64,000 nucleotides of DNA from Pseudomonas alcaligenes (GTDB taxonomy: Bacteria; Pseudomonadota; Gammaproteobacteria; Pseudomonadales; Pseudomonadaceae), in NCBI RefSeq assembly GCF_041729615.1, contig NZ_CP154874.1, positions 129,001 to 193,000 of the forward strand, read 5' to 3'. The position numbers and the translations under genes are program-made. Under the pieces are notes generated by a model. That model worked only from the letters and a program-made list of their open reading frames with translations, had not been told where the DNA came from and made no database searches. Numbering within the stretch: the first letter of the stretch is position 1; each line of letters starts with the position of its first letter. Shown in pieces: positions 1 through 64,000 of this stretch.

Positions 1-643
1 CGAAGTTGAACTCGTCGCTGTCGACCCCGCTGGTGCCGGTGAAGCCGCGGCCGGTGCCAGTGGTCATGACCATGGTCTCGTGGTCCGAGGAATCACGCTG
101 GTTGACCCGGCTCAGCTGGCCGGCATCGAAGGTCAGCCCGGCGATTTCCTGGGAGTTGATCCAGCCGCCCTGGAAGCTCTGCGGCAGCAGGCGCGAGTCG
201 TTGGCCTGGACCACCGGCAGCTTGGGCATCAGGGTGCCGGCCTTGAGCACGCTGTTGGAGACCTTGACCTTGGCGGTGACGCCGAGGTCGCCGTAGCTGT
301 CCTGGGCTTCGCCACTCTCGCGGTCGCGCTGCAGCAGGCCGGTGCCGCTGGTGCCGCCACCGGAGTCGAGTTTCAGGCCCAGGGTGCCGATGGCGTCGAC
401 GCCGAAGCCGACGGTGCCTTCGGTGTAGCCGGATTCAACGCGCAGCAGGAAGCCCTGGGCCCATTCCTCGGCCTTGGACTGGGCGGCACCTTCCTGGCGG
501 AAGTCGCGGTTCATGTAGAAGTTGCGCAGCTCCACACTGGCCTTGCTGTCTTCGATGAAGGCGGCCTGGCTGATGGTCGGCAGGGTGAGGCTGGTGCCCA
601 GCGCGGCGAGGGCCACGCCGCGGGCAAGGGGGGACTTGCTCAT
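1..643 (-). CDS. OprD-family outer membrane porin, 5' part only
   Basis: Reads leftward off the window edge, so only about the first 214 residues are present. The ATG at 643 has a GAGGA ribosome site about 8 bases upstream. The protein opens with a signal peptide (basic MSKSPLARG, hydrophobic core, cleavage near SQA-AF) followed by the OprD N-terminal pattern: FIEDS, the LRNFYMNRDF strand, a GFLLRVESGYTEG segment, GVDAIGTLGLKLDSG and a KLPVVQANDSRLLPQ segment. These match outer-membrane specific porins that take up amino acids, peptides or aromatic acids. The substrate cannot be told without the loops. The family is certain enough; the C-terminal end lies outside the window. Confidence 0.88.
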   Translation of the reverse strand, partial: MSKSPLARGVALAALGTSLTLPTISQAAFIEDSKASVELRNFYMNRDFRQEGAAQSKAEEWAQGFLLRVESGYTEGTVGFGVDAIGTLGLKLDSGGGTSGTGLLQRDRESGEAQDSYGDLGVTAKVKVSNSVLKAGTLMPKLPVVQANDSRLLPQSFQGGWINSQEIAGLTFDAGQLSRVNQRDSSDHETMVMTTGTGRGFTGTSGVDSDEFNF

Positions 644-755
644 TGTTATTGTCCTCGGCTGGTGATGGCGGCCCGGTTGTCCGGTCCGGTTGCAGCGAGG
701 GCGAATAAACCACTTTGCCGCGGCGGCGGCCTCTAGACCTTGGTCGAGTCGAGCC

Positions 756-1613
756 TCACTCGATCCAGCGCGGGTAGTAGCCGATCCGGCGTTGCACCGC
801 TTCGTCGTGGGCCGGGATCACGGTCAGGTCGGGATGCTCTTGCAGCAGGCGATGGACCCTCTCCAGCTGCAGACGGGTGCCCTGTGGGTCGTTGTCGACC
901 ATGCGCTTGCTGATCCAGAACTTCTCCCGCGGGCCGGTGAAGCCCTCCAGGCGCCAGCTGGTGTCGCCGGTGAAAAAGAAGCGCCGGCCGTCGTCGAGGG
1001 TGAGGAACAGCCCCACCGAGCCCGGGGTATGGCCGTCCAGCGGCACCAGCACCAGGCTGCCATCGCCGAACATGTCGTGGCTGCGTTCGAAGCCCATGAA
1101 GGGCTGGGCGGCGTAGAGGAAAGGCACCCAGCGCACACCGTGGGCGAACTGGCTGGGCAGTACCGCCGGCGGGCCGGCGATCTGGCTGAACTCGATTTCC
1201 TCGTAGGGCGCCCACACCGGAACCTCGGCGAAATCGGCCAGGCCCGAGGCGTGGTCCCAGTGGCTGTGGGTGAGGAGGATGCGGTCGATGCGGATGCCGT
1301 CGCGCTCCAGCTGGTCGCGCACCGGGGTAACCTTGCCATAGCGCAGCAGCGGCTTGTCGTACCAGGGCATCTCCGCTTCGAACTGCCGGTCCACCTGGCG
1401 GCCCAGGGAGGTGTCCAGCAGCAGGGTGGCGGCGTGGTGCTCGATCAGCACGGCGACGTGGTTGGCGATGGCCTTCTCGGTCCAGGCGCCACCTTCGATG
1501 GTGAAGGCGTCACGGGTCTCGGTCTCGGCGGTCTTGACCAGGGCGAAGCGCAGGCCGGCGGCCTGGCCGGTGCCGGCAAGGACCAGCAGCAGGCAGAGAA
1601 GCAGGATACGCAT
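756..1613 (-). CDS. Exported metallo-beta-lactamase-fold hydrolase (lactonase-like)
   Basis: 285 residues from the ATG at 1613. The start is a classic signal peptide (MRILLLCLLLVLAGTGQA), so the enzyme is probably periplasmic. The metal-binding HSHWDHASGL motif (HxHxDH) is present, followed by a conserved GHTPGSVGLF and a TGDTSW segment and a late PAHD motif. This is the metallo-beta-lactamase fold; the layout resembles the AHL-lactonase-like group, but substrate cannot be read from sequence. It begins 2 bases after the stop of the PNPOx-like gene and is likely co-transcribed with it and the GST gene. A longer same-frame reading back to about 2288 crosses the upstream gene and is not real. 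Confidence 0.85.
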   Translation of the reverse strand: MRILLLCLLLVLAGTGQAAGLRFALVKTAETETRDAFTIEGGAWTEKAIANHVAVLIEHHAATLLLDTSLGRQVDRQFEAEMPWYDKPLLRYGKVTPVRDQLERDGIRIDRILLTHSHWDHASGLADFAEVPVWAPYEEIEFSQIAGPPAVLPSQFAHGVRWVPFLYAAQPFMGFERSHDMFGDGSLVLVPLDGHTPGSVGLFLTLDDGRRFFFTGDTSWRLEGFTGPREKFWISKRMVDNDPQGTRLQLERVHRLLQEHPDLTVIPAHDEAVQRRIGYYPRWIE

Positions 1614-1615
1614 GT

Positions 1616-2524
1616 TCAGGCTCCTTGAACGGGCAGGTAGGGCGACGGTTCGGCGGCGCCGAAGGCCAGCGGCAGGCGGGCGCGGCGCAGGCGCCAGCGA
1701 CCGGGACTGAGCGCCAGCATGCGTTCGGCGCCGGGTGGTGCGGGCTCGGCGTAGTCCTCGGGCCACACCAGCTCGGCGCGGGCTTCCAGATGCAGCAGAT
1801 CGCCGCTGGCGAAATCGATCCACAGCAGCGCGCAGCGCGGCTCCAGCAACAGGTTGCCGAGGGTGTTGAACATGAAGTTGCCGCTGTAGTCGGGCAGCCA
1901 CAGGCGGCCGTCGGCGCCCAGGCGGACGAAGCCGGGCGGGCCGCCACGGTGCGAGACATCGATGTCCTCGCCATGGCAGCTGGCGATGAACAGGGTGTCG
2001 CTGCCCTCGACCAGGCGCAGCCAGCGCGGGTCGAGCCCCTCGCCCTGTTCCAGCGGCCCCGGCTGACGCGGCTCGGCATGCCAGGCGCGGACCTGGATGT
2101 ACTTGGGGCAGTTGCCGAAGGACTGCTGCACGGCGACGGCGAAACCCGCGTCGTCCAGCGCTTCGACATGGCCGTTCATGCGGTTGCGCCGGCGCGTCGG
2201 CAGCTCGATGCCGAGCAGGCCGAGGCTGGCGCCCGCCCGCAGATTGGCGGCCAGCGGATCGTCCGCCTCGGGGCGGGCGTCGATGCACAGGCAGCGCGGC
2301 TGCGGTGAGCGGGCGAAACCGGGCGTGCCCCAGAGCACGGAGGCCTGCGGCTGGCCGTTGGCGTCACGGCTGCCGACCAGCAGCCAGGGCAGCAGGGCGA
2401 AGAAATCGCGATGCTGCTCCGGCATGTGGTCGCGGATTACCCGCCGACCGATCTCCGCCAGCTTGTCGCGCACGCCGAGACGGGCCTGGATCTGCTGTTC
2501 ACCGGGATGGAAGGGGGTGTCCAT
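1616..2524 (-). CDS. Pyridoxamine 5'-phosphate oxidase-like flavin-binding protein
   Basis: 302 residues. The ATG at 2524 (MDTPFHPGEQQ) is preceded by an AGGAG box; the longer reading to 2647 runs inside the GST gene and is rejected. The N-terminal half carries the split-barrel pattern of PNPOx-like proteins (FFALLPWLLVGSRDANGQPQ, ASVLWGTPGF) and the second half a further barrel (GNFMFNTLGNLLLEPR, ALLWIDF). Such proteins bind FMN or a similar cofactor and act on small molecules; many sit beside GST or ferredoxin genes. It lies between the GST and the metallo-hydrolase with gaps of 10 and 2 bases, so one transcript is likely. Specific reaction unknown. Confidence 0.75.
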   Translation of the reverse strand: MDTPFHPGEQQIQARLGVRDKLAEIGRRVIRDHMPEQHRDFFALLPWLLVGSRDANGQPQASVLWGTPGFARSPQPRCLCIDARPEADDPLAANLRAGASLGLLGIELPTRRRNRMNGHVEALDDAGFAVAVQQSFGNCPKYIQVRAWHAEPRQPGPLEQGEGLDPRWLRLVEGSDTLFIASCHGEDIDVSHRGGPPGFVRLGADGRLWLPDYSGNFMFNTLGNLLLEPRCALLWIDFASGDLLHLEARAELVWPEDYAEPAPPGAERMLALSPGRWRLRRARLPLAFGAAEPSPYLPVQGA

Positions 2525-2534
2525 GGAAGGCTCC

Positions 2535-3131
2535 TCAGAGACCGGGCATGCCGATGTAGCCGGGCAGGGCGCGGATGCGCGCGAACCAGGCGGCGAGATG
2601 GGCATAGGGCGCGAGGTCGAGGCCGCCATCGCCGGCCAGGGCGACATAAGGGTAGACCGCGATGTCGGCGATGCTCGGCGCAGCCCCTTCGGCCAGCCAG
2701 TCGTGGCGGGCCAGGTGGGCCTCCAGCAGTTCCAGGGTCTGGGTCGCGCGCTGCTGGGCCAGGGGCAGGTCGCCGGGCATGCGGAACAGCGCGTGCAGCC
2801 TGGCCTGGCCGGGGCCCTGGGCCACTTCGTTGGCGGCGAAGCTGAGCCAGCCGGCGATGCGCGCCTGGCTCAGGGCATCCTGCGGATACCAGCTGGTCTC
2901 GGCGTAGCGCCGCGCCAGGTAGACCAGGATGGCCTGGGAGTCGTAGATGGCGCGACCTTCATCCTCCAGCACCGGTACCTGGCCGCGCGGGTTGAAGGCG
3001 AGGAACTCGGCGCGTTTCTGCGCACCGCCGAGCAGGTCGGTCTGCACCAGCTCGGCCTCGCGACCGAGCAGGGCGAGGAACAGGCGGACCTTGTAGCAGT
3101 TGCCGGACAGGGTGAAGTCATGGAGTCGCAT
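2535..3131 (-). CDS. Glutathione S-transferase family protein
   Basis: 198 residues from the ATG at 3131. The N-terminal thioredoxin-like domain (about 1-80) shows LSGNCYKVRLFLALLG, then NPRGQVPVLED with the cis-proline of GSTs, and the ESQ-like glutathione contact as YDSQAILVYLARRY. The C-terminal helical domain includes the conserved SIADIAVYPYV box (about 150-165). It would conjugate glutathione to electrophiles in the cytoplasm. It is the first gene of a likely GST/PNPOx-like/hydrolase operon facing a TetR regulator, which suggests induction by a toxic small molecule. Confidence 0.9.
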   Translation of the reverse strand: MRLHDFTLSGNCYKVRLFLALLGREAELVQTDLLGGAQKRAEFLAFNPRGQVPVLEDEGRAIYDSQAILVYLARRYAETSWYPQDALSQARIAGWLSFAANEVAQGPGQARLHALFRMPGDLPLAQQRATQTLELLEAHLARHDWLAEGAAPSIADIAVYPYVALAGDGGLDLAPYAHLAAWFARIRALPGYIGMPGL

Positions 3132-3162
3132 GGGAATAGCCTCGGGGTGAAAAGTGACTCGA

Positions 3163-3188
3163 TAATAGACAGACAGGTCTGTATATTT
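3163..3188. promoter_or_regulatory. Palindromic operator between GST and TetR genes
   Basis: A perfect inverted repeat ACAGAC-AG-GTCTGT at 3169-3182, extended by further paired A/T positions on both sides. It lies in the 128-base gap between the divergent GST and TetR genes, 32 bases upstream of the GST start. This is the size and position of a TetR-family operator. Binding by the adjacent regulator is an inference. Confidence 0.7.
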
Positions 3189-3259
3189 CAAGCGAAGCCT
3201 TTCCGAACTGGAGCGGGAGTCGCCGCCCCCCGCATAATGTCCGCCACCTGGAGGACCCG

Positions 3260-3811
3260 ATGGCATCGAGCAAACGCGAACAACTGATCAGCACCGCCCA
3301 GACCCTGTTCGCCCGGGAGGGCTACCATGCCACCGGCATCGACCGCATCCTGGCCGAGTCCGGCGTGGCCAAGATGACCCTGTACAAGCACTTCCGCTCC
3401 AAGGACGAGCTGATTCTGGCCGTGCTGGAACGGCGCGAGCGCGAGACCCTCGAGGGCCTGGCGCAGCTGCGCGCCAGCTGCCCGCCGCGCGAGGCGCTGC
3501 TGCGCACCTTCGACGGTCTGCACGCCTGGATTCACCAGGAGGATTTCTGCGGCTGCAGCTTCATTCACGCCGCGGCCGAGTTCCACCAACGCGAGCACCC
3601 CATTCATCGCCAGGCGGCCGCGTTCAAGGCGGCCTTCGCCGGGCATTTCCGCGAACTGTTGCAGGCGGCGGGGTTCGAACGGGCGGAGCTGCTGGCCGGG
3701 CAGCTGCAGTTTCTGCTCGAGGGGGCGCTGACCATCGCCCACGTGCAGGGGCCGGGCGACCAGGCGCTGCAGGCCAGGGCCGCCGCCGAAGTGCTGCTCG
3801 GCGCGGCCTGA
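3260..3811 (+). CDS. TetR-family transcriptional repressor
   Basis: 183 residues; GGAGG lies just upstream of the ATG at 3260. Residues about 5-50 form the TetR helix-turn-helix (TLFAREGYHATGIDRILAESGVAKMTLYKHFRSKDELI), very typical of the family. The C-terminal ligand domain has a CGCSFIHAAAEF segment common in TetR regulators next to GST or oxidoreductase genes. Divergent from the GST gene with a palindromic operator between them, so it probably represses both itself and the GST operon until an electrophile or similar ligand binds. It ends one base before the end of the convergent antiporter gene. Confidence 0.92.
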   Translation: MASSKREQLISTAQTLFAREGYHATGIDRILAESGVAKMTLYKHFRSKDELILAVLERRERETLEGLAQLRASCPPREALLRTFDGLHAWIHQEDFCGCSFIHAAAEFHQREHPIHRQAAAFKAAFAGHFRELLQAAGFERAELLAGQLQFLLEGALTIAHVQGPGDQALQARAAAEVLLGAA

Positions 3812-3812
3812 G

Positions 3813-5795
3813 TCAGTCGCCGCCGAGCAGGCGTGCCTCGCCGGCCTCGATGGCCTGCAGCGGCCCGGACAGCAGCACGGCATCCCCCTCGCGCAACTGC
3901 GGGCGCTGTTCCAGCGGCAGGTCGATGCCGTCGCGGCGCACCGCCTGCACCTCCAGCCCCAGCTCCTCCAGGTGCAGGTCCGCGGGGCACTGGCCGCAGG
4001 CATAGGCGTCTTCCGGCAGGTTGACCGCGTGCAGCAGCAGGCGCGGCTGTCCCTGGGCGTCCAGCAGGTTGGTCTGCGCGCCGTGATAGAAGCCGTGCAG
4101 CAGGCGATAGCGATTGCGCCGAACCTCGTCCAGGTGCTGGCGCACCCTCCGCTCGGGGATGCCCAGCATGACCAAGGCGTGGGAGGCCAGCATCAGGCTG
4201 GATTCCAGCACCTCCGGCACCACCTCGCTGGCGCCGGCGGCCTGCAGCTCGGCGAGGCGGCTGTCATCGCGGGTGCGCACCAGGATCTGCAGCTCGGGGC
4301 AGTGCAGGCGCGCCTGCTCGACTATGTGCAGGGCCACGTCGGTCTTGTCCACCGCCACCACCAGCAGGCGTGCCCGCTCGAGGCCGACGGCCTCGAGCAG
4401 GTCGCGGCGGCGCGAGTCGCCATAGTGCACATTGCTCTCGCCGGCGCTGGCCTCCTCGACCCGCACCGGGTCGTCGTCCAGGGCGACGAAGACCTGGCCT
4501 TCGCGCTGCAGGAAGCGACCGATGGACTGGCCGACCCGGCCGTAGCCGCAGATCACCACGTGACCCTCCAGCTCGGCGCTGCGGCTGGCGATCTCCTCCA
4601 GCGGGCTCTCGCGTCCAGCCTTGCGCCGCAGGCGCAGGGCCAGCAGGGGCGCGCCGCGCAGCAGCAGTGGCGTGAGCGCCATGGAACAGAAGGCCGCGGC
4701 CAGCAGCAGGCCGGCCAGGGGGGCCTCCAGCAGGTTCTGCTGGCGCATCAGGGCGACCAGGGCGAAGAAGAATTCGCCCGCCTGGGCCAGGGCCAGGCCG
4801 CTGCGCCAGGCGGTTTCGTTGTCCTCGCCGCGCAGCCTGACCAGCAACGCCACCAGGCCGAACTTGAGCGTCAGCAGCAGCAGGGTGGCGCCGAGGATGG
4901 CCCAGCCCTGCTCGGCGAACAGGCGCAGGTCGATCAGCATGCCGACGCTGACGAAGAACAGGCCGAGGAGGATGTCGCGAAATGGCCGGATGTCCGCCTC
5001 GATCTGGTGGCGGTAATGGCTCTCGCCGAGCAGCATGCCGGCGAGGAAGGCGCCCAGGGCCATGGACAGGCCCAGCAGGTGGGTGAGCCAGGCGGTGAGC
5101 AGGACGATGACCAGGGCGAGCATGACGAACAGTTCGGCCGAGTGCGACTGCGCCACTTCGTGGAACAGCTTGGGCAGCAGCCAACGGCTGGCCAGCAGCA
5201 GGCCGAAGAACAGCAGCAGGGTCTTGCCCAGGGTCAGCGGCAGCGCCCAATACCAGGGCTCGCCGCCCTGGCCGGCGACCACCGGCACCAGGGTCAGCAG
5301 CAGCACCGCCACCAGATCCTGGAACAGCAGCACGCCCATGGCGTTCTGCCCGTGGCCGCTGAACACCTCGCCGAGGCTGACCAGCTCCTTGCCGACGATG
5401 GCGGTGGACGACAGCGCCAGGCCCAGGCCCAGCAGTGCCGCGCTGACCGGGGCCAGACCCGCCAGCCAGAGGGCCGCCCCCAGGGCCGTACCGCACAGGG
5501 CCACCTGGGCGCTACCGAGGCCGAACACGGTGCCGCGCATGGCCAGCATGCGCGGCAGGGAGAATTCCAGCCCCAGGCTGAATAGCAGGAACACCACGCC
5601 CAGTTCGGCCAGCCGTGGCAGATCGCGGGCCGAGTCGATCCAGTCCAGTGCGGCCGGGCCGACCAGCAGGCCGACGCACAGGTAGCCGAGCACCGGCGGC
5701 AGGCGCAGGCGGCGGAACAGGGCGATGACCAGCAGCGAGCAGGCCAGGATGATCAGCAGGTCGGTAAACAAGTGGATTCTCCCCATCGATGGCAC
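3813..5795 (-). CDS. Kef-type cation/proton antiporter with TrkA-N domain
   Basis: 660 residues from a GTG at 5795; an ATG at 5786 (MGRIHLFTDLLI) is an equally good start. The first ~380 residues are a CPA2 Na+/H+ exchanger domain with about 12 hydrophobic segments, including GYLCVGLLVGPAAL and ALALSSTAIVGKEL. Residues about 405-520 are a TrkA-N (RCK) domain with the nucleotide-binding GYGRVGQSIG motif, followed by a TrkA-C-like tail. It is an inner-membrane monovalent cation/proton antiporter, similar to KefB/KefC. No KefF/KefG partner is visible. Tail-to-tail with the TetR gene. Confidence 0.9.
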   Translation of the reverse strand: MPSMGRIHLFTDLLIILACSLLVIALFRRLRLPPVLGYLCVGLLVGPAALDWIDSARDLPRLAELGVVFLLFSLGLEFSLPRMLAMRGTVFGLGSAQVALCGTALGAALWLAGLAPVSAALLGLGLALSSTAIVGKELVSLGEVFSGHGQNAMGVLLFQDLVAVLLLTLVPVVAGQGGEPWYWALPLTLGKTLLLFFGLLLASRWLLPKLFHEVAQSHSAELFVMLALVIVLLTAWLTHLLGLSMALGAFLAGMLLGESHYRHQIEADIRPFRDILLGLFFVSVGMLIDLRLFAEQGWAILGATLLLLTLKFGLVALLVRLRGEDNETAWRSGLALAQAGEFFFALVALMRQQNLLEAPLAGLLLAAAFCSMALTPLLLRGAPLLALRLRRKAGRESPLEEIASRSAELEGHVVICGYGRVGQSIGRFLQREGQVFVALDDDPVRVEEASAGESNVHYGDSRRRDLLEAVGLERARLLVVAVDKTDVALHIVEQARLHCPELQILVRTRDDSRLAELQAAGASEVVPEVLESSLMLASHALVMLGIPERRVRQHLDEVRRNRYRLLHGFYHGAQTNLLDAQGQPRLLLHAVNLPEDAYACGQCPADLHLEELGLEVQAVRRDGIDLPLEQRPQLREGDAVLLSGPLQAIEAGEARLLGGD

Positions 5796-5864
5796 CGAGC
5801 ATGCCGAAGCCGGACGGGGTCGTCCATGATCCGTGGCAATACCTGGCCGCTGGTCGGTTGAGAT

Positions 5865-5891
5865 TCAAGTTTCCCCGGCGCTGGCCGTCAA
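5865..5891 (+). promoter_or_regulatory. Possible FliA (sigma-28) promoter
   Basis: TCAA (5865-5868), 15 bases, then GCCGTCAA (5884-5891), against a TCAA/TAAA-N15-GCCGATAA consensus. The -10 matches 6 of 8. A transcript would start near 5898, just ahead of the ATG at 5923. Weaker than the other FliA sites in the window. Confidence 0.4.
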
Positions 5892-5922
5892 CGGATCAGA
5901 TGTCCTGCCCTGGTACGCCGCC

Positions 5923-7065
5923 ATGAACACTCTGGCTTCGCTTTCCCCGTCGCTGTCCCGCCCGTCGCTGCTCAACAACCTGTCCGCTCCGCGCGGCCAG
6001 GCCGATGCGCAGAACACCCTGGCTAACCGCCTGGCTGAGCGCCTGGGCCTGGAACCCGGTGCGCTGAGTGGCGCGCGCGAGGACTTCAGCCCGGACAAGG
6101 TGGCGGAGCGCGTACTCGGTTTCATCGAGCAGCGCCTGCAGGGTGAGGCCGCCGCCGGCGCCGATCCGGCCAGGCTGGAGGGGCTGCTGGCCCAGGCCCG
6201 CGAGGGGGTGGAGAAGGGCTTCGCCGAGGCGCGCAAGATCCTCGACGGCATGGGCATGCTCAAGGGCCGGGTGGCCGAGGATATCGACAGCACCTACGAC
6301 AAGATCCAGGCCGGTCTGCAGGGGCTGCAGCAGGACTACGCGCCCAAGACCCCGACCGACAGCGGCAGCCCAGGCCAGGTCGCGGCAGCGGCCTACAGCG
6401 AGCGTTTCGCCGCCCGCGCCGAGACCTTCGACATGCAGGTTACTACCCGCGATGGCGACCGCTTGCGCATCTCCGTGGCGGCAGCCTCGGCCAGCTGGTC
6501 GCAGAGCCGCGCCGTGGCCGCCAGCGATGGCAGCACGGCGCTGCTGGCGGCCAGCAGCAGTTCCAGCAGCATCCAGATCGGTGCCTGGCAGGTGCAGGTC
6601 GAGGGCGAGCTGGACGATGAGGAGCGCGCCGCGCTGGAGGACCTGTTCGGCCAGGTGCAGGAGCTGTCCAACCAGTTCTATGCCGGCGACCTGGCCGGCG
6701 CCTTCGACCGAGCCCTGGCGCTGGACATGGACGGCTCGCAGCTGGCCTCCATGTCCCTGCGTCTGACCCAGACCACCGTGCGCCAGGCCACCGATGCCTA
6801 CAGCGCCGTGGCGCAGCAGGGTGGCCAGGCGGCCAGCGCGGTCAACGACAGCCTGGTGGACTACGCGCGCGGCCTGCTGGAGGCGCTGCGCAGCGCCGAC
6901 AGGCTGGCGGACGATGCCAAGGGCACCCTGGAGCAACTGCTCGAAGGCGGCTTAGCCCTCGACGAGCGCTTCGGCGACGAGCTGCTGGACAAGGCCGGTG
7001 CGCTCAACCAGCGCCTGCTCGATGGCCTGCAGGGGCTGCTGCAGGACGAGGCGCCGGCTGCCTGA
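5923..7065 (+). CDS. DUF5610-like protein of unknown function
   Basis: 380 residues from the ATG at 5923 (MNTLASLSPSLSR). An upstream in-frame GTG at 5833 would lie ahead of the candidate promoter and is less likely. No signal peptide or membrane segment. Residues about 25-115 (LAERLGLEPGALSG, PDKVAERVLGFIEQRL, GVEKGFAEARKIL) resemble the DUF5610 family of Pseudomonas; the rest is Ala/Gln-rich and helical, with a serine-rich stretch near residue 210. A weak FliA-type promoter upstream and the flagellar neighbourhood hint at a motility link, but nothing in the sequence gives a function. Confidence 0.7.
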   Translation: MNTLASLSPSLSRPSLLNNLSAPRGQADAQNTLANRLAERLGLEPGALSGAREDFSPDKVAERVLGFIEQRLQGEAAAGADPARLEGLLAQAREGVEKGFAEARKILDGMGMLKGRVAEDIDSTYDKIQAGLQGLQQDYAPKTPTDSGSPGQVAAAAYSERFAARAETFDMQVTTRDGDRLRISVAAASASWSQSRAVAASDGSTALLAASSSSSSIQIGAWQVQVEGELDDEERAALEDLFGQVQELSNQFYAGDLAGAFDRALALDMDGSQLASMSLRLTQTTVRQATDAYSAVAQQGGQAASAVNDSLVDYARGLLEALRSADRLADDAKGTLEQLLEGGLALDERFGDELLDKAGALNQRLLDGLQGLLQDEAPAA

Positions 7066-7111
7066 GTGCGGTGTTAGACTGGGCCTTCGCATGCTTCCGA
7101 GGTTCTAGTCG

Positions 7112-7348
7112 ATGCCGCCCGAATGCCAACTCTTCGGCACCCTTGGCTGCCACCTGTGCGAGGTGGCCGAGGCGCTGCTGATGCCCTTCGTCGAGCACGG
7201 CCTGCTGGTCGAGCTGGTCGATATCGCCGAGCGCGAGGACTGGGTCGAGCAGTACGGCCTGCGCATCCCGGTGCTGCGCCGCTGCGACAGTGGCGCCGAG
7301 CTCAACTGGCCCTTCGATGCCGAGCAGGTGGTGACCTTCCTGCGCTGA
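7112..7348 (+). CDS. Small glutaredoxin-like (DUF836-type) thiol protein
   Basis: 78 residues. A CHLC redox pair sits at residues 13-16 (GTLGCHLCEVAEALL) and a cis-proline motif follows at about residue 54 (LRIPVLRR), so the thioredoxin/glutaredoxin fold is clear. It is short, as in the DUF836 glutaredoxin-like family. Probably a cytoplasmic thiol-disulfide oxidoreductase. It lies between the DUF5610-like gene and the glutamine-synthetase-family gene, all on the plus strand; co-transcription is possible but not shown. Confidence 0.8.
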   Translation: MPPECQLFGTLGCHLCEVAEALLMPFVEHGLLVELVDIAEREDWVEQYGLRIPVLRRCDSGAELNWPFDAEQVVTFLR

Positions 7349-7428
7349 GTCGCTGCTTGATATCTTGAACGGGTGATGCGTATTTTGTACGGATCGCCGC
7401 GTTCGCGGCATCACAGGGACAACAGGAC

Positions 7429-8769
7429 ATGACAGCCGACGACCGCCGTTCGCTCGCCGAGCGCTTGAAGGGAATCGACGAGATCGAATGCGTCACCGCG
7501 GACCTCAACGGGGTGCCGCGGGGCAAGGTGATGAGCGCTGCCGGCTTCCTCGAGGGACGGCGCCTGCAGCTGGCGCGTGGGGTGCTGCTGCAGTGCATGA
7601 TGGGCGGCTACCCGCCGGCGCGTTACTACGGCAGCGACGATGGCGACCTGGCACTGACCTGCCCCCCGGAGCGGGTCTTCCGCCTGCCCTGGAGCGAAAC
7701 GCCGCGAGCCCTGGCGATCTGCGATGCCGAGGAACTGGACGGGCGCAGCTGCGGCCTGTCCACCCGCGGCCTGCTGCGGCGCGTGGTCGAGGGCTATGCC
7801 GAGCATGGCTGGCAGCCGGTGGTGGCCACCGAGCTGGAGTTCTTCGTCTTCGAGCGGCATGCCGATCCGCAGCAGCCTTTCCTGCCTCCGGCCGGGCTGG
7901 ACGGACGCCGCGAGTGCGGGCACTCGGCGTTCAGCGTGTCCTCGAACAACGGCCTGCGCCCTTTTTTCGCCGAGGTTTACCGCTGCATGGAGGCGCTGGA
8001 CCTGCCGCGCGATACCTTCATGCACGAAATGGGGCTCAGCCAGTTCGAGATCAACCTGCTGCATGGCGATCCGCTGCAGGTGGCCGACCAGACCTTCCTG
8101 TTCAAGCACCTGCTCAAGGAGGTCGGCCTCAAGCACGGTCTCAGCGTGGTGTGCATGGCCAAGCCGCTGCCGCATACGCCGGGCAGTTCCATGCATATCC
8201 ACCAGAGCGTGGTGGAGCAGGGCGGCGACAACATCTTCAGCTCCGCCGATGGCGAGGCGACGCCAGCATTCTTCCACTTCATCGCCGGCCAGCAGGCGGC
8301 AATGGCCGACTTCACCCTGCTGTTTGCCCCCCACGTGAATTCCTACCAGCGCCTGTGCCATCCCTACGCCTCGCCGAACAACGCCTGCTGGTCGCATGAC
8401 AACCGTGCCGCCGGCCTGCGCATTCCGGCCAGCGCTCCGGCGGCACGACGGGTGGAGAATCGTCTGCCGGGAGCGGACGCCAATCCCTACCTGGCCATCG
8501 CCGCCAGTCTGGCCGCCGGCCTGCACGGCCTGCGCTGCGACCTGCAGCCGAGCGCGCCGATCCAGGGCGAGTTCGAGGTGCCGGAGGTGCTGAGCCTGCC
8601 ATGCACCCTGCATGCGGCGCTGCAGCGCCTCAAGGGCAGTGCGCTGGCGCGCCAGTGGTTCGGCGACGAGTTCGTCGATGGCTACTGCGCCAGCAAGGAG
8701 ATGGAGCTGATGAGCTACCTGGACGAGATCACGCCCTGGGAGCGACGGGTGCTGGGCGCCCAGGCCTGA
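7429..8769 (+). CDS. Glutamine-synthetase-family enzyme, likely glutamylpolyamine synthetase
   Basis: 446 residues, full length for a GSI-type enzyme. The beta-grasp N domain (DLNGVPRGKVMSAAGF) is followed by the catalytic domain with the metal-binding TELEFFVFE, the QFEINLLHGDPL segment, GSSMHIHQS, the NSYQRL and NRAAGLRIP segments, and the RVENRLPGADANPYLA motif. The divergent N-terminus and PRGKVM motif are those of the PuuA/PauA-type gamma-glutamylpolyamine synthetases rather than GlnA, which suggests ATP-dependent glutamylation of a polyamine or other amine. No catabolic partners are in the window, so substrate is an inference. Confidence 0.85.
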   Translation: MTADDRRSLAERLKGIDEIECVTADLNGVPRGKVMSAAGFLEGRRLQLARGVLLQCMMGGYPPARYYGSDDGDLALTCPPERVFRLPWSETPRALAICDAEELDGRSCGLSTRGLLRRVVEGYAEHGWQPVVATELEFFVFERHADPQQPFLPPAGLDGRRECGHSAFSVSSNNGLRPFFAEVYRCMEALDLPRDTFMHEMGLSQFEINLLHGDPLQVADQTFLFKHLLKEVGLKHGLSVVCMAKPLPHTPGSSMHIHQSVVEQGGDNIFSSADGEATPAFFHFIAGQQAAMADFTLLFAPHVNSYQRLCHPYASPNNACWSHDNRAAGLRIPASAPAARRVENRLPGADANPYLAIAASLAAGLHGLRCDLQPSAPIQGEFEVPEVLSLPCTLHAALQRLKGSALARQWFGDEFVDGYCASKEMELMSYLDEITPWERRVLGAQA

Positions 8770-8776
8770 AGCGCGA

Positions 8777-8796
8777 AGGCCGCCTCGCGGCGGCCT
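8777..8796. terminator. Hairpin between convergent genes
   Basis: AGGCCGCC-TCGC-GGCGGCCT, an 8-bp perfect stem with a tetraloop, in the 31-base gap between the convergent GS-family gene and flgZ. Its placement suits a bidirectional terminator; there is no strong T tract on either side. Confidence 0.5.
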
Positions 8797-8800
8797 CCTG

Positions 8801-9541
8801 CTATTCCTGTTCGATGCGCCGCGCCTCGCGCTGCAACTGGTAGACGAAGCGCTCGACCTGGCGCTGCTCCAGGCCGCTCATGCGGAAGAAGCGCAGGCCG
8901 ACGAAGGTCATGTTGGCCTTCTCCTCGAAGTGCACGTGGCGCAGTTCGGCGGCGGTGCTCATCGCGCCGATCGGCAGCATGGCCGCGAAACGTTCGTAGA
9001 CCTGGCCGGGCTGCAGGCGGTCGACCACGTTGCCGGGAAAGCGCAGGCGGCAGCCGGTGGCCGAGATGTCCAGCATCTGGCCCTTGAGGGCCGGGTTGAG
9101 CTTGCTGCCGGACAGTTCGATATTGACCAGCTGACCCTGGCCCAGAGCGGCGCGGAAGGCATTGCGGCGCTGGTGGTAGGTGATGCGTTCGGGCATATAG
9201 CCCCAGTAGCAGCGCGCGCCCTCCAGCTCGCCGATGCGCACCGGGTCCTCGCACTCCCAGGCGATGCGCACGCCATCGTGAAAGGCCTCGACGCTGAAGG
9301 CCTCGCCATTTTGCAGGAAGCGTTCGCCGTCGCTGGGGATCAGCTCGTCCAGGGCTATTACTCCGCGCTCGCGGTTGACCTCGACCAGATAACTCTGGAA
9401 GCGCTGGTTGCGGTCCTTGAACTTGATGATCAGCGGGTCGTGGCCCTGCTGCAGCAGACGCAGGTTGGCGAAGATTTCCAAGGGGGCGGTCAGCACCTTG
9501 GGTGGCTGCGGACCATCTTCCTCGATGAATGGATTGGACAC
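8801..9541 (-). CDS. flgZ: FlgZ, c-di-GMP-binding flagellar brake (YcgR/PilZ)
   Basis: 246 residues. The N-terminal YcgR domain covers about 1-115. The C-terminal PilZ domain has both c-di-GMP motifs: QRRNAFR at 124-130 (RxxxR) and DISATG at 158-163 (D/NxSxxG). On binding c-di-GMP such proteins act on the flagellar stator to reduce swimming. It is the last gene of a minus-strand flgM-flgN-flgZ set, the usual pseudomonad arrangement, with 84 bases between it and flgN. Confidence 0.93.
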
Positions 9542-9625
9542 GATCCGGGAGTCTCCAGGCGCAAAAGTACTACTGCACTAGAATACTGGCATATTGCCTG
9601 TATGTCCCTGTGCTCGTTGTTATGC

Positions 9626-10093
9626 TCAGGCTTGGCTGAGGGGGCGTTGCTGCGCGATTCTAGCGGCGCCGCCGCGGCTGTCATAGAGCCCCGGCGTTTC
9701 GCCGCCACGCAGGATGCCCAGCACGCTCTTCAGCGAGGCCTGGTTGGCGCGGATCAGCCGGCCGTTGCGCTGGTTGGCGTCGCGGCATTGCTCCAGGAGG
9801 GCATTCAGCTCGTCACTGCGGGAAAGCAGCTCGGTGCCGTTGGCACTGCGGCTGGCCAGGGCTTCCAGGCCGGCGCGGTCGGCGCTCAGTTGTTGCGCTG
9901 CGAGCAGTTGGCTGCGGGCCGTGCCGTGCTGTTCGAGCAGGCCGAGGAGGGGGAGCTTTTCGCCGAGGATCTGCTCCAGGCGCGGCAGGTCGCGTTCGCC
10001 CATGGCCTGGAATTCGGCATCGATCAGTTCAAGCAGGCGCTGGGCCGTGCCGATATCTTCGATGAAAAGGTGCAGCAGGTCGTTATCTTGCAT
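9626..10093 (-). CDS. flgN: FlgN, export chaperone for FlgK and FlgL
   Basis: 155 residues from the ATG at 10093 (MQDNDLLHLFIEDI). The longer reading to 10210 enters flgM and is rejected. The protein is all-helical with heptad-like LLELIDAEFQAM and LEQILGEKLPLL segments, as in FlgN, and a C-terminal NGRLIRANQASLKSVLGIL stretch. It would hold the hook-filament junction proteins FlgK and FlgL before export. It follows flgM by 49 bases on the same strand. Confidence 0.87.
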   Translation of the reverse strand: MQDNDLLHLFIEDIGTAQRLLELIDAEFQAMGERDLPRLEQILGEKLPLLGLLEQHGTARSQLLAAQQLSADRAGLEALASRSANGTELLSRSDELNALLEQCRDANQRNGRLIRANQASLKSVLGILRGGETPGLYDSRGGAARIAQQRPLSQA

Positions 10094-10142
10094 CGCGGGC
10101 TCTGGGGATCGGGCGTCCAACACCCCCAGCGCAGCCCTTGGA

Positions 10143-10484
10143 CTAGCGCTGGGATTCGAAATCGAGGAGCTTGCCGGCGACGCGCTGGGCGTCCACCTGG
10201 TAGCTGCCATCGGCGATGGCCTGCTTCAGCTTGGCGACGCGCTCTTTGTCCACGGTCGGCAGATCGCGCAGCTTGTCGCTGACCTTCTGCAACTGCTGGG
10301 CTTCGCGGCTGAGTTGCACGGATTCGCCGGTCTTGGCGCTCGAGGCCTGCTCGTCGGCAACCTGAACCGCACTCGGCGGCGTGTTGCTGACGGCCTCGTT
10401 GCGGCCGCTGGCCTGAGCGCTACCGGCACGCCCGTTGTTGGCGGGGCCGGCGGCATTGTTCAGCCGGTTGAAGTCGATGACCAT
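10143..10484 (-). CDS. flgM: FlgM, anti-sigma-28 factor
   Basis: 113 residues. The N-terminal MVIDFNRL and the long disordered Ala/Ser/Gln region are typical, and the C-terminal FliA-binding part runs from about residue 55 ([28 protein letters not shown]) to KLLDFESQR. FlgM blocks FliA until the hook is finished, then leaves through the export apparatus. A FliA-type promoter sits about 40 bases upstream, which makes the feedback loop readable from the sequence. Confidence 0.95.
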
Positions 10485-10523
10485 GTTGGTAAACCTCTGA
10501 CGGTATCTGGACGCTTGACTATG

Positions 10524-10550
10524 ATGTCGGCCGGTTCCGTCGAAACTTTA
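10524..10550 (-). promoter_or_regulatory. FliA (sigma-28) promoter of flgMNZ
   Basis: On the minus strand: TAAA (10547-10550), 15 bases, GCCGACAT (10524-10531), close to TAAA-N15-GCCGATAA. It lies 40 bases before the flgM start, so FliA would drive its own inhibitor, FlgM. Confidence 0.8.
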
Positions 10551-10618
10551 GGGCGCAATTATGTGCGTCGTTTAACAGTGTAGGAAATCGTCGGGGATTT
10601 GCGCTACAAGAATCGTGC

Positions 10619-11347
10619 CTACATGTCCACTTCGACCTGGCCAGGTCCTACCACGCGAGCCCTGATCACACGCTGGGAGCTCAGGTTGCGTACGCTGATC
10701 TGCTGGCCGAGAGTGCCGCCAGACAAGGCCTCGCCCTGCATGCGCACATTGATTCCACCTCCGCGTGCGGCGATTACCACCTGGTCGCCGCGTTTCACGC
10801 TCTCCGCCACCTGCAGGTGCGCCGGGGTCAATACCTGATCTGCCTGAAGCGGGCGCGTCAGTTTTTTGCCGATAGCCTGCCCGGGATCGCTGATATAGCC
10901 TCGGTTAAGCAGGCCGACATCCTGCTCGATCATGGCGATATCCGCCGGACCGATGATGCTGTCGCGCTTGAGCGGGGTCTTGAGTACCGCAACGGGACGG
11001 AAGATGCGCACCTGGGCGGGGACGAACACCGTCCAGGGTGTACTACCTTCGCAGCTGACCCGCACCGTGACCCTGCCGACAGGCTGGGTCGGGCTTTCCA
11101 GGCTCTGTGTCAAATCGCTGTCGCAGGCAGCCAGGCGCAAGCGTGGATCGAGCGCGCTGACCTGAATCTCATGCCTCGCAGGGATTTCGCTACGCTCTAG
11201 ATAATCCTCGACCATGAATTCAAGAAAGCCTTCGGTAGCGCCGATAAGCTCTTCGGGCAAGGTCAGCGGAGCCGCATGCGGCGAGCTGTAGCAGAGCAGG
11301 CCCAAAGCGGGTAAAACACCGGCAAGCACAAGGCGTTTTGCCATCAT
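10619..11347 (-). CDS. flgA: FlgA, periplasmic P-ring assembly chaperone
   Basis: 242 residues from the ATG at 11347 (MMAKRLVLAGVLPAL). Upstream in-frame ATGs at 11377 and 11443 exist, but the predicted sigma-54 promoter at 11389-11404 would start RNA near 11379, so 11443 is untranscribed and 11377 nearly leaderless. The signal peptide ends around PHA-AP. The body shows DPRLRLAACD, the VRVSCEG strand and the C-terminal SAF domain (GPADIAMIEQDVGLLNRG, AIGKKLTRPLQADQVLTPAHL, VVIAARGGGINVRMQGEAL). It helps FlgI assemble in the periplasm. Divergent from cheV. Confidence 0.92.
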   Translation of the reverse strand: MMAKRLVLAGVLPALGLLCYSSPHAAPLTLPEELIGATEGFLEFMVEDYLERSEIPARHEIQVSALDPRLRLAACDSDLTQSLESPTQPVGRVTVRVSCEGSTPWTVFVPAQVRIFRPVAVLKTPLKRDSIIGPADIAMIEQDVGLLNRGYISDPGQAIGKKLTRPLQADQVLTPAHLQVAESVKRGDQVVIAARGGGINVRMQGEALSGGTLGQQISVRNLSSQRVIRARVVGPGQVEVDM

Positions 11348-11388
11348 GCGTCGGGAAAGTGTCGTGAGTGCGTTCATGCAACTCACGA

Positions 11389-11404
11389 AGCAAGGCCCGT
11401 GCCG
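11389..11404 (-). promoter_or_regulatory. Sigma-54 promoter of flgA
   Basis: Minus strand CGGCAC-GGGCC-TTGCT, with GG and GC separated by exactly 10 bases. It differs from TGGCAC-N5-TTGCW at the first base only. Its position decides the flgA start codon. Confidence 0.7.
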
Positions 11405-11457
11405 CCTGCTAGGCTTTAGCAGAACGCGCGGCGATATGAACAATAAGGAGTCTGGGC

Positions 11458-12390
11458 ATGGCCGGAGTATTGGACTCGGTTAACCAGCGTACCCAACTGG
11501 TCGGGCAGAACCGCCTGGAGCTCTTGCTGTTCCGTCTGGACGGTCAGCAGCTCTATGGCATCAACGTGTTCAAGGTGAAGGAGGTGCTGCAGTGCCCCAA
11601 GCTCACCGTGATGCCCAAGTCCAGCCAGGTGGTACGTGGTGTGGCGAACATCCGTGGGGGCACCATCCCGATTCTCGATCTGGCCCTGGCCACCGGTAGG
11701 TCGGCGCTGGACGACATCCAGAACAGTTTCGTGATCATCACCGAATACAACACCAAGGTGCAGGGGTTCCTGGTGCGCTCGGTGGAACGCATCGTCAACA
11801 TGAACTGGGAAGAGATCCATCCGCCGCCCAAGGGTACCGGCCGCGATCACTACCTGACGGCCGTGACCCGGGTCGACAACAAGCTGGTGGAAATCATCGA
11901 CGTGGAGAAGATCCTCGCCGAGGTCGCGCCTATGTCCGAGGCCATCTCCGAGGGCGTGGTCGATGTCGAGACGCAGGCCAAGGCGGTGTCCAAGCGGGTG
12001 CTGATCTGCGACGACTCCTCGGTGGCACGCAAGCAGGTTTCGCGCTGCCTGGAAAGCGTAGGTGTCGAGGTGGTGGCGCTCAATGACGGGCGCGAAGCCT
12101 ACGACTATCTGCGCAAGATGGTGGAGGAGGGCAAGAACCCGGCGCAGGAATTCCTCATGCTGATCTCCGACATCGAGATGCCGGAAATGGACGGCTACAC
12201 CCTCACGGCGGAGATCCGTTCCGATCCGAGGATGCAGAACCTCCATGTGATTCTGCATACTTCGCTCTCCGGCGTGTTCAACCAGGCAATGGTCAAGAAA
12301 GTGGGGGCGGACGATTTCCTCGCGAAATTCCGTCCGGACGATCTGGCCTCCCGCGTGGTCGAGCGCATCCGGGTAGCTGATGGAGGCTGA
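11458..12390 (+). CDS. cheV: CheV, CheW-receiver chemotaxis coupling protein
   Basis: 310 residues; an AAGGAG box precedes the ATG. Residues about 15-160 are a CheW domain (LLLFRLDGQQLYGINVFKVKEVL, VVRGVANIRGGTIPILDLALA). Residues about 178-305 are a CheY-like receiver with acidic pocket DD at 185-186, phospho-acceptor D238 (ISDIEMPEMDG) and a conserved lysine near the end (FLAKFRPDDLA). CheV couples chemoreceptors to CheA and adapts by phosphorylation. It is divergent from flgA and followed by cheR after 44 bases, as in other pseudomonads. Confidence 0.95.
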   Translation: MAGVLDSVNQRTQLVGQNRLELLLFRLDGQQLYGINVFKVKEVLQCPKLTVMPKSSQVVRGVANIRGGTIPILDLALATGRSALDDIQNSFVIITEYNTKVQGFLVRSVERIVNMNWEEIHPPPKGTGRDHYLTAVTRVDNKLVEIIDVEKILAEVAPMSEAISEGVVDVETQAKAVSKRVLICDDSSVARKQVSRCLESVGVEVVALNDGREAYDYLRKMVEEGKNPAQEFLMLISDIEMPEMDGYTLTAEIRSDPRMQNLHVILHTSLSGVFNQAMVKKVGADDFLAKFRPDDLASRVVERIRVADGG

Positions 12391-12434
12391 GGGCCAGACC
12401 CTCGGTTAGGACTATGTTTGGCGAGGCGGCATTA

Positions 12435-13262
12435 GTGTCTTCAGGCAATTTGGACTTCGAGCAGTTTCGGACCTTTCTGGAGAAGGCCTGCGGCATTCTG
12501 CTGGGGAGCAACAAGCAGTACCTGGTTTCCAGTCGCCTCAACAAGCTGATGGAGCAGCAGGGCATCAAGAGCCTCGGCGAGCTGGTGCAGAAGATGCAGG
12601 CCCAGCCGCGCGGCGGTCTGCGCGAGCAGGTGGTCGATGCCATGACCACCAACGAGACCCTGTGGTTTCGCGATACCTATCCTTTCGAGGTGATGAAAAA
12701 CCGGGTTCTGCCGGAGCTGATCAAGGCCAATCCCAGCCAGCGCCTGCGCATCTGGTCGGCGGCCTGCTCTTCCGGGCAGGAGCCCTATTCGCTGTCGATG
12801 ACCATCGACGAGTTCGAGAAGACCAACCTGGGCCAGCTCAAGGCCGGCGTGCAGATAGTCGCCACCGACCTGTCGCCGTCGATGCTGACGGCCTGCAAGT
12901 CCGGCGAGTACGACAGCCTGGCCATGGGCCGCGGCCTGTCGCAGGAGCGCCTGCAGCGTTACTTCGATCCCAAGGGGCCGGGGCGCTGGGTGGTCAAGCC
13001 GGCGATCAAGAGTCGCGTGGAGTTCCGCCCGCTCAACCTGCTGGAGAGCTACGCCGCGCTCGGCAAGTTCGACGTGGTGTTCTGCCGCAACGTGCTGATC
13101 TACTTCTCCGCCGAGGTGAAGAAGGACATCCTCACCCGCATCCATGCCACCCTCAAGCCGGGCGGCTACCTGTTCCTCGGCGCCTCCGAGGCGCTCAACG
13201 GCCTGCCGGACCTGTACCAGATGGTCCAGTGCAGCCCGGGGATCATCTACAAGGTGAAGTGA
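12435..13262 (+). CDS. cheR: CheR, chemoreceptor glutamate methyltransferase
   Basis: 275 residues from the GTG at 12435 (VSSGNLDFEQFRTFLEKACG), which has GAGG 8 bases upstream. The ATG at 12414 is possible but has only 2 bases after its AGGA. The N-terminal helical CheR-N domain covers about 1-75. The SAM-binding domain has ETLWFRD, RIWSAACSSGQEPYSLSM (motif I), ATDLSPSMLTACKSGEY and FDVVFCRNVLIYF. It methylates glutamates of chemoreceptors using SAM. It forms an operon with cheV and ends at a strong terminator. Confidence 0.95.
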   Translation: MSSGNLDFEQFRTFLEKACGILLGSNKQYLVSSRLNKLMEQQGIKSLGELVQKMQAQPRGGLREQVVDAMTTNETLWFRDTYPFEVMKNRVLPELIKANPSQRLRIWSAACSSGQEPYSLSMTIDEFEKTNLGQLKAGVQIVATDLSPSMLTACKSGEYDSLAMGRGLSQERLQRYFDPKGPGRWVVKPAIKSRVEFRPLNLLESYAALGKFDVVFCRNVLIYFSAEVKKDILTRIHATLKPGGYLFLGASEALNGLPDLYQMVQCSPGIIYKVK

Positions 13263-13280
13263 TCCCGCCTGGGACGTGCA

Positions 13281-13311
13281 ACGGGAGGCCAATGGCCTCC
13301 CGTTTTCTTTT
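13281..13311 (+). terminator. Rho-independent terminator after cheR
   Basis: A 10-bp stem ACGGGAGGCC / GGCCTCCCGT with loop AAT, followed by TTTCTTTT. It closes the cheV-cheR unit ahead of the flgB promoter. Confidence 0.9.
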
Positions 13312-13436
13312 GGGGCGGCAAAGGGCATTGCCGGCTTTGCCGCTTGTCACCGCGAAAGCGGAAAAGCCTTGCCGCTTGCCGCTCCCTAGATGGCTTTCAA
13401 GATTCTAAATCATTGAAAAATAAAGATAAATAAAAT

Positions 13437-13452
13437 TGGCACAGCCTTTGCT
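13437..13452 (+). promoter_or_regulatory. Sigma-54 promoter of flgBCDE
   Basis: TGGCAC-AGCCT-TTGCT, a full match to the -24/-12 consensus, preceded by an A/T-rich tract at 13404-13436. It lies 42 bases before the flgB start. Confidence 0.92.
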
Positions 13453-13493
13453 GAATGTCTGGCACGACGCCCACACGGCAAAGGTTCCAGGTC

Positions 13494-13901
13494 ATGAGTA
13501 TCAGTTTCGACAAAGCACTCGGCATCCACGAAAAGGCCCTCAGCTTCCGCGCTCAGCGTGCCGAAGTGCTGGCCAACAACATCGCCAACGCCGACACCCC
13601 GCACTACAAGGCCCGTGACCTGGACTTCGCCGCCGTGCTCGCCGAGCAGAACGAGAAACAGGGTGGCAAGACCTTCGGCCTGAGCCGCACCGACAGCCAG
13701 CACATTGCCGCCGACGGCATCCAGTTGGCCGATCCGGCACTGCGCTTCCGCACCCCGTTCCATCCGTCCATCGACCAGAACAGCGTCGACATGCAGCAGG
13801 AGCAAGCCAACTACGCCGAGAACGCGGTGCAGTTCCAGGCCAGCTTCACCTTTCTCAACAGCAAGTTCAAAGGGCTGGTCAGCGCCCTGCGCGGCGAATA
13901 A
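13494..13901 (+). CDS. flgB: FlgB, proximal rod protein
   Basis: 135 residues from the ATG at 13494 (MSISFDKALGIHEKALSFR); the upstream in-frame ATG at 13455 lies at the predicted transcription start and is rejected. The N-terminal flagellar rod motif is present as AQRAEVLANNIANADTPHYKARDLDF. The C-terminal part ends with the usual coiled-coil-forming ENAVQFQASFTFLNSKFKGL. FlgB is exported and joins FliE to the rod. First gene of flgBCDE. Confidence 0.97.
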   Translation: MSISFDKALGIHEKALSFRAQRAEVLANNIANADTPHYKARDLDFAAVLAEQNEKQGGKTFGLSRTDSQHIAADGIQLADPALRFRTPFHPSIDQNSVDMQQEQANYAENAVQFQASFTFLNSKFKGLVSALRGE

Positions 13902-13915
13902 GGGAGATCACGAAC

Positions 13916-14359
13916 ATGTCACTCGCCAGTGTCTTCAACATCGCCGGTACCGGCATGAGCGCCCAGAGCACTCGCCTGAATACCATCTCCAGCAACATCG
14001 CCAACGCCGAGACCGTCTCCTCGAGCATCGAGCAGACCTATCGCGCGCGCCACCCGGTGTTCGCCACCGTGTTCGAGTCGAGCCTGGAGGGTGATCGCGG
14101 CTCGCTGTTCGCCGACCAGGACCAGGCCGGGCGTGGTGTGCAGGTGCTGGGCGTGGTCGAGGACCAGAGCAGCCTGACCCCGCGTTACGAGCCGAACCAC
14201 CCGGCGGCGGACGACAAGGGCTACGTGTACTACCCGAACGTCAACGTGGTCGAGGAAATGGCCGACATGATCTCCGCCAGCCGTGCCTTCCAGACCAACG
14301 TGGAAATGATGAATACCGCCAAGCAGATGATGCAGCGCGTGCTGACCCTGGGCCAGTAA
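13916..14359 (+). CDS. flgC: FlgC, proximal rod protein
   Basis: 147 residues, normal FlgC length. It has the N-terminal rod motif MSAQSTRLNTISSNIANAETV, the PNVNVVEEMADMISASRAFQTNVEMM C-terminal motif, and ends in RVLTLGQ. Exported through the flagellar type III system and assembled into the proximal rod with FlgB and FlgF. It follows flgB by 14 bases with a GGAG site. Confidence 0.97.
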   Translation: MSLASVFNIAGTGMSAQSTRLNTISSNIANAETVSSSIEQTYRARHPVFATVFESSLEGDRGSLFADQDQAGRGVQVLGVVEDQSSLTPRYEPNHPAADDKGYVYYPNVNVVEEMADMISASRAFQTNVEMMNTAKQMMQRVLTLGQ

Positions 14360-14381
14360 GCGGCGAACGAGGAGCGAGACA

Positions 14382-15050
14382 ATGAGTGTCAGTGGCGTCG
14401 GTTCCGTACTGGACCAGTACCAGATCAAGCAGGACAGCACCCAGAACAAGGAGCTTGGCAAGAACGAGTTCCTCGAACTGCTGGTGGCCCAGCTGAATAA
14501 CCAGAACCCGCTGGAGCCCCAGGAGAACGGCGAGTTCATCGCCCAGCTGGCGCAGTTCAGCCAGGTCGAGGGCATCGAACAGCTCAACACCCGCATGGAG
14601 TCGCTGCTGTCCGGTTACCAGTCCTCGCAGGCCCTGCAGGCATCCTCCCTGGTCGGCCGCAAGGTGATAGTGCCGAGCGAAAAGGCGGTGGTGGATACCA
14701 GCGAGACCTTCAAGGGCAGCCTGGTCCTGCCGGTCACCAGCAGCAACGTCTACGTCAACGTCTACGACAGCGCCGGCAAGGTGGTGAACCGCGTCAACCT
14801 CGGCCAGCAGGCCGCCGGCAACGTCAGCTTCATGTGGGACGGCAAGGATTCCAGCGGCAATCTCATGCCGCCGGGCACCTACAAGTTCGAGGCGCAGGCC
14901 ACCTACGCCGACGGTACCAAGGGTCTCTACACCCTGCTGCCGGCCAACGTCGACAGCGTCGTGCTGGGGCAGAACGGCGGCGAAATGAAACTCAACCTGG
15001 CGGGTGTCGGCAGCGTGCCGCTGTCCCAGGTCCAGGTCATCGGTCAATAA
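14382..15050 (+). CDS. flgD: FlgD, hook-capping protein
   Basis: 222 residues. The N-terminal part has the export and capping motif GKNEFLELLVAQLNNQNPLEPQENGEFIAQLAQFSQVEG (about 27-65). The C-terminal part contains the FlgD Ig-like and tudor-like region (GKVVNRVNLGQQAAGNVSFMWDGKDSSGNLMPPGTYKFEA). FlgD scaffolds hook assembly and is lost when the hook is finished. Third gene of the flgBCDE unit. Confidence 0.96.
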   Translation: MSVSGVGSVLDQYQIKQDSTQNKELGKNEFLELLVAQLNNQNPLEPQENGEFIAQLAQFSQVEGIEQLNTRMESLLSGYQSSQALQASSLVGRKVIVPSEKAVVDTSETFKGSLVLPVTSSNVYVNVYDSAGKVVNRVNLGQQAAGNVSFMWDGKDSSGNLMPPGTYKFEAQATYADGTKGLYTLLPANVDSVVLGQNGGEMKLNLAGVGSVPLSQVQVIGQ

Positions 15051-15094
15051 CCCCAGGCTGTAAGCGCCGGCAGTAACGGCAAAGGAGCACTTCC

Positions 15095-16402
15095 ATGGCT
15101 TTCAATATCGGTCTCAGCGGTCTGCGGGCAGCCACCAACGACCTCAACGTCACCGGCAACAACATCGCCAACGCCGGCACCGCGGGCTTCAAGCAGTCGC
15201 GCGCGGAGTTCGCCGACGTCTATGCCGCTTCGGTGCTCGGCACCGGTTCCAATGCCCAGGGCAGTGGTGTGCTACTGGGCGACGTGTCGCAGCTGTTCAA
15301 CCAGGGCAACATCAACTACACCCAGAACGCCCTGGACCTGGCCATCAACGGCAACGGCTTCTTCGTTACCAGCAACAACGGTGAGATCAGCTACACCCGT
15401 GCCGGCTACTTCGGTACCGACCGCGATGGTTACGTGGTCAACAACTTCGGCTATCGCCTGCAGGGTTACGCGGTGGATGACGCCGGCAACCTGCAGAACG
15501 GTATCGTCGACGACATCCAGATCCGCACTGCCGCCCAGTCGCCGCGTGCCACCGAGAACATGGCGCAGACCTTCAACCTCAACTCGAACAACACGGTGCC
15601 GACCACCGTGCCCTTCGACCCGGCCGACCCGACCACCTACAACTCGTCGACCTCGACCAATATCTACGATACCCAGGGCAATGCCCACGTGCTGACCCAG
15701 TACTTCGTCAAGACGGCAGCCAACACCTGGACCATGAACGTGCTGATCGACGGGCGAAATCCCAACGATCCGACGCTGACCACGCCCTACACCGTCGACC
15801 TGAGCTTCACCGCCGCAGGCCAGCTGGATACTGCGGCGCTGGCCTCTGCCGACTTCACGGTGAACGCCGACGGCACCCTGGCCCTGACCAACTGGGTGCC
15901 CGCTGCCCCGGATACTTCGGTGCCACCGGTGTGGAGCCCTAACGGTGCCAACGCGGCAGCGGCGGGTATCACCATCGATATCCGTGATGCCACCCAGTTC
16001 GCCAGCGCCTTCGCCGTCACCGCGGTCAGACAGGATGGCTATACCACCGGCGAGCTGGCCGGCCTGGAGATCGACGATACCGGGGTGATCTTCGCCCGCT
16101 ACACCAATGGCCAGTCGCTGATCCAGGGTCAGGTAGTGCTGGCCAACTTCGCCAACGTGCAGGGCCTGACCCCGGTCGGCAAGACCGCCTGGGTGCAGTC
16201 CTTCCAGTCCGGTGAGCCGGTGGTCGGTACGCCGCGCTCCGGCACCCTGGGCGCCCTGCAGGCCGGCGCGCTGGAGGATTCCAACGTCGAGTTGTCGGAC
16301 CAGCTGGTCAACCTGATCGTCGCCCAGCGCAACTACCAGGCCAACGCCAAGACCATCGAAACCGAAAGCGCCATCACCCAGACCATCATCAACCTGCGTT
16401 GA
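15095..16402 (+). CDS. flgE: FlgE, hook protein
   Basis: 435 residues with a good AAAGGAG site. N-terminal MAFNIGLSGLRAATNDLNVTGNNIANAGTAGFKQSRAEFAD is the hook/rod signature. The centre is a Thr/Asn-rich variable domain (about 150-330). The C-terminus ends with QAGALEDSNVELSDQLVNLIVAQRNYQANAKTIETESAITQTIINLR, the conserved helix. It polymerises into the universal joint. Last gene before two hairpins and the flgF promoter. Confidence 0.97.
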   Translation: MAFNIGLSGLRAATNDLNVTGNNIANAGTAGFKQSRAEFADVYAASVLGTGSNAQGSGVLLGDVSQLFNQGNINYTQNALDLAINGNGFFVTSNNGEISYTRAGYFGTDRDGYVVNNFGYRLQGYAVDDAGNLQNGIVDDIQIRTAAQSPRATENMAQTFNLNSNNTVPTTVPFDPADPTTYNSSTSTNIYDTQGNAHVLTQYFVKTAANTWTMNVLIDGRNPNDPTLTTPYTVDLSFTAAGQLDTAALASADFTVNADGTLALTNWVPAAPDTSVPPVWSPNGANAAAAGITIDIRDATQFASAFAVTAVRQDGYTTGELAGLEIDDTGVIFARYTNGQSLIQGQVVLANFANVQGLTPVGKTAWVQSFQSGEPVVGTPRSGTLGALQAGALEDSNVELSDQLVNLIVAQRNYQANAKTIETESAITQTIINLR

Positions 16403-16415
16403 TGAGTGGAGGAGG

Positions 16416-16439
16416 GGGCTTGCCGCCAGCGGCAAGCCC
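16416..16439 (+). terminator. GC-rich hairpin after flgE
   Basis: A 10-bp perfect stem GGGCTTGCCG / CGGCAAGCCC with loop CCAG, starting 14 bases after the flgE stop. No T tract follows, so it may act as a mRNA 3'-end stabiliser or as part of a tandem terminator with the next hairpin. Confidence 0.6.
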
Positions 16440-16458
16440 TCGCCGTAATCCCTTCGGC

Positions 16459-16486
16459 AAAGGCTCCTCATGGAGCCTTTTATTTA
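16459..16486 (+). terminator. Rho-independent terminator between flgE and flgF
   Basis: AAAGGCTCC / GGAGCCTTT, a 9-bp stem with a TCAT loop, followed by TTATTTAT. It separates flgBCDE from the flgF unit. Confidence 0.85.
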
Positions 16487-16531
16487 TAGAAAAACTATAA
16501 AAATCAAATAGATGTAATTCTATTTTTGTCC

Positions 16532-16547
16532 TGGCACGCAGTTTGCT
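16532..16547 (+). promoter_or_regulatory. Sigma-54 promoter of flgFGHIJKL
   Basis: TGGCAC-GCAGT-TTGCT, a full consensus match, preceded by an A/T-rich stretch (16485-16528). It lies 55 bases upstream of flgF. Confidence 0.92.
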
Positions 16548-16601
16548 GAAGAGCTTGTAACTGAATTACGAGCGGCAATCGGCCGAATTGCGGAGCAACC
16601 C

Positions 16602-17345
16602 ATGGACAAGATGCTGTACATCTCCATGACCGGCGCCAGCCAAAACACTCTGGCCCAGCGTGCCCACGCCAACAACCTGGCGAACATCTCGACCACCGGC
16701 TTTCGCCGCGACTACGAGCAAGCGCGTTCCATGCCGGTGTTCGGCGACAGCTACCCGGCGCGGGTCTACGCCATGACCGAGCGTCCCGCCACCGACTTCA
16801 CGCCCGGCTCCCTGCAGGAGACGGGGCGCGACCTGGACGTGGCCATCGAGGGCCAGGGCTGGATCGCCGTGCAGGCGGCCGATGGCAGCGAGGCCTACGT
16901 GCGCACCGCCAGCCTGCAGATCGACGCCCTCGGCCAGCTGCGCACCGGCAACGGTTTGCCGGTGCTCGGCAATGGCGGGCCGATCGCCGTGCCGCCGGAG
17001 CAGAAGGTCGAGATCGGCCAGGACGGCACCATCAGCATTCGCGCCCTTGGCGAGGCCCCCAACGTGATGGCCGAGGTGGACCGCATCAAGCTGGTCAATC
17101 CCGACCTCAGGAGCATGGAGAAGGGCACCGATGGCCTGATCCGCGTCAAGGATGCGACCGGACCGCAGGAGCCCGATGCCACCGTACGCCTGACTTCCGG
17201 CTTCCTTGAGTCGAGCAACGTCAACGCCGTCGAGGAGATGACCGCGATCCTCTCGTTGTCCCGCCAGTTCGAGCTGCACGTGAAGATGATGCGTACCGCC
17301 GAAGACGGCGCCTCCGCCATGGCACGGGTCATGCAAATCAGCTAA
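16602..17345 (+). CDS. flgF: FlgF, rod protein
   Basis: 247 residues. N-terminal MDKMLYISMTGASQNTLAQRAHANNLANISTTGFRRDYEQ is the FlgF version of the rod motif. The C-terminal motif reads TSGFLESSNVNAVEEMTAILSLSRQFELHVKMMRTAEDGASAMARVMQIS. It forms part of the proximal rod with FlgB and FlgC. First gene of the flgFGHIJKL operon. Confidence 0.96.
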   Translation: MDKMLYISMTGASQNTLAQRAHANNLANISTTGFRRDYEQARSMPVFGDSYPARVYAMTERPATDFTPGSLQETGRDLDVAIEGQGWIAVQAADGSEAYVRTASLQIDALGQLRTGNGLPVLGNGGPIAVPPEQKVEIGQDGTISIRALGEAPNVMAEVDRIKLVNPDLRSMEKGTDGLIRVKDATGPQEPDATVRLTSGFLESSNVNAVEEMTAILSLSRQFELHVKMMRTAEDGASAMARVMQIS

Positions 17346-17391
17346 TCACCAACGCGAAGCGCCATGAAACCGGCGCTCGAGGAGAAAGAAC

Positions 17392-18177
17392 ATGCTTCCG
17401 GCTCTGTGGGTCGCCAAGACCGGCCTGTCCGCCCAGGACATGAACCTGACCACCATCTCCAACAACCTGGCCAACGTCTCGACCACCGGCTTCAAGCGTG
17501 ATCGCGCCGAGTTCGAGGACCTGCTGTACCAGATCCGTCGCCAGCCCGGCGGTCAGTCCAGCCAGGACAGCGAGCTGCCCACCGGCCTGCAGCTGGGCAC
17601 CGGCGTGCGCATCGCCGGCACCCAGAAGATCTTCACCGCCGGCAGCCTGCAGACCACCGAGCAGCCGCTGGACATGGCAGTCAACGGTCGTGGTTTCTTC
17701 CAGATACTGATGCCGGACGGCACCGTCGGCTACACCCGCGATGGCAGCTTCCACCTGGACTCCGACGGGCAGATCGTCACCTCCAGCGGTTTCCCGCTGG
17801 AGCCGGCCATCGTCCTGCCGGCCGAGGTGCAGACCTTCACCGTCGGCGAGGACGGCACCGTCTCGGTGACCACCGCCGGCAACCCGGCCGCCCAGGTGAT
17901 CGGCAACATCCAGACCGCCGACTTCGTCAACCCGGCGGGCCTGCAGGCGATCGGCAACAACCTGTTCCTCGAGACCGCTTCCAGCGGCGCGCCGCAGGTC
18001 GGTACCCCGGGCCTTACCGGCCTCGGCACCGTGCTGCAGAACACCCTGGAGAACTCCAACGTCAGCGTGGTGGAGGAGCTGGTCAACATGATCACCACCC
18101 AGCGCGCCTACGAGATGAACTCCAAGGTGATCTCCACCTCGGACCAGATGCTCTCCTTCATCACGCAGAACCTTTAA
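17392..18177 (+). CDS. flgG: FlgG, distal rod protein
   Basis: 261 residues, the invariant FlgG length. It opens MLPALWVAKTGLSAQDMNLTTISNNLANVSTTGFKRDRAEFEDLLYQ and includes the FlgG-specific QLGTGVRIAGTQKIFTAGSLQTTEQPLDMAVNGRGFFQI. The C-terminus has LENSNVSVVEELVNMITTQRAYEMNSKVISTSDQML. It builds the distal rod that crosses the P and L rings. Confidence 0.98.
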   Translation: MLPALWVAKTGLSAQDMNLTTISNNLANVSTTGFKRDRAEFEDLLYQIRRQPGGQSSQDSELPTGLQLGTGVRIAGTQKIFTAGSLQTTEQPLDMAVNGRGFFQILMPDGTVGYTRDGSFHLDSDGQIVTSSGFPLEPAIVLPAEVQTFTVGEDGTVSVTTAGNPAAQVIGNIQTADFVNPAGLQAIGNNLFLETASSGAPQVGTPGLTGLGTVLQNTLENSNVSVVEELVNMITTQRAYEMNSKVISTSDQMLSFITQNL

Positions 18178-18236
18178 TAGCGCAGGCGCCCCAGGCGCCG
18201 GCAACTAGCAACACGAACGCCGTGAGGTAAGTGGTT

Positions 18237-18950
18237 ATGAACCGGCCGATGATTCTTCTCTCCCTGCTGGGCTGCGTGCTCCTGAGTGGCTGCGTTACGC
18301 CCCCGCCGAAGCCGGACGATCCCTACTACGCCCCGGTACTGCCGCGCACCCCGCTGCCGGCAGCACAGACCAACGGCGCCATCTACCAGGCCGGCTTCGA
18401 GACCAACCTGTACGACGATCGCAAGGCCTACCGGGTCGGCGACATCATCACCATCACCCTCAGCGAGCGTACCCAGGCGAGCAAGGCGGCCGGCTCGGAC
18501 ATGTCCAAGGACAGCAGCGCCAACCTCGGTCTGACCTCGCTGTTCGGCGGCGCCCTGTCGCTGGACAACCCCAGCACCAGCCTCAATCCGCTCAAGGCCG
18601 AGGACCTCAGCCTGGATGTGGGTTACAGCGGTACCCGCTCGACCGAGGGGGAGAGCGCGGCCAACCAGAGCAACAGCCTGTCCGGCTCGATCACCGTGAC
18701 GGTGGCCGAAGTGCTGCCCAACGGCATTCTCGCCGTACGTGGCGAGAAGTGGCTGACGCTGAACACCGGCGATGAACTGGTGCGCATCGCCGGGCTGATC
18801 CGCGCCGATGACATCGCCACCGACAACACCGTGTCCTCGACCCGCGTGGCTAATGCCCGGATCACCTACTCGGGCACCGGTGCCTTCGCCGATGCCAGCC
18901 AACCGGGGTGGTTCGACCGTTTCTTCATGAGCCCGTTGTTCCCGTTCTGA
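18237..18950 (+). CDS. flgH: FlgH, L-ring lipoprotein
   Basis: 237 residues from the ATG at 18237, which sits 9 bases after GAGG; a GTG at 18231 in frame is too close to that box. A lipoprotein signal peptide ends in the lipobox LLSG-C with C19. The mature protein has [32 protein letters not shown] and [40 protein letters not shown], the FlgH core, and ends with a hydrophobic FFMSPLFPF. It forms the outer-membrane L ring. Confidence 0.97.
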
Positions 18951-18964
18951 GCAGGTAGCCGACC

Positions 18965-20065
18965 ATGAAGCGACTGATTTCCGCCCTCTGCCTGCTGCTC
19001 GCCGCGAGCACCGTGCAGGCCGAGCGCCTGAAGGACCTGGCCAGCATCCAGGGCGTGCGAACCAACCAGCTGATCGGCTATGGCCTGGTGGTCGGCCTCA
19101 ACGGCACCGGCGACCAGACCACGCAGACGCCCTTCACCCTGCAGACCTTCAACAACATGCTGGCGCAGTTCGGCATCAAGGTGCCGGCCGGCAGCGGCAA
19201 CGTGCAGCTGAAGAACGTCGCCGCGGTGTCCGTGCATGCCGAGCTGCCGCCGTTCGCCAAGCCGGGGCAGACCCTGGACGTGACCATCTCCTCGATCGGC
19301 AACTCGAAGAGCCTGCGCGGCGGCAGCCTGCTGATGACCCCACTCAAGGGCATCGACGGCAACGTCTACGCCATCGCCCAGGGCAACCTGGTGGTCGGTG
19401 GCTTCGACGCCGGCGGTGCCGACGGCTCGCGCATCACCGTCAACGTGCCGTCGGCTGGCCGCATCCCCGCCGGCGCCACGGTCGAACGCCCGGTGCCGAG
19501 CGGCTTCGACCAGGGCAACAGCCTGACGCTGAACCTCAACCGTCCGGACTTCACTACGGCGAAGAACATCGTCGACCAGATCAACGGCCTGCTCGGCCCG
19601 GGCGTGGCCCAGGCCATCGACGGCGGCTCGATCCGCGTCAGCGCGCCGCTGGATCCGAACCAGCGCGTCGACTACCTGGCGGTGCTGGAGAATATCGAGA
19701 TCGAGGCCGGCCAGGCGGCGGCCAAGGTCATCATCAACTCGCGGACCGGCACCATTGTCATCGGCCAGAACGTCAAGGTGCAGCCGGCCGCGGTGACCCA
19801 CGGCAGCCTCACCGTGACCATCACCGAAGACCCCATCGTCAGCCAGCCCGAGGCCTTCTCCGGCGGGCAGACCGCGGTGGTGCCGAACTCCCGTGTGGAT
19901 GCCGAACAGGAGGCCAAGCCGATGTTCAAGTTCGGCCCCGGCACCACGCTCGACGAGATCGTCCGCGCGGTCAACCAGGTGGGCGCCGCGCCTTCCGACC
20001 TGATGGCCATCCTCGAGGCGCTCAAGCAAGCCGGCGCCTTGCAGGCCGACCTGATCGTGATCTGA
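18965..20065 (+). CDS. flgI: FlgI, P-ring protein
   Basis: 366 residues. A Sec signal peptide ends at about residue 19 (VQA-ERLKD). The body starts [36 protein letters not shown] and carries [30 protein letters not shown], all diagnostic of FlgI, and ends [11 protein letters not shown]. It assembles into the periplasmic P ring with help from FlgA. Confidence 0.98.
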
Positions 20066-20076
20066 CGGAGGCGACC

Positions 20077-21252
20077 ATGGACTCCAGACTCGCAGCCGGC
20101 CTCGACAGCGGCGCCTACACCGACCTGAACCGGCTCAACCAGTTCAAGGTCGGCGGCGACAGCGCAGGCAACATCAAGAAGGTCGCCCAGGAATTCGAAT
20201 CGCTGTTCCTCAACGAAATGATGAAGGCCATGCGCAAGGCGAACGAGGTGTTCGCCGAAGGCAACTTCATGAACAGCAACGAGAGCAAGACCTACCAGGA
20301 CATGCACGACCAGCAGTTGGCCGTGACCCTGTCGAAGAACAACGGCGGTATCGGGCTGGCCTCGGTGCTGGAGCGCCAGCTCAGCCAGATGAAGAGCGGA
20401 CCGCAGCGGGTCAACCCCTTTGCCCAGGTCGAGGCGCCAAGCGCCAGCGCGCGCGCCGGTGCCTTGGGCCACGCTGGCGCGTTCAAACCGGCGGGCGAGG
20501 GCGGTGTCACCGCCCGTGACGATTCGCAACTGCTCAACCAGCGACGCCTGAGCCTGCCGAGCAAGCTCACCGACCGCCTGCTGGCCGGCATAGTCCCGGC
20601 TAGCGGCGAAGGCCAGCCGCTGGCTGGCAGTGACTGGGTGCCGGCGCAGGCCAGTGCGGTGGTCGACGGCAAGCCGTTGAGCCTGGGCGACAGCGACGCC
20701 ATCAGTGGTCGCCGGGTGGCCCAGCCGCCGCTGGCCAAGGGCAAGTCGGCGTTCGCCTCGGCCGCCGACTTCGTCGCCACCATGCTGCCGCTGGCCGAGG
20801 AGGCCGCGCAGAAGATCGGCGTCGACGCCCGTTACCTGGTGGCCCAGGCCGCCCTGGAAACCGGCTGGGGCAAGTCGATCATCCGCCAGGCCGACGGCTC
20901 CAGCAGCCACAACCTGTTCGGCATCAAGGCCCACGGCGGCTGGCAGGGTGAGTCGGCACGGGTACTGACCACCGAATACAAGGGCGGTGAGGCGGTCAAG
21001 GAGGCGGCTTCCTTCCGCGCCTATGACTCCTACCGGCAGAGTTTCAACGACTACGTGAGCTTCCTGCAGGGCAACGGCCGCTATCAAGAAGCGCTGGCCG
21101 CGACCGATAACCCGGAGAGCTTCGTGCGCGAGCTGCAGGAGGCCGGTTACGCCACCGACCCCCAGTACGCCCGCAAGATCGCGCAGATCGCCCGGCAGAT
21201 GCAGACCTACCAGGCTGTGGCTGCCGCCGACAGTCCGACCACGAGGACCTGA
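20077..21252 (+). CDS. flgJ: FlgJ, rod cap with peptidoglycan hydrolase domain
   Basis: 391 residues. The N-terminal rod-cap domain (about 30-105) has KKVAQEFESLFLNEMMKAMRKAN and TYQDMHDQQLAVTLSKNNGIG-like residues. A linker of about 120 residues follows. The C-terminal glucosaminidase domain (about 225-385) contains AQAALETGWGKSI with the likely catalytic E261 and HNLFGIKA. It caps the growing rod and opens the cell wall for it. Fused cap and hydrolase domains are typical of gammaproteobacteria. Confidence 0.96.
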   Translation: MDSRLAAGLDSGAYTDLNRLNQFKVGGDSAGNIKKVAQEFESLFLNEMMKAMRKANEVFAEGNFMNSNESKTYQDMHDQQLAVTLSKNNGGIGLASVLERQLSQMKSGPQRVNPFAQVEAPSASARAGALGHAGAFKPAGEGGVTARDDSQLLNQRRLSLPSKLTDRLLAGIVPASGEGQPLAGSDWVPAQASAVVDGKPLSLGDSDAISGRRVAQPPLAKGKSAFASAADFVATMLPLAEEAAQKIGVDARYLVAQAALETGWGKSIIRQADGSSSHNLFGIKAHGGWQGESARVLTTEYKGGEAVKEAASFRAYDSYRQSFNDYVSFLQGNGRYQEALAATDNPESFVRELQEAGYATDPQYARKIAQIARQMQTYQAVAAADSPTTRT

Positions 21253-21262
21253 GAGCTGAATC

Positions 21263-23326
21263 ATGGCTGACCTACTGAGCATTGGCCTGTCGGGCCTCGC
21301 CGCGAACAAGACCTCGCTGGCGGTCACCGGCCACAACATCACCAACGTCAACACGCCGGGCTTTTCCCGGCAGGACACGGTGCAGGCCACGCGCATCCCG
21401 CAGTTCAGTGGTGCCGGCTACATAGGTTCGGGCACCACCCTGGTGGATGTGCGGCGCATCTACAACGAATTCCTCACCACCCAGGTGCGTACCAGCACGG
21501 CACTGAACAGCGATGTGTCCGCCTACCTGGGGCAGATCAACCAGCTCGATTCGCTGCTGGCCGGCAGCACCACCGGCATCACCCCCGGCCTGCAGAAGCT
21601 GTTCGCCTCGCTGCAGACCGCTGCCGAGGACCCTGCCAATATTCCGGCGCGGCAGCTGGTACTGTCCGAGGCCGAGGGCCTGGCCAAGCGCTTCAACACC
21701 ATCTACGACCGTCTCTACGAGCAGAATGCCTTCATCAACAAGCAGCTCGAGGCGGTGACCGACCAAGTCAACCAGCTGGCCACCTCGATCGCCGGCTACA
21801 ACAACGCCATCGCCGTGGCCGCAGCCAATGGCAAGCAGCCCAACGATCTGCTCGATGCCCGCGAGGAGGCCGTGCGCAAGCTCTCCGAGTTCATCGGCGT
21901 GACCGTGGTTCCGCAGGACGACAGCAGCTACAACCTGTTCATCGGCTCCGGCCAGCCGTTGGTAGTGGGAGCCACCGCCTCGCGCCTGGAGGTGGTACCC
22001 GGCACCGCCGACCCCCTGCGCGCCGAAGTACAGTTCGTCAGCGGCAACTCGCGCCAGGGCATCACCTCGCTGATTACCGGTGGCGAGATGGGCGGTCTGA
22101 TCCGCTATCGCGAGGACGTGCTGGACGAGTCGCTGAATGCCGTCGGGCGCCTGGCGCTGTCGGTCGCCGACCAGATCAACAGCCAGCTCGGGCAGGGCCT
22201 GGACCTCAAGGGCAACTTCGGCGAGCCGCTGTTCCGTGAGATCAACGATCCGCTGCTGATCGGCCAGCGCAGCCTGGCCCGGGTCGGCAACAGCGACCCC
22301 TCGGCCAATCTCAATGTGCTGATCGAAGACACCACCGCGCTGACCACCAGCGACTATGAGATCGAGTTCACCAGCGCTACCGAGTACACCGTGCGGCGGG
22401 TCTCCGACGGTCAGACGGTCTCCGCGCTCTATGACGACGATGGCGACCCGGACACCCCGCTGGTGGCGGCGCCTTCGCCCTACGACATCACTTCGGGTAC
22501 CCCGCTGATCTTCGATGGCTTCTCGATGAACGTGGCCTCCGGCACCTTCGCCGCCGGCGACCGCTTCCGCGTCATGCCGACCCGTACCGGTGGCAGCGAC
22601 ATCCGTGCCGATCTTAAGAACGCCGAGGAGCTGGCATTCGCCTCGCCGCTGAAGGCCGAGACCAGTCCCGGTAACGTCGGTACCGGAGTCATTACCCAGC
22701 CGAGCCTGATCACCGAGATCGACATCTACGATCCGGTCGCTCAGGCCGCGCTGGAAAGCAGCCTGCGCACTACGCCACCACTGCGCATCGTGTTCACCTC
22801 GGCCACTGACTACGATGTGGTCGATACCACGGGGGCGGTGCTGAGCAGCAACGTCATCGTACCTGGGCAGAACAATACCCAGCAGATCACCGCCGGTACG
22901 CCGCCCAACGACTTCACCTTCGAGTTCACCATCAGCGGCCGCCCGACCACCGGTGACAACTTCACCATCGCCTTCAACACCAACGGCGTCTCGGATAACC
23001 GCAATGCCTTGAAGCTGGCCGATCTGCAGAACAAGGCGACAGTCGGTATCGATCCCAACTTCCCCAACACCACCGGTGCGAGTTTTACTGACTCCTACGG
23101 CGATCTGGTGGAGCGGGTCGGTACCCTGACCAGTCAGGCCCGTGTCGATGGCGAGGCGACCGGGGCGATCCTCAAGCAGGCCACGGACAACCGCGACTCG
23201 GTATCGGCCGTGAACCTCGACGAGGAGGCGGCCAAGCTGATCCAGTTCGAGCAGTATTACCAGGCCTCGGCGCAGATCATTCAAGTCGCGCGTACCCTGT
23301 TCGATACCCTGATCAACACCTTCTAA
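21263..23326 (+). CDS. flgK: FlgK, hook-filament junction protein 1
   Basis: 687 residues. The N-terminal motif LLSIGLSGLAANKTSLAVTGHNITNVNTPGFSRQ and the DLLDAREEAVRKLSEFIGV segment are typical. The C-terminus has DNRDSVSAVNLDEEAAKLIQFEQYYQASAQIIQVARTLFDTLINTF. The central region (about 340-560) is a variable outer domain. FlgK links hook to FlgL and is chaperoned by FlgN. Confidence 0.97.
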   Translation: MADLLSIGLSGLAANKTSLAVTGHNITNVNTPGFSRQDTVQATRIPQFSGAGYIGSGTTLVDVRRIYNEFLTTQVRTSTALNSDVSAYLGQINQLDSLLAGSTTGITPGLQKLFASLQTAAEDPANIPARQLVLSEAEGLAKRFNTIYDRLYEQNAFINKQLEAVTDQVNQLATSIAGYNNAIAVAAANGKQPNDLLDAREEAVRKLSEFIGVTVVPQDDSSYNLFIGSGQPLVVGATASRLEVVPGTADPLRAEVQFVSGNSRQGITSLITGGEMGGLIRYREDVLDESLNAVGRLALSVADQINSQLGQGLDLKGNFGEPLFREINDPLLIGQRSLARVGNSDPSANLNVLIEDTTALTTSDYEIEFTSATEYTVRRVSDGQTVSALYDDDGDPDTPLVAAPSPYDITSGTPLIFDGFSMNVASGTFAAGDRFRVMPTRTGGSDIRADLKNAEELAFASPLKAETSPGNVGTGVITQPSLITEIDIYDPVAQAALESSLRTTPPLRIVFTSATDYDVVDTTGAVLSSNVIVPGQNNTQQITAGTPPNDFTFEFTISGRPTTGDNFTIAFNTNGVSDNRNALKLADLQNKATVGIDPNFPNTTGASFTDSYGDLVERVGTLTSQARVDGEATGAILKQATDNRDSVSAVNLDEEAAKLIQFEQYYQASAQIIQVARTLFDTLINTF

Positions 23327-23340
23327 GCCGGATAGCCACC

Positions 23341-25014
23341 ATGGTCATGCGCATCTCCTCCATCCAGGCCTTCAACAACGGTGTGAACGGCATCGGGCGC
23401 AACTATTCCAACGTGATCCGCACTCAGGAGCAGATCAGCAGCGGCAAGCGCATACTCACCCCGGCGGATGATCCGGTGGCCTCGGTGCGCCTGCTGCAGC
23501 TGGAGCAGCAGCAGGCGGTGCTGGGGCAGTACAAGGACAACCTGACGGCGGCGAAGAACAGCCTGACCCAGGAGGAGACCGCCCTCAACTCGGTCAATAC
23601 AGTGCTGCAACGCATTCGCGAACTGGCGGTGCAGGCAGGTGGTGGCGCGCTGTCGGCCGAGGATCGCAAGTCCATTGCCAAGGAACTGGGTGAGCGCGAG
23701 GCCGAGCTGCTCAACCTGATGAACAGTCGTAATGCCCGAGGCGAGTACCTGTTCTCCGGCTTCCTGGGCAAGACCGAGCCCTTCATCCGCAACCCCGATG
23801 GTACCTATTCCTATTTCGGTGACGAGGGCCAGCGCCGCCTGCAGGTGGCCAGTTCGACCACGGTGGCGATCAACGACAACGGCAAGCGCCTGTTCGAGGA
23901 CGTGACCAACGCCGATCGGGTACTGGAGACCGGGGGCATCGACAATCCGGCGCTGGCGGGGCAGGTGCCACCGCTGCCGGCCACCACCATTCCGGCGGTG
24001 CCGGCCGACGACCAGCGTGTGTTCATGTCCCAGGGGCTGGTCGAGGACCAGGATGCCTTCAATAACAACTTCCGCGCCAGCGAGCCCTACTCACTGGTAT
24101 TCGTCAGCGGCAGCGAGTTCCGCATCTACGATGGTGCTGGAGCCGATGTGACCTCCGAGGTCTCCGGGGGCGGTCAGATCGACCCCCTGGCCAATGGCGG
24201 CAATGTCATCAACTTCCGCGGCATGCGCTTCCAGCTGGATGTGGTTCTGCAGGCCGGCGACAACGAGCAGGATCTCGATCAACTGCTCGCCGACACGGCC
24301 ACCCCGGGAAGCCCGGGCATAGGCACCCACAGCTTCACTTTGCAGGCTGCTCCGACCGAATTCGCCGTCACCCGCTCCTCGACCAACGCCTCCACGGCGG
24401 TGGTCAGCGGCGGCACCATCACCAACCAGGCTACCTTCAATTCGCAGTTTCCTACCTCTGGAGTGGTCTTGCGCTTCACCAATGCCACCGACTTCGACGT
24501 CTATGCCCAGCCGGTAGGGCCGAGCAGCACGCCGATCGCCAGTGGCTCAGCGCCGGCACCGGGCACCTTCAACGTGTTCGGGGTCGATTTCGATATCGAC
24601 GTCGCGGCGGCTGCCGGTGACGAGTTCGGTATCAAGCCGCAATTCCAGGAGCAGCGCAGTATCCTCAACACCATCTCCCAGCTGCGTCAGGCGCTAGAGA
24701 GCGCCCCGACAACATCGGTCGGCAATCTGGCAGTGCGCGATGAGGTTTCCATTGCACTGAAGAATCTCGACAACGGCATTGGCCAGGTATTGGAGGTACA
24801 AACCGAAATCGGTGCCCGTCTCAACCTGGTGGAATCCACCGAGGTCGACAACGAGGATGTCACGCTGGTCAACAAGGCGGTGCAGGCCGATCTGCGCGAG
24901 CTTGACTATGCCGAGGCGTTGTCACGGCTGTCGTTCCAGACCGTCATTCTCGAAGCTGCGCAGCAGAGCTACGTGAAGATCGCCGGGCTCAACCTGTTCA
25001 ATCAGTTGCGTTGA
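23341..25014 (+). CDS. flgL: FlgL, hook-filament junction protein 2
   Basis: 557 residues from the ATG at 23341; a second ATG at 23347 (MRISSIQAFNNG) fits the family's usual start equally well. The N-terminal flagellin-like helix has QEQISSGKRILTPADDPVASVRLLQLEQQQ, and the C-terminal helix ends SRLSFQTVILEAAQQSYVKIAGLNLFNQLR. The central domain (about 150-440) is larger than in the ~320-residue enteric FlgL and is Ser/Thr-rich. Last gene of flgFGHIJKL, directly before the glycosylation island. Confidence 0.95.
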   Translation: MVMRISSIQAFNNGVNGIGRNYSNVIRTQEQISSGKRILTPADDPVASVRLLQLEQQQAVLGQYKDNLTAAKNSLTQEETALNSVNTVLQRIRELAVQAGGGALSAEDRKSIAKELGEREAELLNLMNSRNARGEYLFSGFLGKTEPFIRNPDGTYSYFGDEGQRRLQVASSTTVAINDNGKRLFEDVTNADRVLETGGIDNPALAGQVPPLPATTIPAVPADDQRVFMSQGLVEDQDAFNNNFRASEPYSLVFVSGSEFRIYDGAGADVTSEVSGGGQIDPLANGGNVINFRGMRFQLDVVLQAGDNEQDLDQLLADTATPGSPGIGTHSFTLQAAPTEFAVTRSSTNASTAVVSGGTITNQATFNSQFPTSGVVLRFTNATDFDVYAQPVGPSSTPIASGSAPAPGTFNVFGVDFDIDVAAAAGDEFGIKPQFQEQRSILNTISQLRQALESAPTTSVGNLAVRDEVSIALKNLDNGIGQVLEVQTEIGARLNLVESTEVDNEDVTLVNKAVQADLRELDYAEALSRLSFQTVILEAAQQSYVKIAGLNLFNQLR

Positions 25015-25019
25015 GCCTA

Positions 25020-25041
25020 GGCCCTCGGTTGCCGTAGGGCG
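25020..25041 (+). terminator. Possible weak hairpin after flgL
   Basis: GCCCT-CGG / CCG-T-AGGGC, an imperfect stem 6 bases after the flgL stop, followed by a pyrimidine-rich run (CACTTCTTTTGCC). It may partly separate flgL from the island. Confidence 0.35.
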
Positions 25042-25086
25042 CTATCACTTCTTTTGCCTCTTCGTGCCGATTTTTCTGATTTCATC

Positions 25087-25102
25087 TGGCTTGTTAATTG
25101 CT
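25087..25102 (+). promoter_or_regulatory. Candidate sigma-54 promoter of the glycosylation island
   Basis: TGGCTT-GTTAA-TTGCT with the invariant GG and GC exactly 10 bases apart; only the last two bases of the -24 element differ from TGGCAC. It lies 41 bases before the glycosyltransferase start, the same distance as other sites here, and within A/T-rich DNA. Confidence 0.65.
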
Positions 25103-25142
25103 AACTTGCACGGATAGAGATGAAAAATTGACGGAATCAGGC

Positions 25143-27965
25143 ATGTCAGTTGATACCGAGTGGCTAGTGGAGTTCTTTCGCCGACAGGCGCGCCTTGGTT
25201 TCGAGGAGGGCGATTACACTCGTACCCGCAATTGCTGCCGGGAGTTGCTGCAACAGCTACCCAAGGATCGCGAGGCCTGGCAGTTGCTCGGCGAGGCGGC
25301 CCTGGCCAGTCGCGACAATGTGACGGCCTTGCGCGCTTTCGATCATCTGCTCGAGCTGGATCCCCAGAACGCCGACTATGCGATGCGGCTTGGCCAGGCG
25401 AGCCTGCAGGCCCAGGACTGGCCATCGGCGGTGGCCGCATTCGATCAGGTCCTGAAGCTTCAACCCGGCCACCCGGCAGCCCGCGAGGCCTTGGAGCTCA
25501 TCGGCCAACTGCAGGCCAAGCTCGATATCCTGGGACAGCTGCCTGAGGCGATACCCGGGCGCAATGACCCTTGTCCCTGTGGCAGTGGCTTGAAGTACAA
25601 GAAGTGCTGCCTGCTCAAGGGGGCGCAGCAGATTGCCCAGCAGCGCATCGAAGAAGCCTACTCTGCCGGCGAGTGGCAGCAGGTATTGGGCCTGATTGCC
25701 GATCTGGAGGTGCTTGCACCTCGCCATGAGTTGCTGCTGGCGATGGCGCGTTACCAGCTGGGGCAGCGCCAGCATGCCTATCCGCTGCTCAAGGTTGCTC
25801 GGCGTCGTTGGCCTGATGATCTCGAGGTGACGGCCGCGCTTGCCGACCTGGAATTGGATCATGATGTTGCCGCCGCGCAGCGGCTGGCCGAAGTCGTCCT
25901 GGCTGCGCAGCCGGGACAATGGCGTGCCAGCCTGGTGCTGGCTGCGGTTCATGCACGGCAGGGGCAGACGGCGGCATCCGAGGCGGCTCTGCGCGAGCTG
26001 GTACGTATCGATCCCGCCTGTGACACCGCCTGGTTGCGCTTGAGCAATTTCCTGCGCAAATCCCAGCGCGAGCAGGAAGAGGCGCAGCTGATGCGTGAAT
26101 GGACCGAGCGTTGCCCGGATAACCCAGTGGCCTGGCTCCATCGTGGCATGTCTGCGGTCCTTGCGGCGCGCGGTGATGAAGCGCGGGCTCATTTGAATCA
26201 GGCCCTTGCTCTCGATCCTCACAATCACGAGGCGCATTGCTGGATAGGGCAGTCCTACCAGAACGAACAGAATCCACATCGCGCTCTGGAACATCTGATG
26301 CTCGGTTTGCAGATCAAGCCCGATTATCAGGTGGGCTGGAATATGCTCGGCGGGGTCTACCACTCGGTGGGGCGCCAGCATGAGGCCGAGGGCTGCTTCA
26401 TGCGTGCCCTGGCGATCACTCCGGACCAGGCCGAGGCCTGGAACAACCTGGCCAATACCTATTTGGATGCACGGCTGCTCGACGAAGCCGAGCGGGTCAT
26501 GCATGTAGGCATCAGCCTGAATGGCCGAGAGCCCAACTTGTGGAACAATCTCGGCAACATTCTCAGTGCCGCCAAGCGCATCAGCGAGGCGCGCGAGGCT
26601 TACCAGAAGGCCTTGGAGGTAGCCCCGGACTACCGGCCGGTGCTGATCAATCTGGCCGGGGTCGAGGCCAACTTCGGCAATCTGGATCGGGCCATCGAGT
26701 TGCTGAGAGGAGTTCTGGATGCCGCCCAGGCGCGTACCAATACCTTCTTCTTCGCCAACTATCATGCAGACTGGAGTGGTGAGCAGGTCTTTGCTGTCTA
26801 TTGGGACATCATCGAGCGCTTCTTTCCCCAGCGTCGTTATTTCGACTACGCCAACAGCCTGCAGCCCAAGCGGCGCCTGCGTATCGGCTATATCTCACCG
26901 GACTTCCGTCATCACGTCTGCGCGCTCTTCATCGAGCCGCTGATGCGCAATCACGATCACGAGAAGGTAGAAGTATTTGCCTACTCGCTAGTGCGCCTGG
27001 AGGACCAGGTGACCGAGCGCTTCATGGGCTATGCGGATCATTGGCGGCATTGCGTCGGCCTGAGCAATGAGCTGATCGCCGAGCAGATCCGGGCCGATCA
27101 GATCGATATTCTTGTCGATCTCGCCGGGCATACCGCCAACAATGGGCTGGCCTGCCTGGCGCTCAAGCCTGCACCGGTCCAGGTCAGCTGGTGGATGGGT
27201 TTTGCCTTCGGCACCGGTCTGAAGGCGGTGGACTATTTCCTGGCCGACGAGCAGATGCTGCCGCCCGGCTGCGAGGCCTCGTTTGCCGAGCAGCTCTGGC
27301 GCATGCCTGGGCCGGCGGTGGCCTACATGCCCAATGCCATGATGCCGGAAGTATCGCCGCTGCCGGCGCTGAGCAACGGTCATATCACCTTTGGCAGCCT
27401 GACCCGCCCGGTACGCCTCAATCATCGGGTGATTCGTGTCTGGTCGGAGTTGCTCAAACGAGTGCCCAACTCGCGCCTGATCCTCGATAGCAGTGCCTTC
27501 GATGACGCTGGCCTGTGTGAGCACTATCGGCACAAGTTCGCCGAGCAGGGTATCGACCCTGCGCGCCTGGATTTTGGCTACACCGCGCCGGTCTGGGATG
27601 CGCTCGGCAAGATGGATATCGCACTGGACTGCTTCCCGCACAACTCCGGCACTACCCTCTATGAGAGCCTGTGGATGGGGCTTCCGGTGGTCACGCTGCG
27701 CCATCGGCCCTCCATGGGGCGGGTGGGCGCGCTGATCCTGCATGGCATGGGGCGTGGCGAGTGGTGTGCCGATAGCGAGGAGGAGTATCTCGACAAATTG
27801 GCGGCCCTGGCGGCCGATCCCGGTGAACTGGCGCGCATACGCGCGGGGCTGCGTGAAGAAATGCGCAACTCGCCGCTGTGCGACGGAGTCGATTTCGCTC
27901 GCCGCATGGAGCTGACTTACCAGCAGATGTGGCAGCGCTACTGCGAGCAAGGAGAACAACAATGA
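25143..27965 (+). CDS. TPR/SPINDLY-type (GT41) glycosyltransferase with SEC-C motif
   Basis: 940 residues from the ATG at 25143; an upstream in-frame TTG at 25098 lies inside the promoter. Residues about 10-130 and 165-560 are tandem TPR helices (for example [53 protein letters not shown]). Between them, at about 140-157, is a SEC-C zinc motif ([13 protein letters not shown]). Residues about 576-935 form the OGT-like catalytic part: [75 protein letters not shown]. Known members transfer a sugar to Ser/Thr of proteins. Its place upstream of fliC makes flagellin the likely acceptor. Overlaps the next gene by 4 bases. Confidence 0.88.
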
Positions 27966-28735
27966 AAGCAGTGATCCTGGCCGGCGGCCTGGGCACCCGC
28001 ATCAGCGAGGAATCGCACCTCAAGCCCAAGCCGATGATCGAGATCGGTGGCAAGCCGATTCTCTGGCACATCATGAAGCAGTACTCGGCCCACGGTATTC
28101 AGGACTTCGTCATCTGCCTGGGCTACAAGGGCTATGCGATCAAGGACTTCTTCGCCAACTACTTCCTGCACACCTCCGATGTCACCTTCGACATGCGCAA
28201 CAACCAGATGGAGGTGCATCAGAACTACAGCGAACCCTGGCGCGTGACGCTGGTGGATACCGGCGAGGACACCATGACCGGTGGCCGCTTGCGCCGTGTC
28301 GGACGCTTTCTCGAGCAGGACGAGGCCTTCTGCTTCACCTACGGCGACGGCGTATCCGACCTGGACATCGGCGCCCTGGTTGACTTCCACAAGCGGCACG
28401 GCAAGCACGCCACCGTTACCGCCGTGCAGCCGCCTGGCCGCTATGGTGCCCTGGCTCGCGAGGGCGATCAGGTCACCGGGTTCGTCGAGAAGCCACGCGG
28501 CGACGGCGGTTGGATCAACGGTGGTTTCTTCGTGCTGTCACCCAAGGTATTGCCCTATATCGCCGAGGACTCCACCACCTGGGAGGCCGAACCGTTGGGC
28601 CAGCTGGCCAGCGAGGGGCAGCTGATGGCCTTCCAGCATGAAGGTTTCTGGCACCCGATGGATACCCTGCGCGACAAGAACTACCTGGAACAGCTGTGGC
28701 AGAGTGGAGAGGCACCTTGGAAGCAGTGGAACTGA
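27962..28735 (+). CDS. rfbF: Glucose-1-phosphate cytidylyltransferase
   Basis: 257 residues from the ATG at 27962, overlapping the upstream stop as ATGA, so translation is probably coupled. The nucleotidyltransferase signature [39 protein letters not shown] is that of RfbF, and [42 protein letters not shown] follow. It makes CDP-glucose from CTP and glucose-1-phosphate, the first committed step of the CDP-sugar pathway. RfbF length is normal. Confidence 0.96.
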
Positions 28736-29799
28736 GTCGCGAGTTCTGGCACGGCAAGCGGGTCCTGCTGACCGGTCACACCGGCTTCAAGGGCGGCTGG
28801 CTGGCGCTCTGGCTGCAGAGCTGGGGTGCCCAAGTGACCGGATTCGCCCTCGATCCCTCCACCGATCCCAGTCTGTTCGAGCTGGCGCGGGTAGGTGAGG
28901 GCATCGACAGCCGCATCGGCGACCTGCGTGATCTGCCGGCTTTGCTGGCGCTGGTGGCCGAGGTCAAGCCCGAGATCGTTCTGCATCTGGCCGCTCAGCC
29001 GTTGGTGCGCGAGGGCTACCGCGATCCGCTGGGCACCTATGCCAGCAATGTAATGGGCACCCTGCATCTGCTTGAGGCGCTGCGCCAGGTCTGCGGTGTC
29101 AGGGCCTGCGTGGTGGTGACCACCGACAAGGTCTATGCCAATAACGAATGGGCCTGGCCCTACCGGGAGAACGAGCCACTCGGCGGTCACGACCCCTACA
29201 GCAGCAGCAAGGCCTGTTGCGAGTTGCTGGCGCAGTCATTTGCTGCCTCCTATTTTCCGGCGTCCCGCCATGCTGAGCACGGGTTGGCCCTGGCCACCGC
29301 TCGGGCCGGCAATGTGCTGGGCGGTGGCGACTTCTCGGCCGATCGCCTGGTGCCGGACGTTTTGGCTGCCTGGACGCGTGGCGAGCCGGTGACCCTGCGT
29401 TACCCGCAGGCCGTACGCCCCTGGCAGCATGCCCTGGAGCCGCTGGCCGGTTACCTGCAGCTGGCCCAGGGGCTCTACGAGCAGGGGCCGGTCGTAGCCG
29501 GCGCCTGGAACTTCGGCCCCGCCGACAGCGACACCTGCAATGTTGGCGAGGTGGTGGCGCGTCTGGCCGCGCGCTGGCCGCAGGCGCCGGGTCTGAAGAT
29601 CGAACCCAGCGAGCTGCACGAGGCCGGCCTGCTGCGCCTGGACAGCAGTCGTGCGCGCCAGCTGCTCGGCTGGCAGCCGCGCTGGGGGCTGGACGACTGC
29701 CTGGCGCAGACCCTCGACTGGCACCTGGCCTGGCAGCGTGGCGACGACATGCGCGCCGTGACCCTGGCCCAGCTGGCCGGCTACTGGGGGCAGGCATGA
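28717..29799 (+). CDS. rfbG: CDP-glucose 4,6-dehydratase
   Basis: 360 residues from the TTG at 28717 ([16 protein letters not shown]), just after a GGAGAGG box; GTG codons at 28696 and 28726 are alternatives. It overlaps rfbF by 19 bases. SDR features: the NAD-binding [26 protein letters not shown], and the catalytic YSSSK. The WHGKRV and [10 protein letters not shown] motifs are those of RfbG. It converts CDP-glucose to CDP-4-dehydro-6-deoxyglucose. Confidence 0.94.
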
Positions 29800-30356
29800 G
29801 CGAGCTCCAGCTGATCGAGCTGCCGCTGCCGGGGCTGTCCGCCCTGCAGCATCGCGTGCATCAGGACGAGCGCGGTCGTTTCGCCCGCCTGTATTGCGAA
29901 GGCAGCCTGGAGTTGTTCGGCCAGCCTTTCCATGTGCGGCAGATCAACCAGTCGCTGACCCGCGAACGCGGCACCGTGCGCGGTCTGCACTTCCAGTACC
30001 CGCCGCATGCCGAGAGCAAGCTGATCACCTGCCTGCGTGGTGTGGTGTGGGATGTGGCGGTGGACGTACGACAGGGCTCGCCGACCTTCCTGCGCTGGCA
30101 CGCCGAGCGGCTGGAGGCCGGTGACGGCCGCAGCTTGCTGTTGCCGCCAGGTTTCGCCCACGGCTTCCAGGCTCTCAGTGACGATGCCGAGCTGCTCTAC
30201 CTGCACAGCGCCGATTACACCCCGGGCCACGAAGGCGGCTTGTCCGTTGGCGACCCACGTCTGGCCATCGACTGGCCGCTGCCATTCAAGAACCTGTCGG
30301 CCCGCGATGTCGGCCATCCGCTGTTGGATGAGAGTTTCCAAGGAGTCCGCTTATGA
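29796..30356 (+). CDS. NDP-4-keto-6-deoxysugar 3,5-epimerase family (RfbC-like)
   Basis: 186 residues; starts with a 4-base ATGA overlap with rfbG. The cupin fold of RfbC is clear: HQDERGRFARLYC, QINQSLTRERGTVRGLHFQYPP with the catalytic histidine, KLITCLRGVVWDVAVDVRQGSPTF, PPGFAHGFQAL and the C-terminal IDWPLP. In this context the substrate should be the CDP-linked 4-keto-6-deoxy sugar from RfbG, epimerised at C3 and/or C5. The exact outcome cannot be read. Confidence 0.9.
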   Translation: MSELQLIELPLPGLSALQHRVHQDERGRFARLYCEGSLELFGQPFHVRQINQSLTRERGTVRGLHFQYPPHAESKLITCLRGVVWDVAVDVRQGSPTFLRWHAERLEAGDGRSLLLPPGFAHGFQALSDDAELLYLHSADYTPGHEGGLSVGDPRLAIDWPLPFKNLSARDVGHPLLDESFQGVRL

Positions 30357-31585
30357 ACTGCCGTGGCTGCGGTGCGCACCTGCACCTGCCGTTGATCGAC
30401 CTGGGCACGGCGCCGCCGTCCAACGCTTATGTGAGCGCCGCGCAACTCGACCAGGCCGAGCAGTGGGTGCCGCTAAGGGTGCAGGTATGTGACTCGTGCT
30501 GGCTGGTGCAGACCGAGGACTACCGCGCCGCCGACAGCCTCTTCGATGCCGACTATGCCTACTTCAGCTCCTTCTCCAGCAGCTGGCTGGCCCATGCCGA
30601 GCGCTACGTCGCCAGCATGACCGAGCGCTTCGGCCTGAATGCGCAGAGTCGGGTAGTAGAAATCGCCGCCAATGACGGCTACCTGCTGCAGTATGTGGCG
30701 GGGCGCGGCATGCCCTGTCTGGGTATCGAGCCCACCGCCAGCACGGCGCGTGCGGCGAGGGAGAAGGGCCTGGAGATTCGCGAGCTGTTCTTCGGCGAGG
30801 CCGTTGGTCGTCAACTGGCGGAGGAGGGCTGGAGCGCCGATCTGATGGCGGCCAACAATGTGTTGGCCCACGTGCCGGACATCAACGACTTCCTCAAGGG
30901 CTTCGCTGCGCTGCTGAAGCCGACTGGCGTGGCCACCTTCGAGTTTCCCCATCTGCTGCGGCTGATGGCCGAACACCAGTTCGATACTCTCTATCATGAG
31001 CACTATTCCTATCTGTCGCTGACCGCAGTGCAGACACTCTGTGAGCGCAACGGTCTGGCCGTGTTCGATGTCGAGGAGCTGCCGACCCATGGCGGTTCGC
31101 TGCGGGTCTTCGTGCAGCGTACCGGGGGCGCGCGCCCGGTTTCTGCCGCCGTCGGCGAGTTGCTGGCGCGCGAGGAAGCGAGCGGGGTGAAGACCGTCGC
31201 CTATTACGAGAGCCTGGCGCCGGCCGCCGAGCGCATCAAGCACGAGCTGCTGCGCTTCCTGCTCAAGGCCAAGGCCGAGGGCAAGAAGGTGGTCGGCTAC
31301 GGCGCGGCGGCCAAGGGCAACACCCTGCTCAACTACGCCGGGGTGCGTGGCGACCTACTGGCCTGGGTGGCCGATGCCAACCCGCACAAGCAGGGCAAGT
31401 TCCTGCCGGGCAGCCGCATTCCTATCGTCGAACCGGCGCGCATCGCCATCGAGAAACCGGACTATGTGCTGGTGCTGCCGTGGAACCTGCTGAGTGAGGT
31501 GATGGAGCAGCAGGCCGTGGTCAAGACCTGGGGTGGCCGCTTCGTGGTTGCCGTGCCAGGGCTGCAAGAGTTTGCCGCTCGTTAA
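30353..31585 (+). CDS. Sugar C-methyltransferase (TylC3/NovU-type)
   Basis: 410 residues; 4-base overlap with the epimerase gene. An N-terminal zinc-binding domain has C3, C6, C46 and C49 (CRGC and CDSC). The SAM-binding core starts VVEIAANDGYLLQYVAGRGMPCLGIEPT and contains FEFPHLLRLM and DTLYHEHYSYLSL, a hallmark of the 3-C-methyltransferases. The C-terminal domain has GYGAAAKGNTLLNYAGV and PGSRIPI. Known relatives add a methyl to carbon 3 of 4-keto sugars such as in mycarose. Here the likely substrate is a CDP-4-keto-6-deoxy sugar, giving a branched sugar. Confidence 0.88.
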   Translation: MNCRGCGAHLHLPLIDLGTAPPSNAYVSAAQLDQAEQWVPLRVQVCDSCWLVQTEDYRAADSLFDADYAYFSSFSSSWLAHAERYVASMTERFGLNAQSRVVEIAANDGYLLQYVAGRGMPCLGIEPTASTARAAREKGLEIRELFFGEAVGRQLAEEGWSADLMAANNVLAHVPDINDFLKGFAALLKPTGVATFEFPHLLRLMAEHQFDTLYHEHYSYLSLTAVQTLCERNGLAVFDVEELPTHGGSLRVFVQRTGGARPVSAAVGELLAREEASGVKTVAYYESLAPAAERIKHELLRFLLKAKAEGKKVVGYGAAAKGNTLLNYAGVRGDLLAWVADANPHKQGKFLPGSRIPIVEPARIAIEKPDYVLVLPWNLLSEVMEQQAVVKTWGGRFVVAVPGLQEFAAR

Positions 31586-31600
31586 TCCTCGGGGGGGATC

Positions 31601-32347
31601 ATGGCTAACTTCATTACGGAAGCGTTTTACGGGGTGCGAGATCAGGAGCAATTTGTCGACGGCATTGCCCGTGCTCTAAACACCTTGCAGCCAGATGGGA
31701 TTTTTGTTGCCGATAACCTGATTACCTGGAATCGGAACATGGGCTTTCTGCAGGACGAGAAATTCGTTTCTGCAATCAACAGCAACTCCCCGGATATTCA
31801 GGAGCAGTCGCTGATATGGCGCTTGCATACATTGTGCTGGGCCGCCAGGCAGTGCAGTCGGCTGGATGGGGATTTTGTCGAGGCCGGGGTTTACAAGGGT
31901 TTCACGGTTAAAGTCATCTGCGATTACTTGGGCTTCAACTCTCTGGAGCGTGATTACTATTTATACGACGTATTTTGTCACTCCCCGGAGATGAAACATC
32001 ATGCCCTGAGTGCGCATGGCGAGCATCTGTACGCGCAGGTTTGCGAGCGTTTCAGGGATTATCCCAGGGTGAAGGTCGTGCAGGGGTTGGTGCCCGAATC
32101 TTTTGCCAAGGGCGTGCCCGAGAGGATCGCCTTCATGCACATCGATATGAACAACGCGGATGCAGAGGTTGCGGTTCTGGATCGCTTCTATGAGCGTCTG
32201 GTACCCGGCGGAATGATAGTTTTCGATGACTATGGCTGGTTGTGGTATCAGGCCCAGCAGCATGCCGAGGATGCGTGGCTCAACCGACATCATGGTGAGC
32301 GCATCCTGGAGTTGCCAACCGGGCAAGGCCTGCTGGTCAAGCTCTGA
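31601..32347 (+). CDS. TylF/MycF-type methyltransferase
   Basis: 248 residues. The SAM motif DFVEAGVYKGFTVKVICDYL and the TylF hallmarks AFMHIDMNNADAEVAVLDRFYERLVPGGMIVFDDYG are visible, so an O-methyltransferase acting on a sugar hydroxyl is most likely. The DNA is clearly poorer in G+C than its neighbours (31921-31980 is 24/60 G+C), with AT-ending codons such as TTT, ATT and TAT, which suggests separate acquisition. It sits 15 bases after the C-methyltransferase gene. Confidence 0.82.
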   Translation: MANFITEAFYGVRDQEQFVDGIARALNTLQPDGIFVADNLITWNRNMGFLQDEKFVSAINSNSPDIQEQSLIWRLHTLCWAARQCSRLDGDFVEAGVYKGFTVKVICDYLGFNSLERDYYLYDVFCHSPEMKHHALSAHGEHLYAQVCERFRDYPRVKVVQGLVPESFAKGVPERIAFMHIDMNNADAEVAVLDRFYERLVPGGMIVFDDYGWLWYQAQQHAEDAWLNRHHGERILELPTGQGLLVKL

Positions 32348-32349
32348 AT

Positions 32350-33270
32350 ATGCCAAGTGCTCGCGAGTGTGTTCTGGTTACAGGGGCGGGGGGCTTCGTT
32401 GGCCGTCATGTGCTGGGTCAATTGCTTGATTCGGGCTGGGATGTGCATGCCGTCTATCGTCCCGGGGGGCCGTCGGCTGAGGTGCAGGGCAAGGCGCAAG
32501 TTCATTCGGTGGACTTGTTGCTACCCGGAGCCGCCGATACTTTGCTCGGAGCCGTAAGGCCGCAACGCCTGTTGCACCTGGCCTGGTGTGCGAAGCCTGG
32601 CGAGTACTGGACCTCGTCGGAAAACCTTGGCTGGGTGCGGGCCACTCTGGAGTTGCTCGAATCCTTCCGGATTCATGGTGGCGAGCAGGCGGTGCTGGTG
32701 GGCACCTGTGCCGAATATGACTGGAGCGGCAATGGCATCTGCCAGGAGTATGCGACTCCTCTGCGTCCGGCGACTCCTTACGGCCGCTGCAAGAATGCGA
32801 CTCGTGAGTTGGCCGAGCTATTCGGCCAGCTACATGGCATACCGATCGCTTGGGCGCGGATCTTCCACGCCTATGGCCCCTTTGAGGCTCAAGGTCGGCT
32901 GGTACCAGCGGTGCTGGCGGCCTTGCTCAAGGGGGAGCCGGCGCGTTGCTCTCATGGCGAACAGCTGCGCGATCTGCTTCATGTGGCGGATGTTGCCGCG
33001 GCGCTGGTGCAGTTGATGAACGTGAAGGCCGATGGCGCCTTCAACATTGGCGGCGGTCAGCCGATACGCCTGCGCGAGGTCATCGAGTACCTGGCCAGGC
33101 AGCTGAACGCAGAACACCTGCTGCAATTCGGGGCTATACCGGTTGCGGCCAACGATCCGCCGTTGCTGATCGCCGATAACCAGCGCTTGCTGGCGACCGG
33201 CTGGCGGCCACGGTTCGATCTGCACAGTGGTTTGGATGATGTCCTCGCCTGGTGGCGCGGGCGAATTTGA
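32350..33270 (+). CDS. NAD(P)-dependent sugar epimerase/reductase (SDR family)
   Basis: 306 residues, 2 bases after the TylF-type gene. Extended SDR layout: dinucleotide motif GAGGFVG at 12-18, HLAW at about 76-79, VGTCAEYDW, catalytic Y144 and K148 (YGRCK), RIFHAYGPFE and the late FNIGGGQPIRLREV. The family includes 4-ketoreductases, 4-epimerases and dehydratases of NDP-sugars. After RfbG and the C-methyltransferase, reduction of the C4 keto group is the most economical role, but this is inference. Confidence 0.85.
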   Translation: MPSARECVLVTGAGGFVGRHVLGQLLDSGWDVHAVYRPGGPSAEVQGKAQVHSVDLLLPGAADTLLGAVRPQRLLHLAWCAKPGEYWTSSENLGWVRATLELLESFRIHGGEQAVLVGTCAEYDWSGNGICQEYATPLRPATPYGRCKNATRELAELFGQLHGIPIAWARIFHAYGPFEAQGRLVPAVLAALLKGEPARCSHGEQLRDLLHVADVAAALVQLMNVKADGAFNIGGGQPIRLREVIEYLARQLNAEHLLQFGAIPVAANDPPLLIADNQRLLATGWRPRFDLHSGLDDVLAWWRGRI

Positions 33271-33290
33271 TACTCGGAAAGGAGCAGGAA

Positions 33291-34055
33291 GTGAAACTGA
33301 CAGTCGATACTGATAACAAGAAACTGGTCCTGGAAGAGGGCGGTGCCGTCCGCGAGCTGGATCTGTACACCGACGAGTCTTTCGAGATTCTCTCCCAGCA
33401 GTGGGTAAACCTCGGCTGGAACCAGAAGTACCCCTATACCTTCTCCTGGATGGGCCGCCCGGTGATCCAGCTGCCGGAAGACATGATCCGCATCCAGGAA
33501 GTGATCTACAGTGTCAAGCCGGACGTGATAGTCGAGACCGGTGTCGCCCACGGCGGCTCACTCATCTATTACGCCAGCCTGTTCAAGGCCATGGGCAAGG
33601 GGCGGGTGATCGGCGTGGACATCGAGATCCGTCCGCACAACCGCAAGGCCATCGAGGAACACGAGCTGTTCAGCTACCTGACCCTGATCGAGGGCAGTTC
33701 GGTGGCCGACGAGGTGGTCGCCCAGGTCAAGTCGCTGATCAAGCCCGGCGAGACTGTGCTGGTGATCCTCGATTCCAACCATAGCTATGCTCATGTGACC
33801 GAAGAGCTGCGCCTGTATTCGCCGCTGGTGACCAAGGGCTCGTACATCGTCTCCACCGATGGGGTGATGAAGGAGGTCAAGGATGTACCGCGTGCCGGCA
33901 AGGACTGGGGGACCGACAACCCGTCCAATGCAGCCATCGATTTCGCCAAGGCCAACCCGCAGTTCGTCATCGAGCAGCCGTCCTGGCCGTTCAACGAGAG
34001 TGGTCTCAGCAAGAACATCACCCACTGGCCCGATGCCTGGTTGAAGCGTATCTAG
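33291..34055 (+). CDS. CmcI-family (cephalosporin hydroxylase/rhamnosyl O-methyltransferase) protein
   Basis: 254 residues from the GTG at 33291, 6 bases after AAAGGAG; the in-frame GTG at 33252 would overlap the previous gene without a ribosome site. The core has IVETGVAHGGSLIYYASL, VIGVDIEIRPHNRKAIEEH, LVILDSNHSYAHVTEELRLYSPLV and YIVSTDGVMKEV, all of the CmcI family. Despite the name, many members are SAM-dependent O-methyltransferases on sugars, and that role suits this island. Last gene of the island before the fliC leader. Confidence 0.83.
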   Translation: MKLTVDTDNKKLVLEEGGAVRELDLYTDESFEILSQQWVNLGWNQKYPYTFSWMGRPVIQLPEDMIRIQEVIYSVKPDVIVETGVAHGGSLIYYASLFKAMGKGRVIGVDIEIRPHNRKAIEEHELFSYLTLIEGSSVADEVVAQVKSLIKPGETVLVILDSNHSYAHVTEELRLYSPLVTKGSYIVSTDGVMKEVKDVPRAGKDWGTDNPSNAAIDFAKANPQFVIEQPSWPFNESGLSKNITHWPDAWLKRI

Positions 34056-34073
34056 GGTGAAAGGTGAGCAAGG

Positions 34074-34099
34074 CGCGCCGTTCTCTTGAACATGGCGCG
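34074..34099 (+). terminator. Hairpin at the end of the glycosylation island
   Basis: CGCGCCGTTC-TCTT-GAAC-AT-GGCGCG: a 10-bp stem with a 2-base bulge. The nearest T run is about 20 bases downstream (TCTTTTTT near 34120), so termination strength is doubtful. Confidence 0.4.
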
Positions 34100-34197
34100 T
34101 CAAACTCGCGACAGTCTGTCTTTTTTCGCGCTGAAGTGATGGTAATTGCCTGTTTTAAAAGGAATAAAAAAAATCGTTTTTCCTTGCTAAAGCCGCC

Positions 34198-34224
34198 TAA
34201 AGTTGCGTCGGAAAGCGCCGATAC
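34198..34224 (+). promoter_or_regulatory. FliA (sigma-28) promoter of fliC
   Basis: TAAA (34198-34201), 15 bases, GCCGATAC (34217-34224): 7 of 8 at the -10. A second TAAAG lies exactly 10 bases further upstream (34188-34192). The 5' leader to the fliC start is about 90 bases. Confidence 0.9.
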
Positions 34225-34323
34225 AAAGACCGAATGCGAACTTTATGGGGCGTCTGAGCAAGCAGGCCCAAAGCTCGCAGGCTCAGACAAACTCAGCAGC
34301 ACGGTCCTTTGGAGGCAAACACC

Positions 34324-35910
34324 ATGGCCCTGACAGTCAACACAAACGTCGCTTCGCTGAACACTCAGCGCAACCTCAACACTTCGTCCAAGGGTCTGGA
34401 TACTTCCCTCCAGCGCCTGTCCACCGGTTTCCGCATCAACAGCGCCAAAGACGATGCGGCTGGCCTGCAGATTTCCAACCGTCTGACCAGCCAGATCAAC
34501 GGTCTGAACGTTGCCACCCGCAACGCCAACGACGGTATCTCCCTGTCGCAGACCGCTGAAGGCGCCCTGCAGCAGTCCACCGGCATCCTGCAGCGTATGC
34601 GTGATCTGGCTCTGCAATCCGCCAACGGCTCCAACGGCGCCAGCGAACGTGCAGCACTGCAGTCCGAAGTGGCTCAGCTGCAACAGGAACTGAACCGTAT
34701 CGCCGACACCACCAGCTTCGGCGGTCGCAAGATCCTCGACGGTACCTTCGGCTCCCAGAGCTTCCAGGTAGGTGCCAACGCCTTCGAAACCATCAGTGTC
34801 TCGATTGGTGCTGCCGGTGCCTCGCGCATCGGTGCCAGCCGCTTCAACAGCAGCGTGGCCGACTCCACCAACTCTCAGGATGGTATCGCTGCCTCCGCTG
34901 TGGCTGACTTCGCGGCCTACACCACCGCTTATGGTTACGCCTCCTCGCCGGCCACCAGTGCTGGCCTGACCATCTCCGGCAAGCTGGGCGATGCCTCCGT
35001 TGCCCTCAATAGTGGCAGCTCCGCTCGTGAACTGGCCGAAGCCGTCAACGGCGTGTCCGGCTCCACTGGCGTAACCGCCACTGCCCGCACCTCGGCTCGC
35101 CTGGAGAACTTCACCGGTACCACCACCGATCCGGGCACCATCAGCTTCACCCTCTACGGTTCGAACAACTCCGAGGAAAGCGATGGTGTAGCGATCTCCG
35201 CCAGCATCTCCGACTGGAGCGATCTGTCTGCCCTGGCCGATGAGATCAACAAGGAAACCGGTCGTACCGGCATATCCGCCAAGATCAACAACGACGGCAC
35301 CCTGGAAATGACCAGCGAGCGCGGTGACGACATCGTCATCACCGAGTGGGCTGCTCAGCTTGAGGATGGTACTGCTGTCGGTGCAGACCTGCAGAGCCTG
35401 TCCTTCAATGGCGATAACGGTGTCGATGACGCCGAAGATGCCAGCGATCTGGTCGGGGCAGTAGCCACTCTGGCTGCCGGTGCGGGCGCCGTCTCGGTCG
35501 GTCAGGTACGCTTCGAGTCCGCCGATGCCTTCCAGGTTGAGAACTTCGACACCATCGACGGTGGCATCCAGGCTGCCAGCGTGTTCAGTACCCTGGAGGC
35601 TGTCGACAGCGTCGACATCAGCACCTCCATCGGCGCACAGAACTCTCTGGGCATCATCAGTGCCGCGATCTCCAACATCGACAGCCAGCGTGCTCAGCTC
35701 GGTGCCGTGCAGAACCGCTTCGAGAACACCATCTCGAACCTGCAGAACATCTCCGAGAACGCCTCCGCTGCTCGTAGCCGGATCCGCGACACCGACTTCG
35801 CTGCCGAAACCTCGGAGCTGACCAAGAATCAGATCCTGCAGCAGGCTGGTACCGCAATCCTGGCCCAGGCCAATCAGCTGCCGCAGGCTGTACTCAGCCT
35901 GCTCGGCTAA
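34324..35910 (+). CDS. fliC: FliC, flagellin
   Basis: 528 residues from the ATG at 34324, 9 bases after GGAGG; the TTG at 34309 is rejected. The N-terminal D0/D1 (about 1-170) begins [18 protein letters not shown] and contains the TLR5-type [14 protein letters not shown]. The C-terminal D1/D0 (about 440-528) ends [19 protein letters not shown]. The central part (about 175-420) is a variable Ser/Thr/Ala-rich outer domain with no cysteine, a plausible site for O-glycans. The region matching the flg22 epitope (30-51) has Phe at 36. Exported and polymerised into the filament. Confidence 0.98.
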
Positions 35911-35928
35911 GGTCGGAAGCGCTAGACT

Positions 35929-35959
35929 GCGGGGAGAAGGGCTAGGCTCTTCTCCCCGC
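35929..35959 (+). terminator. Hairpin between fliC and flaG
   Basis: An 11-bp perfect stem GCGGGGAGAAG / CTTCTCCCCGC with a 9-base loop, starting 19 bases after the fliC stop. Without a following T run it may stabilise the fliC mRNA or allow partial read-through to flaG. Confidence 0.7.
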
Positions 35960-35982
35960 TACCTCATTGTGAGGAGAAATTT

Positions 35983-36363
35983 ATGGACGTCGGCTCAATC
36001 AAGAATTCGCTGAATCCGGTACTTCCCGGCGCTGGAAAAACCGCTGTGGACGTGGTGCGCAAGCAGGCAGTCGGCGCCGCTGAACCGGGCGGCGAAGAGC
36101 AGGCTGCCAAGGCTGCGGCAACTGAAAAGACGGAAATTCCCCGTGAGCAAGTCGAGTCTGCTGTCTCGACTATTCAGGAGTTTGTCCAGTCGGTTCGCCG
36201 TAGTATCAACTTTTCCCTGGAAGACAGCTCCGGCAGGGTGGTGGTGAAAGTCACCGATGCTTCCTCCGGTGACATCATCCGGCAGATTCCCTCGGAAGAG
36301 GCGCTGCAGCTGGCAGAAAGCCTGGAAGAGGTGCGCAGTCTGCTGTTCAAGGCCGAAGCCTGA
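35983..36363 (+). CDS. flaG: FlaG, flagellin-associated protein
   Basis: 126 residues with a GAGGAG site. The N-terminal half is charged and Ala/Glu-rich; the conserved FlaG domain is about 60-124 (VSTIQEFVQSVRRSINFSLEDSSGRVVVKVTDASSGDIIRQIPSEEALQLAESLEEV). FlaG affects filament length in pseudomonads and vibrios; its molecular role is unclear. It lies between fliC and fliD, the usual place. Confidence 0.93.
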   Translation: MDVGSIKNSLNPVLPGAGKTAVDVVRKQAVGAAEPGGEEQAAKAAATEKTEIPREQVESAVSTIQEFVQSVRRSINFSLEDSSGRVVVKVTDASSGDIIRQIPSEEALQLAESLEEVRSLLFKAEA

Positions 36364-36373
36364 CGCCAGGCAT

Positions 36374-36389
36374 TGGCACGGCTTTTGAC
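36374..36389 (+). promoter_or_regulatory. Possible degenerate sigma-54 promoter of fliD
   Basis: TGGCAC-GGCTT-TTGAC: a perfect -24 element at the right spacing, but the invariant GC of the -12 reads GA. It lies 51 bases before fliD. Confidence 0.4.
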
Positions 36390-36439
36390 TGTTAAGCGCT
36401 CACAAGGCGTTGAGAGTCATATTTTTGGCGAGGTGAACC

Positions 36440-38194
36440 ATGGCTGGAATTCTGGGTGTCGGGTCGGGCATCGATATCGATAGCATCGTGACAGCGCTGG
36501 TCAACGCCGAGAAGGCGCCGAAGACCCAGCAGCTGGACCGCCTCGAAAAGGCCACCACTTCGCGTTTCTCCGCATTGGGAACCCTGAAAGGTTCGCTAAG
36601 CGCTTTCCAGACTGCTGTTCAGAGTCTCAACAAGACCTCCATCTTCGAAACACGTACGGCATCGACAAATAACAGCAGTGTACTGACGGCCAAGGCCGCC
36701 AGTTCGGCGATTGCCGGCAAGTACAGCGTACAAGTCGAGCAGCTGGCTTCCAGCAGCAAGGTGGGTCTGCAGTCCGTCGCCACCAGTACCACTACCTTCA
36801 ATAGCGGCAAGCTCACTATCTCTGCCGGCTCCAGCAGCATCGAGGTGGATGTCACCGACGATAACAACACCCTTGCCGGAATTCGCGACAGCATCAATGA
36901 GCAAGGCAAGAGTGCGGGTATTAGTGCGACCATCGTTTCAGATGCCTCGGGCTCGCGCCTGGTTCTGAGTTCGAGCAAGGCAGGTGAGGGCAACGACATC
37001 GCCGTGGCTGTGACCGAAGATGGGGTCACCAGCGGTTCCGTGGCGTTGACGACTCAGGCTTTCCAGCCATCCGCCAGCCTGCGGTTACCGAGCTTTGCAA
37101 GCGGCCCCACAACCACTTTCCAGGGTGGGGACATCGCCATTACAGCTGGCGACGTCAACCTGAACGTGACCATTCCCGATGGTTTCACGCTCGAAGACGT
37201 CCGCGACATGATCAATATCAATGGCAATCCGCAGGGCATTTCCGCCGCCATCGAGACGGATGCCTCGGGTTCACGGTTGGTACTCAGCTCCAGCAACGGT
37301 ACCGGGCTCATGGCCAGTGTAACTTCCACTGGCGGAGCTATCGGCAGCAATGCATTGACCACCCTCAATCCTGCCTCCGGTGTGATGGCGACAGTCAGTG
37401 GTCCCAATTCCACGACTGGGGCAGCCGGCATCATCACCAAGGCACAATCTGCCGTGCTCTACGTCGACGGGCTCAAGGTGGTCAGCGAGAGCAATTCGGT
37501 GACTAGCGCCATCGACGGGGTAACCCTGAATCTGGCCAGCGTGCAGAGCTCAGCCGACATCGCTGCTGGCAAGACGGTCGATGTCACGGTCGGTATCGAC
37601 AAGGCGACGGTCAAGTCCAACCTGCAGAAGTTTGTCGACGCCTACAACAGTCTCATGACCACTGCCGGCCAGCTGACGGCTGTAGTGCCGGTTGGCGAGG
37701 ACGAGAATCCGGTGACCGGTGCCCTGGTGGGCGATGCCACGGTGCGAGGGCTCGTTGCAGGGCTGCGCGGCGAGCTGGTCAAGATGGCTGGCGATAGTGG
37801 CGTGCGAGCACTGGCCGAACTGGGTATCACCACTCAGAAAGATGGCACTCTGAAGATCGACGATACCGTCCTGACGACGGCTCTCGACAGTAACTTCGAC
37901 AAGGTCGCGGAGTATCTGGCCGGTGACAAGGGGCTGATGGGCCGCCTGGAGGCCAGTGTCGGTAATTACCTGAAGGCTGGCGGTGTCTTCGATCAGCGCA
38001 CCAAGGCGTTGCAGAGCACCCTGACCAATATCGACGACCAGCGCGATGCTCTAGATCTGCGTATCGCCAAGGTTCAGGAGCGCTTGGTCGCCCAGTATAC
38101 CGCGATGGACCAGCTGGTTGCGCGTCTGCAGAAGACTAGCGAGAGCCTGACCAACCAGCTGGCCAGTCTGCCCGGTTTCGTGAAGAAGGATTGA
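36440..38194 (+). CDS. fliD: FliD, filament cap protein
   Basis: 584 residues. N-terminal [58 protein letters not shown] is the FliD N domain. The centre repeats a flagellin-hook-type module ([20 protein letters not shown] and [17 protein letters not shown]). The C-terminal FliD domain (about 375-575) ends with coiled coil [21 protein letters not shown]. FliD caps the filament and folds incoming flagellin. Its stop overlaps the region of the first fliS start. Confidence 0.96.
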
Positions 38195-38196
38195 TG

Positions 38197-38592
38197 ATGA
38201 GCAAGAAACCCATCGACACCTACAAGCAGGTCAAGACTGCTCAGGAAGTCAGCCCGTACCGTGCCGTGCAGATGCTTCTGGACGGTGCCCTGGAGCGCGT
38301 TTTGCTGGCACGCCAGGCTCAACTGGAAGGGGATATCGAGATCCGTGGCCTGGCCGTGGGCAGCACCATCACCATCCTCGGTGTGCTGCAGTCCAGCCTG
38401 GACAAGCAGCTGGGCGGGGAAATCGCCGAGAACCTCGATGCGCTCTACGACTACATGACCCGGCGCCTGGCAGGCGTTGCGCTGGACGACACGCCGCGCA
38501 GCCTGGACGAAGTACAGCAGCTGCTCAGCCAGATCAAATCCGCCTGGGACGCCATCGGTCCCGAGGTCGAGCCGGCTGCGGCGGCGGAGTGA
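38197..38592 (+). CDS. fliS: FliS-family flagellin chaperone, copy 1
   Basis: 131 residues from the ATG at 38197, 6 bases after GAAGGA; the ATG at 38194 is an alternative. The FliS pattern is there: [39 protein letters not shown], then [36 protein letters not shown]. It diverges from copy 2 and has an Ala/Glu-rich tail (PAAAAE). It probably chaperones flagellin or another filament protein. It is in the fliD unit. Confidence 0.85.
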
Positions 38593-38609
38593 TTCTTCCG
38601 TTTTGCCGC

Positions 38610-38636
38610 TAAAGCCGCGCCCGGGATTGCCGATAC
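38610..38636 (+). promoter_or_regulatory. FliA (sigma-28) promoter of the second fliS
   Basis: TAAA (38610-38613), 15 bases, GCCGATAC (38629-38636), with the same GCTAAAGCCGC and GCCGATACAA flanks as the fliC promoter region. It lies 36 bases before the second fliS. Confidence 0.85.
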
Positions 38637-38671
38637 AAGGACAGTAGTCAGGCAATTTCAGCGGAGCGATC

Positions 38672-39052
38672 ATGAACGCGATGGCGGCCCTCAAGCAGTA
38701 CCAAACCGTCAACACCCAAGCTCAGGTAGCCGATGCCAGTCCGCATCGTCTGATCCAGATGCTGATGGAGGGCGGTCTCTCCCGTCTGGCCCAGGCCAAG
38801 GGCGCCATGCTGCACGGGCAGGCCGCACAGAAAGGCGAGCTGATCAGCAAGGCCATTGGTATCATCGGCGGCCTGCGCGAAGGGCTGGATCAGCAGCGCG
38901 GCGGCGAAGTGGCCGTCAACCTGGATCGTCTTTACGAATACATGGTGGCACGCCTGGTCGAGGCCAATGTCACCAACGATGCGGCTATCCTCGACGAGGT
39001 CGCCGGCCTGTTGCGCAACGTCAAGTCCGGTTGGGATGCCATCAGCCACTGA
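38672..39052 (+). CDS. fliS: FliS, flagellin export chaperone, copy 2
   Basis: 126 residues with a GGAG site. This copy is the more canonical: LKQYQTVNTQAQVADASPHRLIQMLMEGGLSRLAQAKGAM, IIGGLREGLDQQRGGEVAVNLDRLYEYMVARLVEANVTND, LLRNVKSGWDAI. FliS binds the C-terminus of flagellin in the cytoplasm and prevents early polymerisation. It has its own FliA promoter matching that of fliC, so it is made together with flagellin. Confidence 0.94.
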   Translation: MNAMAALKQYQTVNTQAQVADASPHRLIQMLMEGGLSRLAQAKGAMLHGQAAQKGELISKAIGIIGGLREGLDQQRGGEVAVNLDRLYEYMVARLVEANVTNDAAILDEVAGLLRNVKSGWDAISH

Positions 39053-39075
39053 TGGGCCAGCAGAAGGGGAATACC

Positions 39076-39372
39076 ATGAGTTCGTCCGTCCAGCTCCTTG
39101 AAGCCACCGGAAGCGCCCTGCGCGATGCCCTGCAGCGTCGCGACTGGACCGCCATCGGTGAGCTGGATGCGCAGTGCCGCCAGGCCGTGGAAGAGGCCAT
39201 GGTCGAAGCGGTGCGCGACGAGGGGCTGCTGCAGCAGCGCATGCAGGAGCTGCTTGACCTCTACCGGGAACTGGTCGCCACCTGCCAGGCCGAGCAGCGT
39301 CGCCTGGCCGGGGAGCTGGTCCAGCTCAACCAGTCGCAGCAGGGCGCCAAGGTCTATCAGCTGTTCACCTGA
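39076..39372 (+). CDS. FliT-like flagellar chaperone
   Basis: 98 residues from the ATG at 39076, after AGAAGGGG; the reading from 39031 overlaps fliS and is rejected. The short helical protein (LLEATGSALRDALQRRDWTAIGELDAQCRQAVEEAM, QELLDLYRELVATCQAEQRRLAGELVQLNQSQQGAKVYQLF) has the size, position after fliS and Gln-rich end seen in pseudomonad FliT-like/FleP proteins. FliT proteins chaperone FliD. Assigned mostly by context and shape. Confidence 0.65.
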   Translation: MSSSVQLLEATGSALRDALQRRDWTAIGELDAQCRQAVEEAMVEAVRDEGLLQQRMQELLDLYRELVATCQAEQRRLAGELVQLNQSQQGAKVYQLFT

Positions 39373-39451
39373 GCCAGGCCTCCTTCCTGGAGGCTTTCCC
39401 GGGCATCTACGGACTATTGCGGATGCCGTCGGGATTCATGGAAAAATCTAC

Positions 39452-39489
39452 GCCATAAAATTGACTCTTGTCTGATTTTTGACTTTACT
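39452..39489 (+). promoter_or_regulatory. Sigma-70-like promoter of fleQ with FleQ-box-like overlap
   Basis: TTGACT (39461-39466), 17 bases, TTTACT (39484-39489). A 14-base stretch at 39452-39465 matches 11 of 14 of the FleQ-box consensus GTCAATAAATTGAC and covers the -35. No sigma-54 site is seen in this 194-base gap. Suggests vegetative transcription with possible self-repression. Confidence 0.55.
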
Positions 39490-39566
39490 AGTGGCCAATT
39501 GCCGTTGTCGCTTGTGATTCCGCTCGGCGACCCCCTCTCCCAGCCCTCGAGCCAGAACAGAACAAG

Positions 39567-41042
<1,476 letters not shown>

Positions 41043-41065
41043 TCGGCCTCTCGTCTCGCCCAATT

Positions 41066-41103
41066 AAGCCGGAGCTTTGACGCAAGCTCCGGCTTTGTTT
41101 TTT
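41066..41103 (+). terminator. Rho-independent terminator after fleQ
   Basis: A 12-bp perfect stem AAGCCGGAGCTT / AAGCTCCGGCTT with a 6-base loop, followed by TGTTTTTT. It isolates fleQ from fleSR. Confidence 0.93.
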
Positions 41104-41132
41104 AAGCTTTTGAAAATAAAGGATTATTTTTT

Positions 41133-41148
41133 AGGCATGGGGATTGCT
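41133..41148 (+). promoter_or_regulatory. Sigma-54 promoter of fleSR
   Basis: AGGCAT-GGGGA-TTGCT with GG and GC 10 bases apart, in an A/T-rich stretch, 52 bases before fleS. FleQ control of fleSR is the known hierarchy in Pseudomonas. Confidence 0.75.
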
Positions 41149-41200
41149 AAGACTCTTCTGTCCGACCGTCTGCTGACGGTTCGCCAGCCGAGAGAAGAGC

Positions 41201-42415
41201 ATGAGCCAAGCCGCCCCACAGCCAGACATCCCTGATAGCAGCGCCGCAGCGCCGGTCGAGCAGGCCAGTCGCGCCAGCCTGGAACAGGCCTTCGCCCTGT
41301 TCAATCAGATGTCCACCCAGCTGAGCAGTTCCTACAGCATGCTGGAGGCGCGGGTGAACGAGCTCAAGGGCCAGCTGGCCCTGGTCAGTGCCCAGCGCAT
41401 GCAGGAGCTGGCGGAGAAGGAGCGCCTGGCCAACCGTCTGCAGAGCCTGCTCGACCTACTGCCTGGCGGTGTCATCGTCATCGACGGCCAGGGTGTGGTG
41501 CGCGAAGCCAACCCGGTGGCCCGCAGCCTGCTCGGTAAGCCGCTGGTGGGCATGCTCTGGCGCGAGGTGATCGCGCGCAACTTCGCGCCGCGCGAGGACG
41601 ATGGACACGAGATTTCCCTCAAGGACGGGCGCCGCCTGTCCATCGCCACCCGCTCCCTGCAGGGCGAGCCGGGGCAGCTGGTGCTGTTGACTGATCTGAC
41701 GGAAACCCGGCGCCTGCAGGACCAGCTGGCCCGTCACGAGCGCCTGTCCGCCCTCGGCCGGATGGTCGCCTCGCTGGCCCACCAGATCCGCACGCCGCTG
41801 TCCGCCGCGCTGCTGTATGCCAGCCATCTATCCGAGCAGGAGCTGCCGTTCGCGCAGCAGCAGCGCTTTGCCGGGCGCATCAAGGAGCGCCTGCACGAGC
41901 TGGAGCACCAGGTGCGCGACATGCTGGTGTTTGCCCGTGGCGAGCTGCCGCTGCCCGATCGCATCGCTCCTAACGCCCTGTTCGATGCCCTGCGCGGCGC
42001 CGCCGAACCCCATGTGCTGGGTATGCAGGTGCGTTGGCAGTGCGACGCTCGCCTGGGCGAACTGCTGTGCAACCGCGACACCCTGGTCGGCACCGTGCTC
42101 AACCTGATCGAGAACGCCATCCAGGCCGGTGGCCGCGAGGCGCGCCTGAAGATTCACCTTTATGCGCGCGGTAACAGCCTGCGCCTGTGCGTCAGCGACA
42201 ACGGCCCGGGCATCGACCGCGCCACCCTGGCGCGCCTCGGCGAGCCGTTCTTTACCACCAAGACCACCGGTACCGGCCTCGGCCTCGCCGTGGTCAAGGC
42301 GGTGGTGCGTGCCCACCAGGGCGAACTGCGCCTGCGCTCGCGCGTCGGCCGTGGCACCAGCGCCACCCTCGTATTGCCGCTGATCTCTGCGGCGCAACCG
42401 GATAATCAGGAGTAA
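41201..42415 (+). CDS. fleS: FleS, sensor histidine kinase
   Basis: 404 residues with no membrane segment, so cytoplasmic as expected for FleS. A coiled-coil region (about 25-80) leads into a PAS domain (about 80-170, LLDLLPGGVIVIDGQGVVREANPVARSLLG). The HisKA helix has H194 (SLAHQIRTPLSAALLYASHL). The HATPase domain has the N box NLIENAIQAGG, DNGPGID and the GTGLGLAVVKAVV box. It phosphorylates FleR. Four bases separate it from fleR. Confidence 0.96.
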   Translation: MSQAAPQPDIPDSSAAAPVEQASRASLEQAFALFNQMSTQLSSSYSMLEARVNELKGQLALVSAQRMQELAEKERLANRLQSLLDLLPGGVIVIDGQGVVREANPVARSLLGKPLVGMLWREVIARNFAPREDDGHEISLKDGRRLSIATRSLQGEPGQLVLLTDLTETRRLQDQLARHERLSALGRMVASLAHQIRTPLSAALLYASHLSEQELPFAQQQRFAGRIKERLHELEHQVRDMLVFARGELPLPDRIAPNALFDALRGAAEPHVLGMQVRWQCDARLGELLCNRDTLVGTVLNLIENAIQAGGREARLKIHLYARGNSLRLCVSDNGPGIDRATLARLGEPFFTTKTTGTGLGLAVVKAVVRAHQGELRLRSRVGRGTSATLVLPLISAAQPDNQE

Positions 42416-42419
42416 GCCC

Positions 42420-43856
42420 ATGACTGCCAAGGTTCTGCTGGTCGAAGACGACCGCGCGCTGCGCGAGGCCCTTGCCGACACGCTGATGATCGGCGGGCAT
42501 GACTTCCGCGCCGTGGAATGTGCCGAGGATGCGCTTGCCGCGCTGGGCGAGGAGGCCTTCGGCCTGGTGGTCAGCGACGTCAACATGCCCGGCATGGACG
42601 GTCACCAGTTGCTTGGCCTGATCCGCGCACGTTATCCGCAATTGCCGGTGCTGCTGATGACCGCCTACGGCGCCGTGGAGCGCGCGGTGGAGGCCATGCG
42701 TCAGGGCGCCGCCGATTACCTGGTCAAGCCGTTCGAGCCGCGCACCCTGCTGGAGCTGGTGGCACGCCATGCGCTCGGCCGCATCAGTGCCGGCGAAGGC
42801 GAGGGCCCGGTGGCCTGCGAGCCGGCCAGCCAGCAGCTGCTGGAGCTGGCCGCGCGGGTGGCCAGGAGCGACTCCACCGTGCTGATCTCCGGCGAGTCCG
42901 GCACCGGCAAGGAGGTACTGGCGCGCTATATCCACCAGCAGTCGACCCGTGCCGACGGTCCCTTCATCGCCATCAACTGCGCGGCGATTCCCGACAACAT
43001 GCTCGAGGCCACCCTGTTCGGCCACGAGAAGGGCGCCTTCACCGGTGCCATCGCCGCCCAGCCGGGCAAGTTCGAGCTGGCCGATGGCGGTACCATCCTC
43101 CTCGACGAAATCTCCGAGATGCCGCTGAGCCTGCAGGCCAAGCTCCTGCGCGTGCTGCAGGAACGCGAGGTGGAGCGGGTCGGCGCGCGCAAGCCGATCA
43201 GCCTGGACATCCGAGTGCTGGCCACCACCAACCGCGACCTGGCTGGCGAAGTGGCCGCCGGGCGCTTCCGCGAGGATCTCTACTATCGCCTGTCGGTGTT
43301 CCCGCTGGCCTGGCGCGCCCTGCGCGAGCGTCCCGCCGACATTCTGCCGCTGGCCGAGCGCCTGCTGGCCAAGCACGTCAAAAAAATGAACCATGCCGCC
43401 GTGCAGCTCTCGCCGCAGGCTCGCGCGGCCCTGGTGGCGCATTCCTGGCCGGGCAACGTGCGCGAGCTGGACAACGCCATCCAGCGTGCCCTGATCCTGC
43501 AGCAGGGCGGGCTGATCCAGCCCCATGACCTGTGCCTGACCGCGCCCATCGGCATGGCGCCGATGCCCGCCGCGCCAGCCGTGAGCCTGGTGGTCAGCAA
43601 CCCGCTTGCCGGCGCGCCGCTGGCCGGTGGCGCGCCGGCGAGTGCAGAGCCCGGCGTTGCCGAGGGCGCTGGCGCCCTGGGCGAGGACCTGCGCCGCCGC
43701 GAGTTCCAGATGATCATCGACACCCTGCGTGCCGAGCGTGGCCGGCGCAAGGAAGCCGCCGAGCGCCTTGGCATCAGCCCGCGCACCCTGCGCTACAAGC
43801 TGGCGCAGATGCGCGATGCCGGCATGGACGTCGAGGCCTATCTCTACGCCAGCTGA
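42420..43856 (+). CDS. fleR: FleR, sigma-54-dependent response regulator
   Basis: 478 residues. The receiver domain (about 1-120) has phospho-acceptor D53 (VSDVNMPGMDG) and K103 region LVKPFEP. The AAA+ domain has GESGTGKE at 158-165 and GAFTGA at 205-210. A Pro/Ala-rich linker (about 380-415) precedes the C-terminal Fis-type HTH (RRKEAAERLGISPRTLRYKLAQMRDAG). Phosphorylated FleR activates the class III sigma-54 promoters, such as flgB and flgF. It ends the fleSR operon. Confidence 0.96.
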   Translation: MTAKVLLVEDDRALREALADTLMIGGHDFRAVECAEDALAALGEEAFGLVVSDVNMPGMDGHQLLGLIRARYPQLPVLLMTAYGAVERAVEAMRQGAADYLVKPFEPRTLLELVARHALGRISAGEGEGPVACEPASQQLLELAARVARSDSTVLISGESGTGKEVLARYIHQQSTRADGPFIAINCAAIPDNMLEATLFGHEKGAFTGAIAAQPGKFELADGGTILLDEISEMPLSLQAKLLRVLQEREVERVGARKPISLDIRVLATTNRDLAGEVAAGRFREDLYYRLSVFPLAWRALRERPADILPLAERLLAKHVKKMNHAAVQLSPQARAALVAHSWPGNVRELDNAIQRALILQQGGLIQPHDLCLTAPIGMAPMPAAPAVSLVVSNPLAGAPLAGGAPASAEPGVAEGAGALGEDLRRREFQMIIDTLRAERGRRKEAAERLGISPRTLRYKLAQMRDAGMDVEAYLYAS

Positions 43857-43860
43857 TGGC

Positions 43861-43893
43861 CGGGATGGGTGGCCATGCGGCCAACCCATCCCG
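43861..43893 (+). terminator. Large hairpin after fleR
   Basis: CGGGATGGGTGGCC / GGCC-A-ACCCATCCCG, a 14-bp stem with a single bulged A and ATGC loop, 5 bases after the fleR stop. It lacks a T run and is followed by a second, standard terminator. Confidence 0.65.
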
Positions 43894-43923
43894 TTCCGCG
43901 CAGGCTCACTGTTCCCCTCTTGG

Positions 43924-43952
43924 CCCGCCACTGTGCGGGTCTTTGTTTTTTT
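43924..43952 (+). terminator. Rho-independent terminator before fliE
   Basis: CCCGC-CACTGT-GCGGG followed by TCTTTGTTTTTTT. The T run abuts the sigma-54 site of fliE, so the terminator and next promoter overlap by one base. Confidence 0.85.
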
Positions 43953-43967
43953 GGCACTGTGCTTGCA
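43952..43967 (+). promoter_or_regulatory. Sigma-54 promoter of fliEFGHIJ
   Basis: TGGCAC-TGTGC-TTGCA, a full match to the -24/-12 consensus, 61 bases before fliE. Confidence 0.92.
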
Positions 43968-44027
43968 GATACCTCTGCAAAAGCCGCGCAGCGTCAAAAA
44001 ACCGCGGCAGCTGGAGGAAGAAAGGTC

Positions 44028-44360
44028 ATGAGCCAGGGTGTCGAATTCAATCGCCTGATGTTGGAAATGCGCTCCATGCAGATGGAGGCCATGGCCAAGA
44101 TCAAGCCCGTGCAGGTTGCTGCGCCGGAGCCGGGTGCGCCAAGCTTCTCGGAGATGCTCGGCCAGGCGGTGAACAAGGTGAGCGAGACGCAGCAGGCCTC
44201 CAGCCAGCTGGCCACGGCCTTCGAGATGGGGCAGGGTGGTGTCGATATCACCGATGTGATGATCGCCTCGCAGAAGGCCAGTGTGTCTTTCCAGGCCATG
44301 ACCCAGGTGCGCAACAAGCTGGTCCAGGCCTACCAAGACATCATGCAGATGCCGGTCTAA
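44028..44360 (+). CDS. fliE: FliE, MS ring-rod junction protein
   Basis: 110 residues from the ATG at 44028 ([24 protein letters not shown]), with AAAGG upstream. A same-frame reading back to 43869 crosses the promoter and is rejected. The conserved C-terminal FliE part reads [71 protein letters not shown]. It connects the MS ring to the rod and is the first exported rod component. Confidence 0.97.
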
Positions 44361-44377
44361 CGGGGCGGAGTTGAGTC

Positions 44378-46162
44378 ATGGCTGAAGCAGTCGCTGCAAA
44401 CGTACCCGCCACCACTGGCGCCGAAGAGGCGAAGAAGCCGCTGTTCGGGCTGTCCTTCCTGGAAAACCTCTCCGAGATGTCCATGCTGCGCCAGATCGGC
44501 CTGTTGGTCGGCCTGGCCGCCAGCGTGGCGATCGGTTTCGCCGTGGTCCTGTGGTCGCAGCAGCCGGACTACAAGCCGCTGCTGGGCAACCTGGCCGGCA
44601 TGGACAGCAACCAGGTGATGGAGGTGCTCAACGCCGCCGACATCGCCTACACCGTGGAGCCGAATTCCGGTGCGCTGCTGGTCAAGTCCGACGAGCTGGG
44701 CCGCGCACGCATGAAGCTGGCCGCCGCCGGCGTAGCGCCCAGCGATGGCAACGTCGGCTTCGAGATCCTCGATCAGGAGCAGAGCCTGGGCACCAGCCAG
44801 TTCATGGAGGCCACCCGCTACCGCCGCGGCCTGGAAGGCGAGCTGGCGCGCACCATCTCCAGCCTGAACAACGTCAAGGGTGCCCGTGTGCATCTGGCCA
44901 TCCCGAAGAGTTCGGTGTTCGTGCGCGACGAGCGCAAGCCGACCGCCTCGGTGCTGGTCGAGCTGTACCCGGGCCGCAGCCTGGAGCCGAGCCAGGTGAT
45001 GGCGATCGTCAACCTGGTGGCCACCAGCGTGCCGGAACTGACCAAGTCGCAGGTCACCGTAGTCGACCAGAAGGGCAACCTGCTGTCCGACCAGCAGGAG
45101 CTGTCCGAGCTGACCATGGCCGGCAAGCAGTTCGACTACACCCGGCGCATGGAAAGCCTGTTCACCCAGCGCGTGCACAACATCCTGCAGCCGGTGCTGG
45201 GCAACGGCCGCTACAAGGCCGAGGTGTCCGCCGACGTCGACTTCAGCGCGGTGGAATCCACCTCCGAGATGTTCAACCCGGACCAGCCGGCCCTGCGCAG
45301 CGAGCAGCAGGTCAACGAGCAGCGCTCCAGCAGCCTGCCGCCGCAGGGCGTGCCGGGTGCTCTGAGCAACCAGCCGCCGGGCGCCGCCAGCGCTCCCGAG
45401 CAGGCCGCTGCCCAGCCGGCGCCGGCCGGCCCGGTCGCCCCCGGCCAGCCGCTGCTGGACGCCAACGGCCAGCAGATCATGGACCCGGCCACCGGCCAGC
45501 CGATGCTGGCGCCGTACCCGGCGGACAAGCGCGAGCAGTCCACCCGCAACTTCGAGCTGGACCGTTCGATCAGCTACACCAAGCAGCAGCAGGGCCGTCT
45601 CAAGCGCCTGTCGGTGGCCGTGGTGCTGGATGACAAGGTCAGCATCAATGCCGAGACCGGCGAGGTCACCCGCACCCCCTGGGACGCCGAGGACCTGGCC
45701 CGCTTCACCCGCCTGGTGCAGGACTCGGTGGGCTTCGATGCCAGCCGCGGCGACAGCGTCAGCGTGATCAATGCGCCGTTCTCCGCCGAGACCGGCGAGG
45801 AAAGCATCGAAATCCCGTTCTACTCGCAACCCTGGTTCTGGGACATCGTCAAACAGGTACTGGGCGTGCTGTTCATCCTGGTCCTGGTGTTCGGCGTGCT
45901 GCGCCCGGTGCTCAACAACATCACCGCCGGTGGCAAAGGCGCCGGTGCGTCCGGCGAGGGCGACGTCGAACTGGGCGACATGGGTGGCCTGGAGGGCGAG
46001 CTGGCGGCCGACCGGGTGAGCCTCGGCGGGCCGCAGAGCATCCTGCTGCCCAGCCCGTCCGAGGGGTATGATGCACAGTTGAACGCCATCAAGAGTCTGG
46101 TGGCAGAAGATCCGGGCCGTGTGGCCCAGGTAGTCAAAGAGTGGATCAACGCCGATGAGTGA
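44378..46162 (+). CDS. fliF: FliF, MS-ring protein
   Basis: 594 residues. Two membrane segments: about 47-68 (IGLLVGLAASVAIGFAVVLW) and about 488-510 (VLGVLFILVLVFGVLRPVL). Between them the ring-building motifs include YKPLLGNLAGMDSNQVMEVLNAADIAY and EGELARTISSLNNVKGARVHLAIPKSSVFVRD. A Pro/Ala-rich insert is near 310-370. The cytoplasmic C-terminus (AQLNAIKSLVAEDPGRVAQVVKEWIN) binds FliG. It overlaps fliG by 8 bases, which fits their tight partnership. Confidence 0.97.
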   Translation: MAEAVAANVPATTGAEEAKKPLFGLSFLENLSEMSMLRQIGLLVGLAASVAIGFAVVLWSQQPDYKPLLGNLAGMDSNQVMEVLNAADIAYTVEPNSGALLVKSDELGRARMKLAAAGVAPSDGNVGFEILDQEQSLGTSQFMEATRYRRGLEGELARTISSLNNVKGARVHLAIPKSSVFVRDERKPTASVLVELYPGRSLEPSQVMAIVNLVATSVPELTKSQVTVVDQKGNLLSDQQELSELTMAGKQFDYTRRMESLFTQRVHNILQPVLGNGRYKAEVSADVDFSAVESTSEMFNPDQPALRSEQQVNEQRSSSLPPQGVPGALSNQPPGAASAPEQAAAQPAPAGPVAPGQPLLDANGQQIMDPATGQPMLAPYPADKREQSTRNFELDRSISYTKQQQGRLKRLSVAVVLDDKVSINAETGEVTRTPWDAEDLARFTRLVQDSVGFDASRGDSVSVINAPFSAETGEESIEIPFYSQPWFWDIVKQVLGVLFILVLVFGVLRPVLNNITAGGKGAGASGEGDVELGDMGGLEGELAADRVSLGGPQSILLPSPSEGYDAQLNAIKSLVAEDPGRVAQVVKEWINADE

Positions 46163-47171
46163 CAATCGTGCTCCTGCCAAGCTGAACAAGGTCGACAAGG
46201 CCGCCATCCTCCTGCTGTCCCTCGGCGAGACCGACGCGGCCCAGGTGCTGCGCCACCTCGGCCCCAAGGAAGTGCAGAAGGTCGGCGTGGCCATGGCCGG
46301 CATGCGCAACGTGCAGCGCGAACAGGTCGAGCAGGTGATGGGCGAGTTCGTCGACATAGTCGGCGACCAGACCAGCCTGGGCGTCGGCTCCGACGCCTAC
46401 ATCCGCAAGATGCTCACCGCGGCGCTGGGCGAGGACAAGGCCGGCAACCTGATCGACCGCATCCTGCTCGGCGGCAGCACCAGCGGCCTGGACAGCCTGA
46501 AGTGGATGGAGCCGCGTGCGGTGGCCGACGTGATCCGCTACGAACACCCGCAGATCCAGGCCATCGTGGTCGCCTACCTGGACCCGGACCAGGCCGCCGA
46601 AGTGCTCAGCCACTTCGACCACAAGGTGCGCCTGGACATCGTGCTGCGCGTATCCTCCCTGAATACCGTGCAGCCGGCCGCGCTCAAGGAGCTCAACCAG
46701 ATCCTCGAGAAGCAGTTCTCCGGCAGCGCCAACACCACCCGCGCCAGCCTCGGCGGGGTCAAGCGCGCGGCCGACATCATGAACTTCCTCGACAGCTCGG
46801 TGGAAGGCCAACTGATGGACTCCATCCGCGAGGTGGACGAGGACCTGTCCAGCCAGATCGAGGACCTGATGTTCGTCTTCGACAACCTGGCCGACGTCGA
46901 CGACCGCGGTATCCAGGCGCTGCTGCGCGAGGTGTCCTCCGACATCCTGGTGCTGGCGCTCAAGGGCGCCGACGAGGGGATCAAGGAGAAGGTGTTCAAG
47001 AACATGTCCAAGCGCGCCGCCGAGCTGCTGCGCGACGACCTGGAGGCCAAGGGCCCGGTGCGCGTCAGCGAAGTGGAGACGGCGCAGAAGGAAATCCTCA
47101 CCATCGCCCGGCGCATGGCCGAGTCCGGCGAGATCGTCCTCGGCGGTGCCGGCGGCGAGGCGATGATCTAA
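46155..47171 (+). CDS. fliG: FliG, motor switch protein
   Basis: 338 residues, normal length. N domain KLNKVDKAAILLLSLGETDAAQVLRHLGPKEVQKV binds FliF. The EHPQIQAIVVAYLDP motif of the middle domain is present. The C domain has the torque helix with DLMFVFDNLADVDDRGIQALLREVSSDILVLALKGADEGIKEKVFKNMSKRAAELLRDDLEAKGPV, including the charged residues that face the stator. It converts ion flow at the stator into rotation. Confidence 0.98.
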   Translation: MSDNRAPAKLNKVDKAAILLLSLGETDAAQVLRHLGPKEVQKVGVAMAGMRNVQREQVEQVMGEFVDIVGDQTSLGVGSDAYIRKMLTAALGEDKAGNLIDRILLGGSTSGLDSLKWMEPRAVADVIRYEHPQIQAIVVAYLDPDQAAEVLSHFDHKVRLDIVLRVSSLNTVQPAALKELNQILEKQFSGSANTTRASLGGVKRAADIMNFLDSSVEGQLMDSIREVDEDLSSQIEDLMFVFDNLADVDDRGIQALLREVSSDILVLALKGADEGIKEKVFKNMSKRAAELLRDDLEAKGPVRVSEVETAQKEILTIARRMAESGEIVLGGAGGEAMI

Positions 47172-47174
47172 GCC

Positions 47175-47945
47175 ATGGCTCCCAAGGAAGCACCCAGCGA
47201 GCTGATCCGCGCCAAGGACGTGGTGGAGTTCGACCGCTGGGCGATACCCAGCTTCGATCCGCAGGTCGAGGAGGCCCCCGAGCCTGAGCCGCAACCCGAG
47301 CCGGAGCCCGAACCGCAGATCGAGGAGGTGGCGGTCGAGGACGTCAAGCCACTGACGCTGGAGGAGCTCGAGGCGATTCGCCAGGAGGCCTACAACGAAG
47401 GCTTCGCCACCGGCGAGAAGGACGGTTTCCGCGCCGGCCAGCTGAAGGCCAAGCAGGAGGCCGAAGTCGCCCTGGCGGCCAAGATCGCCAGCCTGGAGGA
47501 GCTGATGGGGCACCTGCTGGAGCCCATCGCCAACCAGGACCGCGAACTGGAGCAGGGCCTGGTCAACCTGGTCAGCCAGATGACCCGCCAGGTGATCCAG
47601 CGCGAGCTGGCCACCGACTCCAGTCAGATCCGCCACGTGCTGCGCGAAGCGCTCAAGCTGCTGCCGATGGGCGCCAGCAATATCCGCATCCATGTCCATC
47701 CGCAGGACTTCGAGCTGGTCAAGGCGCTGCGCGAACGCCACGAGGAAAGCTGGCGCATCCTCGAGGACGAGAGCCTGCAGCCCGGCGGCTGCCGGGTGGA
47801 GAGCGAGAGCAGCCGCATCGACGCCAGCGTCGAGACGCGCCTGGCCACGGCGCTCAAGCAATTATTCGAGCAGCAGCGGGCGCAGGCCACCCAGCCGCCG
47901 GAAGCCGACATCCAGGTCGACCTCGGAGGCCCCGATGCGCCTTGA
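47175..47945 (+). CDS. fliH: FliH, ATPase regulator of flagellar export
   Basis: 256 residues. After a short N-terminal part that anchors to FliN or FlhA ([19 protein letters not shown]) comes a run of [12 protein letters not shown], then a helical region with [28 protein letters not shown], a glycine-spaced helix typical of FliH. The C-terminal V-ATPase E-like domain follows (about 130-245). It holds FliI at the export gate. It overlaps fliI by 11 bases. Confidence 0.94.
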
Positions 47946-49293
47946 GCGCACCAGCTTCGCCAGACGCCTGGCCGGCTACGCCGATGCCATAGACCTGCCG
48001 GCCCAGCCGGTGGTGGAGGGCCGCCTGCTGCGCATGGTCGGCCTCACCCTGGAGGCCGAGGGCCTGCGTGCCGCGCTGGGCAGTCGCTGCCTGGTGATCA
48101 ACGACGACAGCTATCACCCGGTGCAGGTGGAGGCCGAGGTGATGGGCTTCGCCGCCGGCAAGATCTACCTGATGCCGGTCGGCAGCCTGGCCGGCATCGC
48201 CCCCGGGGCCCGCGTGGTACCGCTGCCGGATACCGGCCGCCTGCCCATGGGCATGTCCATGCTCGGCCGGGTGCTGGACGGCGCCGGCCGTGCGCTGGAC
48301 GGCAAGGGCGGGATGAAGGCCGAGGACTGGGTGCCGATGGACGGCCCGACCATCAACCCGCTCAACCGCCACCCGATCAGCGAGCCGCTGGACGTCGGCA
48401 TCCGCTCGATCAACGGCCTGCTCACCGTCGGCCGTGGCCAGCGCCTGGGCCTGTTCGCCGGTACAGGCGTGGGCAAGTCGGTGCTGCTGGGCATGATGAC
48501 CCGCTTCACCGAGGCCGAGATCATCGTGGTCGGCCTGATCGGCGAGCGGGGCCGCGAGGTCAAGGAATTCATCGACGAGATCCTCGGCGAGGAGGGCCTC
48601 AAGCGTTCCGTGGTGGTCGCCTCGCCGGCCGACGATGCGCCGCTGATGCGCCTGCGCGCGGCCATGTACTGCACACGCATCGCCGAATACTTCCGCGACA
48701 AGGGCAAGAACGTCCTGCTGCTGATGGATTCGCTGACCCGCTTCGCCCAGGCCCAGCGCGAGATCGCCCTGGCCATCGGCGAGCCACCGGCGACCAAGGG
48801 CTACCCGCCCTCGGTGTTCGCCCGTCTGCCGCGCCTGGTCGAGCGCGCCGGCAACGCGGAGGCCGGAGGTGGCTCGATCACCGCCTTCTACACCGTGCTC
48901 TCCGAGGGCGACGACCAGCAGGACCCGATCGCCGACGCCGCCCGCGGCGTGCTCGACGGACACTTCGTGCTGTCGCGCCGGCTGGCCGAGGAAGGCCACT
49001 ATCCAGCCATCGACATCGAGGCCTCGATCAGCCGGGTCATGCCCCAGGTGGTCAGCCCCGAGCACCTCAAGCTGGCGCAGCGCTTCAAGCAGCTGTGGTC
49101 GCGCTACCAGCAGAGCCGCGATTTGATCAGCGTCGGCGCCTATGTGCCGGGTGGCGATGCCGACACTGACCTGGCCATCGCCCGCCAGCCGGCCATGGCC
49201 CGCTACCTGCGCCAGGGCCTGGAGGACAGCGAGCCGATGGAGGCCAGCGTCAGCCAGCTGGCGCAAGTGTTCAACCCGCAAGCGCAGGCCTGA
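47935..49293 (+). CDS. fliI: FliI, flagellar export ATPase
   Basis: 452 residues from the ATG at 47935, 6 bases after GGAGG. The F1-beta-like core has Walker [14 protein letters not shown] (about 180), the [14 protein letters not shown] segment, Walker [25 protein letters not shown] and the [13 protein letters not shown]-like region [18 protein letters not shown]-terminal helices bind chaperone-substrate complexes. It energises export with FliH and FliJ. Confidence 0.98.
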
Positions 49294-49296
49294 TAG

Positions 49297-49746
49297 ATGG
49301 CGGTCAGCCGTGCCGCGCGCCTGGCGCCGGTGGTCGAGATGGCCGAGCGCGCCGAACGCGAGGCGGCCCGCCAGATGGCGCACATGCAGGGCCTGCTGGC
49401 CAAGGCCGAGGCGCAGCTGGGCGAGCTGGAGCGCTATCGCGCCGATTACCAGCAGCAGTGGATCAGCGAGGGCAGCAAGGGCGTTTCCGGCCAGTGGCTG
49501 ATGAACTACCAGCGCTTTCTCAGCCAGCTGGAAACCGCCATTGGCCAGCAGCTGCAGAGCATCAACTGGCACCGGCAGAACCTGCAGAAGGCGCGGGCCG
49601 CCTGGCAGCAGCGCTATGCGCGGGTGGAGGGCCTGCGCAAGCTGGTCCAGCGCTACCTGGACGAGGCCCGCGCGGCCGAGGACAAGCGCGAGCAGAAGCT
49701 GCTCGACGAGCTGTCGCAGCGCTTGCCACAGAGGGATCAGGGCTGA
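49297..49746 (+). CDS. fliJ: FliJ, export general chaperone
   Basis: 149 residues. Predicted antiparallel coiled coil over nearly all its length (RLAPVVEMAERAEREAARQMAHMQGLLAKAEAQLGELERYRADYQQQW and EDKREQKLLDELSQRLPQRDQG). It resembles a gamma-subunit stalk and works with FliI and FlhA. The start is 3 bases after the fliI stop and it is the last of the fliE operon before the hsb module. Confidence 0.93.
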   Translation: MAVSRAARLAPVVEMAERAEREAARQMAHMQGLLAKAEAQLGELERYRADYQQQWISEGSKGVSGQWLMNYQRFLSQLETAIGQQLQSINWHRQNLQKARAAWQQRYARVEGLRKLVQRYLDEARAAEDKREQKLLDELSQRLPQRDQG

Positions 49747-49814
49747 ATCGCGGTTGCCGCCGTCACGCTCGGGTGCTACATCTTGTCTGCACAAGAACCA
49801 ACAAGGAGTTCCAC

Positions 49815-50120
49815 ATGGCCATCACCGCGCTGCCCTCGAGCGACGGACAGGAGCTGACCATCCATATCCAGGGCCGCTTCGACTTCTCCGCGCATCAGGA
49901 ATTCCGCGATGCCTACGAGCGGGTGAGCGCCACGCCCAAGCGTTATGTGGTCGACCTCAAGGGCGCCACCTACCTGGACAGCTCGGCCCTGGGCATGCTC
50001 CTGTTGCTGCGCGACCACGCCGGCGGCGACCATGCGCGCATCAGCCTGGTCAACTGCAACCCCGACGTGCGCAAGATCCTCTCCATCTCCAACTTCGAAC
50101 AGCTGTTCCAGATCGGCTGA
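49815..50120 (+). CDS. hsbA: HsbA-like anti-sigma factor antagonist (STAS)
   Basis: 101 residues with an AAGGAG site. A single STAS domain: GQELTIHIQGRFDFSAHQEFRDAYE, then VVDLKGATYLDSSALGMLLLLRDHAGG with Ser56 in the DSSALGML phosphorylation motif. In P. aeruginosa HsbA is a HsbR partner that binds FlgM or a diguanylate cyclase depending on phosphorylation. Here it stands between fliJ and its HsbR-type partner. Confidence 0.85.
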   Translation: MAITALPSSDGQELTIHIQGRFDFSAHQEFRDAYERVSATPKRYVVDLKGATYLDSSALGMLLLLRDHAGGDHARISLVNCNPDVRKILSISNFEQLFQIG

Positions 50121-50125
50121 TCACC

Positions 50126-51814
50126 ATGACCGGGCGCCTGTCCATCCTGATCGCCGAGGACAGCGCGGCCGACCGCATGCTGCTGTCCACCATCGTCAGC
50201 CGCCAGGGGCACCGGGTGCTGACCGCGGGCAACGGCCTGGAGGCGCTGGCGCTGTTCGAGCAGGAACGCCCGCAGCTGGTGCTGATGGACGCCCTGATGC
50301 CGGTGATGGACGGTTTCGAGGCCGCGCGGCGGATCAAGGAGCTGGCCGGCGAGGAGCTGGTGCCGATCATCTTCCTCACCTCGCTGACCGAAAGCGAAGC
50401 CCTGGTGCGCTGTCTGGAGGTGGGCGACGACTTCCTCGCCAAGCCCTACAACCAGGTCATCCTGGATGCCAAGATCCGTGCCATGGATCGCCTGCGCCGC
50501 CTGCAGGACACGGTGCGCCGGCAGCGTGACCTGATCGCCAAGCACAACGAGCATCTGGTCAACGAGCAACGGGTGGCCAAGGCGGTGTTCGACAAGGTGG
50601 CCCATTCCGGCTGCCTCAATGCCGCCAATATCCGCTACCTGCAGTCGCCCTTCGCCCTGTTCAATGGCGACCTGCTGCTGGCCGCGTTCAAGCCCTCCGG
50701 CGGCATGCACGTGCTGCTCGGCGACTTCACCGGCCACGGCCTGCCGGCGGCGATCGGCGCCATGCCGCTGGCCGAGGTGTTCTACGGCATGACCGCCAAG
50801 GGCTTCTCGATGGCCGAGATCCTGCGCGAGATGAACGCCAAGCTCAAACGCATCCTGCCGGTTGGCGTGTTCTGCTGCGCCACGCTGCTCAACCTGAGTT
50901 TCCAGCGCCGGGTGGTGGAGGTATGGAACGGTGGCCTGCCGGATGGCCACCTGCTGCGCGCCGCCACTGGCGAGCGGGTGCCGCTGGTGTCGCGCCATCT
51001 GCCGCTGGGTGTGCTCGAGCCGGCGTCCTTCAAGGACGACTACGAAGTTCACCCGCTGGAGGCGGGCGATCGCATCTTCCTGTTGTCCGACGGCGTGCTG
51101 GAGACCCGCGATGCCGCCGGCCATCTGTTCGGCGAGGAGCGCCTGCTGCAGGTGTTCGCCGCCGGTCACCCGCCGGCAGACATGTTCGACGAGATCCAGC
51201 GGGCCCTGGCGGCTTTTCGCGGCGAGGCCCAGGACGATGTCAGCATGATCGAGCTGTGCATGGCCGAGGAGGGCGAGCTCAGACGCCCGGCGCTGTCCTT
51301 TTCCGACAGCGGGCAGAGCAGCCCGCTGGACTGGTCGGCCAGCTTCGAGTTTCGTGCCGAGACGCTCAAGCGCTTCAACCCGCTGCCCTTCCTGCTGCAG
51401 CTGCTGATGGAAGTGCAAGGCCTGCGGGCCCAGGGCGGGGCGCTCTACACCGTGCTGGCCGAGCTCTATTCCAATGCCCTGGAGCATGGCGTGCTGGGCC
51501 TGGACTCGGCGCTCAAGGCCGATGCCCAGGGCTTTGCCCGCTATTACCAGGAGCGTGGTTCGCGCCTGCAGGGGCTGCAGGATGGTTTCGTACGCTTCGA
51601 CCTGCACCTGAGCCCGGAAGCCGAGGGCGGGCGCCTGAGTATCGGCGTGCAGGATAGCGGCGCCGGTTTCGACGTGGCCGGCACCTTCGCCCAGCCGGCC
51701 GATTGCGGACGCCTGAGCGGGCGCGGCCTGCACCTGGTGCGCAAGCTGGCCGACCAGTGCCAGTGGAGCAGCGATGGCCGCGGCGTGAGGGTGGAGTTTC
51801 GCTGGCCAGTGTGA
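50126..51814 (+). CDS. hsbR: HsbR-like response regulator with PP2C phosphatase and kinase domains
   Basis: 562 residues from the ATG at 50126. An N-terminal receiver has D55 (VLMDALMPVMDG) and TSLTE. A coiled coil (about 120-150) leads to a PP2C/SpoIIE phosphatase domain (about 180-375) with GDFTGHGLPAAIGAMP and the metal-binding DDVSMIEL. The C-terminal HATPase_c domain (about 400-560) has ELYSNALEHGVL and the GSGAGFDV-like and GRGLHLVRKL boxes. This order matches HsbR, which phosphorylates or dephosphorylates HsbA depending on HptB. Confidence 0.88.
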   Translation: MTGRLSILIAEDSAADRMLLSTIVSRQGHRVLTAGNGLEALALFEQERPQLVLMDALMPVMDGFEAARRIKELAGEELVPIIFLTSLTESEALVRCLEVGDDFLAKPYNQVILDAKIRAMDRLRRLQDTVRRQRDLIAKHNEHLVNEQRVAKAVFDKVAHSGCLNAANIRYLQSPFALFNGDLLLAAFKPSGGMHVLLGDFTGHGLPAAIGAMPLAEVFYGMTAKGFSMAEILREMNAKLKRILPVGVFCCATLLNLSFQRRVVEVWNGGLPDGHLLRAATGERVPLVSRHLPLGVLEPASFKDDYEVHPLEAGDRIFLLSDGVLETRDAAGHLFGEERLLQVFAAGHPPADMFDEIQRALAAFRGEAQDDVSMIELCMAEEGELRRPALSFSDSGQSSPLDWSASFEFRAETLKRFNPLPFLLQLLMEVQGLRAQGGALYTVLAELYSNALEHGVLGLDSALKADAQGFARYYQERGSRLQGLQDGFVRFDLHLSPEAEGGRLSIGVQDSGAGFDVAGTFAQPADCGRLSGRGLHLVRKLADQCQWSSDGRGVRVEFRWPV

Positions 51815-51901
51815 CGGTGATGGCGTATTGCCAATATGCGCAGGCGACGCGCCTCCCATCTCAGGCATAATCGCGGCGTTGTCCGATCATGGAGTGAGCC
51901 G

Positions 51902-52252
51902 GTGTCCGATAACCATCTCGATCAGAACGTGTTGGCCTCCCTGCAGGATGTCATGGGGGAAGAGTATCCCGTGCTGCTGGATACCTTCCTGGTCGATTCG
52001 GACGAGCGCCAACGGCATATCCAGGCGGCCATGGCCGCCGCCGACGCCCAGGCCCTGCGCCTGGCCGCCCACAGCTTCAAAGGCAGCTGCAGCAACATGG
52101 GCGCGCCCCTGCTGGCCGGGCTGTGCAAGCAGTTGGAGGAGGCCGCCCGGCGCGAGCGGCTGGAGGAAGCGCCGGCGCTGATCGAACAGATCGGCCGCGA
52201 GTTCGCCATCGTGCGCATCCTGCTCAAGTCCGAGCGCCAGCGTTACCGCTGA
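51902..52252 (+). CDS. hptB: HptB-like histidine phosphotransfer protein
   Basis: 116 residues from the GTG at 51902, 7 bases after GGAG; the reading from 51836 is rejected. A four-helix Hpt domain with phospho-acceptor H57 (LAAHSFKGSCSNMGAP). In P. aeruginosa HptB relays phosphate from hybrid kinases to HsbR and so sets the choice between swimming, swarming and biofilm. It follows the HsbR-type gene by 87 bases, with a CATAAT box about 25 bases upstream of the start that could be a separate -10. Confidence 0.85.
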   Translation: MSDNHLDQNVLASLQDVMGEEYPVLLDTFLVDSDERQRHIQAAMAAADAQALRLAAHSFKGSCSNMGAPLLAGLCKQLEEAARRERLEEAPALIEQIGREFAIVRILLKSERQRYR

Positions 52253-52278
52253 AGTCTTTTCGGGCGGGGTGGCCGAGT

Positions 52279-52294
52279 TGGCCCGGCCCTTGCT
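52279..52294 (+). promoter_or_regulatory. Sigma-54 promoter of fliK
   Basis: TGGCCC-GGCCC-TTGCT with GG and GC 10 bases apart and a perfect -12 element. It lies 38 bases before fliK. Confidence 0.7.
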
Positions 52295-52332
52295 CTATCC
52301 CCGGTACGATCCATCCCTAACGGAGAGTACCC

Positions 52333-53637
52333 ATGTCCGTTGCACCCGACTTCCTCCTCCAGTCCGCGCCCGAAGTGCGGCCCAAGGCGCCTGCCGCCAA
52401 GGCCCCGTCCGGAGGCGCGGAGCCCGTCAAGAACGGGGACTCCAGCTTCGCCGAGGTCTATGCCAAGGAGCGCCAGGCCAAGGCTGCCGAGCGCAAGGAG
52501 GCGAGCGCCAAGGCTGCCGAGGAACGCTCGGCCGAAGCCAGGCCGACAGACGAGGCCGAGGACGAGGCAGCCGTCGAGCAGCCGGTCGTTGCCGAAAGCG
52601 GCAAAGGCTTGCCGGAGGATCTGCCCGAAGGCGGCGAGGAGGTCGTCGACCCGCTGCTGCTGATGGCCATGACTGGCCAACTGCCGGCCGAGGAGACCGT
52701 CGATCCGGCACTGAGCGGTGACGCGCAGATGACGGCCGACACGGCCGATCCGCTGTTGCAGGCGGCAACCCCGACGGTGGCCAGCGCCGCACCGGCCACC
52801 CTCACCGAGGCCAGTCACGATCCCGAGCTGGACATGCTCAACAGTCTGCCAGCGGTGAAGCTGGCGCTTGAGGTCGGCGCCCAGAATCAGGCCGCAGCCC
52901 AGCAGCAGTTGAGTCCTGGCGCGGTCGCCGCCGAGCGGGCCAGCAACCCGGGCCAGGGCTTCGCCAATGCCCTGGCGGCCTTCGCCGGCGAAGCCATGCC
53001 CAGCGAGGACGCGCCGAGCGAGGGGCTGGAGGGCGAGTTGCTCGGCGAGGCCCTGGATACCTCAGTGCCGAATCTTCGCGAAGGGCAGAGTGATGCGCGG
53101 GCCGAAGCCTTCGCCAGCAAGCTCAGCGCCCTGAGCCAGGCCATCAACCAGCAGACCGGCGCCGCCCAGCGCCCGCCACTGGTACCGGGTCAGCCGCTGC
53201 AGGTCGGCCAGCCTGGGATGAGCGAGGCGGTGGTGGACAAGGTCATGTGGCTGTCCAGCCAGAACCTCAAGTCCGCCGAGATCCAGCTCGACCCGGCCGA
53301 GCTGGGGCGCCTGGAGGTGCGTATCGAGCTGAACAAGGACCAGGCGGCCCAGGTCACCTTCGTCAGCGCCAACGCCAACGTGCGTGACCAGCTGGAAGGC
53401 CAGGCCCACCGCCTGCGCGAGCTGTTCGCCCAGCAGGGCATGAACCAGCTCGACGTCAACGTCTCCGACCAGTCCCTGGCGCGTGGCTCCCAGGGCGGTG
53501 GCGAGGAGGGCCAGGGGCGCTCCGCGGGTCGTGGCCTGGGTGGCTCCGGCGATGAGGAAGTGCTGAGCGGTGTCAGCGAGATCCGCACTCCGGCCGCCGG
53601 ATCGGCGCCGCGCTGGCTGGTGGATTACTACGCCTGA
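52333..53637 (+). CDS. fliK: FliK, hook-length control protein
   Basis: 434 residues. The N-terminal and middle parts are Ala/Glu/Pro-rich and poorly conserved, as usual for the molecular ruler. The C-terminal Flg_hook domain (about 290-385) reads SSQNLKSAEIQLDPAELGRLEVRIELNKDQAAQVTFVSANANVRDQLEGQAHRLRELFAQQGMNQLDVNV. A Gly-rich linker (GGGEEGQGRSAGRGLGGSG) follows. FliK measures hook length and triggers the FlhB substrate switch. Confidence 0.95.
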   Translation: MSVAPDFLLQSAPEVRPKAPAAKAPSGGAEPVKNGDSSFAEVYAKERQAKAAERKEASAKAAEERSAEARPTDEAEDEAAVEQPVVAESGKGLPEDLPEGGEEVVDPLLLMAMTGQLPAEETVDPALSGDAQMTADTADPLLQAATPTVASAAPATLTEASHDPELDMLNSLPAVKLALEVGAQNQAAAQQQLSPGAVAAERASNPGQGFANALAAFAGEAMPSEDAPSEGLEGELLGEALDTSVPNLREGQSDARAEAFASKLSALSQAINQQTGAAQRPPLVPGQPLQVGQPGMSEAVVDKVMWLSSQNLKSAEIQLDPAELGRLEVRIELNKDQAAQVTFVSANANVRDQLEGQAHRLRELFAQQGMNQLDVNVSDQSLARGSQGGGEEGQGRSAGRGLGGSGDEEVLSGVSEIRTPAAGSAPRWLVDYYA

Positions 53638-53662
53638 CGCCTGCCAGAGCCTGTTACAGGGA

Positions 53663-53705
53663 ACTGCGCCCGGTGCCGATAAAGCACCGGGCGCAGTCGT
53701 TTTAG
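53663..53705 (+). terminator. Rho-independent terminator after fliK
   Basis: A 14-bp perfect stem ACTGCGCCCGGTGC / GCACCGGGCGCAGT with a 7-base loop, followed by CGTTTTA. It closes the fliK transcript. Confidence 0.9.
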
Positions 53706-53783
53706 GGTGACAGGTGACCGTTGCCTTGGTATATCGGCAGCCGGTATCGGGGGACGCGGTAAAGGACTATCTTGTTTACAAGG

Positions 53784-53799
53784 TGGCATAACACTTGCT
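53784..53799 (+). promoter_or_regulatory. Sigma-54 promoter of fliLMNOPQR-flhB
   Basis: TGGCAT-AACAC-TTGCT, one base off the -24 consensus, 50 bases before fliL. Confidence 0.85.
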
Positions 53800-53849
53800 C
53801 CTAAGCCCTTGACCAAGGACAAATCTCAGTTCAGTGACGGATTTCTGGC

Positions 53850-54389
53850 ATGGCAAAGAAACCAGCTCCCAAACCCCCGGCGGCCGAAGGCGGCGAGAAG
53901 ACCGGCGGCAAGGGCAAGCTCAAGCTCATCATCCTGATCGTCGTGGCCCTGCTGCTGGCGGTGGGCCTCTCGGTAGGCGCGACGCTGTTCTTCCTGGGCA
54001 AGGACAAGGGGGCTGAGGATGAGGCGGCGGCCGAGGAGAGCGCCAGCGAAACGGCGCCACCGGTCAAGCAGCCGGCCATCTACGAGGCCATCGCCCCGGC
54101 TTTCATCGCCAACTACAACTACCAGGGGCGGCAGCGCTACATGCAGGTCAGCGTGGCGCTGATGGCGCGCAACCAGGCCGAACTGGACGCCCTCAAGGTG
54201 CATCTGCCGCTGGTGCGCAACCGCCTGGTCATGCTGTTCTCCGGCCAGGATTTCGGCGCCCTGATGACCCCGGTCGGCAAGGAGATGCTGCGCAGCCAGG
54301 CCACCGCGGTGGTGCAGGAGCTGGCGCAGAAGGAAACCGGCAAAACCGTGGTCGAACAGGTACTGTTCACCAATATCGTGCTGCAGTAG
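53850..54389 (+). CDS. fliL: FliL, stator-associated flagellar protein
   Basis: 179 residues. A short Lys/Pro-rich cytoplasmic start is followed by one membrane segment (about 25-48, KLIILIVVALLLAVGLSVGATLFFL). The periplasmic domain includes AIAPAFIANYNYQGRQRYMQVSVALMARNQAEL and ends LFTNIVLQ. FliL forms rings around stator units and supports torque. First gene of the export-gate operon. Confidence 0.95.
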   Translation: MAKKPAPKPPAAEGGEKTGGKGKLKLIILIVVALLLAVGLSVGATLFFLGKDKGAEDEAAAEESASETAPPVKQPAIYEAIAPAFIANYNYQGRQRYMQVSVALMARNQAELDALKVHLPLVRNRLVMLFSGQDFGALMTPVGKEMLRSQATAVVQELAQKETGKTVVEQVLFTNIVLQ

Positions 54390-54402
54390 GCGGGAGCTAG
54401 CC

Positions 54403-55374
54403 ATGGCCGTACAAGACCTGCTGTCACAGGACGAGATCGACGCGCTGCTGCATGGCGTCGACGATGGCCTGGTCGAGACCGAGGATGCCGGCGAGCCCGG
54501 CAGCGTCAAGAGCTACGACCTGACCAGCCAGGATCGCATCGTCCGCGGACGCATGCCGACCCTGGAGATGATCAACGAGCGTTTCGCCCGCTATACCCGC
54601 ATCAGCATGTTCAACCTGCTGCGCCGCTCCGCCGATGTGGCGGTGGGCGGCGTGCAGGTGATGAAGTTCGGCGAGTACGTGCATTCGCTCTACGTGCCGA
54701 CCAGCCTCAACCTGGTGAAGATGAAGCCGCTGCGCGGCACCGCGCTGTTCATCCTCGACGCCAAACTGGTGTTCAAGCTGGTGGACAACTTCTTCGGTGG
54801 CGACGGTCGCCACGCCAAGATCGAGGGCCGCGAGTTCACCCCCACCGAGCTGCGCGTGGTGCGCATGGTCATCGACCAGGCCTTCATCGACCTGAAGGAA
54901 GCCTGGCACGCGGTGATGGACGTCAACTTCGAGTACATCAACTCGGAAGTGAACCCGGCCCTGGCCAACATCGTCAGCCCCAGTGAGGTGGTGGTGGTTT
55001 CCACCTTCCATATCGAGCTGGACGGTGGTGGTGGCGACCTGCACATCACCATGCCCTATTCGATGATCGAGCCGATCCGCGAGATGCTCGACGCCGGCTT
55101 CCAGTCCGACGTCGACGACCAGGACGAGCGCTGGATCAAGGCCCTGCGCGAGGACATCCTCGACGTCAAGGTGCCGCTCGGCGCGACCCTGGCCCACCGC
55201 CAGCTCAAGCTGCGCGACATCCTGCACATGCAGCCGGGCGATGTGATCCCGGTGGAACTGCCGGAGCAGATGATCATGCGCGCCAACGGCGTGGCTGCCT
55301 TCAAGGTCAAGCTGGGCGCGCACAAGGGCAACCTGGCCCTGCAGATTCTCGAACCCGTGGAACGCCTGCGCTAA
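54403..55374 (+). CDS. fliM: FliM, motor switch protein
   Basis: 323 residues. The N-terminal CheY-binding peptide is LLSQDEIDALLHGV (about 5-18). The CheC-like middle domain follows (YDLTSQDRIVRGRMPTLEMINERFARYTR, MKFGEYVHSLYVPTSLNLVKM), then the FliN-like C-terminal domain (LRDILHMQPGDVIPVELPEQ). FliM receives phospho-CheY and changes rotation. Confidence 0.98.
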   Translation: MAVQDLLSQDEIDALLHGVDDGLVETEDAGEPGSVKSYDLTSQDRIVRGRMPTLEMINERFARYTRISMFNLLRRSADVAVGGVQVMKFGEYVHSLYVPTSLNLVKMKPLRGTALFILDAKLVFKLVDNFFGGDGRHAKIEGREFTPTELRVVRMVIDQAFIDLKEAWHAVMDVNFEYINSEVNPALANIVSPSEVVVVSTFHIELDGGGGDLHITMPYSMIEPIREMLDAGFQSDVDDQDERWIKALREDILDVKVPLGATLAHRQLKLRDILHMQPGDVIPVELPEQMIMRANGVAAFKVKLGAHKGNLALQILEPVERLR

Positions 55375-55459
55375 GGCGCGCTGATGCGGGTAGTCATTAA
55401 CCTGAGCGGCCGGTCCGGCCCGCCAGATGAACAGATAGACAGCCAGCCGAGGTAGAGCG

Positions 55460-55930
55460 ATGGCAGACGAAAACGAAGGTACCAGCCCAGAAGAGCAGGC
55501 CCTGGCCGACGAGTGGGCCGCGGCCCTGGCCGAGGCCGGCGATGCCGGGCAGGACGACATCGATGCGCTGATGAACCAGGGTGGCGCCGCCGCTCCGGCC
55601 GCGCCGCGCATGGCGATGGAAGAGTTCGGCGCCGCGCCCAAGCCGGGCAATGGTCCGGTGGCCCTGGAGGGCCCGAACCTGGACGTGATCCTCGACATCC
55701 CGGTGTCCATCTCCATGGAAGTCGGCAGCACCGAGATCAGCATCCGCAACCTGCTGCAGCTCAACCAGGGCTCGGTGGTGGAACTCGACCGCCTGGCCGG
55801 CGAGCCGCTGGACGTGCTGGTCAACGGCACCCTGATCGCCCATGGCGAGGTGGTGGTGGTCAACGAGAAGTTCGGCATCCGCCTGACCGACGTGATCAGC
55901 CCCAGCGAACGCATCAAGAAACTGCGCTGA
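55460..55930 (+). CDS. fliN: FliN, motor switch protein
   Basis: 156 residues. An acidic N-terminal extension of about 65 residues (ENEGTSPEEQALADEW, GQDDIDALMNQGGAAAP) precedes the SpoA domain (VILDIPVSISMEVGSTEISIRNLLQLNQGSVVELDRLAGEPLDVLVNGTLIAHGEVVVVNEKFGIRLTDVISPSERI). FliN forms the bottom of the C ring and docks FliH. Confidence 0.97.
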   Translation: MADENEGTSPEEQALADEWAAALAEAGDAGQDDIDALMNQGGAAAPAAPRMAMEEFGAAPKPGNGPVALEGPNLDVILDIPVSISMEVGSTEISIRNLLQLNQGSVVELDRLAGEPLDVLVNGTLIAHGEVVVVNEKFGIRLTDVISPSERIKKLR

Positions 55931-55937
55931 GGTGATG

Positions 55938-56372
55938 ATGCGTGGACTTTGCAGCCTTCTCCTGCTGGCGCCGTTGACGGCGCTGGCGGCCGAACCGGTG
56001 GCCAAGGTGGCGACCACGCCCATGGCCGGCAGCGATATCGGTGGCCAGCTGGCGCAGTTGCTGTTCGGCCTGCTGCTGGTGGTCGGCCTGATCTTCGCCC
56101 TGGCCTGGCTGCTGCGCCGGGTGCAGCAGATCGGCCCGCGCGGCAGTCAGGCGATCAAGCTGGTGGCCAGCCAGGCCCTGGGCCCGCGTGACCGCCTGCT
56201 GCTGGTCCAGGTCGGTGGCGAGCAGATTCTGCTTGGCATCAGCGCCGGGCGCATCACGCCGCTGCACGTGCTCAGGGAGCCGGTGCCGCTCGACGCCGCT
56301 ACGCCGGCTACCCCGGAATTCGCCCAGCGCCTGATGGAGCTACTCGGCAAGGACCAGAAGGACAAGACATGA
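55938..56372 (+). CDS. fliO: FliO, export-gate assembly protein
   Basis: 144 residues from the ATG at 55938, 5 bases after GAGG; ATG 55935 and GTG 55932 are alternatives. A cleavable-looking signal ([16 protein letters not shown]) is followed by one membrane segment ([22 protein letters not shown]) and the FliO cytoplasmic domain ([40 protein letters not shown]). FliO helps FliP form its ring. Overlaps fliP by 4 bases. Confidence 0.93.
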
Positions 56373-57124
56373 GCCCCTGGCGCATCCTGCTGACCCTCTT
56401 GCTGGCCCTGGCCGCGCCCCTGGCGTTCGGCGCTGACGACCCGCTGTCGATCAAGGCCATCACCCTCAGCACCAATGCCGAGGGGCAGCAGGAGTATTCG
56501 GTCAGCCTGCAGATCCTGCTGATCATGACGGCGCTGAGTTTCATCCCGGCGTTCGTCATGCTGATGACCAGCTTCACCCGCATCATCATCGTGTTCTCCA
56601 TCCTGCGCCAGGCCCTGGGCCTGCAGCAGACGCCGTCGAACCAGATTCTCATCGGCCTGGCCCTGTTCCTGACCCTGTTCATCATGGCCCCGGTGTTCGA
56701 CAGGATTAACCAGGACGCCCTGCAACCCTACCTCAACGAGCAGCTGCCGGCGCAGCAGGCGATCGCCCGGGCCGAGGTGCCGATCAAGGAGTTCATGCTG
56801 GCGCAGACCCGCGCCTCGGACCTGGAGCTGTTCGTGCGCCTGTCCAAGCGTACCGATATCGCCTCGCCCGAGCAGGCGCCGCTGACCATCCTGATCCCGG
56901 CCTTCGTCACCTCCGAGCTGAAGACCGCGTTCCAGATCGGCTTCATGATCTTCATCCCGTTCCTGATCATCGACATGGTGGTGGCCAGCATCCTCATGGC
57001 CATGGGCATGATGATGCTGTCGCCACTGATCATTTCCCTGCCGTTCAAGATCATGCTGTTCGTCCTGGTCGATGGCTGGGCGCTGATCATGGGCACCCTG
57101 GCCGGCAGCTTCGGCACGATATAG
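56369..57124 (+). CDS. fliP: FliP, export-gate protein
   Basis: 251 residues. A signal peptide ([21 protein letters not shown]) is followed by four membrane segments. FliP hallmarks: [47 protein letters not shown] and [43 protein letters not shown]. Five copies build the core of the type III export channel. Confidence 0.98.
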
Positions 57125-57134
57125 CGAGGCCCAG

Positions 57135-57404
57135 ATGACTCCCGAAATCGCCGTCGACCTGTTCCGCGAAGCGCTCTGGCTGACCGCCCTGATCGTCGGC
57201 CTGCTGGTGCTGCCGAGCCTGCTGGTGGGCCTGCTGGTGGCTATGTTCCAGGCCGCCACGCAGATCAACGAACAGACCCTGAGCTTCATCCCGCGCCTGC
57301 TGGTGATGTTGCTCACCCTGATGTGGGCGGGGCCCTGGCTGGTGCGCGAGCTGATGGAGTACACCCAGACGCTGGTGCAGAACATTCCGCTGTTGATAGG
57401 CTGA
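57135..57404 (+). CDS. fliQ: FliQ, export-gate protein
   Basis: 89 residues, the fixed length of the family. Two membrane helices (about 17-38 and 52-72) with VGLLVAMFQAATQINEQTLSFIPRLLVMLL. Part of the FliPQR channel. Its stop shares a base with the fliR start (TGATG). Confidence 0.98.
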   Translation: MTPEIAVDLFREALWLTALIVGLLVLPSLLVGLLVAMFQAATQINEQTLSFIPRLLVMLLTLMWAGPWLVRELMEYTQTLVQNIPLLIG

Positions 57405-58180
57405 TGCTCGAACTGACCAATGCGCAGATCGGCGGCTGGGTGGGCCAGTTCCTCCTGCCGCTGTTTCGCATCGCCTCCATGCTGATGGTGATGCCGGTGA
57501 TCGGCACCCAGCTGGTGCCGGCGCGGGTGCGCCTGTACCTAGCCCTGGCCATCTGCCTGGTGCTGGCGCCGACCCTGCCGCCGATGCCGCGGGTGGATGC
57601 GGTGAGCCTGCAGGCCATGCTGCTGATCGGCGAACAGGTGCTGATCGGGGTGATGTTCGGCTTCGTCCTGCAGCTGTACTTCCACCTGTTCACCGTGGCC
57701 GGGCAGATCATCGCCATGCAGATGGGCCTGGGTTTCGCCTCCATGGTCGATCCGGCCAACGGCGTGTCGGTGCCGGTGCTGGCGCAATTCCTGCTGATGC
57801 TGGTGACCCTGCTGTTCCTCGCCATGAACGGACACCTGGTGGTGTTCGAGGTGCTGGCCGAGAGTTTCGTCACCCTACCGGTGGGCCAGGGCCTGCTGCT
57901 CGACCATTACTGGGAACTGGCCGGCAAGCTGGCCTGGGTGATCGCCGCCGGCCTGCTGCTGTCGCTGCCGACGGTCACCGCGCTGCTGATCATCAACCTG
58001 GCCTTCGGCGTGATGACCCGCGCCGCGCCGCAGCTGAACATCTTCTCCATCGGCTTCCCGCTGACCCTGGTGCTCGGCATGTTCATCTTCTGGCTGGGGC
58101 TGACCGACTTCCTGGCGCACTTCCAGGTGCTCACCAGCGAAGCCCTACAACAGTTGCGCGAACTCGCGCGCGTACGCTGA
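57404..58180 (+). CDS. fliR: FliR, export-gate protein
   Basis: 258 residues from the ATG at 57404; the reading back to 57323 lies in fliQ. About six membrane segments, with LFRIASMLMVMPVIGTQLVPARVRLYLALAICLVLAP and MGLGFASMVDPANGVSVPVLAQFLLMLVTLLFLAMNGH, typical of FliR. One copy joins FliP and FliQ in the gate. Confidence 0.97.
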   Translation: MLELTNAQIGGWVGQFLLPLFRIASMLMVMPVIGTQLVPARVRLYLALAICLVLAPTLPPMPRVDAVSLQAMLLIGEQVLIGVMFGFVLQLYFHLFTVAGQIIAMQMGLGFASMVDPANGVSVPVLAQFLLMLVTLLFLAMNGHLVVFEVLAESFVTLPVGQGLLLDHYWELAGKLAWVIAAGLLLSLPTVTALLIINLAFGVMTRAAPQLNIFSIGFPLTLVLGMFIFWLGLTDFLAHFQVLTSEALQQLRELARVR

Positions 58181-58189
58181 GGAGGCTCC

Positions 58190-59326
58190 GTGGCAGAGAG
58201 CGAAAGCGGCGCGGACAAGAGCGAGGAGCCAACAAGCAAGCGTCTGGAAGAGGCGCGCAAGAAAGGCCAGATCGCCCGTTCGCGGGAGCTCAGCACCCTG
58301 GCGGTGACCTTCGGCGGCGCTGCGGCGCTGCTGATCTTCGGCGCGCAGATGGGCCAGGCCATGCTCGGCATGATGCAGGGAAATTTCGCCCTGCCGCGCG
58401 AAGTGCTGCTGGACGACGGCTCCATGGTCCGCCACCTGCTGAGCACCGGCATGGAGGCGTTGCTGGCGCTGCAGCCGTTCTTCATCGTGATGCTGATCGC
58501 CTCCATCATAGGGCCGGTCGCCCTGGGCGGCTGGCTGTTTTCCAGCGAGGCGCTGCAGCCCAAGTTCAGCCGCATGAACCCTTGGGAGGGGCTCAAGCGC
58601 ATGTTCTCCACCAAGGCCCTGGTCGAGCTGCTCAAGGCCCTGGCCAAGTTCGTGATCATCCTGCTGGTGGCCCTGGCGGTGCTCAAGGCGGACCAGGACG
58701 ACCTGCTGGCCATCGCTGACGAGCCGGTCGAGGCGGCCATCCTGCATGCCATGCTGGTGACCGGCTGGAGCCTGCTGTGGATGGCCTGCGGGTTGATCCT
58801 GATCGCCGCGGTGGACGTGCCGTTCCAGCTCTGGGATACCAAGCAGAAGCTGATGATGACCAAGCAGGAGGTCAAGGACGAGTACAAGGACAGCGAAGGC
58901 AAGCCCGAGGTCAAGTCGAAGATCCGCCAGCTGCAGCGGCAGATGGCGGAGCGGCGCATGATGCAGCAGGTGCCGGAGGCGGACGTGGTGATCACCAACC
59001 CGACCCACTTCGCCGTGGCCCTCAAGTACGACCCGGAGAAGGGCAATGCGCCGGTGCTGCTGGCCAAGGGTGGCGATTTCCTGGCGCTGAAGATCCGCGA
59101 GATCGCCCAGGAGCACAAGGTCACCCTGCTCGAGTCGCCGGCCCTGGCGCGGGCGGTGTACTTCTCCACCGAGGTCGACCAGGAAATTCCCGCCGGCCTG
59201 TACCTGGCCGTGGCCCAGGTACTGGCCTACGTCTATCAGCTCAAGCAGTTCCGCGCCGGCAAGGGCAAGCGCCCGGGGCCGCTGCCGGACCTGCCGATCC
59301 CGCCGGATTTGCGCCGCGACGAGTAG
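58190..59326 (+). CDS. flhB: FlhB, export-gate and substrate-switch protein
   Basis: 378 residues from the GTG at 58190, 4 bases after GGAGG. N-terminal EKSEEPTSKRLEEARKKGQIARSRELS-like motif (DKSEEPTSKRLEEARKKGQ), four membrane segments and a cytoplasmic domain with the self-cleaving NPTH motif (VVITNPTHFAVALKYDP, about residue 268). Cleavage there switches export from rod/hook to filament proteins. Ends the fliL operon. Confidence 0.97.
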   Translation: MAESESGADKSEEPTSKRLEEARKKGQIARSRELSTLAVTFGGAAALLIFGAQMGQAMLGMMQGNFALPREVLLDDGSMVRHLLSTGMEALLALQPFFIVMLIASIIGPVALGGWLFSSEALQPKFSRMNPWEGLKRMFSTKALVELLKALAKFVIILLVALAVLKADQDDLLAIADEPVEAAILHAMLVTGWSLLWMACGLILIAAVDVPFQLWDTKQKLMMTKQEVKDEYKDSEGKPEVKSKIRQLQRQMAERRMMQQVPEADVVITNPTHFAVALKYDPEKGNAPVLLAKGGDFLALKIREIAQEHKVTLLESPALARAVYFSTEVDQEIPAGLYLAVAQVLAYVYQLKQFRAGKGKRPGPLPDLPIPPDLRRDE

Positions 59327-59361
59327 CGGCGCGGCCGTCTCTCTTGCCTTCGCGGCAGAGT

Positions 59362-59377
59362 TGGAATGCTTCTTGCC
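59362..59377 (+). promoter_or_regulatory. Sigma-54 promoter of flhA
   Basis: TGGAAT-GCTTC-TTGCC with GG and GC 10 bases apart, 56 bases before flhA. Fits FleQ control of flhA in Pseudomonas. Confidence 0.7.
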
Positions 59378-59433
59378 ATTACCCCTGCACGGCGCCTTTC
59401 GCGTCAAAAGATTGAATGGGCTGGGGATAACAA

Positions 59434-61563
59434 GTGGCAGTGGATCGTGCGCAAATCATCGGGGACGTACGCAGCAACCTGGCGGGGTTGCGCCATGGCA
59501 ATCTGGGTATTCCGCTGCTGCTGCTGGTCATGCTCGCCATGGTCATGCTGCCGATCCCGCCGTTCCTCCTCGACGTGCTGTTCACCTTCAGCATCGCCCT
59601 GTCCATCGTGGTCCTGCTGGTCGCCATCTACTCGCTGAGGCCGCTGGACTTCGCCGTCTTCCCCACCGTGCTGCTGGCCGCGACCCTGCTGCGCCTGGCG
59701 CTGAACGTCGCCTCCACCCGCGTGGTGCTGCTGCACGGCCAGGAGGGGCATGACGCCGCGGGCAAGGTGATCCAGGCCTTCGGCGAGGTGGTGATCGGCG
59801 GCAACTACGTGGTCGGCGCCGTGGTGTTCGCCATCCTGATGATCATCAACTTCGTGGTGGTCACCAAGGGTGCAGGGCGCATTTCCGAGGTGAGCGCGCG
59901 TTTCACCCTGGACGCCATGCCCGGCAAGCAGATGGCCATCGACGCCGACCTCAATGCCGGCCTGATCGACCAGGCCGAGGCCAAGCGGCGCCGTGCCGAG
60001 GTGGCCCAGGAGGCCGACTTCTACGGTTCGATGGACGGTGCCTCGAAGTTCGTCCGCGGCGACGCCGTGGCCGGCCTGCTGATTCTCTTCATCAACCTCA
60101 TCGGCGGCATTGCCATCGGCGTGCTGCAGCACGACCTGGCCTTTGCCGAGGCCGGGCGCATCTACACCCTGCTGACCATCGGCGACGGCCTGGTGGCGCA
60201 GATCCCCTCGCTGCTGCTGTCCACCGCCGCCGCCATCATGGTCACCCGGGTCTCCACTTCCGAAGATATGGGGGCCCAGGTCAGCCGACAGATGTTCGCC
60301 TCGCCCAAGGCCCTGGCCGTGTCGGCAGCGATCATGATCACCATGGGCCTGGTGCCGGGCATGCCGCACGTACCTTTCATCGGTCTCGGCCTGATCGCGG
60401 CCGGCGCGGCCTACTGGATTGCCAACAAGCAGCGCAAGGTCAAGGAGGAGGAGGTCAAGGAGGTCAAGCGCCAGCAGGAGCTGCTGCCGGCGCAGAAGGC
60501 CCAGGAGGTCAAGGAGCTGGGCTGGGACGACGTCACCCCGGTGGACATGGTAGGCCTGGAGGTCGGCTACCGCCTGATCCCGCTGGTGGATCGCAACCAG
60601 GGGGGGCAGTTGCTGGCGCGGATCAAGGGCGTGCGCAAGAAGCTGTCGCAGGAGATGGGCTTCCTGATGCCGTCGGTACATATCCGCGACAACCTCGACC
60701 TGTTGCCCAATGCCTATCGCCTGACCCTGATGGGCGTCAGCGTGGCCGAGGCCGAGGTGTATCCGGAGCGCGAACTGGCGATCAACCCCGGCCAGGTGTT
60801 CGGCACCCTCAACGGCATCGCCGCCAAGGATCCGGCGTTCGGCCTGGAAGCGGTGTGGATCGACCCGAGCCAGCGCGACCAGGCGCAGTCGCTCGGCTAC
60901 ACGGTGGTGGATGCCAGCACCGTGGTCGCCACCCACCTCAACCAGGTCCTGCACAAGCATGCCCATGAGCTGATCGGCCATGAGGAGGTGCAGCAGTTGC
61001 TGCAGCTGCTGGCCAAGACCTCGCCGAAGCTGGCCGAGGAGCTGGTGCCGGGCATGGTCTCGCTGTCGACCCTGCTCAAGGTGCTGCAGGCGCTGCTGCA
61101 GGAGCAGGTGCCGGTGCGCGATATCCGCAGCATCGCCGAGGCCATCTCCAATGTCGCCGGCAAGAGTCAAGATCCCGCCGCGATGGTCGCCGCGGTTCGC
61201 GTCGCACTGGCCCGTGCAATCGTGCAAAGCATTGTGGGACTAGAGCCGGAGCTGCCTGTGATCACTCTGGAGCCCAGGTTGGAACAGTTATTGCTCAATA
61301 GCCTGCAGAAGGCCGGTCAGGGCTCTGAGGATGGCATCCTCCTCGAACCCGGAATGGCCGAGAAGCTGCAACGCTCCCTGGTGGAAGCGGCGCAGCGCCA
61401 GGAAATGCTCGGCAAGCCGGTGATCCTGCTGGTGGCCGGCCCGGTCCGGGCGATGCTGTCGCGATTCGCGCGGCTCGCCGTACCCAACATGCATGTACTG
61501 GCCTACCAGGAAATACCGGACAACAAGCAGGTCACGATCGTCGCCACGGTCGGCCAGAACTGA
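59434..61563 (+). CDS. flhA: FlhA, export-gate protein
   Basis: 709 residues from a GTG at 59434 (VAVDRAQIIGDVRSNLAG). Eight membrane segments in the first ~320 residues, with the FHIPEP-family signature around ATLLRLALNVASTRVVLLHGQEG and GRISEVSARFTLDAMPGKQMAIDADLNAG. A charged linker (KQRKVKEEEVKEVKRQQELL) joins the C-terminal cytoplasmic domain that forms a nine-fold ring and binds late chaperones. It uses the proton-motive force for export. Confidence 0.98.
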   Translation: MAVDRAQIIGDVRSNLAGLRHGNLGIPLLLLVMLAMVMLPIPPFLLDVLFTFSIALSIVVLLVAIYSLRPLDFAVFPTVLLAATLLRLALNVASTRVVLLHGQEGHDAAGKVIQAFGEVVIGGNYVVGAVVFAILMIINFVVVTKGAGRISEVSARFTLDAMPGKQMAIDADLNAGLIDQAEAKRRRAEVAQEADFYGSMDGASKFVRGDAVAGLLILFINLIGGIAIGVLQHDLAFAEAGRIYTLLTIGDGLVAQIPSLLLSTAAAIMVTRVSTSEDMGAQVSRQMFASPKALAVSAAIMITMGLVPGMPHVPFIGLGLIAAGAAYWIANKQRKVKEEEVKEVKRQQELLPAQKAQEVKELGWDDVTPVDMVGLEVGYRLIPLVDRNQGGQLLARIKGVRKKLSQEMGFLMPSVHIRDNLDLLPNAYRLTLMGVSVAEAEVYPERELAINPGQVFGTLNGIAAKDPAFGLEAVWIDPSQRDQAQSLGYTVVDASTVVATHLNQVLHKHAHELIGHEEVQQLLQLLAKTSPKLAEELVPGMVSLSTLLKVLQALLQEQVPVRDIRSIAEAISNVAGKSQDPAAMVAAVRVALARAIVQSIVGLEPELPVITLEPRLEQLLLNSLQKAGQGSEDGILLEPGMAEKLQRSLVEAAQRQEMLGKPVILLVAGPVRAMLSRFARLAVPNMHVLAYQEIPDNKQVTIVATVGQN

Positions 61564-61575
61564 GGGTTCTAAGCC

Positions 61576-62895
61576 ATGCAAGTCAAACGCTTCTTCGCCG
61601 CCGATATGCGTACCGCCATGAAGCTGGTGCGTGACGAACTGGGCGCCGACGCCGCCATCATCGGCAACCGCCGCGTGGCCGGCGGCGTGGAGCTGACCGC
61701 GGCGCTGGACTACCAGCCGGCCACCCCGGCGCGTACGCCCAACCCGGCGCTGGAGGCCGAGCTGCGCAAGACCCAGGCGAAGATCGCCAATGCCCAGGCC
61801 GAGCTGACCATCCGCGCGGTGGCCGACGAGCGCAAGGATCGCCAGCTGTTCGCCAACGAATCGCTGATCGCTCCCGAGCTGCCGGCCACTGCGGTCAAGG
61901 TGCAGCGCCCGGTGGCCGCTCCGCAGGCTGCCAGCAAGCCGACCGCCGCCGCGGTCGACCAGCGCGCCCTGGATGCCATGCGCTTCGAGCTGCACGGTCT
62001 GCGTGAACTGATCGAGGTGCAGTTGGGCTCCATCGCCTGGGGCCAGCTGCAGAACCGCAAGCCGCAGCAGGCCAACCTGTGGCGTCGCCTGCAGCGCATG
62101 GGCCTGTCCGCCGAGCTGTCCAAGGCGCTGCTGGAGCGCGTGGCCAAGGTCGCCGATCCGCGCCAGGCCTGGCGCATGCTGCTGGCCCATCTGGCCCATG
62201 CGATCAAGACCCCGGCGGTCGAGCCGCTGGAGGAGGGCGGGGTGATCGCCCTGGTCGGCCCGGCCGGCATGGGCAAGACCACCACCCTGGCCAAGATGGC
62301 CGCGCGCTACGTGCTGAAGTACGGCTCGCAGAGCATCGCCCTGGTCAGCATGGACAGCTTCCGTATCGGCGCCCAGGAGCAGATCAAGACCCTCGGCCGC
62401 ATCCTCAACGTTTCCGTGACCCAGGTCGATCCGGGCCAGTCGCTGATCCAGGCCCTGGCACCGCTGGCGCGCAAGAAGGTGATCCTGATCGACACCGCCG
62501 GCCTGCCGGGCAACGACCCGGCCCTGCGCCTGCAGCTGGAGAGCCTGGCTGCGCGCGGCCTGAAGGCGAAGAACTACCTGGTGCTGGCTGCCACCAGCCA
62601 GGCCCAGGTGCTCAAGGCCGCCTATCACAGCTACAAGCAGTGCGGCCTGGCCGGCTGCATCCTGAGCAAGGTGGACGAGGCGGCCAATCTAGGTGAAGTT
62701 CTGGGGCTGGCCATCAGCCAGCATCTCCCGGTAGCCTATCTGGCTGACGGGCCGAAGATTCCGGACGATCTGCAGGTACCGCGCAGCCACCAGTTGGTGA
62801 GTCGCGCCGTGAGCCTGCAGACCGAGGAAGATCCGAGCGAGGAAGCCATGGCCGACATGTTTGCCGGCTTCTACCACCCGCGTCGCGCGGGGTAG
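61576..62895 (+). CDS. flhF: FlhF, SRP-like GTPase for polar flagellum placement
   Basis: 439 residues. N-terminal basic and linker region (MQVKRFFAADMRTAMKLVRDELGADAAII), then the NG domain with G1 loop GPAGMGKTTT at about 228-237, DSFRIGAQEQIKTLGRIL, DTAGLPGND (G3) and SKVDEAANLGEVL (G4). FlhF marks the cell pole for flagellar assembly and works with FleN. Twelve bases after flhA. Confidence 0.97.
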   Translation: MQVKRFFAADMRTAMKLVRDELGADAAIIGNRRVAGGVELTAALDYQPATPARTPNPALEAELRKTQAKIANAQAELTIRAVADERKDRQLFANESLIAPELPATAVKVQRPVAAPQAASKPTAAAVDQRALDAMRFELHGLRELIEVQLGSIAWGQLQNRKPQQANLWRRLQRMGLSAELSKALLERVAKVADPRQAWRMLLAHLAHAIKTPAVEPLEEGGVIALVGPAGMGKTTTLAKMAARYVLKYGSQSIALVSMDSFRIGAQEQIKTLGRILNVSVTQVDPGQSLIQALAPLARKKVILIDTAGLPGNDPALRLQLESLAARGLKAKNYLVLAATSQAQVLKAAYHSYKQCGLAGCILSKVDEAANLGEVLGLAISQHLPVAYLADGPKIPDDLQVPRSHQLVSRAVSLQTEEDPSEEAMADMFAGFYHPRRAG

Positions 62896-62992
62896 GGCAG
62901 GCGGTGGCGCGCAAGGCGTTCTAGTGTGTAGGAACAGGTCGGTGTAGTTGCCCGACCAGCCCAGACCAGGCAAGACAAGGTAAGAGAAGAAC

Positions 62993-63826
62993 ATGGGTAG
63001 TATGCATCCCGTACAGGTGATCGCAGTCACTGGCGGCAAGGGCGGCGTCGGCAAGACCAACGTGTCGGTGAATCTGTCGCTGGCGCTGGCCGACCTCGGT
63101 CGCCGGGTCATGCTGATGGACGCCGACCTGGGCCTGGCCAACGTCGACGTACTGCTCGGCCTGACGCCCAAGCGCACCCTGGCCGATGTGATAAACGGCG
63201 AGTGCGACCTCAAGGACGTGCTGCTGCAAGGGCCCGGCGGCATCCGCATCGTGCCCGCGGCATCCGGTACGCAGAGCATGGTGCAGCTGTCGCCGGTACA
63301 GCATGCCGGCCTGATCCAGGCCTTCAGCGACATCAGCGACAACCTTGATGTGCTGGTAATCGACACCGCCGCCGGCATCGGCGACGGCGTGGTCAGCTTC
63401 GTCCGTGCCGCCCAGGAGGTGCTGGTGGTGGTCTGCGACGAGCCGACCTCGATCACCGACGCCTACGCGCTGATCAAGCTGCTCAACCGCGATTACGGCA
63501 TGAACCGCTTCCGCGTCCTGGCCAACATGGCCCACAGCCCGCAGGAAGGGCGCAACCTCTTTGCTAAACTGACCAAGGTGACCGATCGCTTCCTCGATGT
63601 GGCCTTGCAGTACGTGGGCGCCGTTCCCTACGACGAATCCGTCCGCAAGGCCGTGCAGAAACAGCGCGCGGTGTACGAAGCCTTCCCGCGCTCGAAATGC
63701 GCACTGGCGTTCAAGGCGATTGCCCAGAAAGTCGACACCTGGCCGCTTCCGGCCAACCCGCGCGGCCATCTGGAGTTCTTCGTCGAGCGTCTGGTGCAGC
63801 AGCCGATCGCGGGGACGGCCGTATGA
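62993..63826 (+). CDS. fleN: FleN (FlhG), ATPase controlling flagellar number
   Basis: 277 residues. MinD-like deviant Walker A GGKGGVGKTNVSVNLSLALADLG, MDADLGLANVDVLLGL, then DVLVIDTAAGIGDGVVSFVRAAQEVLVVVCDEPTSITDAYALIKLL. FleN binds FleQ and lowers its activity, keeping flagella at one per pole. It overlaps fliA by 4 bases (ATGA). Confidence 0.97.
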   Translation: MGSMHPVQVIAVTGGKGGVGKTNVSVNLSLALADLGRRVMLMDADLGLANVDVLLGLTPKRTLADVINGECDLKDVLLQGPGGIRIVPAASGTQSMVQLSPVQHAGLIQAFSDISDNLDVLVIDTAAGIGDGVVSFVRAAQEVLVVVCDEPTSITDAYALIKLLNRDYGMNRFRVLANMAHSPQEGRNLFAKLTKVTDRFLDVALQYVGAVPYDESVRKAVQKQRAVYEAFPRSKCALAFKAIAQKVDTWPLPANPRGHLEFFVERLVQQPIAGTAV

Positions 63827-64000
63827 CAGCAGCCAGTGGACTTCGCATGTACAACAAGGCGCAAGCGCAGGATTCCCAGCACCAGCTGATCGAGCGATAC
63901 GCGCCGCTGGTCAAGCGCATCGCCTATCACCTGCTGGCGCGCCTGCCGGCCAGCGTGCAGGTCGACGATCTGATGCAGGCCGGCATGATCGGCCTGCTGG
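63823..64000 (+). CDS. fliA: FliA, flagellar sigma-28 factor, 5' part only
   Basis: 59 residues before the window ends: MTAASGLRMYNKAQAQ, then QLIERYAPLVKRIAYHLLARLPASVQVDDLMQAGMIGLL, the region 1.2-2 start of FliA/WhiG-type sigma factors (SV-VDDLxQAGxIGLL). It transcribes the class IV genes, here flgMNZ, fliC and the second fliS. Start overlaps the fleN stop. Confidence 0.96.
   Translation, partial: MTAASGLRMYNKAQAQDSQHQLIERYAPLVKRIAYHLLARLPASVQVDDLMQAGMIGLL

Follow-up and report, generated by a model that had tools for sequence, protein, structure and literature searches.

In Pseudomonas aeruginosa and Pseudomonas syringae, the flagellin glycosylation islands are part of the flagellar cluster and adjoin the gene for flagellin, and their sugars and transferases differ from those of the island described here. 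Our literature search found no report of RpoN-controlled flagellin glycosylation in Pseudomonas. The accessible portion of a 2021 review on Pseudomonas flagella gives no transcription class for glycosylation genes (PMC8036289). According to the accessible text of PMC8657755, which cites Yu et al. 2018, the flagellin glycosylation island GigX1-GigX10 of Xanthomonas oryzae is under the control of RpoN2/FleQ, with flagellin under FliA. In Helicobacter and Campylobacter, flagellin glycosylation genes are RpoN-dependent (PMC3930126; flaB-jhp0106, PMC5368276). In these bacteria, the activator is FlgR, the sugar is pseudaminic acid, and the putative transferase is of the Maf type. In Caulobacter, flagellin is modified by FlmG, and the glycosylation pathway genes are switched on before the flagellin chaperone FlaF. 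Control lies with CtrA and SciP, the sugar is again pseudaminic acid, and sigma-54 control is not reported in the accessible part of the study (PMC7591256). Glycan-before-flagellin timing is already documented in other bacteria (PMC8657755, PMC7591256).

The locus analysed here originates from Pseudomonas alcaligenes. The window, i.e., the whole 64-kb stretch of DNA that was analysed, contains the greater part of the polar flagellar cluster of a 4.09 Mb genome. A glycosyltransferase gene and sugar genes sit within this cluster, between the end of flgL (25014) and the flagellin gene fliC (34324..35910, PF00669/PF00700). They form an island of eight tightly packed genes (25143-34055) with no intergenic gap of more than 16 bases; all features are on the + strand unless stated otherwise. 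The first gene (25143..27965) encodes a 940-residue glycosyltransferase with TPR repeats, an SEC-C motif, and an OGT/SPINDLY-like GT41 domain (Pfam Glyco_transf_41, 8.7e-37). The closest solved structures are SPINDLY (6e-98) and the O-GlcNAc transferase OGT (2e-66), and the nearest named relative by this protein is P. guryensis with 89% identity. It is followed by genes for the glucose-1-phosphate cytidylyltransferase RfbF (27962..28735, TIGR02623 above cut-off), the CDP-glucose 4,6-dehydratase RfbG (28696..29799, start uncertain, TIGR02622 above cut-off), an RmlC-like sugar 3,5-epimerase (29796..30356, PF00908 2e-55), a sugar C-methyltransferase (30353..31585, PF08484 3e-62 and PF08421), a TylF-like O-methyltransferase (31601..32347, PF05711), an NAD-dependent sugar epimerase/reductase (32350..33270, PF01370 2e-40), and an RMNT/CmcI-type O-methyltransferase (33252..34055, start uncertain, PF04989 2e-73). 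The predicted pathway is that of a CDP-glucose-derived deoxysugar carrying C- and O-methylations, with flagellin as the presumed acceptor.

The island is probably a flagellin glycosylation operon under sigma-54 control, of the kind known from Xanthomonas and Helicobacter, and the switch ahead of it is very probably a genuine sigma-54 promoter of the type that activates rod and hook genes. As in the X. oryzae GigX island, the glycosylation genes would be controlled by sigma-54 and perhaps FleQ (class II) and flagellin by FliA (class III). The two differ in genus and, as far as the accessible text describes it, apparently in gene set, and the assignment is experimental in X. oryzae, whereas it is drawn here from sequence alone. 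With Helicobacter and Campylobacter the locus would share the use of sigma-54 for glycosylation enzymes alongside hook-stage genes, and with Caulobacter FlmG the combination of TPR repeats and a glycosyltransferase in one protein.

The putative sigma-54 (-24/-12) promoter element TGGCTTGTTAATTGCT is located at 25087..25102. A previous sequence-only reading had pointed out its exact GG-N10-GC spacing, which is borne out by GG at 25088-25089 and GC at 25100-25101 with ten bases between them. The element is separated by 40 bases from the in-frame ATG (25143) of the first island gene. Compared with TGGCACG-N4-TTGCW, it matches 10 of 12 positions, the misses being A-C to T-T at positions 5-6. If the C of the GC is taken as -12, the transcription start predicted from spacing only falls at 25113, 12 bases past this C and at the same position as previously suggested. 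A longer frame for the glycosyltransferase, with a TTG start at 25098, is not credible and would begin inside the -12 box.

We propose, with a probability of roughly 0.82, that this element is a sigma-54 promoter opened by a flagellar activator, more likely FleQ than FleR, driving the eight glycan genes with the early/middle flagellar genes and ahead of the FliA-driven fliC. An RpoN-dependent transcript would start near 25113 and cover all eight genes from 25143 to 34055. The promoter would be opened by a flagellar enhancer-binding protein, and FleQ, for which the leader immediately past the start may offer a binding place, is likelier than FleR. Glycan synthesis and transfer would come on with the early/middle flagellar genes, while fliC would be held back for its own FliA promoter. 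We infer promoter activity, activator choice, operon structure, and timing from the DNA itself. Flagellin presumably receives its glycan inside the cytoplasm, prior to export, so the enzymes must already be in place once FliA releases flagellin synthesis. With a conserved sigma-54 promoter ahead of the glycan operon and FliA driving fliC, this order would have a simple explanation in Pseudomonas, and the glycan coat would be linked to FleQ and through it perhaps to c-di-GMP.

The match could also be fortuitous or reflect a decayed site, with a sigma-70 promoter elsewhere driving the island. The element has two consensus misses, and the window contains 13 sites with 10/12 matches where approximately 8 are expected, several of them within genes. 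Under a first-order Markov model of both strands of the window, sites with at least 10/12 matches are expected 9.25 times. Within the 128-bp gap between flgL and the island, on the other hand, only about 0.008 such sites are expected on a single strand, and the element is kept in five relatives. No sigma-70-like promoter was found on the + strand between flgL and the island, and the best match to the FliA-type TAAAGTTT-N11-GCCGATAA ahead of the first island gene reached 9/16 in the 450 bp after flgL. Neither promoter type having been found on the + strand, both were rejected as drivers of the island. Chance or decay is considered very improbable.

A position weight matrix was built from 25 distinct sites, derived from 29 congeneric flgF promoters (including that of this genome) together with nine promoters of flagellar genes in the window, with 25087 excluded. 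In a scan of the approximately 128,000 positions of the window, 25087 ranked second with 20.6 bits, after flgF with 20.8 bits; this rank is somewhat flattering, as the training set consists mostly of flgF orthologues, some of which contain the same AATTGCT stretch. Ten of the top eleven hits are 25087 and the nine expected promoters of flgA, flgB, flgF, fliD, fleS, fliE, fliK, fliL, and flhA. The scope of the matrix scan was the 64-kb window, while genome-wide occurrence was assessed by pattern counts.

The conservation of the element was analysed in five relatives, which share 64-89% identity with the island in their glycosyltransferase. Of the 16 positions of the element, they retain 16, 16, 15, 14, and 15, respectively. 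In the same order, the gap upstream of it shows identities of 0.64, 0.61, 0.68, 0.40, and 0.18, and the leader downstream of it 0.85, 0.85, 0.78, 0.65, and 0.57. The -24/-12 element is the best-conserved stretch within an otherwise diverging gap between flgL and the island. The gene order flgL, transferase, rfbF, rfbG, rfbC, and C-methyltransferase is found in four of the five relatives, and a FliA box precedes fliC in all three relatives whose loci reach this gene. In the genome G027, which encodes a 50%-identical transferase orthologue, the sigma-54 site is absent. The genome of P. alcaligenes encodes a single RpoN (PF04552, 1e-69) as well as FleQ and FleR, which, together with the conservation in five relatives, argues for the sigma-54-type promoter that had been suggested ahead of the island.

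To place the element in the genus, the regions downstream of flgL were surveyed in 110 congeneric genomes, including this one. A matrix score of at least 13 bits was reached on the coding strand in nine of them and on the opposite strand in none (0/110). All nine strong sites precede glycan genes, and at least four kinds of first gene are represented: the transferase described here, a glucose-1-phosphate cytidylyltransferase, a glycerol-phosphate-cytidylyltransferase-like gene, and an aminotransferase-like gene, the last three being named by eye from their N-termini. In seven genomes fliC directly follows flgL. None of these (0/7) has a sigma-54 site, while six have a FliA box (12-14 of 16); the scan of 450 bases does not reach fliC in the seventh. 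Each arrangement thus yields the expected promoter type, as the fliC-first genomes carry FliA boxes without a sigma-54 site. In most of the remaining genomes, the genes after flgL resemble those for glycosyltransferases or ketoacyl synthases (judged by eye), and neither box is present. The sigma-54 wiring of the island is a lineage feature and not a genus-wide rule. A tentative and rather doubtful extension is that in pseudomonads a sigma-54 promoter has been gained or retained time and again by unrelated glycan cassettes located between flgL and fliC. Several of them would have a helix-phased FleQ-like leader box and cassette-free genomes only a FliA box, so that a timing rule may select workable insertions.

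The island may instead be mainly read through from the flgF-flgL operon, with 25087 adding little. The flgFGHIJKL operon ends just before the island and begins at a sigma-54 promoter (16532..16547) that matches the consensus at 12 of 12 positions and is kept in 29 of 29 readable relatives. No terminator-like structure was seen between flgL and the island, and shuffled sequences fold as well as the 60 bases immediately downstream of flgL (z -0.68, compared with a mean of -2.2 across the 110 genomes). A dedicated island promoter is therefore not strictly necessary. As the operon starts at a 12/12 sigma-54 site, read-through would still be RpoN-dependent via the flgF promoter (FleR class), and RpoN dependence alone cannot separate the two sigma-54-driven routes. 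However, read-through alone leaves unexplained why the element is the most conserved part of a diverging gap. Both routes could coexist, and read-through as the main route is judged unlikely. Approximately half of the 110 genomes have a well-folding stretch directly after flgL (z below -2). Ten checked genomes with a sigma-54-like site after flgL lack such a stretch.

The dedicated promoter proposed here would require an activator, and both candidates named in the sequence-only reading are encoded in the window. The genes fleQ (39567..41042), with a GAFTGA motif, and fleR (42420..43856), a response regulator, are open reading frames with matches to the NtrC family of sigma-54 activators and were named by position and motif. 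In the leader, a FleQ-like half-site GATGAAAAATTGAC (25119..25132) matches the P. aeruginosa FleQ consensus at 9 of 13 positions. It is located at +6, with a best-in-250-bp chance of 0.16 and p 0.07 versus shuffles, and the +5/+6 register was noticed post hoc. Genus-wide, flhA and fliE, both known FleQ targets, have a GTCA-N6-TGAC-like box 15-16 bases past their predicted sigma-54 start (59403-59416 and 43993-44006 in the window). This position agrees with the report of Jyot et al. (2002), as cited in the accessible text of PMC6120874, that FleQ binds downstream of the RpoN site. For the strain studied in PMC6120874, the authors considered the published FleQ motif unreliable. In the fliD and flgA regions of the window, the GTCA-N6-TGAC-like box is weaker.

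Better FleQ-like boxes are found in other sigma-54 islands, namely GTCAGAGAATTGAC at +5 (G166) and GTCAATGAATTGTC at +15 (G012 and G008), and matches at +5, +14, or +15 are seen in another three islands. The scoring compared the flhA/fliE/fliL with the flgB/flgF families and gave low FleQ-box scores; flgF and flgB are imperfect as controls, with flgF of many relatives also scoring at +16. Furthermore, the leader stretch TTGACGG holds a constant distance to the ATG, and its conservation may reflect a ribosome-binding feature. The half-site just past the predicted start is suggestive only in favouring FleQ over FleR. The leader also contains a three-codon frame, ATG AAA AAT TGA, at 25120-25131 (+). 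This frame is the same in two relatives, and two others have short ATG...TGA frames that stop at the same TGA.

A sigma-54 element does not reveal its activator, and the promoter could be real yet respond to a regulator from outside the flagellar cascade, in which case the timing claim fails. Elsewhere in the genome, the 16-mer TGGCTTGTTAATTGCT has a single further exact copy, at 1044177-1044192 on the - strand, upstream of a non-flagellar gene. The copy at 25087, in contrast, lies between flgL and fliC and is accompanied by the FleQ-like leader half-site, with similar boxes in some other islands. A non-flagellar activator is considered quite improbable. The second copy has neither flanks nor function in common with the first. 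It is located approximately 150 bases upstream of the gene for a 590-residue protein with a signal-peptide-like start and follows an acyl-CoA-ligase-like gene.

The final element of the proposed order is the promoter of fliC. Flagellin had been predicted to be under a separate FliA-type promoter, and a clear FliA (sigma-28) box TAAAGTTG-N11-GCCGATAC indeed precedes fliC at 34198..34224, which supports this assignment. It has 0 mismatches to TAAAGTT-N12-GCCGATA and is kept in three relatives, while a search allowing up to 3 mismatches is expected to return 0.79 matches by chance. Additional FliA-like boxes are located at 10525-10550 (-) and 38610-38635 (+), with one and two mismatches, respectively. 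By position, the former may serve flgM/flgN and the latter the gene after the fliS-like gene.

Two additional sigma-54-like sites were observed within flagellar genes of the window. The sequence TGGCACGGGTCATGCA at 17320-17335 (+), at the 3' end of flgF and before flgG, matches 11 of 12 consensus positions, with ATGC replacing TTGC. The sequence TGGAACAGTTATTGCT at 61280-61295 (+) lies inside flhA approximately 280 bases before flhF, ranks fifth in the matrix scan of the window, and is a candidate internal sigma-54 promoter for flhF.
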